Positions 1 to 64,000 of a stretch of DNA of 64,000 nt are shown piece by piece; the first letter of the stretch is position 1, and each line of letters starts with the position of its first letter. The position numbers and the translations under genes were made by a program. The stretch spans positions 248,001 through 312,000 of the forward strand of contig NZ_JAJLQW010000001.1 in assembly GCF_025548535.1 (NCBI RefSeq), written 5' to 3'. The notes beneath the pieces were generated by a model. It made no database searches. It saw only the letters and a list, made by a program, of their open reading frames with translations, and was not told the origin of the DNA. The stretch comes from Undibacterium sp. Jales W-56. Lineage in GTDB: Bacteria > Pseudomonadota > Gammaproteobacteria > Burkholderiales > Burkholderiaceae_D.

Positions 1-404
1 TCGAAGACATGAAGGATGGCCTGTCGCGCTGGATGGATGAAAAAGGCTATGCCACGATTGAGGATTTTCGAGGCAAGGCGGTTGCCAATACGACCGACTG
101 GAAATACCTGAATATGAACTTCAAGTCCATAGCCCGGATCAACCAGGACAATTGCATTCAGTGCGGTCGCTGCTATATCGCTTGCGAGGACACCTCGCAT
201 CAATCGATAGCCCAGTTGATTGCGGCAAATGGCCAGCGTAAATATGAAGTGATCAAAGAAGAATGCGTTGGCTGCAACCTCTGTCAAATCACGTGCCCGG
301 TTGAAAACTGTATTACGATGGTGACAGAAGAAACCGGCAAACCGTATATGAACTGGACCCAGGATCCGCGTAATCCACGAGCAGAAAATCTGATCAAAGC
401 ATAA
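1..404 (+). CDS. preA: NAD-dependent dihydropyrimidine dehydrogenase, PreA subunit (3' part only)
   Basis: This is the C-terminal end of the iron-sulfur/flavin subunit of dihydropyrimidine dehydrogenase, which reduces uracil and thymine to their 5,6-dihydro forms in the cytoplasm. The gene enters from the left edge, with codon phase starting at base 3. Two ferredoxin-type 4Fe-4S motifs are visible, CIQCGRCYIACE and CVGCNLCQITCP, in the spacing expected for PreA. The flavin and pyrimidine-binding barrel lies outside the window. The partner PreT is presumably upstream and cannot be seen. The next three genes encode a nucleobase permease, dihydropyrimidinase and a carbamoyl amidohydrolase, which fits the reductive pathway. 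A terminator-like hairpin follows the stop codon. Confidence 0.9.
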   Translation, partial: EDMKDGLSRWMDEKGYATIEDFRGKAVANTTDWKYLNMNFKSIARINQDNCIQCGRCYIACEDTSHQSIAQLIAANGQRKYEVIKEECVGCNLCQITCPVENCITMVTEETGKPYMNWTQDPRNPRAENLIKA

Positions 405-423
405 AAATATCAATGACAATAAC

Positions 424-455
424 GGATTGCGCCCTGTCCAAGGCGCAATCCTTTT
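424..455 (+). terminator. Rho-independent terminator-like hairpin after preA
   Basis: A perfect 10-bp stem (GGATTGCGCC / GGCGCAATCC) with an 8-nt loop is followed by four T residues. It lies about 45 bases before the start of the permease gene on the same strand, so it may set the ratio of upstream to downstream expression rather than end the operon. Confidence 0.7.
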
Positions 456-499
456 GTATTCACAGATAGCACGGCTTAACCACCGAAGGAGAGGCAAAC

Positions 500-1981
500 G
501 TGAACAAATCAGCGGCAAGTAGCGAACTCTGGAACGAAGACCTGGCGCCGACCAGCGAGGCGCAGCGCACCTGGCGCTGGTATCATTTTGCAGCCTTATG
601 GGTAGGCATGGTGATGTGCATTCCCGCCTACACTCTGGCGGCAAGTCTGATCGAGAGCGGCATGTCTGCGTCGCAAGCGGTTATCACAGTCTTTCTCGCG
701 AATGCAATCGTGCTGGTGCCGATGCTGCTGATCGGCCATGCCGGTACCAAGTACGGCATTCCCTATGCGGTATTGGCGCGTAGTTCCTTCGGCACCAAAG
801 GCGCCCGTTTGCCTGCCTTGATGCGGGCGATTGTCGCGTGTGGCTGGTACGGTATCCAGACCTGGTTCGGCGGCATGATGATCTATACGCTGGCAGGGGT
901 GTTGCTCGGGCATCCTCTCGGTGGCGACAAGATTGCCGGTCTCGGCATCAATGGCGCACAGTTTGCCTGTTTCCTGGGTTTTTGGGCGATTCAGTTCTGG
1001 TACATCTTCCACGGCATGGATGCGATCCGCAAATTGGAAACCTATACCGCGCCTTTAAAAATCGTGATCTGCTTTGTCTTGCTGGGCTGGGTGTATAACA
1101 AGGCCGGCGGCTTTGGCCCTATCCTCGATCAGCCGTCCCAGTTTGTTGAAGGCGGTAAAAAAGCCGGACAGTTCTGGGCCACTTTCTGGCCTTCATTGAC
1201 GGCGATGATCGGTTTCTGGGCGACGCTCGCATTGAATATTCCCGACTTCACGCGCTTCGCCAAATCGCAGCGCGATCAGGTGCTGGGACAAAGTGTGGGC
1301 TTGCCTGTGCCTATGGGTTTGCTGGCGATGCTGGCGGTGATCGTGACCTCGGCAACCGTGGTGCTGTATGGCAAGGCGATCTGGGATCCGGTCGATCTGG
1401 CGAGCCGCATGACGGGCGTGGCGGTGCTGATCGCCTTGCTGATTTTGCTGATCGATACCGTCAGCGTGAATCTGGCCGCGAATCTGGTAGGACCTGCCTA
1501 CGATTTTTCGGCACTCAGCCCGAAACTCATCAGCTATAAAACCGGCGGTTACATCACGGCGTTTATCGCGATTGCGATGATGCCGTGGAAGATACTGGAA
1601 TCGACCCAAGGCTATATTTTTACCTGGCTGATCGGTTATTCCGCATTGCTGGGGCCGATCGCCGGCATCCTGATTATCGATTATTACTTCATCCGTAAAA
1701 CCACGCTCGATGTCGATCAGCTGTATCAGCAGAATGGCAAATATTCCTACGGCAATGGCTGGAACATGGCGGCGATCGCGGCCTTCGTGATCGGTGTCGC
1801 GCCGAACATCCCGGGCTTTTTAAACGCCGCTTTCCCCGCTGCTTTTCCGGATACGTCCGAGGTATTTAAATCCATCTATACCTATGCCTGGTTTGTCGGC
1901 CTGGTGTTATCGGGTGTGCTGTATCTGGTGATGATGAAGGGCAAACCGGATCAGGTTCTGGCCGTACCGCAGCCGCAATAA
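500..1981 (+). CDS. NCS1-family nucleobase:cation symporter
   Basis: This inner-membrane permease of the nucleobase:cation symporter-1 family (493 aa) has about twelve hydrophobic segments. The N-terminal region, with a TWRWYHFAALWVGM-type segment followed by PAYTLAASL, is typical of uracil, allantoin or hydantoin permeases. The start is a GTG preceded by a good AAGGAGAGG ribosome site. Its place between preA and dihydropyrimidinase suggests that it imports uracil, thymine or a dihydropyrimidine or hydantoin. The exact substrate cannot be read from sequence. It is separated from preA by a terminator-like hairpin, but no clear promoter of its own was found. Confidence 0.9.
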   Translation: MNKSAASSELWNEDLAPTSEAQRTWRWYHFAALWVGMVMCIPAYTLAASLIESGMSASQAVITVFLANAIVLVPMLLIGHAGTKYGIPYAVLARSSFGTKGARLPALMRAIVACGWYGIQTWFGGMMIYTLAGVLLGHPLGGDKIAGLGINGAQFACFLGFWAIQFWYIFHGMDAIRKLETYTAPLKIVICFVLLGWVYNKAGGFGPILDQPSQFVEGGKKAGQFWATFWPSLTAMIGFWATLALNIPDFTRFAKSQRDQVLGQSVGLPVPMGLLAMLAVIVTSATVVLYGKAIWDPVDLASRMTGVAVLIALLILLIDTVSVNLAANLVGPAYDFSALSPKLISYKTGGYITAFIAIAMMPWKILESTQGYIFTWLIGYSALLGPIAGILIIDYYFIRKTTLDVDQLYQQNGKYSYGNGWNMAAIAAFVIGVAPNIPGFLNAAFPAAFPDTSEVFKSIYTYAWFVGLVLSGVLYLVMMKGKPDQVLAVPQPQ

Positions 1982-2010
1982 AGCAGCGTCATTGCACCAT
2001 CGTTAAGTGA

Positions 2011-3474
<1,464 letters not shown>

Positions 3475-3558
3475 TGCAGATCGGTGAGGCAGATCGATGA
3501 TGCAGCGCATCAGACTTTAAAACCAGGCTCTACTCAGTGGTACAGAAAAGGAACCAGC

Positions 3559-4803
3559 ATGAATACCGATGACTTAAGAATTAACGGCGATCGCCTGTGG
3601 CAATCACTGATGGAGTTGGCGCAAATCGGCGCAACAGTCAAAGGCGGGGTCAAACGCCTGGCCCTGACCGACCTCGACAAGCAGGGTCGCGATCTGGTCA
3701 CCGGCTGGGCCAGGCAGGCCGGCATGTCCGTCACGGTCGACAAGATCGGTAATGTGTTCATGCGTCGTGACGGTAGCAACAATACGTTGCCGCCGGTCGT
3801 CTCCGGCAGTCACATCGATACCCAGCCAACCGGCGGCAAGTTCGATGGCAATTACGGGGTGCTGGCCGCACTCGAAGTGGTGCGCACATTGAACGATCAC
3901 CAGATCAAAACCGAAGCGCCGATCGAAGTTGCATTCTGGACCAACGAGGAAGGTTCGCGTTTCGTTCCCGTGATGATGGGCTCCGGCGTGTTCTGCGGCG
4001 CATTCACGCTGGAACATGCGTATGCGGCCAAAGATGTCGAGGGAAAAACGGTCAGAGACGAACTCGAACGTATCGGCTATCTCGGCACCCAAACGCCGGG
4101 CGACCATCCTATCGGCGCGTATTTTGAAACGCACATCGAACAAGGCCCGGTGCTGGAAGACGCCGATAAAGTCATCGGCGTGGTGCCCGCCGTCATGGGC
4201 TTATCCTGGTATGACTGCATCGTCACCGGGATGGAAGCGCATGCCGGTCCGACGCCCATGCATCTGCGCAAAGACGCTTTGCAAATCGCCACCAGAATCA
4301 TGCAGGAAGTCGTCAATATCGGTAACCGTTACCCGCCGTATGGACGCGGTACGGTCGGTATGGTGCAGGTCTTCCCGAATAGCCGCAACGTGATTCCGGG
4401 TGAAGTGAAATTCAGCATCGATTTACGGAATGTGAATGACGCTTTGCTCAATACCATGCATCAAGAGATCCTGGCTTTTGTCGATAAAACGGCGAGCGAT
4501 AGCGGCTTGAAAATCAGCATTGAACGCGTATCCTACTACCCGCCTTGCCCTTTCCATCCGGATTGCGTCGATGCGGTGCGCAGCGCGACTGCCAGGCTCG
4601 GTTATTCGACGATGGATGTGGTATCCGGCGCAGGCCATGATGCCATCTATGCGGCACGCCTGGCACCTGCGGGCATGATCTTCGTTCCTTGCAAAGATGG
4701 GATCAGTCATAACGAGATCGAAGATGCGAAGCCGCAGCACCTCGAGGCAGGTTGCAATGTCTTGTTGTTGGCGATGCTGGAAAGGGCGAAACCGGTTGCC
4801 TAA
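3559..4803 (+). CDS. Zn-dependent N-carbamoyl-beta-alanine/amino-acid amidohydrolase (M20 family)
   Basis: This 414-aa member of the hydantoinase/carbamoylase branch of the M20 peptidase family should hydrolyse N-carbamoyl-beta-alanine (beta-ureidopropionate) or related carbamoyl amino acids to the free amino acid, CO2 and ammonia. Metal-site residues are visible: His85 (GSHIDTQ), Asp96 (FDGNYG), the catalytic/metal Glu130-Glu131 (TNEEGSRF), His192 (THIEQGP) and the C-terminal GHDA. The ATG chosen follows an AAAAGGA ribosome site; an upstream in-frame extension encodes an unlikely peptide. It completes the reductive pyrimidine route begun by preA and hydA. A MITE-like repeat follows directly. 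Confidence 0.92.
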   Translation: MNTDDLRINGDRLWQSLMELAQIGATVKGGVKRLALTDLDKQGRDLVTGWARQAGMSVTVDKIGNVFMRRDGSNNTLPPVVSGSHIDTQPTGGKFDGNYGVLAALEVVRTLNDHQIKTEAPIEVAFWTNEEGSRFVPVMMGSGVFCGAFTLEHAYAAKDVEGKTVRDELERIGYLGTQTPGDHPIGAYFETHIEQGPVLEDADKVIGVVPAVMGLSWYDCIVTGMEAHAGPTPMHLRKDALQIATRIMQEVVNIGNRYPPYGRGTVGMVQVFPNSRNVIPGEVKFSIDLRNVNDALLNTMHQEILAFVDKTASDSGLKISIERVSYYPPCPFHPDCVDAVRSATARLGYSTMDVVSGAGHDAIYAARLAPAGMIFVPCKDGISHNEIEDAKPQHLEAGCNVLLLAMLERAKPVA

Positions 4804-4805
4804 TT

Positions 4806-4980
4806 AAGATTTACGCAAAAACAAAACCTCTCACCGCCGAGATACGCAGACACGGAAATACAGAGGAAAGACAAGATTAAACAGCACCCATGGAATGGTG
4901 ATATTAAAAACGAACCCGCAATCTGACTGCGCCTGCTGGCACGAAATGCCTCTGAAAGCCGCATCCGGCCTGCGGGTTCA
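4806..4980 (-). repeat. MITE-like repeat, family 1, copy A (one end lost)
   Basis: This is the reverse orientation of the repeat found after the M16, deaminase and DUF4139 genes. It begins with TTACGCAAAAACAAAACC (the terminal repeat), then a CTCACCGCCGAGATACGCAGACACGG stretch read on the other strand, then the core with GGCACGAAATGCCTCTGAAAGC and CCGCAT. The second terminal repeat is missing. A family-2 repeat starts within about ten bases of the point where this one breaks off. Confidence 0.7.
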
Positions 4981-4988
4981 ATATGGGG

Positions 4989-5050
4989 GGACTTCTAAAA
5001 CCTCATACTCGAGCGCATCGCGTCGTTACAAAGTTTCGCAATACCGACAC
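4989..5050 (+). repeat. MITE-like repeat, family 2, partial copy
   Basis: ACTTCTAAAACCTCATACTC and the following 40 bases match the left half of the element at 56766-56884, ending where the two diverge after AATACCGAC. The right half and its terminal repeat are absent. Together with the adjacent family-1 remnant this fills most of the 359-base gap between the amidohydrolase and the M16 peptidase. Confidence 0.65.
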
Positions 5051-5162
5051 CGTCCGGTTTCATTATGAGTCGACCCGAATTCTAGCCATCGTCTACAACA
5101 CATTCAATCACGAGGGCATTGTTATTGTATTATTTGCACTCTTTCCTTGATTTGAGTAGACG

Positions 5163-7979
5163 ATGATAATTAAATTGATGCAGCGCGCCTTTTCCGCTGC
5201 GCTTCTGCTTGCACTCAGCTTGTCCGCACAGGCGGCGATCAACTTGTCGGATCCTCTTCCGGTAGGACCGCAAGTCAAGCTGGGCAAGCTGGCCAACGGG
5301 CTGACCTACTACATCCAGAAAAACGCCAAACCCGAGCAGCATGTTGAACTGAGACTGGTCGTCAAAGCCGGCTCTATTCTCGAAGACGATGATCAGCAAG
5401 GTCTGGCCCACTTCACTGAACACATGGCGTTTAATGGCTCACGTCATTTTAAAAAGCATGAACTGATTTCGTATTTGCAGTCTATCGGCGTGAAGTTCGG
5501 CGCCGACTTGAACGCTTATACCAGTTTTGACGAGACCGTTTATATCCTGCCGATTCCCACTGACAAGAAAGAAAATCTGGAGACGGGATTCCTGGTATTG
5601 CAAGACTGGGCCCAAGGTGTGCAAATGAACGACACCGATATCGATAAGGAGCGCGACATCATCCTGGAAGAAGCGCGGCTCGGTAAAGGTGCCAGCGACA
5701 GGATGAACAAGGTGCTGCTGCCGGAAGTGTTTAACGGATCGAGATATGCCGAGCGTTTGCCGATAGGCAAAGAAGCCGTTATTAAGAATTTCAACTACGA
5801 TGCGATTAAACGTTTTTACGCCGATTGGTACCGTCCTGATTTGATGGCGGTCGTGGTGATTGGCGATATCGATCCGGCGCAGGCGGAGAAAATGATAGAC
5901 GCACATTTTTCTCAGCTGAAAAACCCGGCAAAAGAACGTCCGCGCAATTACGCCAAAATCCCGGATCGTTCAGCATCCAGGGGGCTGGTCATCACCGACA
6001 AAGAGGCGACCAATAACGTCGTGCTGATCCGCTATCCGGTTCGCGCCGCGACTCCCAACACGAGCATCGCCGATTATCGTCAGAGCATGATTAAAAGACT
6101 GGTAGCCAACATGCTGGCACAGCGCATGCAAGAGTTGACACAGCAAGCGAATCCGCCGTTTTTGGGTGCGTCAAGTTCAGTCGGGTTATTAGCACCAGGC
6201 TATGAATCGTATTCCTCGTATGCCATGCTGGGACGGGGTGGAGTCGAGCCGGCGATCCGTGCGGTAGTGCAAGAGAATGAAAAAGCGCGCCAATTCGGCT
6301 TTAGCAACGAGGAGTTGGAGCGCGTCAAAAAAATGCAGCTGCGCAATCTGGAAAATGCCTATAACGAGCGCGATAAAACTAATTCTGCGACTTATGCAGC
6401 TGAATATATTCGTCACTTCCTGATACAGGAGACGATCCCCGGTATCGTCAATGAATTCGCCTACGCCAATGAACTGCTGCCGGGAATCAGCCTGGCCGAA
6501 GTAAATAATTACGCACGCCAGTCGATACCTGGCGAGGCGCAAAAACTGGTGGTGTACATGGGCTCGGACAAGACAGACGTGCCCGCACCTTCCGATACGG
6601 CGCTACTGCAACTGGTCGATGCTGCGCAAAAAACGCCTGTCGTCATGAGCGCAGAAAAAAAACTGGCAGCCAATCTGATGGAACGTCCTGCAAAGGCCGG
6701 CAGCATCGTCGCAGAAAAATATAATAAAAAGTTAGATCTGTCTGAACTGGAGTTGTCAAACGGCGTCAAAGTCATTCTCAAGTCCACCGATTTTAAAAAC
6801 GATCAGCTTGTGATGGGGGCGACGCGCTTTGGCGGGCAATCGCTGTATGAGGATAAAGATAATTTCAACGCCCGCTACGCCAATGCCATCGTCTGGAATA
6901 TGGGGTTGAAAACTTTCTCGCCTACCGATATCCCGAAAATTCTGGCGGGCAAATTCGCCAATTTGCAGACCAATAGCGGCTTCTACACGGAGGGTTTTAG
7001 CGGCACCGCAGGCAGCGCTGATGTTGAAACCCTGTTCCAATTGTTATATCTGAGAATGACCAGCCCTCGCAAAGATGAGGAGTTATTCAAGGCATACATC
7101 AGTAAAGCGCAGGACGCGACAAAAAATACCATGGCCAGTCCTGAATCGATATTCAACGATGCACTGATCTCGACCTTATTCAATCAGCATCCGCGCCTGG
7201 TACTGACAACCAAGCCGGAGGATTTTACTAAGATTGATCTGGATAGATCGATGGCGATTTTTAGCGAACGTTTTAGCAGCGCGAAAGGCCTGACCTTCAT
7301 CATCGTTGGTAGTTTTGAAATCGATCAAATCAAGCCGCTGATTACGGCCTACCTCGCCAATTTACCGACGCCTGATATTGCCGTTACCTACAAGGATCTG
7401 GGCGTGCGTGCGGTAGCGGGAATCGTCAAGACAGAGGTTAAAGCCGGTACCGAGCAAAAAGCCAGAGTGTCTATGAATTTCACTGGTAACGCTCATTATT
7501 CGACTGAGGAAAATTTACGGTTCCATGCCATGATCGATGTCATGAATCTGCGCATCACCGATATTTTGCGGGAAAAATTAGCCTTGATTTATGGCGGAAA
7601 TATGAGCGGCGGACTCGGTCGCACGCCTTATCAAAACTATCGTATCGGTATCATGCTGCCCTGCGGTCCGGATAATGTAGATAAGGTCATCGCCGCCATG
7701 TCTGCGGAAATCGAAAAAATGAAAATACAGGGTCCGCTGCCATCCGATCTGAGCAAAGTAAAGCAGAACTGGCTCAAGGAACGTCAGGCCCAAATGCGTA
7801 CCAATGGGTATTGGCTGGGCAATCTTCAGGACGCGGTCTTGTACGGTACCGACATGGCCGAGATATTGAATTACGAAGCAAGGCTCAATGACATCACGGT
7901 CTACGATATCAAAGAAGCGGCGAAACTTTACTTCAATCTGAATAACTATGTACAAGTGGTGATGTATCCGGAGAAGTAA
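5163..7979 (+). CDS. M16-family zinc peptidase (PqqL-like), exported
   Basis: This 938-aa insulinase/pitrilysin-type peptidase has a signal peptide (about residues 1-24, ending AQAA). The inverted zinc motif HFTEH gives His83, Glu86 and His87, and the third ligand glutamate lies in ERDIILEE near residue 170. Two M16 halves follow in one chain: the active N-terminal half, then a second half from about residue 520 without the zinc motif, which is the normal arrangement. It probably acts in the periplasm on peptides. The start is the first ATG; an ATG five codons later would also leave the signal peptide intact. It is a single-gene unit with its own terminator downstream. Confidence 0.92.
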   Translation: MIIKLMQRAFSAALLLALSLSAQAAINLSDPLPVGPQVKLGKLANGLTYYIQKNAKPEQHVELRLVVKAGSILEDDDQQGLAHFTEHMAFNGSRHFKKHELISYLQSIGVKFGADLNAYTSFDETVYILPIPTDKKENLETGFLVLQDWAQGVQMNDTDIDKERDIILEEARLGKGASDRMNKVLLPEVFNGSRYAERLPIGKEAVIKNFNYDAIKRFYADWYRPDLMAVVVIGDIDPAQAEKMIDAHFSQLKNPAKERPRNYAKIPDRSASRGLVITDKEATNNVVLIRYPVRAATPNTSIADYRQSMIKRLVANMLAQRMQELTQQANPPFLGASSSVGLLAPGYESYSSYAMLGRGGVEPAIRAVVQENEKARQFGFSNEELERVKKMQLRNLENAYNERDKTNSATYAAEYIRHFLIQETIPGIVNEFAYANELLPGISLAEVNNYARQSIPGEAQKLVVYMGSDKTDVPAPSDTALLQLVDAAQKTPVVMSAEKKLAANLMERPAKAGSIVAEKYNKKLDLSELELSNGVKVILKSTDFKNDQLVMGATRFGGQSLYEDKDNFNARYANAIVWNMGLKTFSPTDIPKILAGKFANLQTNSGFYTEGFSGTAGSADVETLFQLLYLRMTSPRKDEELFKAYISKAQDATKNTMASPESIFNDALISTLFNQHPRLVLTTKPEDFTKIDLDRSMAIFSERFSSAKGLTFIIVGSFEIDQIKPLITAYLANLPTPDIAVTYKDLGVRAVAGIVKTEVKAGTEQKARVSMNFTGNAHYSTEENLRFHAMIDVMNLRITDILREKLALIYGGNMSGGLGRTPYQNYRIGIMLPCGPDNVDKVIAAMSAEIEKMKIQGPLPSDLSKVKQNWLKERQAQMRTNGYWLGNLQDAVLYGTDMAEILNYEARLNDITVYDIKEAAKLYFNLNNYVQVVMYPEK

Positions 7980-8028
7980 GTCAAGCGCGCTGCAACTTAG
8001 ATCGATCACCCGTCTTATCTGTAAAACT

Positions 8029-8067
8029 AGAGCAGTCCGCGGCATGTTCTGCGTTCTGCTCTTTTTC
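8029..8067 (+). terminator. Terminator after the M16 peptidase
   Basis: The 7-bp stem AGAGCAG / CTGCTCT carries a long 20-base loop and is followed by TTTTT. The long loop makes it a moderate candidate. Confidence 0.55.
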
Positions 8068-8073
8068 TATCCA

Positions 8074-8276
8074 GACTTACGCAAGACGACAAGCTGCTTA
8101 CCACCATGGACATTGAACCAGCGGGCTGGATGCGGCTTTCAGAGACATTTGGTGCCTACAGGCGCATCAGGATTGCGGGGTCGTTTTAATATCAGCACCC
8201 CATGAAGCCTTTCCTCTTGCCTTTTCTCTGTGTCTCCGTGTCTCTGTGGTGAGAGGTTTTGGTTTTTGCGTAAGCC
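8074..8276 (+). repeat. MITE-like repeat, family 1, copy B
   Basis: The copy runs from GACTTACGCAA to TTTTTGCGTAAGCC, so both ends are inverted copies of the same terminal sequence. Inside are the GGCTGGATGCGGCTTTCAGA core and the CTCTGTGTCTCCGTGTCTCTGTGG stretch shared with the other copies. It holds no gene. The remaining bases up to the deaminase gene contain two direct GTACCAAT words and a small TTGGGAA / TTCCCAA inverted repeat, but no clear promoter. Confidence 0.8.
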
Positions 8277-8454
8277 CTATATATGTACCAATACGTACCA
8301 ATCAAATTGGGAAGGCACCGGATTCCCAATGACGCAGGGATGACGGATCGTATTTTTCCTTAACTGAAAATAGGAACATCATGCAGCGTAGTTACCGGAT
8401 ATAGCGCGCAAACTTCATGCATAATTATCCTCATCCACAACCTCAGGGACGCTC

Positions 8455-9726
8455 ATGGATCTGATCATACGACATGCGACTTTGCCAGATGGTCGCAGCA
8501 ATATCGACATCGCGATAGAAGCGGGACGTATCGTCGCACTCGATCACGCACTGCCTGTGCAAGCCGGCCAGGAAATCGATGCTGCTGGCGACCTGGTTTC
8601 CCCGCCTTTTGTGGATGCGCATTTTCACATGGATGCAACACTCAGCTACGGACTGCCGCGCGTCAATCAATCGGGTACTTTGCTGGAAGGGATTGCGCTG
8701 TGGGGCGAACTCAAACCACTGCTGACGCAAGAGGCTTTGGTCGAACGCGCCATGCAGTATTGCGATTGGGCGGTGGGCCGCGGATTGCTGGCGATCCGTT
8801 CGCACGTCGATATTTGCGACGATCGCCTACTGGCAGTGGAGGCCTTACTGGAAGTCAAAAAACGCGTGGCGCCGTATATTGACCTGCAATTGGTCGCCTT
8901 CCCGCAAGACGGTATCTTGCGCAGCGCTACCGCTTTCGATAACCTGAAGCGGGCGATGGCGATGGGCGTCGATGTGGTGGGCGGCATTCCTCATTTTGAA
9001 CGCACCATGGCTGAGGGGGCCGAGTCGGTCAAGTTGCTGTGTGAATTCGCCGCAGAAAAAGCCTGTCGCGTCGATATGCATTGCGACGAATCCGACGACC
9101 CATTGTCGCGCCACATCGAGACGCTCGCGTATCACACCCAGCGTCTGGGCATGCAGGGCCGAGTCACCGGTTCACACCTGACCTCCATGCATTCGATGGA
9201 CAATTATTACGTCAGCAAACTATTACCGCTGATCCGTGAGGCCGGCGTGGCGGCGATTGCCAACCCGCTCATCAATATCACGCTGCAAGCTCGTCACGAC
9301 AGCTATCCGAAGCGACGCGGCATGACCCGCGTGCCAGAGATGCTGGCAGCCGGCATCACGGTGGCGTTCGGTCAGGATTGCAGCATGGATCCCTGGTACA
9401 GCCTGGGTTCGGGCGACATGCTGGAAGTCGCCCACATGGGGCTGCACGTAGCGCAAATGACGGGACAGCAGGCCATGCAGCAATGCTACGCCGCGGTGAC
9501 CGAGATGCCGGCGCAAATCCTCGGCCTGGAGAACTATGGGATAAAAACCGGAGGCAATGCCGATCTCGTGATTCTGGATGCGGGCAATACCATCGAAGCC
9601 ATCCGTCTGCGCGCCGCCCGTCGCTTCGTGATACGGCGCGGCAAGGTCATCAGCCAAAGTCCCGCAGCACAGGCGAGTCTGAATTTGCCGGGACGGCCTG
9701 CGCAAGTTGATTTTCGTCTCAAGTAA
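8455..9726 (+). CDS. CodA-type pyrimidine deaminase, probable 5-methylcytosine/cytosine deaminase
   Basis: A 423-aa amidohydrolase collinear with E. coli cytosine deaminase over its whole length. Metal and catalytic residues are kept: His56 and His58 (DAHFHMD), His209 (DMHCDE), the catalytic Glu212, His241 (TGSHLTS) and Asp308. The residue after this last aspartate, Asp314 in E. coli CodA, is Cys309 here (FGQDCSMDPW instead of FGHDDVFDPW). Published work on CodA homologues that lack Asp314 showed deamination of 5-methylcytosine to thymine, so that activity is the leading guess, with cytosine and isoguanine as alternatives. The thymine or uracil produced would feed the degradation genes 4 kb upstream. 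It is flanked by MITE copies on both sides. Confidence 0.88.
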   Translation: MDLIIRHATLPDGRSNIDIAIEAGRIVALDHALPVQAGQEIDAAGDLVSPPFVDAHFHMDATLSYGLPRVNQSGTLLEGIALWGELKPLLTQEALVERAMQYCDWAVGRGLLAIRSHVDICDDRLLAVEALLEVKKRVAPYIDLQLVAFPQDGILRSATAFDNLKRAMAMGVDVVGGIPHFERTMAEGAESVKLLCEFAAEKACRVDMHCDESDDPLSRHIETLAYHTQRLGMQGRVTGSHLTSMHSMDNYYVSKLLPLIREAGVAAIANPLINITLQARHDSYPKRRGMTRVPEMLAAGITVAFGQDCSMDPWYSLGSGDMLEVAHMGLHVAQMTGQQAMQQCYAAVTEMPAQILGLENYGIKTGGNADLVILDAGNTIEAIRLRAARRFVIRRGKVISQSPAAQASLNLPGRPAQVDFRLK

Positions 9727-9734
9727 CTCCATCA

Positions 9735-9942
9735 GGACTTACGCAAAGCGCTAAGCTGCTTACCACGGTTCACATGGAGCCCGCAGGCTGGATGCGGCTT
9801 TCAGAGCCATTTTGTGCCAACAGGCGCACCCGGCTTGCGGATTGGCTTTCATATTTACACGCCGCCAGTTCCTCTTGCTTTTCTCTGTGTGTTTGTGTCT
9901 CCGTGCATCGGTGGTGAGTGGTTTTGGTTTTTGCGTAAGTCC
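9735..9942 (+). repeat. MITE-like repeat, family 1, copy C (best preserved ends)
   Basis: This copy has perfect 13-bp terminal inverted repeats, GGACTTACGCAAA at the left and TTTGCGTAAGTCC at the right. The internal core is shared with copies A, B, D and E. No open reading frame of credible length lies inside. It occupies most of the gap between the deaminase and the DUF4139 gene. Confidence 0.85.
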
Positions 9943-10084
9943 CATACATTTATCTCAGCACAAAGTTCAGGCGACCTGAACTTTGTTTCTTGCCATCGCT
10001 CTAATTCCTTGCATCCTTTTCGCTCTTGACATAAAGTCATTGCGTCCATCTACCTCACACCCGTCACTAAAAGAGAGGCTATTC

Positions 10085-11533
10085 ATGCGTCGACCTATCT
10101 CAGCCAGCTTATTACTGCTTTCCCTCGCTGGAGGCGCCTATGCGCAAGCGGTGCCGAACGACGAGCAGCGCAGCACCCTGAACGATCAACAAGAAGTCGC
10201 GGTGACGATTTATAACGAGAATCTGGCGCTGGTGAAAGACCAGCGCAAATTGCAGTTGAAGCACGGCGCATCGGCATTGGCATTCCGCGATGTCAGCGCC
10301 AGAATGCGACCGGAGACGGCCTTGCTGCGCAGCGTGACAGCGCCGGGCAGTCTCTCGGTATTGGAGCAGAATTTTGATTTTGACCTGCTCACGCCGCAAA
10401 AATTACTGGAAAAATATGTAGGGCGGAATGTGCATGTCATCCGCACCAACACCGCGACCGGACAAGAAACCACCGAGGCGGCGCAAGTCTTGTCGGCCAA
10501 TGGCGGCGTCGTGATGAAAATCGGCGACCGCATAGAGACCGGCATTCCTGGCCGCATTATCTACGGCGACGTGCCGGCGAATCTGCGCGATCGTCCTACC
10601 CTGGTGATGAGTCTGGATAATGCCGGTGCACAACAGCAGGACGTGGAACTCAGTTATCTCACTGCCGGTCTGGCATGGCGCGCTGACTATGTGGTTGAGC
10701 TTAATCCCACCGATGACAAGCTCGATATCTCGGGCTGGGTTACCCTGACCAATACGAGCGGCGCGACCTATCGCAACGCTAAACTGCAACTGGTCGCGGG
10801 CGACGTCAATCAAGTCAAGCCAAAGTTCGAAGGCCAGGTGCGTGCCATGGCAATGGCCGCCGCACCGCCTGCCAAGGCAAGAAATGATATGGCGGAAGAA
10901 TCGCTATTTGAATATCACTTGTACACGCTCGGCCGCCCGACCACGATTGCCGAGAACCAGACCAAACAAGTCGCCCTGTTGTCGGCGTCCGGCGTGCCGG
11001 TACGGAAGGAATTGCTATTGAGCGGCAATGATTATTACTACCAAAGCAGCTATGGCGATTTAGGACAAAAAATCAAAGTCGGTGTCTTCGTCGAATTTGA
11101 TAATAGAGAAAGCGCCCATCTCGGCATGCCTTTGCCAAAAGGCATAATCCGTGTGTACAAAAAAGATAATGCGGGCAATGCGCAATTCATCGGAGAAGAC
11201 AGCGTCGATCACACGCCAAAAAATGAAAAAGTGCGCTTGAAACTCGGTGACGCCTTTGACGTCACTGCCGATAAAAAGCAAACCGATTTCAAGAAGATTG
11301 CGGGCAGTGGCAAATACAATTATGTGTTTGAAAGTGCCTATGAACTCGTGTTGAAAAATGCCAAAAAAGAAGCCGTCGTCGTCACCGTACAAGAGCCGAT
11401 GCCGGGCGACTGGCAAGTCCTGAGCGAAAGTCATCCGCACACCAAAGGCGCCAGCAATACCGCTGTCTGGAAGATTAGCGTGCCGGCAGAAGGATCAACG
11501 AAATTGACTTACCGCAGTCTGGTCAAATATTGA
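10085..11533 (+). CDS. DUF4139 domain-containing exported protein
   Basis: This 482-aa protein has a signal peptide (about residues 1-19, ending AYAQ), so it is periplasmic or surface-associated. The body matches the DUF4139 type: an N-terminal region with VTIYNENLALVKDQR, a central beta-rich segment (SYLTAGLAWRADYVVEL) and a C-terminal half rich in short beta strands (TFKKIAGSGKYNY-like segments). No catalytic motif is evident and the function is unknown. The ATG used has AAAGAGAGG ten bases upstream; a longer in-frame extension lacks a ribosome site. A strong terminator follows. Confidence 0.82.
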   Translation: MRRPISASLLLLSLAGGAYAQAVPNDEQRSTLNDQQEVAVTIYNENLALVKDQRKLQLKHGASALAFRDVSARMRPETALLRSVTAPGSLSVLEQNFDFDLLTPQKLLEKYVGRNVHVIRTNTATGQETTEAAQVLSANGGVVMKIGDRIETGIPGRIIYGDVPANLRDRPTLVMSLDNAGAQQQDVELSYLTAGLAWRADYVVELNPTDDKLDISGWVTLTNTSGATYRNAKLQLVAGDVNQVKPKFEGQVRAMAMAAAPPAKARNDMAEESLFEYHLYTLGRPTTIAENQTKQVALLSASGVPVRKELLLSGNDYYYQSSYGDLGQKIKVGVFVEFDNRESAHLGMPLPKGIIRVYKKDNAGNAQFIGEDSVDHTPKNEKVRLKLGDAFDVTADKKQTDFKKIAGSGKYNYVFESAYELVLKNAKKEAVVVTVQEPMPGDWQVLSESHPHTKGASNTAVWKISVPAEGSTKLTYRSLVKY

Positions 11534-11558
11534 GTCGTATCAACGCCAGCAGATAAAT

Positions 11559-11590
11559 AAAAAGTCAGGCAAGGATTGCCTGACTTTTTA
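11559..11590 (+). terminator. Strong terminator after the DUF4139 gene
   Basis: A perfect stem AGTCAGGCAA / TTGCCTGACT with a GGA loop is flanked by A residues on the left and TTTTTA on the right, so it may work in both directions. Confidence 0.88.
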
Positions 11591-11593
11591 TTG

Positions 11594-11781
11594 GGACTCA
11601 CGCAAACCGCTTACCTCTATTCGCATGGAACTCGCAGGCTGGATGCGGCTTTCAGGGGCGTTTCGTGCCAACAGGCGCACCCGGCTTGCGGATTCGTTTT
11701 CATATCAACGCGCCATAGAGCCTTTCCTCTTGCTTTTCTCTGTGTCTCGGTGGTGAGAGATTCTGGTTTTTCCGTAAGTCC
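11594..11781 (+). repeat. MITE-like repeat, family 1, copy D
   Basis: GGACTCACGCAAA at the left end and TTTTTCCGTAAGTCC at the right end are slightly diverged terminal repeats. The core GGATGCGGCTTTCAGGGGCG is present, but the CTCTGTGTCTC stretch is shortened by about a dozen bases relative to copies B and C. Confidence 0.8.
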
Positions 11782-11821
11782 TATTTATTTGAGTAGTTGA
11801 TTGAGTAGTTGAGTTATCGAC

Positions 11822-12580
11822 TTACAAAAACATACCGCCCGATGCCTCCACCCGCTGTGCATTGATCCAGCCGCTGCCGTCCGACAACAAAGACGCGATC
11901 ACGCCGCCGATATCATCCGGCAAGCCGACGCGACCCAGCGCGGTCTGGCCGGCGATAAATTGATTCAACTGATTGTTGTCCCTGACCGCCCCGTCGCCGA
12001 AGTCGGTCTCAATCGCGCCCGGTGCGATCACGTTCACCGCGATGCCGCGCGCCCCCAGTTCTTTCGCCAGATATTTGGTCAGGATTTCGATCGCCCCTTT
12101 CATCGACGCGTAGGCCGCATAACCGGGCAGGGCGAAGCGGGTCAGCCCGGTCGAGACATTCAAGATGCGGCCATGGTCTGCGATCAGAGGCAGCAAAGCC
12201 TGGGTCAGGAAAAACACCCCCTTGAACTGAATATTCACCAATTGATCGAACTGCGCCTCGGTCGTCTCGGCGAACGTCGCATGAATGCCGATGCCCGCAT
12301 TGTTCACCAAAAAATCAAAATGCTGACGTTGCCAGGTCTGGTTCAAAGCAGCATGCACTTGATTGCTGAACTCGGGGAAGCTGGCGGCCTGGCCCACATC
12401 GAGTTGTAAAGCGATCGCCTTGCGACCCAGCGCTTCAATATCTGCCACGACCGCCAAGGCATCGGCTGCCTTGCTTTGGTAGGTCAGGATGATATCGACA
12501 CCTTGTTGCGCGAGTTGCAGCGCCGCGTTCTTGCCCAAGCCACGACTGCCACCGGTAATAAGAGCGATTTTTTGCGTCAT
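11822..12580 (-). CDS. SDR-family oxidoreductase
   Basis: A classical short-chain dehydrogenase/reductase (252 aa) with the nucleotide motif TGGSRGLG at residues 9-16, NNAGIG, and the catalytic Tyr/Lys in YASMKG. It should use NAD(P)H on an unknown carbonyl or alcohol. It is transcribed away from the LysR gene; the shared 141-base interval holds a perfect dyad that is a good regulator site. This arrangement suggests that the LysR protein controls the enzyme. Substrate unknown. Confidence 0.88.
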   Translation of the reverse strand: MTQKIALITGGSRGLGKNAALQLAQQGVDIILTYQSKAADALAVVADIEALGRKAIALQLDVGQAASFPEFSNQVHAALNQTWQRQHFDFLVNNAGIGIHATFAETTEAQFDQLVNIQFKGVFFLTQALLPLIADHGRILNVSTGLTRFALPGYAAYASMKGAIEILTKYLAKELGARGIAVNVIAPGAIETDFGDGAVRDNNQLNQFIAGQTALGRVGLPDDIGGVIASLLSDGSGWINAQRVEASGGMFL

Positions 12581-12680
12581 TTTTGCTACTCCTGGTTAAT
12601 GTGTATTGCCCAAGCTGTTTGGGATGGAGGCAGTGTATAACTTCGATAAGGCGACATAAAGACAGTTAAAATGATTGCAC

Positions 12681-12699
12681 TGTTCGTTTTGTACGAACA
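12681..12699. promoter_or_regulatory. Candidate LysR operator between SDR and LysR genes
   Basis: A perfect dyad TGTTCGT-N5-ACGAACA contains the T-N11-A core typical of LysR-type sites. It sits 23 bases before the LysR start codon, inside the divergent interval. Confidence 0.6.
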
Positions 12700-12721
12700 A
12701 TAAAAAACGAGGAGGATTGCC

Positions 12722-13645
12722 GTGAATCGTCTGGAAGCCATGCAAATCTACGTACGGGTTGCTGAACTCGCCAGTTTTACCCAGGCAGCGGACAGCCTGG
12801 GTTTGCCCAAGGCCAGCATCTCCATAGCGATCAAGCAGCTCGAAAGCCTGCTCGGCACCCGCTTGCTGAATCGCACCACGCGCACAGTCCAGATGACGCA
12901 GGACGGCGTCCTGTTCTACGAGCGCAGCAAAGACATGCTGGCCGACATGGATGAGTTGCAGGCCATGTTCCAGCAAGGCGAGGGCGAGATCAGCGGACGC
13001 TTGCGCATCGACCTGCCGATTGGTGTGGCGCGCTATATTCTGATTCCACGCTTACCGGAATTTTTGCAAGGTTTGCCGAAGCTGGAGATTGAAATCAGCA
13101 GTACCGACCGCCGCGTCGATCTGGTCAGGGAGGGCTTTGATTGCGTGATGCGCATCGGCGCGCTCAGCAGTCTGGGCGAGAGCGCGCTGATCGCCAGGCA
13201 GTTGGGCGAGTTGCGACAGATCAATTGCGCCAGTCCCGATTATCTGGCGCGTTTTGGTACGCCGCAGTCGCTGGAAGATTTGCGTCAGCATCGCCTGATT
13301 CATTACACGTCCAACTTTGGCGGCAAGCCGGTGGGATTTGAATACGTCGAGAATGGACAAAACAAAACCCAGAAGATGAGCGGCAGTATCACGGTCAATA
13401 ACAGCGACGCCTATCAAGCCGCATGTCTGGCGGGTTTTGGCATTATCCAGGTACCGGTGATCGGCATGCAACGCGAGCTGATTGCGGCAGGACGCTTGGT
13501 TGAAATTTTGCCTGCTTACACGGCACAAGCGATGCCGGTCTCTTTGTTATATGCAAACCGGCGACATCTGCCCAAACGCACGCAACGATTGATGAACTGG
13601 ATCGCCGAGGTGATGGCAGCGTATCTGATGACGTCGTCGGATTGA
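12722..13645 (+). CDS. LysR-family transcriptional regulator
   Basis: This 307-aa protein starts with a LysR winged helix-turn-helix (about residues 1-60, with FTQAADSLGLPKASISIAIK) followed by the periplasmic-binding-protein-like effector domain. The start is GTG, preceded by an excellent GAGGAGG ribosome site. It is divergent from the SDR gene and probably regulates both. The effector is unknown; similarity to the AaeR/PecT-like group is only a general impression. Confidence 0.9.
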   Translation: MNRLEAMQIYVRVAELASFTQAADSLGLPKASISIAIKQLESLLGTRLLNRTTRTVQMTQDGVLFYERSKDMLADMDELQAMFQQGEGEISGRLRIDLPIGVARYILIPRLPEFLQGLPKLEIEISSTDRRVDLVREGFDCVMRIGALSSLGESALIARQLGELRQINCASPDYLARFGTPQSLEDLRQHRLIHYTSNFGGKPVGFEYVENGQNKTQKMSGSITVNNSDAYQAACLAGFGIIQVPVIGMQRELIAAGRLVEILPAYTAQAMPVSLLYANRRHLPKRTQRLMNWIAEVMAAYLMTSSD

Positions 13646-13676
13646 ATCTTGCATGGCAGTGCCGGGGTCAAGATAC

Positions 13677-14441
13677 TTAACAGCCCCATGAGTGCAGCGA
13701 TGCAGTAGGCGCATTTTTTCCAGGTTTTGCCGTGGATGACAGCAAAATCATCGCGCCGCCGCTATTCGATCCGTCGATTTCGATAATGAAGTCGGGGAAG
13801 CCGTCGCCATCGATATCGCTGATTCCTACCACGCGCGAGGCCCAGCCGAAATAACCAAGAGCATATTCAAATTGCTTACCGTCGTATTCAATAAAATACG
13901 TCGCACCTTCGCCGTAGGGCGCACCATTTTTTCCTTTGAGGCCATTTTGTACCCGCATGCCAAACGGCACGCCATTCAGGCTTAAACGGTATTGATAATC
14001 GAGTTCGGGGTTTAAGATATTACTGCCGTTTTTAAACATATACAAAGGATGCTTGCCTTCCTTGATATTGGAGCCGGGTACGCGCAGATACATGATGCTG
14101 TCGGTTTCTTGCTTCTGCTGCTCTGCAGCGTCAGCTTCTGAAACACCGTTCTTGTCGGGGATTTGACGGATAATTTCTTTCAGCCAATCGAGATTCTTTT
14201 CTTTAGCTGACGACGCCTGAATCTGTAAGGTATTCCCATTGATCATCAAGCTATACCACTGATCTTTAGGCCATTTGGACGGCAACAACTGTTCAAATCG
14301 TTTCGGCACTCCATAACTCCCGACCCCTTGTCTCCATTCACCCGATCTGAGCAAGACGCCGACTTCTTTATCGGCTGCGTGGTTCAAGGCAGCCGGCAAT
14401 AAGGTGATCAACAAAATGAGAAGTTGCTTGATAGTTTTCAT
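13677..14441 (-). CDS. Exported hypothetical protein
   Basis: A 254-aa protein with a signal peptide (residues 1-22, hydrophobic LLILLITLLPAALNHA). The C-terminal part carries DIDGDGFPDFIIEIDGSNSG, an Asp/Gly-rich pattern like FG-GAP or VCBS calcium-binding repeats. I do not recognise a family. It lies 84 bases downstream of the PA2778-type gene on the same strand, so co-expression is possible. Likely periplasmic. Confidence 0.7.
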   Translation of the reverse strand: MKTIKQLLILLITLLPAALNHAADKEVGVLLRSGEWRQGVGSYGVPKRFEQLLPSKWPKDQWYSLMINGNTLQIQASSAKEKNLDWLKEIIRQIPDKNGVSEADAAEQQKQETDSIMYLRVPGSNIKEGKHPLYMFKNGSNILNPELDYQYRLSLNGVPFGMRVQNGLKGKNGAPYGEGATYFIEYDGKQFEYALGYFGWASRVVGISDIDGDGFPDFIIEIDGSNSGGAMILLSSTAKPGKNAPTASLHSWGC

Positions 14442-14525
14442 AATAGGCCTAACAGACGTCGTATTTTTCGATGAATTGAATTTGCAGGGCGATCAGGTCA
14501 GCCATACCCATGACGCACGAGAACG

Positions 14526-15479
14526 TTATTCTCCGTCGATCTTACGCTGCAAACTAAGATATTGCGGCAATCGAACACCGCCCAGCGCAACCGCGTGCGC
14601 AATCGCCGTAGCAGCTTCTTGACGCTGTCCCAGATCCAGTAAAGTTTGTGCCAGATTGTTCCAGGCATCGGCAAAGTCAGGATGCATCTGCAGCGTCGCC
14701 CGATAAGCGTCGGCGGCTAGCGGCAGCAGTTTTAAGGCATACGCCGTATTGCCCGCGCCGATTAATAAAGTGCGATGGTCCGGCCATTTTTTTAACGCCG
14801 TGGCATACGCGGTTTGCGCTGCCAGCGGATTGCTGCGTTCCAATGCCGCAATAGATGCAGCGAAGCGCTCCGCCTCTGCCGTGGCGGGCAGGCGATCCGG
14901 CGCCAGCGCCACCATCGCCCAGTAGTCGCCGCGTGCCCAGGTGCGCTCAAAGGTGAACAAGGACATTTCCGCCCGTGCAGTGCGGCCCGAATGCAAGATG
15001 AGTTGATTACGGGCGCGGTCAAATCCGATGACAACGGCGTAATGCCATACCGGATAAACCGGCAGCGACAGATTCTGGAAAACTAATACCGGATGCCCCG
15101 CCGCCACCTCGCGCAACAGCGCTTCTATGGTGGGGCTGATCACATACCCCGGCACGCCATTGCGGCGGCTGGCAACCAGCATCTCAAGCTGCAATGAGCC
15201 TTTGCGTCCCGGCAAATAGACCTGCCCTACCAAGGCGTCGGGCGTAACCTGGACGCCAGCCGCCTGCAGCACCATCGCCAGGGCGGCGGGGCCGCACTCG
15301 AATTCTTCCTGGGGGAAAAACGGTACGTCTTTCATCTCCGTTTGTGCAGGAAGATCAGCGGGCCAATGCCCGGCTAGGTCGAGCATCTGCGGCGTCGCAC
15401 ATCCCGCCAATGTCAACACAGCTAAAACAAAAACCCCCGCAATCGCGGGGGAGATTTGTCGAAAGACGCGTCGTATCAT
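14526..15479 (-). CDS. PA2778-family cysteine peptidase lipoprotein with TPR region
   Basis: A 317-aa predicted lipoprotein (lipobox LAGC, Cys27). Residues 55-160 look like a C39-type papain-fold peptidase: Cys62 in EFECGPAAL and His146 in VWHYAVVIGFD are the likely catalytic pair. From about residue 200 there are tetratricopeptide-like helices (NPLAAQTAYATALKKWP, DAWNNLAQTLLDLG). Its ATG overlaps the TGA of the upstream PA2779-type gene, a pairing typical of this family. The true role is undescribed; processing of a peptide or envelope protein is a guess. Its signal-peptide codons contain a terminator-like hairpin. Confidence 0.85.
   Translation of the reverse strand: MIRRVFRQISPAIAGVFVLAVLTLAGCATPQMLDLAGHWPADLPAQTEMKDVPFFPQEEFECGPAALAMVLQAAGVQVTPDALVGQVYLPGRKGSLQLEMLVASRRNGVPGYVISPTIEALLREVAAGHPVLVFQNLSLPVYPVWHYAVVIGFDRARNQLILHSGRTARAEMSLFTFERTWARGDYWAMVALAPDRLPATAEAERFAASIAALERSNPLAAQTAYATALKKWPDHRTLLIGAGNTAYALKLLPLAADAYRATLQMHPDFADAWNNLAQTLLDLGQRQEAATAIAHAVALGGVRLPQYLSLQRKIDGE
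15424..15451 (-). terminator. Intrinsic-terminator-like hairpin inside the PA2778-type gene
   Basis: On the minus strand, CCCCCGC-GATT-GCGGGGG is followed directly by TTTTTGTTTT, about 30 bases after the start codon. It has all the parts of a Rho-independent terminator, yet it encodes the hydrophobic residues PAIAGVFVL of the signal peptide. Confidence 0.65.
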
Positions 15480-15865
15480 CTTACCGAACGGGTAAATGGA
15501 AACACCTTAGTCAAACCCAGAATATCGGTCACCAGCAAAATGATAAACACCGTGAAGATAATGCCTAAAATTTCTCCACCAGCAGGTGCTTTATCGATGC
15601 GGCCGGCGAGTTGGGCTACCTCGGCATCCGACATGGCATTCACGCGTTCCAGGGCCGCATCGCCGTTGACGCCTTGTTGTTGCATGGCGTTACGGACATC
15701 CGCGCGATTGAAAAAATTTGTCACCCGTTCGCGGTTCGCGGCAGAAACTGTGGTGGACATGCTTTCATCCGTCGGCACGATCTCTGCGTGGGCGGCGATT
15801 GGCATGCCAACCAGCGTTGTTGTCACGATCATCGTGGCGGACACCAGTCGTTTAAAAGCGCTCAT
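15476..15865 (-). CDS. PA2779-family small membrane protein
   Basis: A 129-aa protein with a signal peptide (MSAFKRLVSATMIVTTTLVG...AHA), a short helical soluble part (REVTNFFNRADVRNAMQQ-like, with NAMSDAEVAQLAGRID), and a C-terminal membrane helix (ILGIIFTVFIILLVTDILGL). This architecture is that of the PA2779 family, found beside PA2778-type peptidases. The ATG chosen has AGGAGA five bases upstream; the longer frame has no ribosome site. Its stop overlaps the peptidase start by four bases, so the pair is translationally coupled. Function unknown; it could be the substrate or partner of the peptidase. Confidence 0.82.
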   Translation of the reverse strand: MSAFKRLVSATMIVTTTLVGMPIAAHAEIVPTDESMSTTVSAANRERVTNFFNRADVRNAMQQQGVNGDAALERVNAMSDAEVAQLAGRIDKAPAGGEILGIIFTVFIILLVTDILGLTKVFPFTRSVR

Positions 15866-16104
15866 AAAATTCTCTCCTGAAAATATAGATAAAATTGATT
15901 TGGCATCATTTGCCAAACTTCTGGGTAATAGTGCGTAGTGCGGAGGACATCTGACGGAATCTGATTGCATGAAAGACCAGCCATTACCTTTTATTTTCTG
16001 ATTATCGTTGAAGCATTCGGGCATGGCAAGCAGCGATTACGAATCGTAACAAATCGGATAAAAAGGGGGGTAATCAAGCCGGACAACATTGCCTACGCTT
16101 ACCT

Positions 16105-16458
16105 TCACTCTTCGTCGTCAAACTCTTCCGCAAGATTTTTCCAGCCGTGGCGCGCCGCGAATACGCAAAACTCTTCCGGCGCTTCCAGCACGATCATTTT
16201 TCTTTCTTGCAGGCCCAGATCGCTATGTCCAAAGTCCGGACCGACATAGCCGAGTTCACGCAACCTTGTCATGATCTGACTGAGCAGCACTTTATCGTTG
16301 TACAGGCCATTCTCTATCGGCGCAGCAAAGTCGATGTAGACATCGATGATGCCGTAGCCTTCATCAAAAATCCGGATCGCTTTGATGTTGTGGCTGCTGC
16401 CACTGGCGTCGATGGCTTTGAATGGGCCGCTTAATTGGATGTCTGTGTCTGTTGTCAT
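16105..16458 (-). CDS. Conserved-looking hypothetical protein
   Basis: A 117-aa soluble acidic protein without signal peptide or membrane segment. It has an alternating beta pattern (IDVYIDFAAPI) and ends in the acidic run EEFDDEE. No family recognised. It is in normal local codon usage, stands alone on the minus strand and is separated from its neighbours by gaps of about 130 and 240 bases that hold no obvious signals. Confidence 0.6.
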   Translation of the reverse strand: MTTDTDIQLSGPFKAIDASGSSHNIKAIRIFDEGYGIIDVYIDFAAPIENGLYNDKVLLSQIMTRLRELGYVGPDFGHSDLGLQERKMIVLEAPEEFCVFAARHGWKNLAEEFDDEE

Positions 16459-16591
16459 TTTGGAGTTTGAAATTGAATTGAGTGATGAATTAAACGCTCT
16501 ATTGGATAGAGTTCAGTCCGTAGATACTGTCTTGAAGATCAAGCGAATTCTGCATTAAAAGGCGTTGAAAGCGGGGGAAAATTTATTTTGA

Positions 16592-17290
16592 TTAATTTGC
16601 ACAGTCATTATTTATTTTTTCCTTGAAGTCGGCGACTTCCATCATTCCATTTGGTCCAAAAAATATTTCAATATTCCCGTCAATTCGACCGTCGTGTACA
16701 TCGTATTCAATATGAGCGTTGCCATGCGGATTTGTAGGTGGGGGTATTCTTGTCTCAAAAAAAATCAATCGTGGCGTCTCTTTCCATCCTTTTCCAAGAA
16801 CTCGCTCAACCTCTTCAAACGTATATTCACTATCAACGCTGATGTGCATGAAAAAACGAGTTTCGATACTGGTAACGTTCTTTAGTGTTCTATTGAACGC
16901 CAAAGAAAATCCTGGGAATTCTGCGCTACCGCTGATCGTGCTCTTAAACATTTTTCCGAAATTGAATACTTCACCGGATACGCCATCGGAAGAGCGATTC
17001 AATTTGACGTCGCCGCCACCGAACATGTGTATAAGATTCGACTCCGTCAAAAAATTTTCATCCAACATCAGATGATGATCGAACGCGAATTTGACGTTGG
17101 CCAATATCTCTAATGGGGTTGTTGGTTTCCTTACACTTGCGACTAAATTTTTCATTTTTGATATTGTTATTGAGTTGCACTCGCGCACACAAGGCTCAAT
17201 TTTGGGGACCGCCATCAATTCGCTGGCTTGCAAATTTGTTGATGCATAAAATATAAATACTGCAAGTAACTGTAGTAGTCGCAACCACAT
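16592..17290 (-). CDS. Exported hypothetical protein
   Basis: A 232-aa protein with a signal peptide (MWLRLLQLLAVFIFYAS...) and no recognised domain. The ATG chosen has a GAGGAG ribosome site seven bases upstream, while an upstream in-frame TTG overlaps that site. Base composition is more A+T-rich than its neighbours, a possible sign of recent gain. Predicted periplasmic; function unknown. Confidence 0.6.
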   Translation of the reverse strand: MWLRLLQLLAVFIFYASTNLQASELMAVPKIEPCVRECNSITISKMKNLVASVRKPTTPLEILANVKFAFDHHLMLDENFLTESNLIHMFGGGDVKLNRSSDGVSGEVFNFGKMFKSTISGSAEFPGFSLAFNRTLKNVTSIETRFFMHISVDSEYTFEEVERVLGKGWKETPRLIFFETRIPPPTNPHGNAHIEYDVHDGRIDGNIEIFFGPNGMMEVADFKEKINNDCAN

Positions 17291-17422
17291 GTCTAATCTC
17301 CTCAAATTTCCGCGTTTTTGCGCCTGCCCCGACGGCTTTTATGTATTAAATGTGAGGCAATAGCGATCGCTGATAAATCGCCTTAAGCCGCTTGCACAAA
17401 CCATACGTCATTTGCGGCCACT

Positions 17423-17617
17423 ATGCGTTTTGGCGTTGGCGTACCCATAGCCCGCGTAGGTACGAATAGCGTCAGCGTATTCGCACGTATGGAATCGTTG
17501 AACAAACCAAGCAAAGTTTGTGCATATATATTCCATGTTTCACATACAACTCATGTTGCTCTAAAATCGAATCATGCGTGCGAATACGCTGACGCTATTC
17601 GCACCTACAAAACGCAT
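17423..17617. repeat. Large inverted repeat, REP/MITE-like
   Basis: Two 32-base arms at 17456-17487 and 17577-17608 are inverted copies with a single mismatch (GTAGGTACGAATAGCG... against GTAGGTGCGAATAGCG...). They enclose 89 bases. An outer ATGCGTTTT / AAAACGCAT pair extends the symmetry, with an extra 24-base piece on the left. Each arm is itself near-palindromic (GCGAATA...TATTCGC). It lies in the 520-base gap downstream of polA and holds no gene. Confidence 0.8.
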
Positions 17618-17723
17618 GCACTAATGCGCACCGCTTCACTCTTGTTAGCATCATCGGTGCGCATGGCGAACACTACAAATTCACACAGTTTTAATCGTGG
17701 AGCAATTATGTGGTTAAAACCCA

Positions 17724-17790
17724 AACCCGCAATCCCCATGTGCCTCGTGGCACGAAATGCCGCCAGCAGGCGCACCAGCACTGCGGTATT
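17724..17790 (-). repeat. MITE-like repeat, family 1, core remnant
   Basis: Only the core of the family survives: CCCGCAATC, GGCACGAAATGCC, GCAGGCGCACC and TGCGG, in the order seen in copy A. Both terminal repeats are missing. It lies just after the polA stop codon. Confidence 0.5.
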
Positions 17791-17810
17791 GGTTTTGAAA
17801 TTCAATCCAA

Positions 17811-20618
17811 CTAATGCGCCTCTTCCCAATTATTCCCCACGCCGACTTCAGCTAATAACGGCACATGTAAAGCCGCCACACCCGCCATCAATTCCGGCAA
17901 TTTGCGTTTGATCAATTCCAGTTCCGCGTCCGGCACTTCGAGCACCAGTTCATCATGGACTTGCATGATCATTTTGGATTGGAGTTGGTCGGTCTCTAGC
18001 CAGTTCTGTACGGCGATCATGGCGAGTTTGATCAGGTCGGCGGCGGTGCCTTGCATCGGCGCGTTGATCGCTGCGCGTTCTGCGCCCTGGCGGCGCGGGC
18101 CGTTGGGGCTATTGATTTCTGCCAGCCAGAGGCGGCGGCCGAACACGGTTTCTACATAGCCCTGGGCTTTGGCCTGGGTGCGGGTGTCGGCCATGTATTG
18201 GGCGACGCCGGGGTAGCGCTGGAAGTATTTGTCGATGTAGCTTTGGGCGGCGCTGCGTTCTATGCCCAAATTGCCCGCTAAACCAAACGCGCTCATGCCG
18301 TAGATCAGGCCGAAATTGATGACCTTGGCGTAGCGGCGTTGTTCGCTGTTGACTTCCGCCAGCGTGACGCCGAAGATTTCGGAGGCGGTGGCGCGGTGCA
18401 CGTCTTCGCCATCGGCAAAGGCTTTCAGCAAGCTGGCATCGCCGGAAATGTGCGCCATGATGCGCAGTTCGATTTGCGAATAATCGGCGGAGACGATGTG
18501 GCTGCCTGCCGGTGCGACGAAGGCTTCGCGGATACGGCGGCCTTCGGCGGTGCGCACCGGGATGTTTTGCAGGTTGGGGTCGTTCGATGCCAGACGGCCG
18601 GTGACCGCGACTGCCTGCGCGTAGTTGGTGTGCACGCGCCCGGTGTTGGCGTTGACCATCTTGGGCAGCTTGTCGGTGTAGGTCGATTTGAGTTTGGCGA
18701 GGCCGCGATATTCGAGCAGGACCTTGGGCAGCGGATAATCTTCGGCGAGTTTTTGCAAGACCTCTTCGTCGGTCGATGGTGCGCCGGACGGCGTTTTCTT
18801 GACGACCGGCAGGCCGAGTTTGCCGAAGAAAATTTCACCGAGTTGTTTCGGTGAATTCAGGTTGAACGGTTGCTCTGCCAGTTCGTAGGCTTTTTGTTCT
18901 AGCTCCAGCAAGCGCAGGCCGATCTCGTGCGATTGGGCATTGAGTTTGTCCGGGTCGATACGCACACCGTTACGCTCGATTTTTTGCAGCACGACCGAGG
19001 TCGGCAATTCGATGTCGCGATAGACCCGCAGCAGCTTGGCATCGCGCTCCACTTCGGGCCACATGGACAGATGCAATTGCAGCGTGATATCGGCATCTTC
19101 TGCCGCGTATTGGGTGGCGCGTTCCAGATCGACCTGGTCGAAACAGATTTGCGATGCGCCTTTGCCGCAGACTTCTTCAAAGCTGATGGTTTTTTTGCCG
19201 AGATGGCGCAGCGCGAGGCTGTCCATGTCATGCGATTTATGCGATTCAAACACATACGATTGCAGCAGCGTGTCGTGCTCTATGCCGCGCAAAGCCACGC
19301 CGTGATTGGCGAAAATATGGCTGTCGTATTTGAGATTCTGGCCGACCTTGGGTTTGCCGGCATCTTCCAGCCAGGGTTTGAGCTTGGCCAGGACAAACTC
19401 GCGACTCAGTTGTTCCGGCGCACCGGGGTAGCTGTGCGCCAGCGGAATATACGCGGCTGATCCAGGTTCGCAGCTCAGCGAGATACCGACCATTTGCGCA
19501 TTCATCGGCTCCAGCGAGGTGGTTTCCGTGTCGATGGAAGTCAGTGCGGCCTGATTGATTTTCGTCAGCCACTGATCGAGTGCGGCTTCCGTCAAAATAG
19601 TGTCGTAATGCGTCACTGCGGGTGCTGCAGAAATGGCGGGCGATGCCTTTGATGTTGATGCGGCAGAGTTATCCTCGTCGCCGAACAAGCCAGCCTGGGC
19701 ATTCATGGAATTGCCGGTGTTCGCCGCAGGTTTAAGCGGTGTCGCGCCCGCAGTCGGATCGCCGGACAATTCGCGTAACCAGCTCTTAAAACCATAGCGT
19801 GTGAAGAACGCCAGCATGGCTTCTTTGCTCTCTTCTCTGGCGATCAGCGACTGGTCGATCGAGATGTGGTGTGCCGATAAATCGCAATCGGTTTTGACGG
19901 TGATCAAGACGCGGCCTTGCGGCAGCCAGTCCAATGCCTGGCGCAGGTTGTCGCCGACCACGCCCTTGATCTTGTCGGCATTGGCGATCACGCCATCGAG
20001 GCTGTCGAATTCGGCCAGCCACTTGACGGCAGTTTTCGGGCCGCATTTGGCCACGCCGGGGACGTTGTCGACGGTGTCGCCGATCAGGGTCAGGTAGTCG
20101 ATGATACGGTTCGGCGGTACGCCGAACTTGGCGAGGACGCCGGCTTCGTCGAGCTTCTCATTGCTCATGGTGTTAATCAGGGTGACATTGGCATTGACCA
20201 GTTGCGCCAGATCCTTGTCGCCGGTCGAGACGATGGTATTCAGTCCGCGCGATGTCGCTTCGACCGCGAGCGTACCGATCACATCGTCGGCTTCTACGCC
20301 TTCGACCATCAGGATCGGCCAGCCCATGGCGTGCACGGCTTCGTGGATAGGTTCGATTTGTAGGCGCAAGTCATCCGGCATGGGCGCGCGCTGGGCTTTG
20401 TAGTCGGCATACAGATCGTCGCGGAAAGTTTTGCCCTTGGCGTCAAACACGCAGGCCATATACGCGGCCGGATAATCGTAGCGTAATCGGCGTAACATAT
20501 TGATCATGCCGTAGATGGCGCCGGTCGGTTCGCCTTGCGCATTGCGCAGATCGGGCATGGCGTGGAAAGCGCGGTAGAGGTAGCTGGACCCATCGACTAA
20601 TAACAAGGTTTTTTGCAT
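17811..20618 (-). CDS. polA: DNA polymerase I
   Basis: A 935-aa three-domain enzyme for Okazaki-fragment processing and repair. The N-terminal 5'-3' exonuclease runs to about residue 290 (LLVDGSSYLYRAFHA, DDVIGTLA). The 3'-5' proofreading domain has its acidic residues intact (SIDTETTSLEP, NLKYDSH, YAAEDADI). The polymerase domain carries motif A (SADYSQIELRIMAH), motif B (RRYAKVINFGLIYGMS) and motif C (QVHDELVLEVP). I chose the ATG of MQKTLLLVDGSS because the family begins there, although no good ribosome site precedes it. Its start codon lies 13 bases from that of the divergent LOG gene. Confidence 0.97.
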   Translation of the reverse strand: MQKTLLLVDGSSYLYRAFHAMPDLRNAQGEPTGAIYGMINMLRRLRYDYPAAYMACVFDAKGKTFRDDLYADYKAQRAPMPDDLRLQIEPIHEAVHAMGWPILMVEGVEADDVIGTLAVEATSRGLNTIVSTGDKDLAQLVNANVTLINTMSNEKLDEAGVLAKFGVPPNRIIDYLTLIGDTVDNVPGVAKCGPKTAVKWLAEFDSLDGVIANADKIKGVVGDNLRQALDWLPQGRVLITVKTDCDLSAHHISIDQSLIAREESKEAMLAFFTRYGFKSWLRELSGDPTAGATPLKPAANTGNSMNAQAGLFGDEDNSAASTSKASPAISAAPAVTHYDTILTEAALDQWLTKINQAALTSIDTETTSLEPMNAQMVGISLSCEPGSAAYIPLAHSYPGAPEQLSREFVLAKLKPWLEDAGKPKVGQNLKYDSHIFANHGVALRGIEHDTLLQSYVFESHKSHDMDSLALRHLGKKTISFEEVCGKGASQICFDQVDLERATQYAAEDADITLQLHLSMWPEVERDAKLLRVYRDIELPTSVVLQKIERNGVRIDPDKLNAQSHEIGLRLLELEQKAYELAEQPFNLNSPKQLGEIFFGKLGLPVVKKTPSGAPSTDEEVLQKLAEDYPLPKVLLEYRGLAKLKSTYTDKLPKMVNANTGRVHTNYAQAVAVTGRLASNDPNLQNIPVRTAEGRRIREAFVAPAGSHIVSADYSQIELRIMAHISGDASLLKAFADGEDVHRATASEIFGVTLAEVNSEQRRYAKVINFGLIYGMSAFGLAGNLGIERSAAQSYIDKYFQRYPGVAQYMADTRTQAKAQGYVETVFGRRLWLAEINSPNGPRRQGAERAAINAPMQGTAADLIKLAMIAVQNWLETDQLQSKMIMQVHDELVLEVPDAELELIKRKLPELMAGVAALHVPLLAEVGVGNNWEEAH

Positions 20619-20631
20619 AAGGATAACGGTA

Positions 20632-21369
20632 ATGAGTGACCGCGGAAAAAGGATATTGAAATTACGCCAGATGCTTGCCGGCGATAAAGCCACTGCGCTC
20701 AAGGCGCGCGAATCTTGGCATATGTTCACGATTATGGCAGAGTTTATCGAGTCTACCGAACGGCTGTCCGGCGTCGGTCCCGCCGTGACGATTTTCGGTT
20801 CTGCCAGAACCGCCGCCGAGCACCCTGATTATCTGAAGTGCGTGGATGTGGCCAGACGCTTGTCGGATGCGGGTTTTGCGGTGATTTCAGGCGGCGGACC
20901 GGGAATTATGGAAGCTGCCAACAAAGGCGCCTATGAAGGCACTTCAGCCTCGGTAGGCTTGAATATTGAATTGCCGCATGAGCAGAAAAACAATCCCTGG
21001 CAAAACATTTCGCTGACCTTCCGGCATTTTTTTGCGCGCAAGGTGGCGTTTGTGAAATATGCCGATGCGTATGTGGTGTTTCCCGGCGGTTTCGGCACGC
21101 TGGATGAAGTGACTGAGGTGTTGACCCTGGTGCAGACCGGCACGACCAGGCATATTCCCGTGATTCTGGTCGGCAGCAGCTTTTGGCGCGGCCTGCTGGA
21201 GTGGATGAATACGCAACTGGCAGGCAATGGGATGATCGAGCATGGCGACTTGAACCTGGTGCAGTTGATCGATGAACCGGCGAATATTGTCGATGCCATC
21301 TTCGCGTTTTATGAAGCGCGCGATATTGAGCCTTCCGATGAAGAACGGCAGCGCTTGTTGTATTTGTAG
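20632..21369 (+). CDS. LOG-family (TIGR00730) Rossmann-fold protein
   Basis: A 245-aa member of the LOG/lysine-decarboxylase-like family, which in characterised cases removes ribose 5-phosphate from nucleotide monophosphates such as cytokinin nucleotides. The two family motifs are clear: SGGGPGIMEAANKGAYEG and PGGFGTLDEVTE. The start has AAGGA nine bases upstream. Divergent from polA with 13 bases between start codons, so each promoter must lie within or very close to the other gene. Its cellular substrate in bacteria like this is not established. Confidence 0.9.
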   Translation: MSDRGKRILKLRQMLAGDKATALKARESWHMFTIMAEFIESTERLSGVGPAVTIFGSARTAAEHPDYLKCVDVARRLSDAGFAVISGGGPGIMEAANKGAYEGTSASVGLNIELPHEQKNNPWQNISLTFRHFFARKVAFVKYADAYVVFPGGFGTLDEVTEVLTLVQTGTTRHIPVILVGSSFWRGLLEWMNTQLAGNGMIEHGDLNLVQLIDEPANIVDAIFAFYEARDIEPSDEERQRLLYL

Positions 21370-21506
21370 TCTGGATTGGTGCGGAAACTTCGTTGTTTCG
21401 ACGATCCCTGGAGCATCCCCGGGGATATTACTGGGAGCGCGCACGCTGCTTTGTTACAATGGCGGCACGCTTCATACTCAATGAATACACGCTTAAAGTG
21501 ATTATC

Positions 21507-21983
21507 ATGAAAAACCTGCCCCTCACGTCTACTGCCGCTCTGCTATGCATGAGCGCTGCTTTGCTGCCTTTTTCTGCCATCGCGCAGACGGCTTCCAAAC
21601 CCGATGCCTCGCCACAGAAGCTGGAGAAAATTGAAGAAGTATCAGAAACGGGCGTCAAGATTGCGAAACCAGAAAAGCAAAATCAAACCACAGAAAAACG
21701 GGTCGGCGGCAAAGTTACTGAAGTCCAGGTCAAAGCGGGCAAGAGTAATTATATAGTGAAGCCCAATCAGGAAATCGGCAACGCGCCGAAGGGCACGGTT
21801 CAGGGCGATGCCAACCGCGGTGCGCAATGGTCGGTGCTGCAATTCGGCGGTAAAAAAGAAAGCAAGGAAGTCGAGCCTGTCCCTACTTTACCGCCCGCGC
21901 CGGCGCGCCCGGCGGCAACGGTAGCGGGCGCTGCGGCCAGTTCGGCTGCCAGCACCTCGGCCAGCAAGCCGGTAAAAAAATAA
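21507..21983 (+). CDS. DUF2782-like exported protein
   Basis: A 158-aa protein with a signal peptide ([20 protein letters not shown]...AIAQ). The middle resembles DUF2782: [18 protein letters not shown] and a [10 protein letters not shown]-type end. A low-complexity Pro/Ala/Ser tail (residues 125-155) follows, presumably disordered. The place between polA/LOG and thrB is conserved for this family, for example next to thrB in Pseudomonas. The start is the ATG before the signal peptide, not the longer frame. Function unknown, periplasmic. Confidence 0.72.
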
Positions 21984-22011
21984 TTCATATCAGCTAATCA
22001 CCCTACGCAAA

Positions 22012-22974
22012 ATGGCAGTATTTACATCGGTAAGTCTGGATGATCTTCGTCCATGGATGAGGCAATTCCCTCTTGGTCAGGCATTGGCAATCAAAGGGAT
22101 TGCGTCCGGGATTGAAAACAGCAATTTTTTTATCACGACAGAATCCGGCGAATTCGTCCTGACGATTTTCGAAAACCTGAGCTTTGCGCAATTGCCGTTT
22201 TACCTGAAATTGATGCGTCACCTGGCAGATCGCGGCGTGCTGGTGCCAGCTCCGATAGCCAACGATCAGGGGGAACTGGTGGTGGCCTTGCACGGCAAAC
22301 CGGCGGCGATCGTGAGTAAGTTGGAAGGCAGTTCGCAAATGTCGCCGGCGCCCTCGCATTGCGCCGAGGTCGGGACGATGCTGGCGCGCATGCATTTGGC
22401 GGCGCAAGATTTTGAACTGCGCCAGCCGAATTTACGCGGCCTCGACTGGTGGAATGCGACGACGCCGGTAGTGCTGCCGTTTTTATCCGACGCGAATCAA
22501 CATTTGTTGCGTGCTGAAATGCATTATCAGGAAACCTTTGCCAGTACGGCGATTTATCGCGGTTTGCCGAACGGTCCTGTGCATGCCGACTTGTTTCGCA
22601 ATAATGTGATGTTTGACGGCGATAGGTTGACGGGGTTTTTCGATTTTTATTTTGCCGGTTGCGATACCTGGATTTTCGATGTCGCGGTGACGGTCAACGA
22701 TTGGTGTATTGAAGTTGCTACAGGCGCATTGGATGAGGCGAGAGTGACGGCCTTGCTGGCGGCTTATCATGCGGTGCGGCCGTTCAGCGAAGGGGAGCGC
22801 ACTGCATGGCAGCCTATGTTGCGTGCGGCAGCGCTGCGCTTCTGGTTGTCGCGGCTGTACGATTTTTATTTGCCGCGCGATGCAGAGATGCTGACGCCGC
22901 ATGATCCCGGTCATTTTGAGCGGATTTTGCGTTTGCGCGAGTCGTACAATGCACCGTCCTTACCGGCGGCATGA
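22012..22974 (+). CDS. thrB: Homoserine kinase (APH-fold ThrB)
   Basis: A 320-aa kinase of the aminoglycoside-phosphotransferase fold that phosphorylates homoserine in threonine synthesis. Visible motifs are the catalytic loop [14 protein letters not shown] (HxDxxxxN) at about residue 196 and the metal motif FFDFYFAG. The N-terminal [13 protein letters not shown] is typical for the type II homoserine kinases of proteobacteria. The ATG follows a short spacer after the DUF2782-like gene. Its TGA overlaps the ATG of the next gene by four bases, so the two are translationally coupled. Confidence 0.93.
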
Positions 22975-23756
22975 TGATGAAACTGAATTCCGATATCGGC
23001 TGGTCATGGGTTAAAGAAGGTTTTCAACTGTTTCGCAAGCAACCGGTAGAGATGCTGGCGCTGTTTTTTGCGTACATGTTCCTGACCATGGGCATAGGTT
23101 TGATTCCGGTTCTCGGCCAGTTCCTGCCTTTGATTTTAGTGCCGACGTTTTCGATGAGCTTCATGCAGGCGTGCCGCCAGATCGAGGCCGGTCAGCGGGT
23201 CCATCCGAACGTCTTGCTGACAGGCTTCCGCTCGCCCGCCTTACCCCGTTTATTGATGCTGGGCTTGCTTTATCTGATCGCAGCGATAGTGGCGATCGGG
23301 GCATCGGCGCTGGTGGATGGCGGCGCATTTTGGGATTTTCTGACCAGCCAAAAACCGATTAACCCGCAAGACCCGAAGAGCATGCCGGCTGCCGCGATGT
23401 TCTGGGGCATGCTGTGTTCCGCGGTCGTGTATTTGCCGGCCCTGATGGCGTTCTGGTTCGCCGCACCTTTGGTCGCCTGGCAAAACATGGGCGTTGGCAA
23501 GGCGGTGTTTTATAGCTTTTTTGCAGTGCGCGGCGCGGGTAAGGCGTTTGCCGTGTATGGCCTGGCCTGGCTTGGGCTCGGCGTGTTATTGCCTATGATC
23601 TTGAGTTTGATGGTGGCCGTGATCGTCGGCAAGGCCATTGCCGTCGTGATCATCATGATGCCGGTCTCATTGGCGCTGACGGTGGTCATGTATTGCTCGT
23701 TCTATCCGCCCTATACCCATATCTTTGGGAAGCATGACCAGCTCAACGCAGAATAA
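22971..23756 (+). CDS. BPSS1780-family membrane protein
   Basis: A 261-aa inner-membrane protein with about five or six hydrophobic helices, beginning with a cytoplasmic segment ([20 protein letters not shown]) and showing the paired-helix pattern of the BPSS1780 family. No enzymatic motif. Overlaps thrB by ATGA, so it is made from the same transcript, though a link to threonine synthesis is not known. A bidirectional terminator follows. Confidence 0.85.
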
Positions 23757-23790
23757 AAAAAGCGTAGCCATGTCCTGGCGACGCTTTTTC
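23754..23790. terminator. Bidirectional terminator between thrB operon and osmC-like gene
   Basis: A stem AAAAAGCGT.GCCA / TGGC.ACGCTTTTT, with one internal mismatch and the loop TGTCC, has A residues on one side and T residues on the other. It separates two convergent transcripts. Confidence 0.85.
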
Positions 23791-23806
23791 GTTTGTCTAT
23801 GCCGCT

Positions 23807-24262
23807 TTATTCAGTTGCCTGATGCTCGGATGGCAGATCCAGGTCTTCAACAATTTCATAGGTATGCGTCATCGCGGCGGTTTTTTCGAGCATGATCGAA
23901 GCCGAGCAATACTTTTCATGCGAGAGTTTAATCGCACGTTCGACCAGATTCGGTTTCAGATTGCGGCCGCGGACGATGAAGTGGAAATTGATTTTGGTGA
24001 AAATCTTAGGTTCCGTCTCGGCGCGCTCGGCTTGCAGTTTGACTTCGCAGCCCCGGATATCCTGCTTGCTTTTACGCAAAATCAGTACCACGTCGTAAGC
24101 AGTGCAGCCGCCCGTGCCGAGTAATACCATTTCCATCGGGCGCGGCGCCAGGTTGCGGCCGCCGCCATCGGGCGCGCCGTCCATCAAGACCGCATGACCG
24201 GAACCTGTTTCTGCCAGAAATGACATGCCTGACAAGCCTGTCCAACGTACTGTTGCTTCCAT
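23807..24262 (-). CDS. OsmC-family peroxiredoxin-like protein
   Basis: A 151-aa cytoplasmic OsmC/Ohr-superfamily protein. The two conserved cysteines are in GTGGCTAYDV (about residue 54) and EKYCSASIML (about residue 116). This arrangement belongs to the OsmC/YhfA-like branch, whose members may reduce organic peroxides with thiols. Stands alone, convergent with the thrB transcript. No redox regulator is adjacent. Confidence 0.88.
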   Translation of the reverse strand: MEATVRWTGLSGMSFLAETGSGHAVLMDGAPDGGGRNLAPRPMEMVLLGTGGCTAYDVVLILRKSKQDIRGCEVKLQAERAETEPKIFTKINFHFIVRGRNLKPNLVERAIKLSHEKYCSASIMLEKTAAMTHTYEIVEDLDLPSEHQATE

Positions 24263-24487
24263 GATTGATCTCGCCTAACTAAAAAAATAATGAATCTATC
24301 TGCGTGGCCAATTGTAACGCAGCATGGCAAATGGCATAGGGACACAATTTTAGTGGAAGCCGTGACGGATAAGGATTAATCGGAGTTGAGACTTTGATAG
24401 AGAAGCGGAAATGTTGTAAATCTGGATGATTCGTGAGCAAATTTTCATTAAATTGTAAAAATATGAAAATATTCTGATCTTTTTACC

Positions 24488-24516
24488 TTGCACTGCACAA
24501 ATTATTGTCCTATTAT
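24488..24516 (+). promoter_or_regulatory. Sigma-70 promoter of the small RNA candidate
   Basis: A -35 box TTGCAC and a -10 box TATTAT are separated by exactly 17 bases. The start site is predicted near 24523-24524. Confidence 0.72.
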
Positions 24517-24523
24517 TGACTCA

Positions 24524-24630
24524 TCGGTTAGTTACAAAGTGTTTGCAAAATTGTTGTAGCTCACCAGGCAATTGTCTCCTCCGCCTCCTAGGTGGATTCA
24601 GCCCGAAGCTCAGACTTCGGGCTTTTTTTT
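24524..24630 (+). ncRNA. Small RNA candidate with anti-Shine-Dalgarno-like CU-rich loop
   Basis: A free-standing transcription unit of about 105 nt: sigma-70 promoter, no reading frame, and a strong terminator (AGCCCGAAG / CTTCGGGCT plus eight T). At 24575-24589 it carries TCTCCTCCGCCTCCT, with two CCTCC words identical to the anti-Shine-Dalgarno end of 16S rRNA, followed by CCTAGG and GGTGG that could pair with part of it. From memory this resembles the Rfam family named Betaproteobacteria toxic small RNA, whose members carry an anti-SD motif; I could not check it. It lies between the osmC-like gene and rplM. A role in sensing or limiting translation is inference. Confidence 0.7.
24600..24630 (+). 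terminator. Terminator of the small RNA candidate
   Basis: A perfect 9-bp stem AGCCCGAAG / CTTCGGGCT with a 6-base loop (CTCAGA) and a run of eight T. Confidence 0.92.
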
Positions 24631-24681
24631 GCCTTTTCGCCGTATTTTACGTCGTTCAGGTGCTCACATTTTAAACAATGC

Positions 24682-24710
24682 TTGCACTAAGTCTTTGAAA
24701 ATACTATAAT
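24682..24710 (+). promoter_or_regulatory. rplM-rpsI promoter
   Basis: TTGCAC at -35 and a consensus TATAAT at -10, with a 17-base spacer. The -35 box is the same as in the upstream RNA promoter. Start site predicted near 24717. Confidence 0.85.
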
Positions 24711-24716
24711 TTCCGA

Positions 24717-24829
24717 CTCTCTATTAGCCCAAGAGAGAAGTTACAAGGGAGAGTCTGCCAGGCAGGGACGGCAGAACCACCAGAGCAACCAAGATTACAG
24801 GGCGTTTTTAACTCTTACTAGGATTCATC
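24717..24829 (+). promoter_or_regulatory. Structured rplM leader
   Basis: The 113-base leader contains two hairpins: CTCTCT / AGAGAG (24717-24737) and TCTGCC / GGCAGA (24754-24775). E. coli L13 is known to repress its own operon through the mRNA leader. Whether these hairpins act the same way is inference. Confidence 0.45.
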
Positions 24830-25258
24830 ATGAAAACCTTTTCCGCAAAAGCACATGAAGTGCAGCGCGACTGGTTCGTGATTGACGCGACGGACAAAGT
24901 ACTCGGACGTGTTGCCAGCGAAGTGGCACTCCGTTTGCGCGGCAAGCACAAACCTGAATTTACTCCTCACGTTGACACGGGCGATTTCATCGTCGTAATC
25001 AATGCAGGTAAACTGCGTGTTACCGGTACTAAAGCTCTGAACAAGACTTACTACCGTCACACCGGCTACCCAGGCGGTATCTACGAAACTAATTTCCAGA
25101 AAATGCAAGCGCGTTTTCCAGGCCGTGCACTCGAGAAGGCAGTTAAAGGCATGTTGCCTAAAGGCCCACTCGGCTACGCGATGATCAAGAAGCTGAAAGT
25201 GTACGCTGAGGCAACTCATCCGCACACTGCGCAGCAACCTCAAGTACTCGACATCTAA
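24830..25258 (+). CDS. rplM: 50S ribosomal protein L13
   Basis: The 142-aa L13 protein of the large ribosomal subunit. The family signatures are clear: the N-terminal [19 protein letters not shown] and the central [23 protein letters not shown]. First gene of the universally conserved rplM-rpsI pair, with nine bases before rpsI. Driven by a near-consensus promoter and a structured leader. Codon use is strongly biased, as expected for a highly expressed gene. Confidence 0.98.
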
Positions 25259-25267
25259 GGACTCGCC

Positions 25268-25660
25268 ATGATCGGTAATTACAACTACGGAACTGGCCGT
25301 CGCAAGAGCGCAGTTGCTCGCGTATTCCTGAAATCCGGCAGCGGCAAGATCGTTGTGAACGGCAAACCAGCCAATGAGTATTTCTCTCGTGAAACTGGCT
25401 TGATGGTTATTCGTCAGCCTTTGGAATTGACTAACCACCTCGAAACTTTCGATATCATGGTTAACGTCCACGGCGGCGGCGAATCCGGCCAAGCCGGTGC
25501 GGTTCGTCACGGTATCACCCGTGCCTTGATCGACTACGAAGCAACATTGAAGCCAGAGCTGTCAAAAGCCGGTTTCGTTACTCGCGATGCCCGCGAAGTT
25601 GAACGTAAAAAAGTCGGTCTGCGCAAAGCACGTCGCGCAAAACAGTTCTCCAAGCGTTAA
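25268..25660 (+). CDS. rpsI: 30S ribosomal protein S9
   Basis: The 130-aa S9 protein of the small ribosomal subunit, with [18 protein letters not shown] at the N terminus, [15 protein letters not shown] in the middle, and the invariant C-terminal ending KQFSKR that reaches the ribosomal P site. Cotranscribed with rplM and followed by a strong terminator. Confidence 0.98.
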
Positions 25661-25678
25661 TCTCGCGGACTCTGTTTC

Positions 25679-25714
25679 AAAAAGCCGTCAGGTTAATAGC
25701 CTGGCGGCTTTTTT
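25679..25714 (+). terminator. Terminator of rplM-rpsI
   Basis: Stem AAAAAGCCGTCAGG / CCTGGCGGCTTTTT with one mismatch and a 7-base loop, ending in six T. Confidence 0.92.
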
Positions 25715-25793
25715 CCATTTTGGCGTCCTATTTACAATTGCGGACTCTTTCTGCTGCTAGAATACGAACAAAATTTTTGTCTAGGAATATACG

Positions 25794-26831
25794 ATGATCA
25801 AAATAGGCATAGTCGGCGGCACCGGCTACACGGGTGTTGAACTGCTGCGTTTATTGTCCGCCCATCCTGCTGCGCAATTGACAGCGATTACCTCGCGTAA
25901 AGAAGATGGTTTGCCGGTTGCCGAGATGTATCCATCCTTGCGCGGCCATGTTGATCTGGCGTTTTCTTCCCCGGACAAGGCAAAATTGACGGAATGCGAC
26001 GTGGTGTTCTTCGCTACCCCACACGGTGTCGCCATGGCGCAAGCACCGGCCTTGCTGGCTGCCGGCGTCAAGGTCATCGATCTGGCCGCTGATTTTCGTT
26101 TGCAAGATGTCAGCCAGTTTGAGAAATGGTATGGCATGCCGCATAGCTGTCCCGAGATCCTGAAAGAAGCCGTGTATGGCTTGCCCGAATTAAATCGCGC
26201 CAGGATCAAAAATGCGCGCGTGATCGGCAATCCTGGTTGTTATCCAACGACCATGCAACTCGGTTTTTATCCCCTATTAAAAGCCGGTGTGATTGATGCC
26301 GGCAATCTGATCGCTGATTGCAAATCGGGGGTCTCGGGCGCCGGTCGCAAGGCCGAGATGAGTTTGCTGTTCTCGGAAGCCAGCGATAGCTTTAAAGCCT
26401 ATAGCGTCTCCGGGCATCGCCATATACCGGAAACCATAGAGCAATTGCAGGCCATGAGCAGCGACCGGATCGATTTGCTGTTCACGCCGCATCTGGTACC
26501 GATGATACGTGGCATGCATTCGACGCTGTACGGACGTTTGACCAGGGACATCAGTAACGACGCTTTGCAAGCGCTGTTTGAGGATGCGTATAAAGATGAG
26601 GCATTTATCGATGTAATGCCGTTTGGCAGCCATCCGGAAACCCGCTCCACCAGAGGCTCCAACATGTTGCGCCTGGCTTTGCACCGGCCGAATAACGGTA
26701 AAACCGTGGTAGTGCTGGTGGTGCAGGACAATCTGGTCAAAGGGGCTGCTGGCCAGGCCGTGCAATGTATGAATATCATGTTCGGACTCGATGAAACCAG
26801 CGGCCTGAAACATGTTGCGGTAATGCCTTAA
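25794..26831 (+). CDS. argC: N-acetyl-gamma-glutamyl-phosphate reductase
   Basis: The 345-aa NADPH-dependent reductase that makes N-acetylglutamate semialdehyde in arginine synthesis. The N-terminal nucleotide motif is [17 protein letters not shown], and the active-site cysteine is Cys149 in GNPGCYPT. Size and motifs match the long, non-fused ArgC of betaproteobacteria. Its TAA overlaps the possible ATG of the next gene by one base, so downstream translation may be coupled. Confidence 0.96.
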
Positions 26832-27553
26832 TGGGCCGACGCTTAGGGCAGCGACGTCTGGTCGCCTCGAAAATGACGATACGCCAGGATCAGCCCTGGC
26901 CCGTCAAGCTGGCAATCGTCGCGGTGATTATTGGTCTGGCAGGCGCGGTCGCCTTGTGGACCTATGATTTGGGCCGCAATTTTGCATTCGGCCCTAAGAT
27001 TAAACCGGAAGAAGTCGAGGCCTTGCACAAGCAGCTCGATGAACTGAAAATCGAACGTGATAAACTCGCCGCCCAGGTGAATACCTCGGATAGCCAGCAA
27101 AATATCGAGAAATCGACGCAAAAGCAATTGGCCGATCAAGTCAAGAACCTGACTTCTGAAAACCTGAAACTGAAAGATGACCTGGCATTTTTTGAGAGCC
27201 TGATGCCATCGGCCACCGGGCCTGAAGGCATTACCTTGCAAAGGGTGAAGGCGGAAATGGTTGCGCCGAATCAGATGCGTTACCGTGTTCTGGTAATGCA
27301 GGGCGGCAAGGGCGGACGCGATTTTGCCGGCGACCTGCAATTATCCCTGACGCTGGCGCAGGGCGGCAAACCTGTTATGATGCAGTTCCCTGACCCCAGG
27401 ACGGGCGAGGCGGGTAAGTTGAAGTTGTCATTCAGATACTATCAACGCCTCGAAGGTGTGATCACTTTACCGGAAGGCGCAACGGTAAAATCGCTACAGG
27501 CCAAAGTCATGGACAAAGGCCAGTTACGCGCCCAGCAATCGATTAATCTGTAA
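26831..27553 (+). CDS. DUF6776-type membrane-anchored coiled-coil protein
   Basis: Up to 240 aa: one membrane helix (about residues 24-44, VKLAIVAVIIGLAGAVALW), then a coiled coil of about 65 residues (EEVEALHKQLDELKIERDKL onward), then a beta-rich C-terminal domain that presumably lies in the periplasm. The order argC / this protein / bactofilin / erpA is usual in Burkholderiales. Two starts are possible: an ATG overlapping the argC stop, and another 42 bases later at 26873. I give the longer. Function unknown; its neighbour suggests a link to cell-shape scaffolds. Confidence 0.78.
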   Translation: MGRRLGQRRLVASKMTIRQDQPWPVKLAIVAVIIGLAGAVALWTYDLGRNFAFGPKIKPEEVEALHKQLDELKIERDKLAAQVNTSDSQQNIEKSTQKQLADQVKNLTSENLKLKDDLAFFESLMPSATGPEGITLQRVKAEMVAPNQMRYRVLVMQGGKGGRDFAGDLQLSLTLAQGGKPVMMQFPDPRTGEAGKLKLSFRYYQRLEGVITLPEGATVKSLQAKVMDKGQLRAQQSINL

Positions 27554-27564
27554 GGGGTTTTTCC

Positions 27565-27954
27565 ATGTTTAGTCGTAAAGTTAAAAATACAATCGATAGC
27601 CTGATCGGCGTATCCAGCAGCATTGAGGGCAATCTGCACTTCAAAGGCGGCTTGCGCATCGACGGCCATGTGAAAGGCAATGTCATCGCAGACGTGGATC
27701 AGTCCAGCATGCTGGTCATTTCCGAGCAAGCGAAAATCGACGGCGAAGTGCGCGCCGGGCATGTGGTCGTGAATGGGGAAATCAATGGCCCGGTGTTTTC
27801 AACCGAATTGCTGGAATTGCAGCCGAAAGCGCGTATCTCGGGCGATGTGCACTACAAAGCGCTGGAAATGATGAACGGTGCACTGGTGTCAGGTAAATTG
27901 ACCCATGAGCAAGCCGCAGAGCCGGTCTTGAAACTCGCCTCATCGCATAGCTAA
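27565..27954 (+). CDS. Bactofilin-family cytoskeletal protein
   Basis: A 129-aa bactofilin: a short N-terminal tail (MFSRKVKNTIDSLIG), a beta-helical repeat domain (IEGNLHFKGGLRIDGHVKGN and the next similar turns), and a short tail. Bactofilins polymerise without nucleotide into membrane-associated filaments that place cell-wall or stalk enzymes. It lies 11 bases after the membrane coiled-coil gene, which may serve as its anchor. Confidence 0.9.
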   Translation: MFSRKVKNTIDSLIGVSSSIEGNLHFKGGLRIDGHVKGNVIADVDQSSMLVISEQAKIDGEVRAGHVVVNGEINGPVFSTELLELQPKARISGDVHYKALEMMNGALVSGKLTHEQAAEPVLKLASSHS

Positions 27955-28003
27955 GAGTAGCTTAAGACTTAGCCGCGTCAAAACACGTAGATCGATATAG
28001 GTC

Positions 28004-28009
28004 TATAAT
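28004..28009 (+). promoter_or_regulatory. Possible -10 box of erpA
   Basis: A consensus TATAAT lies 31 bases before the erpA start codon, with a poor -35 region (AAACAC at 17-base spacing). An activator-dependent promoter would fit, but no regulator site was identified. Confidence 0.4.
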
Positions 28010-28039
28010 GAAGCCTTGTCAGAACAGTAGGAGCACGAA

Positions 28040-28390
28040 ATGAATGCCGTAGCCGAAATGCCAGCACCGATTATTTTTACTGAAAGTGCGGCCGCCAAAG
28101 TGGCGCAATTGATTGAAGAAGAGGGTAATCCCGATTTGAAACTGCGCGTCTTTGTCCAGGGGGGCGGATGCTCGGGTTTTCAGTACGGTTTTACCTTCGA
28201 TGAGATCGTGAATGAAGACGATACTGCCATGACCAAGAACGGCGTGCAGTTGCTGATCGATTCGATGAGCTACCAATATCTGGTCGGTGCCGAGATCGAT
28301 TATAAAGACGATCTGGAAGGTGCGCAGTTTGTAATCAAGAATCCGAATGCAACAACGACTTGTGGTTGCGGATCTTCGTTCTCAGCATAA
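28040..28390 (+). CDS. erpA: Iron-sulfur cluster insertion protein ErpA
   Basis: A 116-aa A-type Fe-S carrier. The three ligand cysteines are in [11 protein letters not shown] and in the C-terminal [11 protein letters not shown]. ErpA passes 4Fe-4S or 2Fe-2S clusters to apo-proteins of respiration and isoprenoid synthesis. It follows a separate promoter-like -10 box and ends in a strong terminator, so it can be expressed on its own. Confidence 0.95.
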
Positions 28391-28409
28391 AGCGCAGGTA
28401 TAAGACAAC

Positions 28410-28436
28410 AAAGGACGCTACGGCGTCCTTTTTTTA
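28410..28436 (+). terminator. Terminator after erpA
   Basis: A perfect stem AAAGGACGC / GCGTCCTTT with loop TACG and a run of seven T. Confidence 0.92.
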
Positions 28437-28559
28437 CGCCTGAAATAAATTCAGTGCATTGTTGCGCAACAATTCATCACAAACCGGATTGCTTTGATTA
28501 CACTAATCAAAGCTGATCTCATTGATCTTGAAGAGCAACGCACACTATGGGAATTTGCG

Positions 28560-30110
28560 ATGGAACAGACGATAGACACGGCAAGCCTGCAACAGGATAA
28601 GCAGTCGCCCCCAGTACCACCAGTGCAGCCGCATCTGGCAGCGTCGGCGCATCTGCAAAGGCAGCGTGATGTGGTCGCCGCTTTACGCGCGGTACTGCCT
28701 GAACGCAGCGTCTTGTTCCAGGAAGAGGACACCCGCCCCTATGAGTGCGATGGCCTGGCGGCCTATCGCCAGTTGCCTATGGTGGTCACCTTGCCGGAAG
28801 ACGAGCAGCAGGTGATTGCGGTGATGCATATTTGCCGCCAGCTTCAGGTGCCGATCGTGCCGCGCGGCGCGGGTACCGGCTTGTCCGGCGGTGCCATGCC
28901 GATGATTGACGGCGTCGTTTTATCGACGGCCCGGCTGAATAAAACTCTCAAACTCGATGCCTATTCACGTACCGCGATCGTGCAACCGGGGGTGCGTAAC
29001 CTGGCGATCTCGGACGCCGTCGCCGGGCTTGGTTTGTACTATGCTCCCGATCCCTCTTCCCAAATCGCCTGCACCATCGGCGGCAACGTCGCAGAAAATT
29101 CCGGCGGCGTGCATTGTCTGAAATACGGGCTGACTGTGCATAATGTCCTGCGTGTGCGGGCAGTCACGATAGACGGCGAGATCATCGAGCTGGGCGGCGA
29201 AGCGCTCGATGCGCCCGGCCTTGATTTGCTGGCGGTCTTCATCGGCTCGGAAGGCATGTTGGGGGTGGTCACGGAAGTCACCGTCAAGCTCGTCCCCAAG
29301 CCGCAGGCTGCGCGCGTCATCATGGCGTCCTTCGACGATGTGGTCAAAGGCGGCAATGCCGTGGCGAATGTGATCGCGGCCGGGATCATCCCGGCCGGAT
29401 TAGAGATGATGGACAAGACTTCGTCGCGCATGGTCGAACCTTTCGTCAAAGCCGGCTATGACGTAGATGCGGAAGCGATTCTGTTATGCGAGTCCGATGG
29501 CACCGATGAAGAAGTCGAAGAAGAAATCCAGCGCATGAGCGCGGTGCTGGAACGGGCCGGCGCCACCGCGATCGCGGTTTCGACCAGCGAGGCGGAGCGG
29601 CTGAGATTCTGGTCCGGACGCAAAAATGCGTTTCCTGCTGCGGGACGCATATCGCCCGATTATTACTGCATGGACGGCACCATTCCCCGCAAAAATTTGG
29701 CTCAGGTCTTGCTCGGAATTGCCGCGATGGAGCAAAAGTACGGCTTGCGTTGTGCCAACGTGTTTCATGCCGGCGACGGCAATTTGCATCCTTTGATTTT
29801 GTTCGATGCGAATAAGGAAGGCGAATTCCATCAGGCGGAATTATTCGGTGCCGAGATTCTGGAATTATGCGTCGAAGTGGGCGGTACGATTACCGGCGAA
29901 CATGGTGTCGGCATAGAAAAAATTAACTCGATGTGCGTGCAGTTTTCGAGCGCCGAACTCGATGCCTTCCGTGCCGTGAAGCGTGCCTTCGACACGGCAT
30001 TTTTATTGAATCCGGATAAGGCGATCCCCACCTTGCACCGCTGCGCCGAGTATGGCCGTATGCATGTCAAGCGCGGACAATTGAAGTTTCCTGATTTACC
30101 GCGCTTTTAG
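28560..30110 (+). CDS. glcD: Glycolate oxidase subunit GlcD (FAD-linked oxidase)
   Basis: A 516-aa FAD-binding oxidase that oxidises glycolate (and D-lactate in related enzymes) to glyoxylate. The FAD site of the VAO fold is visible: VPRGAGTGLSGGAMP, IGGNVAENSGGVHCLKYG and the C-terminal FHAGDGNLHP and GTITGEHGVG. The ATG chosen begins MEQTIDTAS; the longer frame opens with TTG. First gene of glcDEF, with a hairpin and 130 bases before glcE, so some transcript may end between them. Confidence 0.94.
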   Translation: MEQTIDTASLQQDKQSPPVPPVQPHLAASAHLQRQRDVVAALRAVLPERSVLFQEEDTRPYECDGLAAYRQLPMVVTLPEDEQQVIAVMHICRQLQVPIVPRGAGTGLSGGAMPMIDGVVLSTARLNKTLKLDAYSRTAIVQPGVRNLAISDAVAGLGLYYAPDPSSQIACTIGGNVAENSGGVHCLKYGLTVHNVLRVRAVTIDGEIIELGGEALDAPGLDLLAVFIGSEGMLGVVTEVTVKLVPKPQAARVIMASFDDVVKGGNAVANVIAAGIIPAGLEMMDKTSSRMVEPFVKAGYDVDAEAILLCESDGTDEEVEEEIQRMSAVLERAGATAIAVSTSEAERLRFWSGRKNAFPAAGRISPDYYCMDGTIPRKNLAQVLLGIAAMEQKYGLRCANVFHAGDGNLHPLILFDANKEGEFHQAELFGAEILELCVEVGGTITGEHGVGIEKINSMCVQFSSAELDAFRAVKRAFDTAFLLNPDKAIPTLHRCAEYGRMHVKRGQLKFPDLPRF

Positions 30111-30124
30111 GAGTGCCATATATA

Positions 30125-30147
30125 AAGGCGCATATTTCATGCGCCTT
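30125..30147 (+). terminator. Hairpin between glcD and glcE
   Basis: A perfect 9-bp stem AAGGCGCAT / ATGCGCCTT with a 5-base loop, but only a weak T-rich tail. It may cause partial termination or stabilise the glcD message. Confidence 0.45.
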
Positions 30148-30240
30148 CTGGCCTGAAAATGACTGAAAACCCGCACCGATATTGCGGATTCAGTTTTAAA
30201 TATGATGCGAAGTAGAGACTGTACGATCACCGGAAAATGA

Positions 30241-31317
30241 ATGAATCCTGATATGGACAATATCCTGCAAGAGTTTCGCGATCGCATCTTGGCGGCATCG
30301 GCGGATCAGACGCCGTTATGCATCCAGGGTGGTGCCAGCAAAAACTGGTATGGACAAACACTGCGCGGCGATCTGCTGGATACCCGTGCGTATACCGGCA
30401 TCGTCGCGTATGAACCGACGGAGCTGGTGATCACCGCGCGTTGCGGCACGCCGCTGGCCGAGATCGAGGCAGCACTCGCTGAACAACAGCAGATGCTGGC
30501 ATTTGAGCCGCCGCATTTTGGCGCGACCGCGACGTTTGGCGGCATGGTGGCGGCGGGTTTGTCAGGGCCACGCCGTGCTGCGGTAGGCGCGGTCAGGGAT
30601 TTTGTGCTGGGGGCGAATTTGATGGACGGGCGCGGCGAGTTGTTATCGTTCGGCGGCCAGGTCATGAAAAACGTCGCGGGCTACGATGTGTCGCGTTTGC
30701 TGGCCGGATCGCTGGGTAGCCTAGGCTTAATCACCGATATCTCGATCAAGGTCTTGCCTAAACCTTTTGCTGAAACGACCCTGGTTTTTGCCTTGTCAGA
30801 AGCCGATGCCTTGACCAGACTGAATCAGTGGGGCGGTCAGGCCTTGCCGATTTCGGCCAGTGCCTGGCATGTCGGCCGCCTGATGCTGCGTCTGTCCGGT
30901 GCGGATGCCGCGGTGCGTGCGGCGAAACAGAAATTGGGCGGCGAAGAAGTCCATGATGCGACCCATTACTGGTCTGCATTGCGCGAGCAAAAACACGAAT
31001 TTTTTGCGCAGGATGAAGAGCACGGCTTATGGCGTTTGTCCTTGCCGTCAAGCGCCAGGCCGCTGGCCTTGAGCGGCAAATCGCTGATCGAGTGGGGCGG
31101 GGCGCAGCGCTGGTTATTCAGTGACGAGCATCCGCAACAGATTCGCGCTGCGGCCGCTCAGGCCGGCGGTCATGCGAGCTTGTTCCGGGGCGGCGATAAA
31201 CGTATCGGCGTGTTTACAGCGCTGGCACCGGCAGTCGCCAGAATTCATCGTCATTTAAAAAATGCATTCGATCCTTCAGGTATTTTTAACCCTGAACGCA
31301 TGTACCCCGATTTGTAA
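30241..31317 (+). CDS. glcE: Glycolate oxidase FAD-binding subunit GlcE
   Basis: A 358-aa shortened FAD-binding homologue of GlcD. It keeps the FAD motifs in short form (GATATFGGMVAAGLSGPRR, FGGQVMKNVAGYDVSRLLAG). GlcE forms the membrane-associated glycolate oxidase with GlcD and GlcF. A second ATG four codons in is equally possible. It runs into glcF with 17 bases between, so those two are surely cotranscribed. Confidence 0.93.
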   Translation: MNPDMDNILQEFRDRILAASADQTPLCIQGGASKNWYGQTLRGDLLDTRAYTGIVAYEPTELVITARCGTPLAEIEAALAEQQQMLAFEPPHFGATATFGGMVAAGLSGPRRAAVGAVRDFVLGANLMDGRGELLSFGGQVMKNVAGYDVSRLLAGSLGSLGLITDISIKVLPKPFAETTLVFALSEADALTRLNQWGGQALPISASAWHVGRLMLRLSGADAAVRAAKQKLGGEEVHDATHYWSALREQKHEFFAQDEEHGLWRLSLPSSARPLALSGKSLIEWGGAQRWLFSDEHPQQIRAAAAQAGGHASLFRGGDKRIGVFTALAPAVARIHRHLKNAFDPSGIFNPERMYPDL

Positions 31318-31334
31318 TTTTTCAAACCTATTCT

Positions 31335-32576
31335 ATGCAAACCAATCTCGCTGATTTCATCAAGGACACCCGTGAAGGCCAGGAGGCAGAAGAGATTTTG
31401 CGCAAATGTGTACATTGCGGCTTTTGCACGGCGACTTGCCCCACTTATCAGTTGCTCGGCGATGAACTGGATGGTCCGCGCGGACGAATTTACCTGATTA
31501 AGCAAGTATTAGAGGGCAAGCAGGCAACCGTAAAAACCCAGCAGCATCTGGATCGCTGCCTGACCTGCCGCAATTGTGAATCAACCTGCCCATCCGGTGT
31601 GCAATACGGACGCCTGCTCGACATCGGCCGCCAGGTGGTGGAAGATCAGGTAGCGCGGCCATTAGGTCAGCGCCTGATGCGCTCCGCGCTCAAGCAGGTA
31701 TTGCCGCGTTCATCGATTTTTAATCCGGCGATGAAGCTCGGGCAAGCGATGCGTCCCATACTACCTAAGGCCTTGCAAAACAAGGTACCGGTGGCGCAGC
31801 CGGCAGGCCTTTGGCCGCAGACCCAGCATGCGCGCAAGATGTTGTTGCTCGATGGTTGCGTGCAACCGGCGATGTCGCCCAACATCAACGCCGCGACAGC
31901 CCGCGTACTCGATGCGCTGGGCGTGCAATTGATCGTCGCGCCGAAAGCCGCTTGCTGTGGCGCGATCCGCTTTCATCTGAATGACCAGGACGGCGGCCTC
32001 GACGATATGCGGCGTAATATCGATGCCTGGTGGCCCTATGTGGAAGAGGGGGCCGAAGCCATCGTCATGACTGCATCAGGCTGTGGCGTCACAGTCAAAG
32101 ACTATGGCCATCTGCTGGCACACGACAGCGCGTATGCCGAAAAAGCCCGCCGCATCTCCGGCATGACCCGCGATCTGAGTGAAATTTTGCCTGACTTTGA
32201 GACTGAACTCGTCAAAAAAATAACAGGGAAAATAGCGAAAAGAATCGCCTGGCATCCACCCTGTACCTTGCAACATGGTCAGCAAATTCGCGGCAAGGTA
32301 GAGGGACTATTATGTCAAATCGGCGTCGATGTACAACTCTGTGCAGACAGTCATTTATGCTGCGGCTCTGCCGGGACTTATTCGGTATTGCAGCCAGCAT
32401 TATCGTACCAGTTGCGGGACAATAAATTGCAGAATCTGGCGGCGACCGGTGCGGAGATGATACTGTCGGCAAACATCGGATGCCTCACGCATCTGCAGTC
32501 GGGCACGGATACGCCAGTGCGCCATTGGATAGAGTTGATCGATGCTGGTTTGCAGAGTCCGGGTCAGGACCAATAG
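31335..32576 (+). CDS. glcF: Glycolate oxidase iron-sulfur subunit GlcF
   Basis: The 413-aa iron-sulfur subunit. Two 4Fe-4S motifs are at residues 25-40 (CVHCGFCTATCPTYQ) and 73-90 (CLTCRNCESTCPSGV). Two CCG domains follow (KAACCGAIRFH and HLCCGSAGTYS). It passes electrons from the flavin subunits to the quinone pool. Last gene of the operon; the hairpin-rich repeat downstream is shared with the convergent gpx gene. Confidence 0.94.
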   Translation: MQTNLADFIKDTREGQEAEEILRKCVHCGFCTATCPTYQLLGDELDGPRGRIYLIKQVLEGKQATVKTQQHLDRCLTCRNCESTCPSGVQYGRLLDIGRQVVEDQVARPLGQRLMRSALKQVLPRSSIFNPAMKLGQAMRPILPKALQNKVPVAQPAGLWPQTQHARKMLLLDGCVQPAMSPNINAATARVLDALGVQLIVAPKAACCGAIRFHLNDQDGGLDDMRRNIDAWWPYVEEGAEAIVMTASGCGVTVKDYGHLLAHDSAYAEKARRISGMTRDLSEILPDFETELVKKITGKIAKRIAWHPPCTLQHGQQIRGKVEGLLCQIGVDVQLCADSHLCCGSAGTYSVLQPALSYQLRDNKLQNLAATGAEMILSANIGCLTHLQSGTDTPVRHWIELIDAGLQSPGQDQ

Positions 32577-32648
32577 CAGCGCGCTATTTTCGCCGGATCT
32601 GGCTACTCAGCCACTACGGATAGCGCAGAAAAAAGAGCCTAATCTCAA

Positions 32649-32722
32649 CACGGAGTCACAGAGAAAAAGCGAAGAGTTGTTTTAAATTTACTTCGCGTTT
32701 CTGCGACTCTGTGCGGAGAGAT
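32649..32722. repeat. Palindromic repeat related to the CTCTGTG stretch of MITE family 1
   Basis: CACGGAGTCACAGAGAAAAAGCG on the left is an imperfect inverted copy of CGCGTTTCTGCGACTCTGTGCGG on the right, forming a long hairpin. The words resemble the GTGTCTCCGTGTCTCTGTGG stretch near one end of the family-1 repeats. It lies between convergent glcF and gpx and could also end both transcripts. Confidence 0.6.
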
Positions 32723-32752
32723 TTTTGGGCTGTTATTTCTGTTGATGGACGC

Positions 32753-33235
32753 TTATTCGGCTAACAGTTTTTCGATGTCGGCGATCAGTTCCGCCGGTGC
32801 CGTCAGCGGCGCATAACGATTGAAGACGGTGCCGTCTTTTTTTACCAGGAATTTGGTGAAATTCCATTTGATCGCTTCGCTGCCCAACAGGCCGGGCGCT
32901 TTGGATTTCAGGTATTGATACAGCGGATGCGCGTCTTTGCCGTTCACATCAATTTTGGCGAACAGCGGGAAAGTCACGCCGTAATTTTTTTCGCAAAAGG
33001 CGCCGATTTCATCTGCGCTACCCGGCTCTTGATGGCCGAACTGGTTGCATGGGAAGCCCAGCACTTCGACACCTTGATCCCGAAACTGCTGGTACACCGC
33101 TTCCAGCCCTTTGTACTGCGGCGTGAAACCGCAATTGCTTGCGGTATTCACGATTAACAGCACTTTGCCCTGATACTGTTTCAGGTCAACCGGCTGGCCT
33201 TGCAGGTTGTCTGCATTGAAGTCGAGTATGTTCAT
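32753..33235 (-). CDS. Glutathione peroxidase-family protein
   Basis: A 160-aa cysteine-type (non-selenium) glutathione/thioredoxin peroxidase. The catalytic set is present: Cys35 (NTASNCGFTPQY), Gln69 (CNQFGHQEPG), Trp124 and Asn125 (KWNFTKFLV). It removes hydrogen peroxide or lipid hydroperoxides, probably with thioredoxin, in the cytoplasm or periplasm; no signal peptide is seen. Its ATG overlaps the stop codon of pilU by four bases, an unusual partner for a pilus gene. Confidence 0.93.
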   Translation of the reverse strand: MNILDFNADNLQGQPVDLKQYQGKVLLIVNTASNCGFTPQYKGLEAVYQQFRDQGVEVLGFPCNQFGHQEPGSADEIGAFCEKNYGVTFPLFAKIDVNGKDAHPLYQYLKSKAPGLLGSEAIKWNFTKFLVKKDGTVFNRYAPLTAPAELIADIEKLLAE

Positions 33236-34368
33236 ACAATTCCCAGGTGAGATGTGCCTGCGCTGAGGTCACGGTTTTTGGCGTCTTTACCTTTCAGCAT
33301 AATCGCCAGACGCAATTCATTGACGGAGTCGGCATTGCGTAAAGCGTCTTCATACGTAATCAAGTCGGCTTCATGCAAATCAAACAGCGCCTGGTCGAAG
33401 GTCTGCATCCCGATTTCACGGGATTTTTTCATGATCTCCTTGATTTCGTGGACATCGCCTTTGAAAATCAGGTCGGACACCAAAGGCGAGTTCAGCATGA
33501 TTTCAATCGCCGCACAACGGCCTTTTTTACCGCGCAGCGGGATCAGGCGTTGTGAAATAACCGCCTTTAAGTTCAGCGATAAATCCATCAGCAATTGCGC
33601 ACGACGTTCTTCCGGGAAGAAGTTGATGATACGGTCCAGCGCCTGATTCGCACTATTCGCGTGCAGGGTAGCCAGGCACAGATGGCCGGTTTCTGCAAAG
33701 GCAATCGCAAAATCCATGGTCTCGCGGTCGCGGATCTCACCGATCTGGATCACATCCGGCGCCTGGCGCAAGGAGTTCTTCAGCGCAGCGCCCCAGTCGT
33801 CGGTATCGATGCCGATCTCACGCTGGGTAATGATGCAATTGCCATGCGGATGCACATATTCAATCGGGTCTTCAATCGTAATGATGTGGCCGTAGCTATT
33901 CGCATTGCGGTAACCCAGCATTGCCGCCAGGGAAGTGGATTTGCCCGAGCCGGTTGCACCGACCATGATGACCAGGCCGCGCTTGGTCATGGCGACATCT
34001 TTCAGGTGCACCGGCAGGCCAAGCTCTTCCATGGTGGGAATTGCGGTGGTGATGGTACGTAATACCATTCCGACCCGGCCCTGCTGCATGAATGCGGAAA
34101 CGCGAAAACGCCCCATGCCGGCCGGATTGATCGCAAAGTTACATTCCTTAGTCGATTCAAAAGCTGCCGCTTGCTTATCGTTCATGATGGCGCGCGCCAG
34201 ATCGATGGTGTGCGCCGATGTCAAGGGCTGGTTCGATACGGGCGTCACCTTGCCATCGATTTTGAACGCCGGAGGAAATTCTGCGGTGATAAATAAATCT
34301 GAGCCATTCTTGCTGAGCATCAAGCGCAGTAAGTCGTGCATAAATTTGGTAGCCTGATCGCGTTCCAT
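33232..34368 (-). CDS. pilU: Type IV pilus retraction ATPase PilU
   Basis: A 378-aa PilT-like hexameric ATPase that assists PilT in pulling back type IV pili at the inner membrane. Walker A is GATGSGKSTSLAAML; the Asp box (ITIEDPIEYVH) and His box (CLATLHANSANQALDRI) of secretion ATPases follow. It ends in a longer tail than PilT, as is usual for PilU. Lies 54 bases downstream of pilT. I chose the ATG of MERDQATKF over a longer frame without support. Confidence 0.94.
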   Translation of the reverse strand: MERDQATKFMHDLLRLMLSKNGSDLFITAEFPPAFKIDGKVTPVSNQPLTSAHTIDLARAIMNDKQAAAFESTKECNFAINPAGMGRFRVSAFMQQGRVGMVLRTITTAIPTMEELGLPVHLKDVAMTKRGLVIMVGATGSGKSTSLAAMLGYRNANSYGHIITIEDPIEYVHPHGNCIITQREIGIDTDDWGAALKNSLRQAPDVIQIGEIRDRETMDFAIAFAETGHLCLATLHANSANQALDRIINFFPEERRAQLLMDLSLNLKAVISQRLIPLRGKKGRCAAIEIMLNSPLVSDLIFKGDVHEIKEIMKKSREIGMQTFDQALFDLHEADLITYEDALRNADSVNELRLAIMLKGKDAKNRDLSAGTSHLGIV

Positions 34369-34422
34369 CTTGGTACATCCTTCATTCAAACTGAATCGGT
34401 AGAGAAAGTTTTCTGCCGCACA

Positions 34423-35466
34423 TTAGCCTGGGAAATTGTCCGGCGTTTTTGCCGCTGCCCGCGCAGTGCCGACCGAGATGACATTGCGCTTGACCAGATC
34501 GGTCAGGTTTTGATCCAGAGTCTGCATTCCCATATTGCTGCCGGTCTGGATTGAGGAATACATCTGGGCGATTTTAGCTTCGCGAATCAGATTGCGAATC
34601 GCCGGTGTGCCCAGCATGATTTCATGCGCTGCGACCCTGCCTGTGCCGTCCTTGGTTTTCAACAGGGTTTGCGAAATCACGGCCTGCAGCGATTCGGACA
34701 ACATCGAACGCACCATTTCTTTTTCTTCTGCCGGGAATACGTCGACGATACGATCGATGGTTTTTGCGGCGGATGAGGTATGCAGGGTACCAAATACCAA
34801 GTGGCCGGTTTCGGCGGCAGTCAGGGCGAGGCGGATGGTTTCCAGATCGCGCAACTCACCCACCAGGATGACGTCGGGATCTTCCCGCAAGGCCGAACGC
34901 AGCGCGTTGTTGAACGACATGGTATGTGGCCCGACTTCGCGCTGATTGATCAGGCATTTCTTGGATTCGTGGACAAATTCGATAGGATCTTCGACTGTCA
35001 GGATGTGGCCGTACTCATTTTCATTGACGTGATTGACCATCGCCGCAAGCGTCGTTGATTTGCCTGAACCGGTTGGTCCGGTAACCAGCACCAGGCCTCG
35101 TGGTTTGAGCGAGAGCTCAGCAAAAATGCGCGGGGTATTCAATTGTTCCAGGCTAAGGATTTTGGACGGAATTGTCCGCATCACGGCGGCGGCACCGCGT
35201 TCCTGGTTAAAGGCATTTACACGGAAACGTGCCAGACCTGGGATAGAAAAGGAGAAATCGCATTCCAGCGTCTCTTCATACGCCTTGCGCTGCGAGTCAT
35301 TCATAATGTCGTAGATCAGGCCATGCACATCTTTATGTTCAAGGGGTGGCAAATTAATGCGTCGCACATCGCCATGCACACGTATCATAGGCGGCAAGCC
35401 GGATGACAGGTGTAAGTCGGATGCGTTGTTCTTGACGGAGAACGCGAGGAGTTCTGAAATGTCCAT
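34423..35466 (-). CDS. pilT: Type IV pilus retraction ATPase PilT
   Basis: The 347-aa main retraction motor for twitching motility and DNA uptake. Walker A is GPTGSGKSTTLAAMV, followed by LTVEDPIEFVH and VFGTLHTSSAAKTIDRI. The AIRNLIREAKIAQMYSSIQ segment near the C terminus contains the conserved PilT AIRNLIRE motif. First gene of pilT-pilU-gpx. Divergent from yggS, an arrangement common in proteobacteria. Confidence 0.97.
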   Translation of the reverse strand: MDISELLAFSVKNNASDLHLSSGLPPMIRVHGDVRRINLPPLEHKDVHGLIYDIMNDSQRKAYEETLECDFSFSIPGLARFRVNAFNQERGAAAVMRTIPSKILSLEQLNTPRIFAELSLKPRGLVLVTGPTGSGKSTTLAAMVNHVNENEYGHILTVEDPIEFVHESKKCLINQREVGPHTMSFNNALRSALREDPDVILVGELRDLETIRLALTAAETGHLVFGTLHTSSAAKTIDRIVDVFPAEEKEMVRSMLSESLQAVISQTLLKTKDGTGRVAAHEIMLGTPAIRNLIREAKIAQMYSSIQTGSNMGMQTLDQNLTDLVKRNVISVGTARAAAKTPDNFPG

Positions 35467-35613
35467 TTATAATTCCGGTGATGAAATGATTTGCGGTGGC
35501 GAGCACAGAACTCTGATGCAATCGCACTGATCAACCTACAACTTACGCAAGATTGGCGAGACTTTTCATTTGAATCGAGTCCCAGCCAGGTTGCAGAATC
35601 AAGTATCTCGATT

Positions 35614-36330
35614 ATGTCCTTAATATCCAGCAACTTGCAAGCCGTGCGTGCTGATTTAGGCGCTGCTGCATTGGCTTGCGGTCGTGATCCGCGGCAGATT
35701 CAACTTTTGGCGGTCTCCAAGACCTTTGAGGCGCAGGCGGTGATCGAAGCCGCTGCTACCGGGCAACAGGCATTCGGCGAGAATTATCTGCAGGAAGCCT
35801 TGGAAAAAATGCAGTTAGTGCACATGCTTGCACCTGATTTATTGCTTGAATGGCATTTCATCGGGCCGATACAAAGCAATAAAACCCGACAAATCGCTGA
35901 GAATTTTGACTGGGTGCACTCAGTCGATCGAGATAAAATCGCCAATCGCCTGTCAGAACAACGGCCTGCAGGCAAGCCTGCGCTGAATATCTGCCTGCAA
36001 GTGAATATCAGCGGAGAGACCAGCAAAAGCGGCGTCATGCCGGACGACGCATTCGCGCTGGCAATGCAGATTGCGCAACTACCCGGTTTGCGTCTGCGCG
36101 GTCTGATGGCCGTGCCTGAGGCCAGTGATGACGAAGCGCAGCAGCGTTTGCCATTTCGTCAGTTGCGCGAATTGCAAGAACAGCTGCAAACCGGCTTGCG
36201 CCCTCTGGGCGTGGTGCTAGACACATTATCGATGGGCATGAGTGCCGACATGCACGCGGCGATTGCCGAAGGCAGTACGATGGTCCGCATAGGATCGGCG
36301 ATTTTTGGAAAAAGAGCATATGCAAAGTAA
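35614..36330 (+). CDS. YggS/PLPBP-family pyridoxal-phosphate-binding protein
   Basis: A 238-aa single-domain alanine-racemase-fold protein that binds PLP without known catalysis and keeps vitamin B6 and amino-acid pools balanced. The PLP lysine is in LLAVSKTFE, and FGENYLQEA, HFIGPIQSNK and SMGMSADMHAAI are the family motifs. I chose the ATG before SLISSNLQAV; the longer frame begins with unlikely sequence. It overlaps proC, its usual partner, by 11 bases. Confidence 0.94.
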   Translation: MSLISSNLQAVRADLGAAALACGRDPRQIQLLAVSKTFEAQAVIEAAATGQQAFGENYLQEALEKMQLVHMLAPDLLLEWHFIGPIQSNKTRQIAENFDWVHSVDRDKIANRLSEQRPAGKPALNICLQVNISGETSKSGVMPDDAFALAMQIAQLPGLRLRGLMAVPEASDDEAQQRLPFRQLRELQEQLQTGLRPLGVVLDTLSMGMSADMHAAIAEGSTMVRIGSAIFGKRAYAK

Positions 36331-37147
36331 ATTGAAAATAGCGTTTATCGGCGGTGGCAATATGGCCACTGCCTTGATCGGTGGTTTATTGCCGGATGTG
36401 ACTGCGCCAGAATATCTGCATGTAGTGGATCCTCATCAGGAATCGCTGGACAAATTAGTCCGGCAATTTGGTGTCGCCGGTGCATTACAGCTTGACGCCA
36501 GCATCGAACAAGCCGACATCATCATTTTGGCGGTGAAGCCGCAACAACTCAGGCAGGTCGCAGCAGCGCTCGCGCCTTATCTATCCGGGCAGTTGGTATT
36601 GTCGATTGCAGCAGGTATCCGGTCAGTAGATATCGCGCGCTGGTTAAACGGTTATAACAAAATTGTCCGCAGCATGCCGAATACGCCCGCCTTGATCGGC
36701 AAAGGCGTTACAGGTTTGTATGCGACCTCGGGCGTATCGCCTGAACAAAGATCCGCAGCCGATCACATTATGCAAGCGGTGGGATCGACCGTGTGGCTGG
36801 AAGACGAATCTTTAATCGATGCAGTGACCGCGGTCTCCGGCAGCGGTCCGGCCTATGTCTTTTATTTTATCGAAGCGATGCAGCAAGCTGCGCTTGAGCT
36901 CGGTTTGCCGGCAGCGCAGGCGATGCAATTGGCGCTGGCGACTTTTGACGGTGCGACCCGGCTCGCACTGCAATCGGCTGAACCGGTCGCGGTGCTGCGC
37001 GACAGAGTGACTTCCAAAGGCGGCACTACCTATGCAGCGCTGACCAGCATGGAAGATCACGGCGTCAAGGCGGCGATCATACAAGCGGTCAAGGCCGCCG
37101 CCGCACGCGGCAAAGAGCTGGGAGATGAGTTCGGTGCCCAGACTTAA
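36320..37147 (+). CDS. proC: Pyrroline-5-carboxylate reductase
   Basis: A 275-aa enzyme for the last step of proline synthesis. The Rossmann motif is IAFIGGGNMATALIGGLL at the N terminus. Further family motifs are VRSMPNTPALIGKG and AVSGSGPAYVFYFIEAM, and DRVTSKGGTTYAAL lies near the C terminus. The ATG inside the end of yggS (MQSKLKIAF) is taken as the start. The yggS-proC pair is a conserved operon. Confidence 0.96.
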   Translation: MQSKLKIAFIGGGNMATALIGGLLPDVTAPEYLHVVDPHQESLDKLVRQFGVAGALQLDASIEQADIIILAVKPQQLRQVAAALAPYLSGQLVLSIAAGIRSVDIARWLNGYNKIVRSMPNTPALIGKGVTGLYATSGVSPEQRSAADHIMQAVGSTVWLEDESLIDAVTAVSGSGPAYVFYFIEAMQQAALELGLPAAQAMQLALATFDGATRLALQSAEPVAVLRDRVTSKGGTTYAALTSMEDHGVKAAIIQAVKAAAARGKELGDEFGAQT

Positions 37148-37158
37148 CTGAGCTGGTA

Positions 37159-37467
37159 TTAATCCCGCTTGGGAGCGGCAGCGTTTTTCAATACGGGAGC
37201 AAGGTTTTGCCAGAGATTCCAGGCGACCAGTCCTGTTTTAAGCAATCGCCACATACGACCTGGTTTAATGATGATGGTGGCGATGGCAAAGCCGATGCCG
37301 ATTGCCGGTTGTTTTTTGACCTGCCTGGCGACCTGCAAGCCCAGGTCGGCAAATTGCATCGATTGCTTTAGCTGTCGGCCATGTTCAGCAATGACGTCGC
37401 GCTGAGCCTGTGTCTGTGACAAAAGCTGCTTGCGACGTTCTGCGAGTTGCCGTCTTAGTGTAGACAT
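37159..37467 (-). CDS. YqjK-like protein
   Basis: A 102-aa protein with a basic N-terminal helix (LRRQLAERRKQLLSQTQAQR), a hydrophobic middle (AIGIGFAIATIIIKPG) and the MWRLLKTGLVAWNLWQNL segment. It resembles E. coli YqjK in pattern and position. It follows the YqjE-like gene by four bases, forming the yqjD-yqjE-yqjK order. Function unknown; possibly ribosome- or envelope-related in stationary phase. Confidence 0.75.
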   Translation of the reverse strand: MSTLRRQLAERRKQLLSQTQAQRDVIAEHGRQLKQSMQFADLGLQVARQVKKQPAIGIGFAIATIIIKPGRMWRLLKTGLVAWNLWQNLAPVLKNAAAPKRD

Positions 37468-37471
37468 GATT

Positions 37472-37855
37472 TCAGAGTGATTCGTCGGTATGGCTGCTAC
37501 CACGCAATGCCGACGCGTCTTTGCGTAACTCAGCCAGAGTGTTGGCCAGCAATCGGGGTTTAGTCAGCATGTTGTGCCGCAACCACCAGCCCAGGCCAAT
37601 CGCCGCGCCGGAAAATACCGCCAGCAAAGACAGCAGCACGACCATGCGATAGCTGTCCCAGAATGCGGCGATCAGTAAGAGTATCAATAGCAAGACCGCG
37701 ACACCGGCGCAAAACAAGGCGACCAGCGACCACAATAAGTAAGCGGAAAAACGCGTGAGTTCTTCCTCTACCTCTACCGACATTAATTCCAGCCGGGTGT
37801 GCAGTATGCCGATCAGCGTAGCGGCTAAACGGGCGACGGAATCAACGATCGCCAT
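37472..37855 (-). CDS. YqjE-like phage-holin-superfamily membrane protein
   Basis: A 127-aa inner-membrane protein with two membrane helices (FSAYLLWSLVALFCAGVAVLL and MVVLLSLLAVFSGAAIGLG). Databases usually name the family after phage holins, but the neighbours are those of E. coli yqjE and no phage gene is near. Middle gene of the three-gene operon. Function unknown. Confidence 0.82.
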   Translation of the reverse strand: MAIVDSVARLAATLIGILHTRLELMSVEVEEELTRFSAYLLWSLVALFCAGVAVLLLILLLIAAFWDSYRMVVLLSLLAVFSGAAIGLGWWLRHNMLTKPRLLANTLAELRKDASALRGSSHTDESL

Positions 37856-37858
37856 CGT

Positions 37859-38167
37859 CTATTTACGACCGATAAGCAAGCCGACCAGCAGGCCAACGCC
37901 AGCAGCGATGCCGGCAGACTGCCAGGGATTTTCTTTGACATACACATCGGTCACATGCGCGGCATCTTTTGCCTTGGTAAGCACCGCTTCTTCCAGGCGC
38001 GCGATCTCGGCTTTGGTATTTTTCAGCGTGTGCTCGAATTTGGCTTTAGCGGATTTATATCCTTCACCGGCTTGCTGTTCAGAATTTTTCAATAATTCTT
38101 CTGCATCGCGGATTACCAGATTTAAATCATGCATCAATTTTTCTTTATGTTGTTCTGCTGAGCTCAT
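37859..38167 (-). CDS. YqjD/ElaB-like DUF883 protein
   Basis: A 102-aa protein: a long amphipathic helix with high Lys/Glu content (KEKLMHDLNLVIRDAEELLK) followed by a C-terminal glycine-rich membrane helix (GIAAGVGLLVGLLIGRK). E. coli YqjD and ElaB anchor ribosomes to the membrane in stationary phase. The ATG chosen has AAGGA upstream. First gene of the yqjD-yqjE-yqjK-like operon. Confidence 0.88.
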   Translation of the reverse strand: MSSAEQHKEKLMHDLNLVIRDAEELLKNSEQQAGEGYKSAKAKFEHTLKNTKAEIARLEEAVLTKAKDAAHVTDVYVKENPWQSAGIAAGVGLLVGLLIGRK

Positions 38168-38296
38168 GGTGTTTCCTTTCAAGAGTTAATTGGAACATCT
38201 GCTAAAGACAGCGTGGGAAATTGCTTTACATCCAGGCCTGCATAAGTTCAAAGCATGCGCAAGCCATAGCCATGCGATATAACAGACGCCTGCCAA

Positions 38297-39157
38297 CTAC
38301 TTTAGTGCATAGTCTAGTGCGATACCAGCAAAAATCGCCGCGCCTAGCCAGTTATTGTGCCGAAACGCCTTAAAACAAGCCAGGCGCTCCCGGTTGCGGA
38401 TTAAACGGTAGTGATAGATTGCACAAATACAGGCGACAACCAGTCCGGCGACGAAGTAATAGCGTAACCCCTGCTGCCATCCGACCATCAGGATCAGGGA
38501 AAAACTGACGGCATAGCACAACATTACAGCCAACACGTCATATCTGCCGAAGGTAATGGCTGAGGTACGGATGCCGATCTTGAGATCATCGTCTCTATCG
38601 ACCATCGCGTATTCCGTGTCATAAGCGACGGCCCAAAAAATATTCGCGATCAACAAGATCCAGGCTAGCGGCGGCACCGTATTTTGAATCGCGGCAAACG
38701 CCATCGGAATCCCAAAGCCGAAGGCAATCCCAAGATACGCCTGCGGGATCGCAAAAAAACGCTTGAAATAAGGGTAACTGCCCGCGATCAACACTGCCAA
38801 CACCGAGAGTTGCTTAGTCAGTGTATTCAAAGGCAGTATCAAGGCAAACGAGATGAGAGCCAGCAGGGTTGCCACCATGATCGCCTCCCAACTGGCAATT
38901 TTGCCGCTGGTGACGGGACGCTCTGCGGTGCGCTTGACGTGCTTGTCGAAATCGCGGTCAGCGTAGTCATTGATCGCGCAGCCTGCCGAACGCATCAAGA
39001 CAGTTCCCGCGCTAAAAATCAAAATCAAGCGCCAATCCGGCTTGCCGTCTGACGCAATCCAGAGCGCGGCGAACGTAGGCCACAACAGCAGTAAAATTCC
39101 GATGGGTTTATCAAGGCGGACCAGTTGAAAATACAGTTGAACTCGTTGAGATATCAT
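38297..39157 (-). CDS. ubiA: 4-hydroxybenzoate polyprenyltransferase
   Basis: A 286-aa integral membrane prenyltransferase of ubiquinone synthesis with about eight or nine helices. The two aspartate-rich motifs are [15 protein letters not shown] and [19 protein letters not shown], which bind the magnesium-diphosphate of the prenyl donor. It lies alone on the minus strand upstream of the Ugp genes, which run the other way. Confidence 0.95.
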
Positions 39158-39380
39158 GCGTTTCGATTTTTATCGTTATCAGTGTCGTTGCCAGGAGACA
39201 GATCGCCGGTTGGCGAAGGCAACATCGCTAAAAAATGAAATTATAAATGCTATCTATACATGGCAACAGCGACAATGCTATGGTAGCGCAGTCGTCATAA
39301 TCCAGCGGTAAAATGGCAGCGATCAAAGCTATCGTCAAACTCAGTAAGCCGGTTCAGAACAATCACAAAGTGAGACAACC

Positions 39381-40694
39381 ATGAAATTCAAATCGAATGC
39401 CGTCATTTTGGCACTCCTCGCTACAACTTCACTGTGCGGTTCCGCACATGCGGTCACCGAAATCAGTTGGTGGCACTCGATGACCGGGGTATTGGGTGAG
39501 CGCGTCACCGGACTCGCGGAGCAGTTTAACAAGAGTCAGTCCGACTATAAGGTAGTCGCCGTCTACAAAGGCAGTTATGACGAAGCCATGGCAGCCGCCA
39601 TTGCCGCGTTTCGGGCAGGGAATGCGCCGCATATATTGCAAGTATTTGAAGTCGGCACTGCAACCATGATGTATTCCAAAGGCGCGATTAAGCCAGTCTC
39701 CGAAGTCATGAAACTCGCGGGGGAACAATTCGATGCCTCGGTGTATATCCCCGCGGTGGCCGGTTATTACACCTCACCGAAGGGTGAAATGGTGTCTTTC
39801 CCATTTAATAGCTCGACCACGGTGTTTTATTACAACAAGGATATGTTCGCCAAGGCAGGCATGAATCCGGACAAGGCGCCGTCCACCTGGCAGGAAGTCG
39901 TGGCCGCCGCCGCACGCTTGAAAGCGAATGGCGAAAAATGCGGCTTCACGACCGGCTGGCAAACCTGGGTGCACCTGGAAAGCTTCTCGGCCTGGCACAA
40001 CGTCGAGTTTGCCTCCAAAGCCAATGGCTTCGGCGGCCTGGATGCGCGTCTGAAGTTTAATAGTCCTTTGCATGTCAAGCATATCGAGAATATGGCGAAC
40101 TGGGCGAAACAAGGTTACTTCACTTACGCCGGTCGCAAGAATGAGCCGGAAGCGAAGTTCTATTCAGGCGAATGCGGCATGCTGACTTCATCGAGTTCGG
40201 CTTACGGCAGTGTCAGCAAAAACGCCAAATTCAAATTCGCGGTCGCGCCTTTGCCGTATTACTCCGACGTCGCCGGTGCGCCGCAAAATACGATTATCGG
40301 CGGTGCCTCCTTGTGGACCATGAACGGTAAAAAGAATGAGGAGTACAAGGGCATCGCCAAGTTTTATAAATTCTTATCGCAGCCGGAAGTCCAGGCGAAA
40401 TGGCATCAGGAAACAGGCTATCTGCCGATCACGAATGCGGCCTACGAGCTGACTAAAAAATCGGGTTTTTATGACAAGACGCCGGGTCCGAATGTCGCGG
40501 TCCAGCAAATGATCGTCAAGACTACCGATAAATCGCGCGGCATTCGTCTGGGGAGTTTTGTCCAGATACGCACGATTATGGATGAGGAGCTGGAGTCAGT
40601 CTGGGCAGGCAAGAAATCTGCCAAGGAAGCACTCGATACTGCCGTTGCACGCGGCAATGAGTTATTAGAGCGCTTTGAAAAAGCGAACAAATAA
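39381..40694 (+). CDS. ugpB: sn-Glycerol-3-phosphate ABC transporter, substrate-binding protein
   Basis: The 437-aa periplasmic binding protein with a signal peptide (residues 1-24, ending AHA). The mature start VTEISWWHSMTGVLGERV is the typical UgpB opening, and residues such as FNSSTTVFYYNKDMF are conserved. First gene of ugpBAEC. Ugp is a Pho-regulon system in E. coli; a GTCATAA word at 39294-39300 resembles half a PhoB box, but the second half is poor. A hairpin just after the stop may give higher expression of this gene than of the permeases. Confidence 0.94.
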   Translation: MKFKSNAVILALLATTSLCGSAHAVTEISWWHSMTGVLGERVTGLAEQFNKSQSDYKVVAVYKGSYDEAMAAAIAAFRAGNAPHILQVFEVGTATMMYSKGAIKPVSEVMKLAGEQFDASVYIPAVAGYYTSPKGEMVSFPFNSSTTVFYYNKDMFAKAGMNPDKAPSTWQEVVAAAARLKANGEKCGFTTGWQTWVHLESFSAWHNVEFASKANGFGGLDARLKFNSPLHVKHIENMANWAKQGYFTYAGRKNEPEAKFYSGECGMLTSSSSAYGSVSKNAKFKFAVAPLPYYSDVAGAPQNTIIGGASLWTMNGKKNEEYKGIAKFYKFLSQPEVQAKWHQETGYLPITNAAYELTKKSGFYDKTPGPNVAVQQMIVKTTDKSRGIRLGSFVQIRTIMDEELESVWAGKKSAKEALDTAVARGNELLERFEKANK

Positions 40695-40735
40695 AAAACG
40701 CAGATTTCCCACCAGAATTAGTTTTTTTCCCCGAC

Positions 40736-40762
40736 CAGCACCCTGATGACTTGGTGGTGCTG
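40736..40762 (+). promoter_or_regulatory. Intercistronic hairpin after ugpB
   Basis: A perfect 7-bp stem CAGCACC / GGTGCTG with a 13-base loop and no T run. Such hairpins often protect the message of the abundant binding protein. Confidence 0.45.
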
Positions 40763-40773
40763 ATCCATTTTTC

Positions 40774-41673
40774 ATGAATAGGTTGAACGTGGAAAAACGC
40801 GCTCGATTTCGCTCCGCCTGGCTGCCTTACATGCTGGTCGCGCCGCAGATCATTATTACGATTTTGTTTTTTTTCTGGCCGGCAGTGCAGGCCTTGTACC
40901 AGTCTGTGTTGCTGCAAGACGCCTTCGGCATGTCCACGCAATTTGTCTGGTTCGATAATTTCAAGGTGTTGTTTGCCGACCCGAGTTATCTTGCGTCGTT
41001 TAAAACGACGGCCTTATTTTCGCTTCTGGTCGCGACTTTGGGCCTGGGTATTTCGCTGGTGCTTGCGGTATTTGCCGATAGGGTAGTGAAGGGCGCTGCG
41101 ATCTATAAAACCTTCCTGATCTGGCCGTATGCGGTTTCTCCGGTCGTTGTTGGTGTGCTCTGGATGTTTTTGCTGAATCCGACTTTAGGGATACTCGCCC
41201 ATGCCTTGCGCCGCTTCGGCATTGAGTGGGATAGTCTGCTCAATGGCCAGCACGCGATGATCCTGGTCGTGCTGGCCGCGGTATGGAAACAGATTAGCTA
41301 TAACTTCCTGTTTTTTCTGGCGGGCTTGCAGTCGATTCCCAAATCCTTGATTGAAGCGGCGGCGATTGATGGTGCCGGGCCGGTCAAACGTTTCGCTACG
41401 ATCGTATTTCCGTTGCTATCGCCGACCTCATTTTTTTTATTGGTCGTGAACATTGTGTATGCATTTTTTGATACTTTCGCGATTGTTGAAGCGACCACGC
41501 AGGGCGGACCGGGGAAGGATACCGAGATCCTGGTGTACCGGGTATTCAACGACGGCTTCAAAGGAGGCGATCTGGGTAGCGCTGCCGCGCAGTCAGTGAT
41601 TTTGATGAGCATCGTGATCGTGTTAACCATTGTGCAGTTCAAGTATGTTGAAAAGAAAGTCCAGTACTCATGA
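40774..41673 (+). CDS. ugpA: sn-Glycerol-3-phosphate ABC transporter permease UgpA
   Basis: A 299-aa inner-membrane permease of the MalF/UgpA type with six membrane helices. The EAA loop that contacts the ATPase is [24 protein letters not shown] five codons after the ATG is also possible. The stop overlaps the start of ugpE by four bases. Confidence 0.94.
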
Positions 41674-42521
41674 TAGAGCGCCGTCCCGTATTAGATTTCT
41701 TCAGCCATCTGGTATTGATACTCGGCGTGGCTTTCGTCGCTTTTCCTATCTATGTCGCGCTGGTCGCGAGCAGCCAGACTGCGGAACAGGCGGCGCTTGC
41801 GCCGATGTCGCTGATTCCGGGCGATCAGTTATTCCACAATTTATCGACGGTATTGAATTCGGGCGCGTCCGGAAATGTGGCGACCAGTCCGGTAGCCAGG
41901 ATGATGTGGGTGAGCCTGGTGTCTGCGCTGATGATTGCATTCGGCAAGATCTCGATCTCGATGTTGTCGGCGTTTGCGTTGGTGTATTTTCGCTTTCCGG
42001 GACGTACATTATTCTTCTGGATGATCTTCGTGACCCTGATGCTGCCGGTCGAGGTGCGTATCTCGCCGACCTATAAAGTCGTGTCTGATTTGTCGATGCT
42101 GAATTCGTATGCGGGTTTGACGATTCCTTTAATCGCTTCGGCGACGGCGACTTTTTTATTCCGGCAATTTTTCTTGACGGTACCCGAGGAACTGGCCGAA
42201 GCCGCACGGATTGATGGTGCGGGGCCGCTGCGTTTTTTCAAAGATGTGTTGTGGCCTTTGTCGAGCACGAATCTGATTGCCTTGTTCGTCATCATGTTCA
42301 TCTACGGCTGGAATCAGTATCTGTGGCCGCTGCTCGTTTCGACCGAACAGTCTATGTATCCGATCGGCATTGGTATCAAGCGCATGATCGCCGGCGGCGA
42401 CTCGGCAGTGGAATGGAACCTGGTGATGGCGACCTTATTGCTGGCAATGTTGCCGCCTGGCCTGATCATAGTGATCATGCAAAAATGGTTTGTCAAAGGC
42501 TTGGTCGATTCCGAAAAATAA
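41670..42521 (+). CDS. ugpE: sn-Glycerol-3-phosphate ABC transporter permease UgpE
   Basis: A 283-aa permease of the MalG/UgpE type with six helices. Its EAA loop is [20 protein letters not shown]. It pairs with UgpA to form the channel. Coupled to ugpA by an ATGA overlap and 32 bases before ugpC. Confidence 0.94.
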
Positions 42522-42553
42522 ACAAGCGATTCGCATTCAAAAAATAAAGAGAT

Positions 42554-43633
42554 ATGGCACAAGTTCACTTAAAAAACGTTAAAAAAACCTATGGCAAAGG
42601 CGATAAGTCGGTGGCGGTCATTCACGGCATCTCGATAGATATCGCGCATGGTGAATTTATCGTCATGGTCGGCCCGTCGGGGTGCGGCAAATCGACTCTG
42701 CTGCGCATGGTGGCGGGGCTGGAAGAGATTTCAGAAGGCGATGTCATCATCGGTGACCGGGTCGTCAACGGGCTGGAGCCGAAAGACCGCGACATCGCGA
42801 TGGTATTCCAGAACTATGCCTTATATCCGCATATGACGGTGTACCAGAATATGGCCTATGGCTTGAAGATACGGGGATTCTCTAAGGACGATATCGAGTT
42901 GCGGGTACAAAAAGCGGCAAAAATTCTTGAATTAGGCGAATTGTTGCAGAGGACGCCGCGTCAATTGTCCGGCGGTCAGCGCCAGCGAGTCGCGATGGGG
43001 CGCGCGATTGTGCGTGAGCCTGCGGTATTTTTGTTCGATGAACCCTTATCGAATCTGGATGCCAAGTTGCGGGTGCAAATGCGTTTGGAAATTCAAAAAC
43101 TGCACAGGACTCTGGGCACGACCAGTTTATATGTGACGCATGACCAGGTGGAGGCCATGACCTTGGGGCAGCGCATGATCGTGATGAATGCGGGCGTGGC
43201 AGAGCAGATCGGTACGCCAGCGGAAGTGTATAGCCAGCCTGCAACGACCTTTGTCGCGAGTTTTATCGGCTCACCGCCGATGAATTTACTTAAAGGCAAA
43301 GTCAGTGAAGATGGACGTCAAATGCAATGGGGTTCGACGACATGTAATTTGCCGGTAGTGCAGGCTGAAGCCGGGCGTATTGCGGGCAGGGAATTGATCC
43401 TTGGCGTGCGGCCTGAACATCTGTTCATCGGTATGCCGGGATTGCCATTGGAGGTGGAGCTGGTAGAAAGTCTGGGTGCCGATTTGCTGGTACACGGGCA
43501 ATGCGGCGGCCAGTCTGTGGTGATACGCACGCCGGCCGGTACGTCTGTGCAAACCGGCCAACGCACCAGTGCAGGGTTTGCGGCAGATACCATGCATTGG
43601 TTTGATGCGACTACCAATAAGCGCTTATTTTAG
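42554..43633 (+). CDS. ugpC: sn-Glycerol-3-phosphate ABC transporter ATPase UgpC
   Basis: The 359-aa ATPase subunit: Walker [17 protein letters not shown], signature [14 protein letters not shown], Walker [13 protein letters not shown], and the C-terminal MalK-like regulatory (TOBE) domain. It ends the operon. The phosphodiesterase gene ugpQ, which often follows, is absent here. Confidence 0.95.
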
Positions 43634-43677
43634 TCGGGCATGAATCAGGTTTACATCAGGGTTTAAGCGGATCTGAT

Positions 43678-43884
43678 TCAAGTCAAAATCCGGTAGCGCC
43701 TGATCGCTTTGCTTTCGCCCGGTTTATCTTTAAGACTATCCGTGGCATCAAACGAGGCCTGGATTTTGCGTTTAACGGCTTGAGCATGATTGTCGAATTT
43801 TGCTGCGAATAAACCGGCAGCGAAAGCCAGGATCGCGACACTGGCAATCAGTGAATACAGCGAGAATTTTGTCATGGTCTGCAT
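43678..43884 (-). CDS. Small single-pass membrane protein
   Basis: A 68-aa protein with one N-terminal membrane helix or signal anchor (YSLIASVAILAFAAGLFAA) and a basic tail (RRYRIL). A perfect GGAGG ribosome site lies six bases before the start, which makes it credible despite its size. No family recognised. Convergent with ugpC and alone on the minus strand. Confidence 0.62.
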   Translation of the reverse strand: MQTMTKFSLYSLIASVAILAFAAGLFAAKFDNHAQAVKRKIQASFDATDSLKDKPGESKAIRRYRILT

Positions 43885-43958
43885 CAGACACCTCCATCAA
43901 TCGCGGTCATTAGTGCAACGACATCAGTGCGCGCGATGACTGCAATAACTAAACTGAA

Positions 43959-43992
43959 CCGGCATCCTCAATGGGAGTAAAGAAGATGCCGG
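43959..43992 (-). terminator. Hairpin downstream of the beta-barrel gene
   Basis: A perfect 8-bp stem CCGGCATC / GATGCCGG with an 18-base loop lies 28 bases after the stop codon. The T tract on the minus strand is weak, so termination is only probable. Confidence 0.45.
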
Positions 43993-44019
43993 CACAGTGT
44001 TCAAACATCAGCGGCGCGC

Positions 44020-44655
44020 TTAAAACTTGTAGCCGACGCCCAGTGACAGCATATTGATGACACCTTTATCGCTACCGAATTTGTTTGGCAGGCGATCGTA
44101 ATCGGCGTTCAAGCTAATGTTTTTTGCGACGGCATAACGTATGCCTAAACCGAATACCGGGACGATAAACGCTTTGTCGGTTGTCGAGTTGCCAGCTAGC
44201 GAAGATGTCACCTTGTTGCGGGTATAGGCGATACCAGCGCGGCCGTTCAAGGAGAAGTCGTTGAAGTTAGCCTGCAAGACATACGATGCGGCTAAGCCAT
44301 CGGTGCTGCGTAACAGCGTCTCAGAACTGGAGTTTGACAAGCTCGCCGGATAGGTCGCAACGGCACTGCCGACTTTGTAGTACATCAACTCAGCGCCTTG
44401 CGAGACATTGACGCCTTCAAATAAAGTCGGCGCCGCCAGGTAGCCGGCGTAAATTTTGCCGCTGGATTTTGCTTTGGTATCGCAACTGGTGGTGCCCAGG
44501 CAGCTCAGGTCATATTTGGCTTGTGCGGCAAAATTGATGCCGGCATACGTCTGGGCCTGGGTTGGCAGATTATCGGCGGCCATGGCGCTACCGGCTATCG
44601 CACCGGTGAATAAAGTAGCGATTGCCGCCATCAGGAATGATTTTGTTTTGAACAT
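44020..44655 (-). CDS. Outer-membrane beta-barrel protein
   Basis: A 211-aa OmpA-like or porin-like small barrel: signal peptide (MFKTKSFLMAAIATLFTGAI...MAA), then alternating beta strands (YAGINFAAQAKYDLS, LNGRAGIAYTRNK), ending with GVGYKF, the aromatic C-terminal residue that directs assembly. Two cysteines (SCLGTTSCD) may form a loop disulfide. The ATG chosen has GAGG upstream. Divergent from the HTH regulator gene, which may control it. Confidence 0.82.
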   Translation of the reverse strand: MFKTKSFLMAAIATLFTGAIAGSAMAADNLPTQAQTYAGINFAAQAKYDLSCLGTTSCDTKAKSSGKIYAGYLAAPTLFEGVNVSQGAELMYYKVGSAVATYPASLSNSSSETLLRSTDGLAASYVLQANFNDFSLNGRAGIAYTRNKVTSSLAGNSTTDKAFIVPVFGLGIRYAVAKNISLNADYDRLPNKFGSDKGVINMLSLGVGYKF

Positions 44656-44823
44656 AAGAGCCTCAATAAAAGTGAATTGCGGAGCGCGATAGGGTTTGTC
44701 GCTCCTGAAAAATAAACCACGGTCGTCGCTGTATTGAGTAGTGCTCGACCTCGGGGCGCAGTGTTGCAAAGATTATGTTGACGTACCAGTAAATTGTTCG
44801 AAGACTTAGGATTCGGAGTTTTT

Positions 44824-44843
44824 GGTACTAATATGCGGTACTA
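44824..44843 (+). promoter_or_regulatory. Direct-repeat operator candidate upstream of the HTH regulator
   Basis: GGTACTA occurs twice, 13 bases apart, 32 bases before the regulator start codon, and GTACC occurs inverted 40 bases further upstream. The spacing is a little more than one helical turn. Confidence 0.4.
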
Positions 44844-44874
44844 TTTATCAAATTTGAACTGAAATAGGTAAACC

Positions 44875-45657
44875 ATGAGCTCACCTGAATTAGTCTTGCA
44901 AGTCCTGCGTATGGAGTTACGCGCTGCCGGGGTAACCTATAAAGTGCTGGCGGAACGCATAGGGATGAGCGAATCCAGCATGAAGCGCATGTTTGCGCAA
45001 AAGGATATGGCGCTGTCGCGCCTGGCCTTGATCTGCAAAGCTGCCGGTATTGCGATGGAAGATGTCTTGCGGCAGGCCGCCGATGTGACGCCGCATTCGG
45101 ATAATCTGAGCCTGGCGCAAGAGCGTTCTTTGATGGCCGATCCCAAGTTGCTGCTGGTCGCGATTTGCTGCCTCGGACATTGGACGTTGGAGCAAATTGT
45201 CGAGACCTATCATTTGTCCGAAGCCGAATGCGTTTTGCAGTTGGTCGCCCTGGATCGCCTGGAGTTGATTGAATTACGTCCGCATAATCGCTATCGGCTG
45301 AATGTATCCAGCGCCTTTCACTGGCGTCCTGACGGGCCGGTGCAGGCGTATTTTCGCGAGCATGTCGTCAGTGATTTTTTCGATGGACGATTTGACGGTC
45401 ACGGCGAAACCGTGCTGTGCGTACCGGCGCGCTTATCTTCCGGCAGCGCGCAGGAAGTCGTGCAAAAAATCCAGCAACTGGTCGCCGAGCTGGCGCGCCT
45501 GCATCAGGATGATCGCCGGCTGCAGGCAGAGGAACGCGATGGTTTTACGCTCCTGCTGGGATTCCGCTCTTGGGAGTTCTCGGCTTTTACGGCGCTGCGT
45601 CGTCAGGAGAGCAGTGCGGCAGGCCGTGTTCATGCCACCGCTTCATCAAAAAAATAA
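44875..45657 (+). CDS. XRE-type helix-turn-helix regulator
   Basis: A 260-aa protein with an N-terminal HTH (residues 10-66, YKVLAERIGMSESSMKRMFA). The rest has a probable second helical domain (WTLEQIVETYHLSEAECVLQL) and a mixed C-terminal part (TVLCVPARLSSGSAQEVVQK) that looks like an effector or oligomerisation domain. It starts after an upstream region with direct GGTACTA repeats. Targets unknown; the divergent beta-barrel gene is the likeliest. Confidence 0.82.
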   Translation: MSSPELVLQVLRMELRAAGVTYKVLAERIGMSESSMKRMFAQKDMALSRLALICKAAGIAMEDVLRQAADVTPHSDNLSLAQERSLMADPKLLLVAICCLGHWTLEQIVETYHLSEAECVLQLVALDRLELIELRPHNRYRLNVSSAFHWRPDGPVQAYFREHVVSDFFDGRFDGHGETVLCVPARLSSGSAQEVVQKIQQLVAELARLHQDDRRLQAEERDGFTLLLGFRSWEFSAFTALRRQESSAAGRVHATASSKK

Positions 45658-45667
45658 AATGCCAATA

Positions 45668-45875
45668 GACTTGAGGCAAAACGACAAGCTGCTCACCATA
45701 ATTCAAATTGAAACCGCAATCTGGGTGCGGCTTGCAGAGGTATTTCGTGCCAACAGGCCCACCCAGCTTGCAGAGGCATTTTAATACTGAAACGCCATGA
45801 AGCCGGTTCCTCTCTTGCCTTTTCTTTGTGTCTCCGCGTCTCTGTGGTGAGAGGTTTTGGTTTTTGCGTAAGTCT
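45668..45875 (+). repeat. MITE-like repeat, family 1, copy E
   Basis: The right end TTTTTGCGTAAGTC is intact. The left end is diverged (GACTTGAGGCAAAACGAC). The core GGTGCGGCTTGCAGAGGCAT-like segment and the TGTGTCTCCGCGTCTCTGTGG stretch match copies B and C. It fills the 268-base gap between the HTH gene and the patatin gene and holds no gene. Confidence 0.75.
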
Positions 45876-45925
45876 TAATTAAAATAAGCGAGGGCAGGAT
45901 TCCGGTTCCAATGGAAAAAGTCGCG

Positions 45926-48181
45926 CTACCAGACTGGCCCCAGGAAAAGATACGCAGTCGAATTGCCGCTGCGGGTCGCGCCGGCACCAAAGTACAAGGG
46001 ACCAAAGCGCGTGTCCATCGAGATGAAGGCGCTACCTGCCTGTTTTAAATTGCCGAACCGTAACGCCTGATTTGTCCCGAAGGCGCCACCTAATTCCGCT
46101 GAAAATCCCAGGCGAATCGCACCGCCGACGGTGGTCGGCATATCGCCCACGCGACGTGCCACGACGACCCGTCCCAACAACACGGAATTGCCATCCAGCG
46201 AATCCGCCGTGGTGCCCGATAAACGTAAGAAACCGCCAAGGCTGCTCGGTGCCAGGCCGCGTTGCGAGCGCGACCATTCGCCGTAAATGTGACCGGCCCA
46301 ATCGCCTGCTTGAAAAGCCGACAGTCCGGTAAGCGAGGAGCGTGCCAATGAAGGTTCGCCCACGCCTTTGCTGGGCGAGCGTTCCCACAACGCGGTCACC
46401 AGATTGCCGCGTACCGGGAAAGCCAGCGAATCCAGGGTGTCCAGGCGGAATTGTACGAACTGCGTGGTATCGTAATAGCGGACGCCCGGCGCTGCCGCGT
46501 CTTCCGGCAGGATCACGCTGTATTTGCCGAAACGGCGGCTGACGCCGAATTGCAGATCGCCCCAGTTATCGAATTGACGTCCCAGCACGACCGTGCCGCT
46601 GCTGTTATGCGCACTGACGCGGAACACTTTTTTACCTTGCTGGAACAGATCGACGGCAGTTCCGCCGAATTCGGCTGAAGGGGCCAGATACCACGGCGAA
46701 CTGGTGCCCAGCGGCTGCCATAATTGCGTGCCGATTTGCCGCTGACTGCCAAGTTTCGCCATGCTACGCAACTCGGCGCCATAGCTATTCAGCGACGAGG
46801 CCACATGCATCATGCTCAGCGCAAAGTGATTGTCATCCGAAAAATCGCTGGCTAACTCCAGGCCAAAACGCAGGCGGTTACGACTCGATTTGGATTCGCT
46901 CGGCTTGATCACGACATTTCTCTGGCCGTCGCTATCCGTGATTTCGGTTTCTATATTATCGATATCGCCGCGCCCGTATAAACGCGTCGTTGCCTGACGA
47001 ATCTGATCGGATGTCAGAGCCTGGCCGGTCTGCAATCCTGATTGGGCAATCAAAGCCTTGGGGTTGATGTATTGATTGCCCTGGACTTCGATTTTCGCGA
47101 TTGGCAATGCTTTGTTCGTGCCGCGTTCATCGTTGCTGGCTTCCAGTCTATGCTGGTCGAGCGCCGCATATTGTTCGGCGCTGACACTGAGATTTTTCAG
47201 TTGGTCCGTCATTTTGAGGGCGGCAATTTCTCCCGCATTAATCGCCCGTTCATGCAAGCCGAAATCCAGGAAGCTGATGCCCGATAAGTCAGGTGCGATC
47301 AAAATATCTTTGCCGGATAACTCCTTAATCGAGCGTTGCACATTTTGCTCAGTCAGGATCTGCAGCATTTGCTGCGCAACGCCGAAGGCACTGCTGATTT
47401 CGTTTTCTTTCGCCAAAGGCGTTCCGACATTCACCGCGATCACCACATCGGCCCCCATCGCGCGCGCCAGTTCTACCGGCAAATTGCTTACCAGGCCGCC
47501 ATCCACGACCAGGCGCTGATTCAAACGCACCGGAGCAAACACCCCAGGCACTGCCAGCGAGGCGCGCATACTCAGGAACAAGGGCGTGTCGCGCATTTCT
47601 ACCAATTCACCTGTCAGCAGATCGGAAGCGACCGAGCGAAAAGGCAGACCGAGCTGATTGATAGGTCGATCGCGCATCCCTTGCGGCAGCAGGCGGGTCA
47701 GCGCATGTTCCAATGCCGCATTACCGGCCGCGGCAGGCGGCAAGGACAAGCCGTTTTTGGTGACCGCGAGTTCAATCCGCGAGGGCAGCAGCAGATCTTC
47801 TTCCTTGCGGCGGAAATCCAGATCGTAGCGTGCAGGGCGATCGGCTAATACGCGGTCCCATGCGGTATTGCGGACGATTTGTTCCAACTCGCTGACCGAG
47901 CGCCCGGCGGCATACGCGCCTCCCACCACGGCCCCCATGCTGGTGCCAACCACGATATCCACCGGCACTCTTTGTGCACGCAAGGCGCGCAGCACACCGA
48001 TATGCGCAAAGCCACGCGCACCGCCACCGGACAGCACCAGCGCAATCTTTGGCCGGGGTGGCAAGGTGCTGACCTCCGCAGTTAAGGGGAGGGATTTCGG
48101 CTCGCTTTGCGCAAGCGAACAATTCGCAGAGACAATTAGAAACAGCGCATAACAAAGCGCTAAACCGCGACGGAGTGACAT
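45926..48181 (-). CDS. Patatin-like phospholipase with POTRA and beta-barrel (type Vd autotransporter)
   Basis: A 751-aa outer-membrane protein. After a signal peptide (MSLRRGLALCYALFLIVSANC) comes a patatin domain: oxyanion GGGARG at residues 52-57, nucleophile Ser81 in GTSMG, and Asp227 in VVDGGL. A POTRA-type domain follows (about 345-430, IAKIEVQGNQYINPKALI), then a 16-strand BamA/Omp85-type barrel ending LGPVW. This order matches PlpD of Pseudomonas, the type Vd system. The enzyme likely cuts phospholipids at or beyond the cell surface. A TTG six codons upstream is also possible. Followed by a MITE copy. Confidence 0.92.
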   Translation of the reverse strand: MSLRRGLALCYALFLIVSANCSLAQSEPKSLPLTAEVSTLPPRPKIALVLSGGGARGFAHIGVLRALRAQRVPVDIVVGTSMGAVVGGAYAAGRSVSELEQIVRNTAWDRVLADRPARYDLDFRRKEEDLLLPSRIELAVTKNGLSLPPAAAGNAALEHALTRLLPQGMRDRPINQLGLPFRSVASDLLTGELVEMRDTPLFLSMRASLAVPGVFAPVRLNQRLVVDGGLVSNLPVELARAMGADVVIAVNVGTPLAKENEISSAFGVAQQMLQILTEQNVQRSIKELSGKDILIAPDLSGISFLDFGLHERAINAGEIAALKMTDQLKNLSVSAEQYAALDQHRLEASNDERGTNKALPIAKIEVQGNQYINPKALIAQSGLQTGQALTSDQIRQATTRLYGRGDIDNIETEITDSDGQRNVVIKPSESKSSRNRLRFGLELASDFSDDNHFALSMMHVASSLNSYGAELRSMAKLGSQRQIGTQLWQPLGTSSPWYLAPSAEFGGTAVDLFQQGKKVFRVSAHNSSGTVVLGRQFDNWGDLQFGVSRRFGKYSVILPEDAAAPGVRYYDTTQFVQFRLDTLDSLAFPVRGNLVTALWERSPSKGVGEPSLARSSLTGLSAFQAGDWAGHIYGEWSRSQRGLAPSSLGGFLRLSGTTADSLDGNSVLLGRVVVARRVGDMPTTVGGAIRLGFSAELGGAFGTNQALRFGNLKQAGSAFISMDTRFGPLYFGAGATRSGNSTAYLFLGPVW

Positions 48182-48333
48182 GATGGACGGTACTTTCAAT
48201 AGACGCTTAGCAAGGTATTCAGTGCTTAAGCATGTAAGGATTTGACATCAGTAAAAATAGTCAGAAGCGCCAGAGTATAGCGTTGTGATAACGGTAAAGT
48301 GCAATGCATTTGAAATAGATTCTGCTTTCTCGT

Positions 48334-48365
48334 AAAAAAATACCGGGAGCATCAGCTCCCGGTAT
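48334..48365 (-). terminator. Terminator of the S41-protease/lipoprotein operon
   Basis: A perfect 11-bp stem ATACCGGGAGC / GCTCCCGGTAT with a 4-base loop (ATCA), followed on the minus strand by a run of seven T. Confidence 0.92.
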
Positions 48366-48392
48366 GGTGTTACTTTGATCGCTAATCCTGCT

Positions 48393-48782
48393 CTATTCAG
48401 GCTTGCATGCTGCCAGACTTAATCGACTTTCTTTGGCAGGATGCTGTGAAGTAGCTTTATACAGCAGCCAGCAATCTTTGCCCCTGATAACCAGTTTGAA
48501 CAGATGGGCTGGCGGCTCTATCACCCGGCCTTGCAATAACTGGCCTGATTCGTCATATCTCGGTGTTCTCACAAAGGCAAACTGACTGCTGTCAAGCAGC
48601 GTATTATCTGCCAGCGAGACCGATGGCAGACCTAGCATGCCTGCAACTTCCTTTTGCAATTCCTGCTTGACCCCGGTATTCATTGCCAGCAAACGTGCAG
48701 GCACGTCAGGCTGAGGGGTGAAAGCCTGACATGCACTGATGCTTGCCACCGAAAATAATAGGCAGATACGCAAATTTTTCAT
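48393..48782 (-). CDS. Small predicted lipoprotein
   Basis: A 129-aa protein with a signal peptide and a possible lipobox (SISACQA, Cys18). The mature part has two further cysteines (KDCWLL and AACKPE) that could form a disulfide. Its ATG overlaps the stop of the S41 protease gene by four bases, so the two are made together. No family recognised; a partner or substrate of the protease is a reasonable guess. Confidence 0.68.
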   Translation of the reverse strand: MKNLRICLLFSVASISACQAFTPQPDVPARLLAMNTGVKQELQKEVAGMLGLPSVSLADNTLLDSSQFAFVRTPRYDESGQLLQGRVIEPPAHLFKLVIRGKDCWLLYKATSQHPAKESRLSLAACKPE

Positions 48783-50284
48783 CGTGGTTTGCTGTAGATA
48801 GCGATTTCTTTCACCATTGGGCGAACCAATTGCATGGCGCTGGACATCGCTTCGGATCTCAATTGCAAACCGGTGCTGGATGCCGGGCAGGTTTTGGTAT
48901 TCCGGTAGCTCAGTGCCGCCGCCAGTTGAGCTTCTGCGGGATCACCTAACGCATGGGAAAAATCATCCGCCACCTTGCACGTTGCCGGGATACCGTCTGC
49001 ATAATCGCCATACCCCTTATTATTGATGCCTTTAAATTGAATCGCAAAGTAGGTCGTGCCACAATTGGGCGTCGGGTTGTAACCGTAAGGTTTGCCGCAG
49101 GTTTGAGCACCGATCAGGTTGACTTCTAAATCAATCCCTTGCAGACCATTGATAATAGCCTCACTCGCGGAGCAAGTATTCGCACTCGTCAGTATAGTGA
49201 CGCGTTTTAAACCGAGGTAAGGCAAGGCTTTACCACCGATACCGGCCTTAGAGTCGTAACCCACTGCGGTCGAGTAAAACGGTGTTGCCGGTTCTGGTGG
49301 AGTCTTGTCGTTGCGTATCAGTTGATCAAAAGTTTTTCCACTGGTTGCCGCCGGACCTGCAATCATGTAGGACAGTTCGCTGGCAATCGCCAGCAGCCCG
49401 CCGCCGTTATAACGCAGATCCAGGACCAGATCGCTGATATTCGCTGCTTTCAATTGGGTAATCGCATTCACTAATTGCAATTCCGAGACCACATTATGGT
49501 CGTTAAAAGTCAGATAACCGACTTTGCCGGTGGGCGTGTCGATGGTCTTCACATTTTGCACCGGAGTCGTGAAGACATTCCCTGCCGCGATAGTGAAAGT
49601 CAGATTGCTGCCATTGCGGCTGATGACGAATTTGTGTATTTCGCCATCCTTGGATGGGAATAATCCCCCATTGAGGATGGCAATCGTAGTGCTGTCCGTG
49701 CCATTGAGGAAGTCAGCATCATCAACGCTAATCAATTTATCGCCACGCATCAAGCCCGCCTTGGCGGCAGCAGAATCCGGCTCCAGCGTTGTCACGATCC
49801 AGTTGCGTGGCGTGACATTACGAGTGCTGCGCGACCAATGGATACCGTAACCGAATTCAACGCCTGCCTGCAATATGGCATTCCAGTCAGCGGTTGGATA
49901 AGTAAAATGGAATTGATCCTTGGGCGTGCCGGACGGGGTAATCGCAGTGGTTTTCAAGACGTTGAAATAATCAATCGCGGTGTTGTAACTTGCAGGATTC
50001 AGTGTTGTCGGGACTTCTGCATACCATAGATAGGTTTCATCTATCCATGAGCGTAACCAGGTCTTTTCGTTGCTTAAGCTTCCCTGCCTGTCTGGATAGG
50101 GCAGATTATTGTTATAAGGATCGGTTCCTGTACGTGGTGATTGGCAAAAATTCGCTACCGAGCTGGATGGCGGTAAAACCGCTGATCCCGATGTATCGGG
50201 AATAGCGGATGAACCTCCGCCGCCGCATGCGGCAAGGACGGATGAGGCGGCGATCGTTAAAGCGATTAATTTAAAAGATTTCAT
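48779..50284 (-). CDS. S41-family peptidase lipoprotein with PDZ domain
   Basis: A 501-aa predicted lipoprotein (lipobox VLAACGGGG, Cys20). A PDZ segment (DSAAAKAGLMRGDKLISVDD) at about residues 165-200 precedes the C-terminal-processing-protease domain, with LVLDLRYNGGG and the catalytic serine in NTCSASEAIINGL. The lysine of the dyad is probably in GKPYGYNP. It likely cuts damaged or C-terminally tagged envelope proteins. The glycine-serine linker after the lipobox suits a surface or periplasmic tether. Confidence 0.88.
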   Translation of the reverse strand: MKSFKLIALTIAASSVLAACGGGGSSAIPDTSGSAVLPPSSSVANFCQSPRTGTDPYNNNLPYPDRQGSLSNEKTWLRSWIDETYLWYAEVPTTLNPASYNTAIDYFNVLKTTAITPSGTPKDQFHFTYPTADWNAILQAGVEFGYGIHWSRSTRNVTPRNWIVTTLEPDSAAAKAGLMRGDKLISVDDADFLNGTDSTTIAILNGGLFPSKDGEIHKFVISRNGSNLTFTIAAGNVFTTPVQNVKTIDTPTGKVGYLTFNDHNVVSELQLVNAITQLKAANISDLVLDLRYNGGGLLAIASELSYMIAGPAATSGKTFDQLIRNDKTPPEPATPFYSTAVGYDSKAGIGGKALPYLGLKRVTILTSANTCSASEAIINGLQGIDLEVNLIGAQTCGKPYGYNPTPNCGTTYFAIQFKGINNKGYGDYADGIPATCKVADDFSHALGDPAEAQLAAALSYRNTKTCPASSTGLQLRSEAMSSAMQLVRPMVKEIAIYSKPR

Positions 50285-50561
50285 CTAGGTTGGATGTCAA
50301 ATTAGTGAGTGTTACACAATGATCTGTTCGCTCAAAATCCAGCAGGCCGATTTTGGCAAAGCAGTATGATGCACTATAGAGTTGTAAAAATATATAAGGT
50401 AATTAACTATTTTTTACATTTCTCTGGAGTCGGCTCTCTAAAAATTCTAACGCGAATCCAGAAAAAATCCATTACGGCAGGGTGTACTTGTATCGTGTTT
50501 GACGGGTAATGTGCGGGCATTCTTAAAGCATGGTGCGCAATCGATCGCTACGCAAGGCTGG

Positions 50562-51125
50562 CTAATTCCTTGGATTTACCAGGGAATTCAATACATGGTC
50601 ACGCCACACGCCGTTGATCTTCAGGTACGATTTCGCCAGGCCTTCGCGCTCAAATCCCAGCCGCTGCAAGACTGCGGCGCTGCGGGTATTTTCAGGCAGA
50701 TGATTCGCCATGATGCGGTGCAGCCCTTGTTGCTCGAACATATGCCGGATCGCTGCTTGCAAGGCTTCCTGCATATAACCCTGACCTTCGTGTTCTGCTG
50801 CGATTGCGTAGCCGAGATGGCCGGCCTGGAAGATGCCGCGCACGATGTTGTTGAAGTTGCAGGCGCCGATCATCCTGGCTTCATTCTGTTTGAAAATCGC
50901 GAGGTAGAGCGCTTGCCCCGATTCCATGCTGAGCCAGTTACCGGTCAGTCTTTGCTGGCATTGTTCTATGCTGAAAAAGCTTTCTTCCCTGGCGGGTTCC
51001 CAAGGTGCAAGGTGAGTACGATTGGCCAGCAGAAAGTCTTGCAGGATAGCGGCATCCTGGGGCGCCAGCGTGTGCAAATCCAGGCGCGCCGTTGTCAATG
51101 CCGTTATCAATACAGTGGATGACAT
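50562..51125 (-). CDS. RimJ-type GNAT N-acetyltransferase
   Basis: A 187-aa GNAT acetyltransferase of the RimJ/RimL kind, which acetylates N-terminal amino groups of ribosomal or other proteins. The family features are LDLHTLAPQDAAILQDFLLA, the acetyl-CoA segment LGYAIAAEHEGQGYMQEAL and NHLPENTRSAAVLQRLGF. The longer frame upstream (to 51365) overlaps sugE in another frame and is not used. Its start lies 14 bases from the sugE stop. Confidence 0.9.
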   Translation of the reverse strand: MSSTVLITALTTARLDLHTLAPQDAAILQDFLLANRTHLAPWEPAREESFFSIEQCQQRLTGNWLSMESGQALYLAIFKQNEARMIGACNFNNIVRGIFQAGHLGYAIAAEHEGQGYMQEALQAAIRHMFEQQGLHRIMANHLPENTRSAAVLQRLGFEREGLAKSYLKINGVWRDHVLNSLVNPRN

Positions 51126-51139
51126 CGCAGCCCCGCTTA

Positions 51140-51451
51140 CTACAAGAATTTCAATCCGGCGATGCCCGCGATGATCAGGCCCATGCACAGCAAGCGGGTC
51201 GCAGTAGCCGGATCGCCGAACAAGATGATGCCAAGGACCACGGTGCCCACCGCGCCGATGCCAGTCCAGACCGCGTAGGCAGTGCCGACCGGCAGGGTTT
51301 TCATGGCGATAGACAGTAACCAGACGCTGGCTGCCATCGCTGCAATCGTGCCCAGCGATGGCCACAGGCGAGAAAAATTATCGGTGTATTTAAGTCCGAT
51401 TGCCCAGACGACTTCGAGCAAGCCAGCGATGAATAAAATTAACCAGGCCAT
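51140..51451 (-). CDS. sugE: SMR-family guanidinium exporter SugE/Gdx
   Basis: A 103-aa four-helix small multidrug resistance protein. The sequence is close to E. coli SugE (Gdx): [20 protein letters not shown] with the membrane Glu13, and [20 protein letters not shown]. Characterised relatives export guanidinium in exchange for protons. No guanidine riboswitch was seen in the 115 bases before it. It shares the minus strand with the acetyltransferase downstream. Confidence 0.93.
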
Positions 51452-51566
51452 CGATATTTGAGGGTTGAGAGTAAAGGTTAAAAGGCGGATCTGCATTAAT
51501 TCGACACAAGGATTCAGCGCTTGAAGAAGCCAGTTGATCCGGGTCTAAAAGGCTGTAATGCTGGGC

Positions 51567-52511
51567 TTATTGCGCGCTGGCGGCTTCGTCCAGCATCGAT
51601 ACGCCGGGCAAATCGCAAGCGAGTACTGCCTGGCGGATCGCTTCAATCGCGGCCTGGCGGGTAAAGCTCTTGCGCCAGGCGATGACTACCCGACGGTTCG
51701 GTGCGGGTGCGCTGAACGGCAGGTAACGCAACATGCCATCCTTGGTATCCAGATCGGGCACCGATGCCATCGGCAACACGGTGATGCCGATGCCGGAGGC
51801 CACCATGTGACGGATGGTCTCTAATGACGAGCCTTCGAAGCTGCGGGCGATGCCGTCGCCTGCGGTGGAGAAGCGCGCCATTTCTGGACAGACTTCCAGA
51901 ACCTGGTCGCGGAAGCAATGACCATTGCCAAGCAGGAGCATGGTTTCGGACTTCAGTTCTTCGGTCGAGATTTCGGTGCGGTCGGCCCAGACGTGATCGC
52001 GCGGGGTGGCAACCACAAAAGGTTCGTCATACAAGGCTTGCACCATCATGCCCTGATCGGGTAAAGGCAAGGCCATGATCGCCGCATCGAGTTCGCCCTG
52101 GCGCAACAGTTCCATCAATTTGACGGTGAAATTTTCTTGCAAGACCAGCGGCATTTGCGGTACTTGCCTGATCATGGTCTTGACCAGGGTCGGCAGCAAA
52201 TACGGACCTATCGTATAAATCACGCCGAGGCGGAAGGGGCCTGCCAGAGGGTCTTTATTCTGTTTGGCGATTTCTTTGATGGCGGCTGTTTGTTCGAGTA
52301 CACGCTCGGCCTGCGCGACAATCTGGGCACCCAAAGGCGTGGTCGAGACCTCGGTGCCGCCGCGTTCAAAAATCGTGACGCCCAATTCTTCTTCGAGTTT
52401 TTTGATGGCGACAGACAAGGTCGGCTGCGCGACAAAACAGGCTTCGGCGGCGTGACCAAAGTGCTTTTGGCGAGCGACTGCGACGATGTATTTTAATTCT
52501 GTGAGTGTCAT
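51567..52511 (-). CDS. oxyR: Peroxide-sensing LysR-type regulator OxyR
   Basis: A 314-aa OxyR: winged HTH (residues 1-60, FGHAAEACFVAQPTLSVAIK) and redox domain. The two cysteines that form the peroxide-sensing disulfide are Cys199 (GHCFRDQ) and Cys208 (LEVCPE), the same numbers as in E. coli. It normally activates catalase and alkyl-hydroperoxide reductase genes, none of which lie in the window. Its proximity to recG is usual in betaproteobacteria. Confidence 0.96.
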   Translation of the reverse strand: MTLTELKYIVAVARQKHFGHAAEACFVAQPTLSVAIKKLEEELGVTIFERGGTEVSTTPLGAQIVAQAERVLEQTAAIKEIAKQNKDPLAGPFRLGVIYTIGPYLLPTLVKTMIRQVPQMPLVLQENFTVKLMELLRQGELDAAIMALPLPDQGMMVQALYDEPFVVATPRDHVWADRTEISTEELKSETMLLLGNGHCFRDQVLEVCPEMARFSTAGDGIARSFEGSSLETIRHMVASGIGITVLPMASVPDLDTKDGMLRYLPFSAPAPNRRVVIAWRKSFTRQAAIEAIRQAVLACDLPGVSMLDEAASAQ

Positions 52512-52800
52512 GTTGCTAGTGTGGCACAGACTTTTACCAACGTCAGCAAGTGCGTGACCAGGTTTCGTCTAAAATGGCAGAAATAGGGGGAGTATTTTTA
52601 AATCACGCGATATTATATGCGGGATAAGGCATGAATATAGCAATACTGCATAGGAGTATTAATTTCGTTGACTTGTCTGAAAAGCAAAATATAGTGCAAT
52701 TTTGTAGACGAATTCTGATATCTGTTCTTACCGCAATGATGGTAGTCAGTACCCATGAGCTTGCATGGGCACTGACATGCATAAGAGATCGCGCTCCCGT

Positions 52801-53712
52801 TCAGTCTGACATCTGACTCATCGCGCGCGTCAATTCGGCATGACCCTGGGCCATGCCGCTTTCCGGTACGATTTCGCCGTCGCGCTTTTTGATGTCGGCC
52901 AGTTGTGCCGCCAGGCGCTCTGGCGCATCGTCGCCGCGACCTATCCATGCACCCTGGGTCAGCGTGATATGCGCAGCCTCAAAGCTGCCGGCACCGGCGC
53001 ATAAAATGGTGCGGGTCGGTGCGTTTTCAGCCGCCAGCACCAGCATGGCCGGCACGACATCGGATGCTTGCAGAGCTTGCAGCATCGCTTCCGGGAACAG
53101 GCTTTCTGTCATGCGGGTCGCTGCGGTGGGAGCCAGGCTGTTGACGCGGATATCGTACTTCGCGCCTTCCAATGCCAGGGTTTGCATCAAGCCGACCAGT
53201 GCCAGCTTGGCTGCGCCGTAATTGGATTGACCGAAATTACCGTACAAACCGGAGGACGAAGTCGTCATCACGATACGACCGTATTTTTGCTCAATCATGA
53301 ATGGCCAGACCGCTTTACAGCAATGGACGGCACCCATCAGGTGCACATCGAGCACGAGTTTAAAATCGTCGAGTTCCATCTTGGCAAAGCTCTTGTCGCG
53401 CAAAATGCCGGCATTGTTGACCAGTATATCGATCCGGCCCCAGGTATCGACGGCTTGCTTGACCATCGCCTGCACCGCGACGAAATCCGTGACCGAGGCG
53501 CCATTGGCAATCGCTTCGCCACCGGCTTGCCGGATTTCTTCGACCACCGCCAGGGCCGCGGCAGATGAACCGCCGGAACCGTCACGCGCACCGCCGAGAT
53601 CATTGACCACCACTTTGGCGCCGCGTTTGGCTAATGCCAATGCGTGTTCACGACCCAAACCGCCACCCGCACCCGTCACGATGGCCACCCGGCCTTTGAA
53701 ATCGATCGTCAT
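52801..53712 (-). CDS. SDR-family 3-hydroxyacyl-CoA dehydrogenase-like protein
   Basis: A 303-aa short-chain dehydrogenase. The cofactor motif is VTGAGGGLGREHALALA, followed by VNDLGGARDGSGGSSAAA, NNAGILRDKSF and the catalytic Ser/Tyr/Lys in TSSSGLYGNFGQSNYGAAK. These match the (3R)-hydroxyacyl-CoA dehydrogenase part of type-2 multifunctional beta-oxidation enzymes. Likely fatty-acid or sterol-like acyl chain metabolism; the substrate is unknown. It stands alone between oxyR and the GNAT gene. Confidence 0.88.
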   Translation of the reverse strand: MTIDFKGRVAIVTGAGGGLGREHALALAKRGAKVVVNDLGGARDGSGGSSAAALAVVEEIRQAGGEAIANGASVTDFVAVQAMVKQAVDTWGRIDILVNNAGILRDKSFAKMELDDFKLVLDVHLMGAVHCCKAVWPFMIEQKYGRIVMTTSSSGLYGNFGQSNYGAAKLALVGLMQTLALEGAKYDIRVNSLAPTAATRMTESLFPEAMLQALQASDVVPAMLVLAAENAPTRTILCAGAGSFEAAHITLTQGAWIGRGDDAPERLAAQLADIKKRDGEIVPESGMAQGHAELTRAMSQMSD

Positions 53713-53758
53713 GTTTTACCCTTTAGAAGTGAAGTCGAAATAAAAAAGTACGACTATT

Positions 53759-54271
53759 CTATTTTAGTTTGTCGTCTGAATTGGCTGACGCCGCTAATTT
53801 TTTTTGCATCATGATCGCGCCGCCCATTGCCGGGTCTAATTCGTAACCCGCAAAGCCCAGGCTCTGATAGATTCCCTTGGCCAGATGATTGCCTTCGAGG
53901 ACTTCGAGGGTCATTTTGCAACACCCATGTTCACGGGCCAGCTGTTCGATGTGGTTCAGGATCAGTTTGGACAATCCCAGACCGCGAAACTCATCGAGTA
54001 CGCCGAGATCATGGATGTTCAATAAAGGCTGGCATGCAAAAGTCGAAAAGCCTTCAAAGCAAATACTGAAACCCGCCGCCTGCCCATCGACATAGGCGAG
54101 CACCGCATGCACGTTGCTGCGTTTTTGTAATTCCGGAATCAGGTTGGCGCGGGCAAATGCCGACAGCGGATCGCTGCCGCCCATGCGGTCGGATGCATAA
54201 GCGTTAAGCAGCATGAGCAGATCCTGTGCATGCTGGGGATGGTGCAGGTCGGCGTTGATGATGGTGTTCAT
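53759..54271 (-). CDS. GNAT-family N-acetyltransferase
   Basis: A 170-aa acetyltransferase. The acetyl-CoA binding segment is LGVLDEFRGLGLSKLILNHI, with NHLAKGIYQSLGFAGYEL near the C terminus. Substrate unknown. It lies downstream of recG on the same strand, separated by 113 bases that hold a perfect 30-bp palindrome. Confidence 0.88.
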   Translation of the reverse strand: MNTIINADLHHPQHAQDLLMLLNAYASDRMGGSDPLSAFARANLIPELQKRSNVHAVLAYVDGQAAGFSICFEGFSTFACQPLLNIHDLGVLDEFRGLGLSKLILNHIEQLAREHGCCKMTLEVLEGNHLAKGIYQSLGFAGYELDPAMGGAIMMQKKLAASANSDDKLK

Positions 54272-54328
54272 GGGCAGATTTTTGTGTGTTTGTGTTTATA
54301 AGATATTTGTTGTTGAGTACTTGCTTTT

Positions 54329-54358
54329 CACCCCTCTCCCGCGCGCGGGAGAGGGGTG
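54329..54358. repeat. Perfect 30-bp palindrome between recG and the GNAT gene
   Basis: Each half reads CACCCCTCTCCCGCG and its exact inverse, with no spacer. There is no strong T tract on the minus strand. It resembles the CCCTCTCCC...GGGAGAGGG type of interspersed palindrome, and could also act as a terminator or pause for recG. Confidence 0.7.
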
Positions 54359-54384
54359 TGATGTGTTGGGTTTGAATAAGCAAA

Positions 54385-56493
54385 TCAAACCCGTAAAAAT
54401 TCTTCCTTATTTCCCATCCAGCGCTGCAGATGCGCATCGACCGTCGCTACGTCATGTTTCAGTAAATCGACCGCCAGATTCCGTGCTTTTTCGACCAGCC
54501 ACTGATCGGTTTCCAGGTTCGCAAAACGCAGCAGCGCTTCGCCTGATTGTCGTGCGCCTAAAAACTCGCCGGGGCCGCGCAGCTCCAGGTCTTTGCGGGC
54601 GATTTCAAAGCCATCGGTGCTTTCGCGCATGGTCATCAGGCGCTGTTTTGCGGTGCCGCCCAATGGTCCCTGATACAGCAGCAAGCACACGCTGGCGGCC
54701 GCACCGCGACCGACCCGGCCACGCAACTGATGAAGCTGCGACAGCCCGAAACGTTCGGCATGTTCAATCACCATCAGGCTGGCATTCGGTACGTCGACGC
54801 CGACTTCGATCACGGTGGTGGCGACCAATACCTGGATCTCGTTTTTAGTAAACGCGTCCATTACCGCCTGCTTTTCTGCCTGCTTCAAGCGACCGTGCAC
54901 CAAGCCTACCCGCAGATCGGGCAAGGCTGCACTCAGCATTGCATGAGTCTCGGTCGCGGTCTGCAATTGCAGGGTTTCCGATTCCTCGATCAGCGGGCAT
55001 ACCCAATATACTTGCTTGCCATCTTGCGCTGCTGCGTGGACCCGCTCTATGACTTGGTCGCGCCGGTTCTGGTCGACTACGCGCGTCACAATTGGCGTGC
55101 GTCCCGGCGGCAATTCGTCAATTATCGAGACTTCCAGGTCGGCGTAATAAGTCATCGCCAGGGTGCGCGGGATCGGTGTGGCGGACATCATCAATTGATG
55201 CGGGATTTTCCCGGCTTGCGCCTTGTTCCGCAAAGTCAGGCGCTGCGCGACGCCGAAGCGATGCTGCTCATCGACGATCACCAGTCCCAGATTGAAAAAC
55301 TGCACCGCGTCCTGTATCAAGGCATGGGTGCCGATCACCAGTTGCGCTTCGCCGGAGGCGATCAGGGCCTGCGCTTGCGCTTTGTCTTTTTTCTTCAGGC
55401 TGCCGGTCAGCCATGCTGTTTTAACGCCTAGCGGTTCCAGCCAGGCAGCGATCTTACGAAAATGCTGGTCCGCCAGAATCTCGGTCGGCGCCATCAAGGC
55501 CGCCTGGTAACCGCTATCGATCGCCTGTGCCGCCGCCAGCGCCGCAACGATGGTTTTGCCGCTGCCGACATCGCCTTGCAACAGTCGTTGCATAGGGAAA
55601 CTCTGCTTCAGATCGCTGCGAATTTCTGCCAGCACGCGCTCTTGTGCGCCGGTCAGGGTGAACGGCAGTGTCATTAAAAACGCATTGCAGAGTTCGCCGA
55701 CCACCGGCAAGGCAGTCGCGCCTTTGGCACGGCGGGTCGCCTGCGCCCGCTTCAGTGAGAGTTGCTGTGCCAGCAGTTCGTCAAACTTCATGCGCTGCCA
55801 GGCCGGGTGTTCATGCTCAATCAAACTATGCTGATCGGCATCGGGCGGAGGATTATGCAGCAGCCGTACCGAGGCCTCGAAGCCAGCCAGCTGCAATTCT
55901 GCCAGCAGCGCGGGGGACAGCGTATCTTGCCAATCGACTTTGGTTAGCGCGGTCGCGATCGCTTTGCGCAGCATGGTTTGCGAGATGCCTTCACCGGCAG
56001 GATAGACCGGCGTCAAAGCGGTTGGCAGCGGTGCGCCTGCGTTGACCATTTTGTACGAAGGATGCACCATCTCGGCGCCGAAGAAGCCGTGACGCAATTC
56101 GCCGCGCGCCCGCACCCGCATGCCGACCGCCATCTGCTTGGTCTGACTGCCGTAAAAATTCAGGAAGCGCAACACCACTTGCGCCGTCTCATCGGCAATC
56201 GTCACGACCAGCTGACGCCGTGGCCGGTACTGGATATCGCATTCGGTTACCACGCCTTCGATTTGCACCATGCTGCCGCCGCGAAAGCTCGCATCGTGCA
56301 TGCTGGTGATCTCGGTCTCGTCCTCGTAGCGCATCGGCAGATGCAGCACAAAATCCATATCAGACCGTAAGCCGAGTCTGGCAAACTTGTCGGCCAGCTT
56401 ATGCGCCGGCGCTTTGGGTACGGCGGCTGATTGCCCGCGCGTCTTGCTTGCCTTAGCTGGTGTGCGTGGACTGGATGGAGAGGGAGCAGGCAT
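54385..56493 (-). CDS. recG: ATP-dependent DNA helicase RecG
   Basis: A 702-aa branch-migrating helicase that rescues stalled forks. The N-terminal wedge/OB part (LPMRYEDETEITS, VVTECDIQYRPRRQLVVTI) precedes the helicase core: Walker A LLQGDVGSGKTIVAALA, motif II IVDEQHRFG, and LMMSATPIPRTLAMTYYADL. The C-terminal QLRGRVGRGA and the TRG-like region (LRGPGEFLGARQSGE) are present. An Ala/Pro/Lys-rich leader of about 25 residues opens the protein. Divergent from queA across a 423-base gap. Confidence 0.96.
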   Translation of the reverse strand: MPAPSPSSPRTPAKASKTRGQSAAVPKAPAHKLADKFARLGLRSDMDFVLHLPMRYEDETEITSMHDASFRGGSMVQIEGVVTECDIQYRPRRQLVVTIADETAQVVLRFLNFYGSQTKQMAVGMRVRARGELRHGFFGAEMVHPSYKMVNAGAPLPTALTPVYPAGEGISQTMLRKAIATALTKVDWQDTLSPALLAELQLAGFEASVRLLHNPPPDADQHSLIEHEHPAWQRMKFDELLAQQLSLKRAQATRRAKGATALPVVGELCNAFLMTLPFTLTGAQERVLAEIRSDLKQSFPMQRLLQGDVGSGKTIVAALAAAQAIDSGYQAALMAPTEILADQHFRKIAAWLEPLGVKTAWLTGSLKKKDKAQAQALIASGEAQLVIGTHALIQDAVQFFNLGLVIVDEQHRFGVAQRLTLRNKAQAGKIPHQLMMSATPIPRTLAMTYYADLEVSIIDELPPGRTPIVTRVVDQNRRDQVIERVHAAAQDGKQVYWVCPLIEESETLQLQTATETHAMLSAALPDLRVGLVHGRLKQAEKQAVMDAFTKNEIQVLVATTVIEVGVDVPNASLMVIEHAERFGLSQLHQLRGRVGRGAAASVCLLLYQGPLGGTAKQRLMTMRESTDGFEIARKDLELRGPGEFLGARQSGEALLRFANLETDQWLVEKARNLAVDLLKHDVATVDAHLQRWMGNKEEFLRV

Positions 56494-56765
56494 AAGGTAG
56501 AATGCTGGGTTTTCTATTCGTCTGACCGGTTTACCATTGGCGCAGGGAGTTACGCATTGCTGCTAGCGGCTGCTACAGATTGCATCATGCAATGGAATGA
56601 CGTCATTCTACTGTTTTTTTATACAGTGTCTAGCGCGAAGTTTCATCGATGCGTCAGATTGTTGTCGCTTTTAGTAATTTTTTTAAATGGAACCCACACT
56701 ATTCATGCGGGTTCCAAGCCAAAAAGCCTTGTTAGACCTCATAAATACTGCGCAGACGTTTTAGG
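56494..56765. other. Gene-free stretch upstream of recG
   Basis: I see no gene, repeat or terminator here. The promoter of recG must lie in it, but no convincing -35/-10 pair on the minus strand was found. The stretch is A+T-richer than the flanking genes. The rest of the gap up to queA is taken by a family-2 repeat. Confidence 0.5.
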
Positions 56766-56884
56766 TAACTTCTAAAAACCCCATACTCGAGCGCATCGCG
56801 TCGTTACAAAGCCTCGCAATACCGACGTATTGCTGCGTTTTGTGCCTAGCGTTGCATCTCGATTAAAGGTTTTTTAGAGGTTCT
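56766..56884 (+). repeat. MITE-like repeat, family 2, full copy
   Basis: A 119-base element with imperfect terminal inverted repeats: AACTTCTAAAAACC at the left and GGTTTTTTAGAGGTT at the right. Its left half matches the partial copy at 4989-5050. No coding capacity. It lies 33 bases before queA. Confidence 0.75.
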
Positions 56885-56916
56885 CTTTACCATATTGTTT
56901 TTACTTATTGCATCGC

Positions 56917-59222
<2,306 letters not shown>

Positions 59223-59224
59223 TC

Positions 59225-60139
59225 ATGTTCTGCAATCAAACCAATAAATTACGTCGGACCCTGGCCGGACTGGTCAGTGCGTTTCTGCTGCTGGCCTTGA
59301 ATCAGGCCGCGTTTGCGGACGCCGAGCTCAAGCCTGCAAAAGGCCTGATGTGGGAAATCAAGGCCGGTCAAAAAACCGCATATTTGCTGGGCTCGATCCA
59401 TCTCGCCAAGCCGGACTTTTACCCGCTGACACCGGCGGTAGAGGATGCATATGCCAAATCCAGAGTGCTGGCAGTCGAGGTCGATGCCACAGACCAGAAA
59501 GCGATTGCCAAGCTGATGCCGCTGGTGATTTATAAAGCACCGGATCAATTGGACAAGCACATTTCCGCCGAGACCTGGTCCGAGCTGAATAAAGTCGCAG
59601 GCCCTGCGATCAAGCAATTGCAAATGCTGAAACCGGCACTGGTCAGCACCGGCCTGGTGGTCGGCGCCATGATGAGCCAGGGCTATCAGCCGCAAGCCGG
59701 TATTGATGTGTATTTTCTGAACCGCGCCAAAGCCGAGAATAAAAAAATCAAGGAACTGGAAACCCTGGCATTCCAGTTGAAGGTCTTGACGGACTTCAGC
59801 GACAAGGAAGGCGATGAAATGCTGGCCTCCACCCTGACAAGTATTCAGAACGGCGATGCCGTCAAAGAATCCGACAACCTGGTCGCCGCCTGGAAATCCG
59901 GCGATGCCCCGGCATTGGAAAAAATCCTGGCCGACTTGAACAACAAAGACGCCGCCACCGCCAAATTGATGAAACGCTTACTCGACGACCGCAACGCAGG
60001 TATGAGTGAAAAAATCATCAAGCTGATGAATGGCGGCCAGCCGGTCTTCGTGGTGGTCGGTGCCGGGCACATGATAGGTAAAAACAGTATTCTCGATCTC
60101 TTGAAGAAAAAAGGTTTTCAGATAAACCGTGTTGAGTAA
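59225..60139 (+). CDS. TraB/GumN-family protein
   Basis: A 304-aa exported protein with a signal peptide (about residues 1-33, ending AFADA). The family motifs are AYLLGSIHLAKPDFYPL near the N terminus and VVGAGHMIGKNSILDLLKKKG at the C terminus. The fold is related to Tiki-type metalloproteases, and the paired GSIH and GAGH histidines are the presumed metal ligands. Real substrates in bacteria are unknown. It starts two bases after the tgt stop, so it is in the same transcript. Confidence 0.88.
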   Translation: MFCNQTNKLRRTLAGLVSAFLLLALNQAAFADAELKPAKGLMWEIKAGQKTAYLLGSIHLAKPDFYPLTPAVEDAYAKSRVLAVEVDATDQKAIAKLMPLVIYKAPDQLDKHISAETWSELNKVAGPAIKQLQMLKPALVSTGLVVGAMMSQGYQPQAGIDVYFLNRAKAENKKIKELETLAFQLKVLTDFSDKEGDEMLASTLTSIQNGDAVKESDNLVAAWKSGDAPALEKILADLNNKDAATAKLMKRLLDDRNAGMSEKIIKLMNGGQPVFVVVGAGHMIGKNSILDLLKKKGFQINRVE

Positions 60140-60429
60140 GTTGCGCTTGGTCAGATTTCATCAGCATGGTGTGTCGTTCAGTTGAATCCGAAAGCGCACG
60201 CTCGTAAGTTATTTCAATCTTGTAAATTTCATTGATAGAATTCAAGTTAATCCCTACGTCCTTTTTGTTAATTCGCTTACATCTTTTGTTTCTAGGTATA
60301 AGCGATTTGGGCTATGCTTCATATGGATTTCCGGAGAAAAGAAACCGACGACCTACTTTTTTTGTTTTGGTAAATTTTGCAAAATGAAAATTAAAACACT
60401 TTTAGCATCTCTCTAACTCAGCCCTAATC

Positions 60430-61035
60430 ATGTTTAAGAAAATCGATACTAACCCGAAAGCCTTTACAATATTCTACGGTGCCATAGGGTCTGTCCTTGC
60501 GTCCGTTATTTGGGCATTTGCTCCAGCGTTCGGAGATTGGCTGGCGACCTCAACGTTCAGTGTACTTATTGATTTTGTAAACGCTCGTTATATTCGAGCA
60601 GCAACATTGGAGCCAGTTAACTACTCTTTCTTCGTTCTCACGGCGATTCTTGTTGTCTTTGCTGTGCTTTGGTTCGAGATAGCAGGAAGAATAAAGAAGA
60701 GTCTTCTTGGAGTGCCAGACGAAGAAACGGAAAAGAAGAAACCGGTGACTTTGATGAAGAAGGTTGCTTACTTCTTTATTCAATTCATTATTCCTCTGTA
60801 CATCTTTTACGGCCTAGTCCAAATATCTGGCGAGGTAATCGTCCTAAACGCTATCACTGACTTCAAACAACATTTGCTCATCGTTACCCCTTATATCGAA
60901 AAGGAGGAGAAGGAGAAACTTCTTTCTCAGTGGTCACAAATGAGGTCTCTCGACGACTACAACAAGGTGTACGAGCGATTTGTTGCGGTGGCAAAGGAGC
61001 ACAATCTCAAGCTATACAAGAACCGCATGTATTAG
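60430..61035 (+). CDS. A+T-rich membrane protein of unknown function
   Basis: A 201-aa protein with three hydrophobic segments (AFTIFYGAIGSVLASVIWAF, SFFVLTAILVVFAVLWFEIA, FFIQFIIPLYIFYGLVQI) and a soluble acidic/basic C-terminal part (EKEEKEKLLSQWSQMRSLDD). No family recognised. Base composition and codon use are clearly more A+T-rich than tgt and the protease genes, and the gaps on both sides (290 and 237 bases) are also A+T-rich, which suggests horizontal gain of the whole patch. Confidence 0.62.
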   Translation: MFKKIDTNPKAFTIFYGAIGSVLASVIWAFAPAFGDWLATSTFSVLIDFVNARYIRAATLEPVNYSFFVLTAILVVFAVLWFEIAGRIKKSLLGVPDEETEKKKPVTLMKKVAYFFIQFIIPLYIFYGLVQISGEVIVLNAITDFKQHLLIVTPYIEKEEKEKLLSQWSQMRSLDDYNKVYERFVAVAKEHNLKLYKNRMY

Positions 61036-61272
61036 TCTGTCTAACCAACTATTCAACCGAGCCTAAGCGAAAAGTCGCGCGGGCCGTGGCGATTCAAATG
61101 TTCCAACCGTGACTGATTGCTGTCAATCTTAAATTCGCAGCCAATTTCAAGCGAATACAAATATGTAATGCAAAAAATAAATAATCATTTTGATTTCTGA
61201 AGTAAAAAAGCTGACAATTTTTTGCGAGCCATATTAATGAGTTATGAGTAATCAGAATGACGTTCTTTAGAT

Positions 61273-62250
61273 TCAATCATCCTCAGAATCACTACCATCA
61301 TCCTTGACTTTTTTAGTGCGCTCAATATCCAGCCTGGCTTTCATGGCGCTGACGTTTTGCATGAATTCGTCGGTGCTGTGATCGGGGCTGATGCGTATTG
61401 CCGGCGGCAATAGTACGCTCATAAACGCTTCGCTGGTAAGTCTGCCCAGCTTTTGTTCATTGCTCATCAAGATGAGGCTGGAACTCAGCAGCATCAGAAA
61501 TACCGACACGCCTGCGAAGCGTTTCGGGTGATGCGGTTTGATGGTGAGTAAATGAAAAAACAGCATGGTGCAAGACGCGATCACATATAGATGGACAATG
61601 TAGCGACTCAGCCAGTCGAGTGAAAATGCATAGGCGATCACGCCGGAGCCCAATTCGAGCAGTGTCAACGTCGCTATCCCTGCGCCGAAAATAAACAGGT
61701 GACGGCCAAAGCGCGGATGCTGCGCGAACAGACGGTTGGCGATTGCCCAGAGACCGCTCCATATCAGGCCGCCGCCCAGCGTGTAGGCGATCGCCTGAAC
61801 ATAGCTAACCGCTTGCAGCGGTTTGGTATCAGTTTGCCAGGTGGAATAAATCGCGAACAAGGCGATCAGGAACGCGCCTATCATGCCCGGGATAAAACCT
61901 TCCCAGGTGTGGCTGGTGCGGTCAGGCACTTCCGCCGCGACCGCGAAACCGGCATCGCGCAGCCGCATGCTGGTATGCCCGATGCGGATCACGGTGTTGC
62001 CATGCAATGCCAGCGTCGATTGTCTTTTGCCTGCGTAAATAATGCCATTCAGGCTGCCGGTGTCGCGTGCGATCAAGTGGCCGTCGCTATCGAGTTCGAT
62101 GATGAGATGGTGTGCGGCGATATGCGCATCGTCAAGGATTACCTCATTATCGTAAGCGCGTCCGATGCGGATGGGCAGTGCCGTAACCTGGTGGCGCTGG
62201 ATCACGTCGCCATTGCGCGCCAGCACTTCGATGAAATAGGGCGCGCTCAT
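61273..62250 (-). CDS. FHA-domain membrane protein
   Basis: A 325-aa protein. An FHA domain (about residues 10-100, with IRIGRAYDNEVILDD, HIAAHHLIIEL and DTGSLNGI) binds phosphothreonine in known cases; the key Arg and the SLNG loop are present. Then about five membrane helices follow (for example GMIGAFLIALFAIYSTW) and a charged C-terminal tail ending DGSDSEDD. The FHA domain should be cytoplasmic. Its ATG overlaps the stop of the upstream protease gene by four bases. No Ser/Thr kinase gene is seen in the window. Confidence 0.85.
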   Translation of the reverse strand: MSAPYFIEVLARNGDVIQRHQVTALPIRIGRAYDNEVILDDAHIAAHHLIIELDSDGHLIARDTGSLNGIIYAGKRQSTLALHGNTVIRIGHTSMRLRDAGFAVAAEVPDRTSHTWEGFIPGMIGAFLIALFAIYSTWQTDTKPLQAVSYVQAIAYTLGGGLIWSGLWAIANRLFAQHPRFGRHLFIFGAGIATLTLLELGSGVIAYAFSLDWLSRYIVHLYVIASCTMLFFHLLTIKPHHPKRFAGVSVFLMLLSSSLILMSNEQKLGRLTSEAFMSVLLPPAIRISPDHSTDEFMQNVSAMKARLDIERTKKVKDDGSDSEDD

Positions 62251-63644
62251 TTTTTGCTCCCGCGCGACATCGCATCGAGGAAGCTGCGGCTGGTCTTCAT
62301 CCCGTTTTCATAAGAGACGCCGGTCACATCCAGCCGGCTCTGTAAACTGGCTTTGGCTTCATCGGTGCTGGCAGTGAATAAGCTGAAGCTATATAAGCCG
62401 ACAAACTTGCGATAGGCGCGAATGCAGAGCACCGCGCGCAATGGCAGGGTTTTGGTCGTCACAAACTGTTCGGTACAGGAGGCGCCGGTCTGCTGGCTGT
62501 CTTTGCGATAGCCCATATTGTTGGCTTTGAACATACGGCTCGCCAGCACTGAAAAACGCAAGGTATCCAGCGTCTTGGTGGTCAGGTACTGGTGTCCCAT
62601 GGAGACATGCCCGGTCTGTTGCGAGTCGGAGATAAAGATCGCCGATTCCATTTTGCAATTGATGCTGTCAACCGTAAAACCGACTTCGTCTTTGACATTC
62701 GAATGTCCCCAGCAGCGCACCTGATCTGATTCGCGCACCGGGACCTGATACGGCCCCAGGTTCTTTTGTGTGAACGGCGCATCGAGCAGGCGCTCTATCA
62801 TGCCGCGCTGATGTTCCAGCAATTGCTCGCCGATCAATGGATTAAAATCCTTGGGCGGCTTGCTTTGCTGCGCGACTTTTTTCAATAACTCTTGCCCGTA
62901 TTTAATCGGCACCAAAAAACTGACTAGCTCGCCGTCCAGCCGCTTAGAGACATTCACGCCGGCGACCGCACCGTCGACATTGACGCTGGGACCGCCGCTC
63001 ATGCCGGAATTGATCGGGCCGGTAAACATCAGCTGATCATAAAAACTGCGGGTAATGACGCCGTTGTACGAACCTTCAGAGATCGCAAAGCCCAGGTCCA
63101 GGGGATTGCCCAGGGAGTACAGGTACTGCCCTTGAGTCAGCGGCGCCAGCGTGTCGGGAATCGTGAAAAAACCGCTGCCGTTGCGATTGATCCTGACCAC
63201 CGCCAGATCATGCAGCACATCGACCGCCAATAATTCGACCGGGCCGCGTTTGCCTTCGGTGTCGATATATTCACCGGCATAGACATCGGGGTCGAGCGCC
63301 ATTTGCGACACGACATGGTAATTGGTGAGGACCAGATTGCTGGTGCCGATCAGAAAGCCGGAGCCGACGGACGACTGGCTGCGCGCATTTTTCAGCAACA
63401 TGCGGATTTGCAATAAATCGGCCTTGGCTGAAGAGTACAGTTTCTGGGCGGCGGACGAGGGCGGCTGACGCACCGGACTGGCGTCGCCCTCGCTGGCAGC
63501 CGAGGCGGGCGGCGTGGTTTGAGCCGCCGCCAATGCATTCGTCAAGATAAGCAAACTGCTTAAACTCATTAAGCAACAATTTATTAAGTAATTTAAATGA
63601 CAACGCAAAATTGCCGGTTTTAAAAATCGCATGCGGTCTTTCAT
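62247..63644 (-). CDS. Trypsin-like serine protease with unknown C-terminal domain
   Basis: A 465-aa protein, probably exported: a hydrophobic N-terminal segment (SLSSLLILTNALAAA). The S1-type protease core is at about residues 90-250 with His110 (TNYHVV), Asp146 (HDLAVV) and Ser216 (NSGMSGGPS). No PDZ domain follows; instead residues 270-465 form an unrecognised domain with four cysteines in CWGHSN, NCKME, SCTEQF and LCIRAY, perhaps two disulfides. The start at MKDRMRF is uncertain. Operon with the FHA gene, which suggests a signalling protease across the inner membrane. Confidence 0.82.
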   Translation of the reverse strand: MKDRMRFLKPAILRCHLNYLINCCLMSLSSLLILTNALAAAQTTPPASAASEGDASPVRQPPSSAAQKLYSSAKADLLQIRMLLKNARSQSSVGSGFLIGTSNLVLTNYHVVSQMALDPDVYAGEYIDTEGKRGPVELLAVDVLHDLAVVRINRNGSGFFTIPDTLAPLTQGQYLYSLGNPLDLGFAISEGSYNGVITRSFYDQLMFTGPINSGMSGGPSVNVDGAVAGVNVSKRLDGELVSFLVPIKYGQELLKKVAQQSKPPKDFNPLIGEQLLEHQRGMIERLLDAPFTQKNLGPYQVPVRESDQVRCWGHSNVKDEVGFTVDSINCKMESAIFISDSQQTGHVSMGHQYLTTKTLDTLRFSVLASRMFKANNMGYRKDSQQTGASCTEQFVTTKTLPLRAVLCIRAYRKFVGLYSFSLFTASTDEAKASLQSRLDVTGVSYENGMKTSRSFLDAMSRGSKK

Positions 63645-63854
63645 TCATATTTTTTCGTTAACATTGCCGCTAGCATAACTTAATTGTTCGCCCGTACCCC
63701 GCCAGCATTAGCATTCCCGGATGATGCTGCCATAGAAATAGTTGCCGACCGTTGGATTTGTGCAGGATTTCCACAAAAAATGCCGGTACACCGCGCAAAA
63801 CTGGATTGACGGAATAGTATCGCCATACTAAAACGCAGCAATCGCGCACTCCAA

Positions 63855-63863
63855 TGCTAGAAT
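63855..63863 (+). promoter_or_regulatory. Extended -10 promoter candidate for yajC
   Basis: TGCTAGAAT fits an extended -10 box (TGN-TANAAT); no clear -35 box is present. It lies in a 336-base gap without genes. Downstream, GTCACC-ATCT-GGTGAC at 63909-63924 would form a small hairpin in the leader. Confidence 0.45.
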
Positions 63864-63980
63864 GTGGCGCTTTGCGACCATCGGCAGACCCTTTTAATTG
63901 GTGTTTTTGTCACCATCTGGTGACCTGATGTCGATTTGTTCTTGCCCTGCAGATAATTATTAAAATTTAAGGAATTCAAC

Positions 63981-64000
63981 GTGTTTATTTCCAATGCTTA
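63981..64000 (+). CDS. yajC: YajC, preprotein translocase subunit (first codons only)
   Basis: The window ends a few codons into a gene starting GTG, with an AAGGA ribosome site. The visible codons give MFISNA, and the next codon begins TA. This matches the MFISNAYA start of betaproteobacterial YajC, which lies with secD and secF after tgt. The rest is outside the window. Confidence 0.75.

Follow-up and report, generated by a model that had tools for sequence, protein, structure and literature searches.

Related small RNAs and the PhaR regulon

Cuckoo RNAs, which carry CCUCCUCCC, are CU-rich small RNAs (sRNAs) complementary to ribosome-binding sites (RBS), and the RNA described here is likened to them by description. 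For the Rfam family RF02278 (Betaproteobacteria toxic sRNA) toxicity in E. coli was reported, as cited in PMC5688073; growth slowing and RBS pairing of these "toxic" sRNAs were known. The double-hairpin RNAs of Burkholderia cenocepacia, including ncS27, have two hairpins, a CU-rich Site 1 and a terminator (PMC5688073; PMC4603805), as has the RNA described here. ncS27 adjoins BCAL3348a/BCAL3349 (PMC4603805), BCAL3348 being a ribosomal-protein gene (PMC5688073). It was shown to slow growth, it was predicted to pair with RBS (PMC5688073) and it affects carbon-source genes (PMC10987360). S17 of Bordetella pertussis is Hfq-dependent and processed by RNase E and represses genes at their RBS; BP2158 is a direct target and many transporters are affected (PMC11722255). 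The NmsR sRNAs of Neisseria, which are compared here by description only, were described in PMC5688073 as possessing CU-rich stretches complementary to RBS and as lying in tandem.

The second system to which the locus is compared is the regulon of PhaR (PhbF). In Herbaspirillum seropedicae, PhbF represses phasin, binds polyhydroxybutyrate (PHB) granules and leaves the footprint TG[N]TGC[N]3GCAA (PMC3206438), and PHB was reported to release PhaR (PMC9049629). The known members of this regulon are genes of PHB proteins. MmgR of Sinorhizobium meliloti is an sRNA tied to PHB and repressed by the PhaR homologue AniA; in contrast to the RNA proposed here, it belongs to the alphaproteobacterial family alpha-r8, a different RNA family, is activated by NtrC and acts on phasins (PMC8401924). 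A review of 2021 described the riboregulation of PHB in Cupriavidus necator as undeciphered (PMC8401924).

Anatomy and family membership of the sRNA

The window analysed here is a stretch of 64 kb of the Undibacterium sp. Jales W-56 genome. It encodes, on the + strand, a predicted CU-rich RNA of ~107 nt; an earlier note on this DNA had described a promoter TTGCAC-17-TATTAT, a transcript of ~105 bases and a strong terminator, all of which are present. The sigma-70-type promoter spans 24488..24516 (-35 box TTGCAC, 24488-24493; 17-nt spacer; -10 box TATTAT, 24511-24516), and transcription would start near 24523. The stricter rule of the prediction program does not list this promoter; its sequence and spacing are kept in congeners and the 17-nt spacing also occurs in Herbaspirillum and Paraburkholderia. 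A 5' leader hairpin, GGTTAGTTACAA...TTGTAGCTCACC (24526..24565, + strand), is obtained by folding the window sequence, and leader hairpins with different stems are found at the same place in the loci of other Undibacterium, of Burkholderia and of Paraburkholderia. The CU-rich segment TTGTCTCCTCCGCCTCCT follows at 24572-24589. It contains Site 1, UUGUCUCCUCC (24572..24582, + strand), which is supported by conservation and accessibility and is complementary to GGAGGAGACAA ribosome-binding sites; its start would be the 5' end of the predicted processed form. Hairpin 1 (UCCGCCU CCU AGGUGGA) lies at 24580..24596, and the intrinsic terminator, identified by terminator prediction, consists of a 9-bp stem and a T-run (24600..24631, stem 24600-24623), both on the + strand.

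The earlier note had related the RNA to the toxic betaproteobacterial sRNAs with anti-Shine-Dalgarno motifs and proposed an Rfam search. This search bears out the relation: RF02278, the sole Rfam match across the 64 kb, is matched over the full length of the model (1-64) with 58.6 bits (E 3.2e-9; gathering score 50), corresponding to an sRNA body at 24573..24630 on the + strand. As expected for the family, terminator prediction and folds give a double hairpin ending in a terminator, and in the short form Site 1 provides an exposed CU-rich, RBS-complementary stretch, the second such stretch being mostly paired. The window RNA is thus an RF02278 member, for which transcription and toxicity in E. 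coli are predicted from the family. It shares with S17, for which RBS-directed repression was demonstrated (PMC11722255), the 5' CU-rich element and a short body within a longer precursor. S17 differs in being flanked by a glycosyltransferase gene and coq7 and in being Bvg-regulated, and it was described in PMC11722255 without mention of PhaR or PHB.

Both CCTCC words to which the earlier note had drawn attention are in the sequence; the second, however, is not free. In the window copy the loop of hairpin 1 has shrunken to CCU and the second CCUCC is mostly buried, paired in the stem UCCGCCU/AGGUGGA, so that the two free anti-SD words characteristic of a global anti-SD inhibitor are not found in the fold. 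Part of Site 1 is paired in the full-length fold; in a fold of processed length, Site 1 is open except for the UCC of its last bases. These predicted folds fit activation by processing as published for S17 (PMC11722255), without proving that processing occurs.

The earlier note would have given up its proposal if the CU-rich segment were not conserved outside the terminator; UCUCCUCC (Site 1) is kept in 91/93 syntenic copies. The conservation expected for the CCTCC words thus holds for Site 1, as it does for the promoter in congeners, and only partly for the second word, found in 66/93 syntenic copies. In Polynucleobacter the second CCUCC was lost by another route, leaving an AAACAUA loop. Since the second word is buried here and lost in Polynucleobacter, Site 1 is regarded as the conserved active part. 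RNAalifold returned no structure on the alignment of core sequences, because variable terminator lengths misalign, and hairpin conservation was assessed by folding each sequence separately. The hairpin 1 stem is retained with altered sequence in relatives (CCACC/GGUGG, GUCAC/GUGAC, CCAUC/GAUGG, CCACU/AGUGG), which is good evidence for a conserved RNA structure. Independent loss of the second anti-SD loop, with Site 1 retained, was observed both in Polynucleobacter (L139, L144, L204, L214, L225, L230, L233) and in Undibacterium (L156, L042, L043).

Genomic position and the link to rplM

The sRNA lies between a conserved osmC-like gene on the - strand (23807..24262; PF02566, synteny), which is outside the sRNA, and the conserved rplM gene (24830..25258, + strand), followed by rpsI at 25268-25660. 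It precedes rplM, which shares its strand, by ~200 nt. In 44/78 genomes of the order with a family match, among the matches listed, rplM is preceded on its strand by such a match at a distance below 1.5 kb. The order osmC/sRNA/rplM occurs in named loci of Undibacterium, Herbaspirillum, Noviherbaspirillum, Glaciimonas, Collimonas, Paraburkholderia, Caballeronia, Cupriavidus, Polynucleobacter, Limnobacter and Formosimonas, and osmC is present in the examined flank of 63/80 named rplM loci. By rplM identity and by its named neighbours, the window belongs to Undibacterium or close to it. In Burkholderia the distance from rplM is larger (>600 nt), and no family copy was found upstream of rplM in the loci of Massilia, Janthinobacterium and Duganella. 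The window copy is likely the orthologue of ncS27, judged by gene order, because ncS27 adjoins BCAL3348a/BCAL3349 and the Burkholderia cepacia complex (Bcc) locus L208 has the order osmC-sRNA-rplM with a predicted transcript close to the published 92 nt of ncS27. It differs from the Bcc locus by its collapsed hairpin 1 loop and by the second CCUCC that is not exposed and, unlike that locus, has a PhaR-type operator. The window RNA is an additional member of a known family in a conserved position.

That position, kept across the order, together with the SD-complementary CU-rich motif and the toxicity of the family in E. coli (as cited in PMC5688073), is what speaks for the ribosome-linked role that the earlier note had considered, i.e., broad binding to SD regions or mimicry of 16S rRNA, by which translation would be matched to ribosomal-protein supply. 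We regard this role as very unlikely. Behind the sRNA terminator, rplM-rpsI has its own promoter, TTGCAC-17-TATAAT (24682..24710, + strand; TTGCAC 24682-24687, TATAAT 24705-24710). The -35 box emphasized in the earlier note is indeed the same, yet the promoters differ, and a PhaR-type site is absent from rplM promoters (see below). Furthermore, 3/4 of the copies in this genome lie elsewhere than at rplM, and the second CCUCC is buried or lost in the window copy and in Polynucleobacter. A 16S mimic or global block of translation is also disfavoured by relatives, as 92 genes are raised when S17 is lost and exponentially growing E. coli shows no toxicity when S17 is overexpressed (PMC11722255). 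Coupling to ribosome supply was rejected on the grounds that no operator is shared with rplM and that copies exist elsewhere, and the link to rplM looks positional.

Even less probable is a role in cis, in which the terminator would attenuate readthrough into rplM and the RNA would be a leader by-product. The short distance on a common strand and the strength of the terminator would suit it; against it stand the rplM promoter placed between terminator and gene, the distance of more than 600 nt in Burkholderia, family copies without rplM and the action in trans of the published relatives.

The remaining three of the four RF02278 members of this genome lie in tandem in a single intergenic region of contig C16 (C16:71072-71551; L002-L004), and tandem arrays also occur in congeners. 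A separate observation concerns the rplM leader of ~115 nt (24711-24829), which may be a cis-regulatory leader since BCAL3348 is among the ribosomal-protein genes with short 5'-UTR transcripts (PMC5688073).

A phasin-type operator at the sRNA promoter

Overlapping the -35 box is a PhaR/PhbF-type operator, CCTTGCACTGCACAAAT (24486..24502, + strand), with the near-palindromic core TTGCACTGCACAA (24488-24500), whose left half is the -35 box. Both TTGCACTGCACAA and the strict form TTGCRNYGCACAA resemble the footprinted PhbF site of H. seropedicae (PMC3206438), and as in the phasin promoters of this regulon the operator with its TGC[N]3GCA core overlaps the promoter, the difference being that the product would be an sRNA. 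In the 4.2-Mb genome the strict form occurs at three places, namely once at the sRNA promoter and twice in the promoter of phasin 1, and the phasin 2 promoter carries close variants; thus both phasins encoded in the genome have the operator motif in their promoters. The genome also encodes a PhaR/PhbF homologue (PF07879, 105.9 bits).

For comparison across genomes, 50 sites taken solely from phasin promoters served to train a weight matrix; they were chosen by the pattern TGC-N3-GCA-N-[AC]-A, which was itself suggested by sRNA promoters; doubled sites of this pattern are found in nearly all phasin promoters examined. Matrix scores were taken over the 160 nt that precede the syntenic sRNA body, with a cut-off at 99% of a shuffled null. 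The window operator reaches 12.8 bits (99% null, 8.7), a value attained by 0.6% of random 176-nt stretches and by 1.4% of gene upstream regions in this genome; its score is middling and not among the strongest. In PhaR-bearing genomes the operator is found at 32/35 syntenic sRNA promoters versus 1/7 in PhaR-lacking genomes (Fisher p 1e-4), the sole exception, G141, being a genome that is 85% complete. Collapsed to families, the numbers are 18/18 and 0/3 (p 7.5e-4). Column-permuted matrices found at most 4/35, and in the named loci 32/42 sRNA promoters have the operator as compared to 0/42 of the neighbouring rplM promoters. A PhaR-type site of 13.4-14.0 bits adjoins each of the three tandem RNAs of this genome. 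In four further genomes, where nearly every scored copy lies away from rplM, a site is less frequent (12/21). The control signal that family copies appear to have in common is a phasin-type operator, not a ribosomal one, and predicted PhaR/PhbF control of the sRNA promoter is strongly supported by genome comparison. A PhaR link for the RF02278 family was not found in the main texts searched.

The rplM-side copy has lost the operator in three loci of Burkholderia sensu stricto (L203, L208, L212), in some Undibacterium (L154, L156) and in Cupriavidus (L229); its control by PhaR is therefore not general. This bears on the possibility that the RNA is an ordinary RF02278 sRNA, that TTGCAC..GCACAA is merely a common -35 region and that any growth-phase response arises by other routes, with no PhaR control at the locus. 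The Burkholderia sensu stricto loci would fit it, since they lack the site and yet ncS27, the orthologous RNA, is made in biofilms and during growth arrest (PMC5688073; PMC10987360), as would the modest rank of the window operator. Nevertheless, we consider it unlikely, as a matrix whose training used no sRNA data detects the site in PhaR-bearing genomes and not in PhaR-lacking families, permuted matrices fail, rplM promoters have no site even though the window rplM promoter also carries TTGCAC, and family members are located in the 3' ends of phasin genes.

Family-like RNAs behind phasin genes

Weak family matches near phaR were found in G040, G087, G131, G093, G136 and G146. In all of these but G146, a double-hairpin RNA with UCUCCUCC lies 2-70 nt behind an ORF that adjoins PHB genes (L317 3091; L318 3269; L319 851; L320 3375; L321 3029). 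Four of these five ORFs are phasins by Pfam, one of them barely above the cut-off, and the fifth (L320 2955-3356) reads as phasin-like. Operators are present upstream of each of the five phasin-side RNAs; in G146, a solitary RNA follows two operators. As the double hairpins directly follow phasin ORFs, RNAs of the RF02278 kind are apparently also made from phasin transcripts, as 3'-UTR sRNAs, if the weak matches are true relatives.

Proposed circuit and predicted targets

It is probable, in our judgement, that PhaR/PhbF represses the sRNA until PHB accumulates and that the sRNA, once made, acts through Site 1 to repress mRNAs for the uptake and catabolism of carbon sources. With little PHB, free PhaR would block the sRNA promoter at its -35 region, as at phasin genes. 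Upon accumulation of PHB, PhaR would move onto the granules and the RNA of ~107 nt would be transcribed and probably processed to ~59 nt, starting at Site 1. Selected mRNAs whose ribosome-binding sites are GGAGGAGACA-like, most of them serving the uptake and breakdown of carbon sources, may then be bound by Site 1; pairing would lower their translation, constituting a brake on carbon intake as the store fills. The complete circuit in this organism is one that we infer by joining two sources: family, position, conservation, operator and operator-PhaR co-occurrence come from this analysis; processing, Hfq dependence, target repression and release of PhaR by PHB come from papers on relatives. For Hfq, one tblastn against ~29% of the genome gave no match.

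The assignment of targets draws mainly on the published relatives ncS27 and S17. Target prediction on 996 genes (~29% of the genome) gave a modest excess, with 65 versus 39 +/- 13.5 genes at <= -12 kcal/mol. Candidate targets with AGGAGACA-like sites include genes for a hydroxyphenylpyruvate dioxygenase, a periplasmic binding protein, an MFS transporter, an amidohydrolase and an acyl-CoA dehydrogenase. With 25 occurrences against 21 for a permuted control, AGGAGACA starts are not overrepresented in this genome. Since the excess is weak and such starts are not enriched here, the target step is one that we infer. Co-evolution of Site 1 and RBS was addressed in 150 genomes of the order by comparing AGGAGACA-N0-5-ATG with the permuted AGGAGAAC. 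Genomes with strong RF02278 matches have relatively more of the AGGAGACA RBS (p 9e-6 by genome, 0.005 by family); the enrichment is absent within families (p 0.27), the effect lying between families, and co-evolution is suggestive only.

In a wider form, to which we incline only slightly, RF02278 sRNAs would be a core part of the PhaR/PhbF regulon throughout the order, namely its RNA arm: released jointly with the phasins and in some cases processed from phasin 3' UTRs, they would repress carbon-uptake mRNAs with a AGGAGACA RBS and thereby form a feedback loop from storage to intake in betaproteobacteria. The tie to PhaR would supply a physiological signal, the filling of the carbon store, as well as a circuit open to direct test, and it would add to the PhaR targets a new kind that is relevant to bioplastic producers.

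Besides the sRNA operator, the window contains further PhaR-matrix matches at 40274-40290 (13.2 bits) and at 3496-3514 (11.9/11.2 bits, both strands). Strong PhaR-type intergenic sites of 20-24 bits beyond the phasins were observed at C12:168966, C12:378711, C12:223916 and C1:71759, which may mark further members of the regulon.
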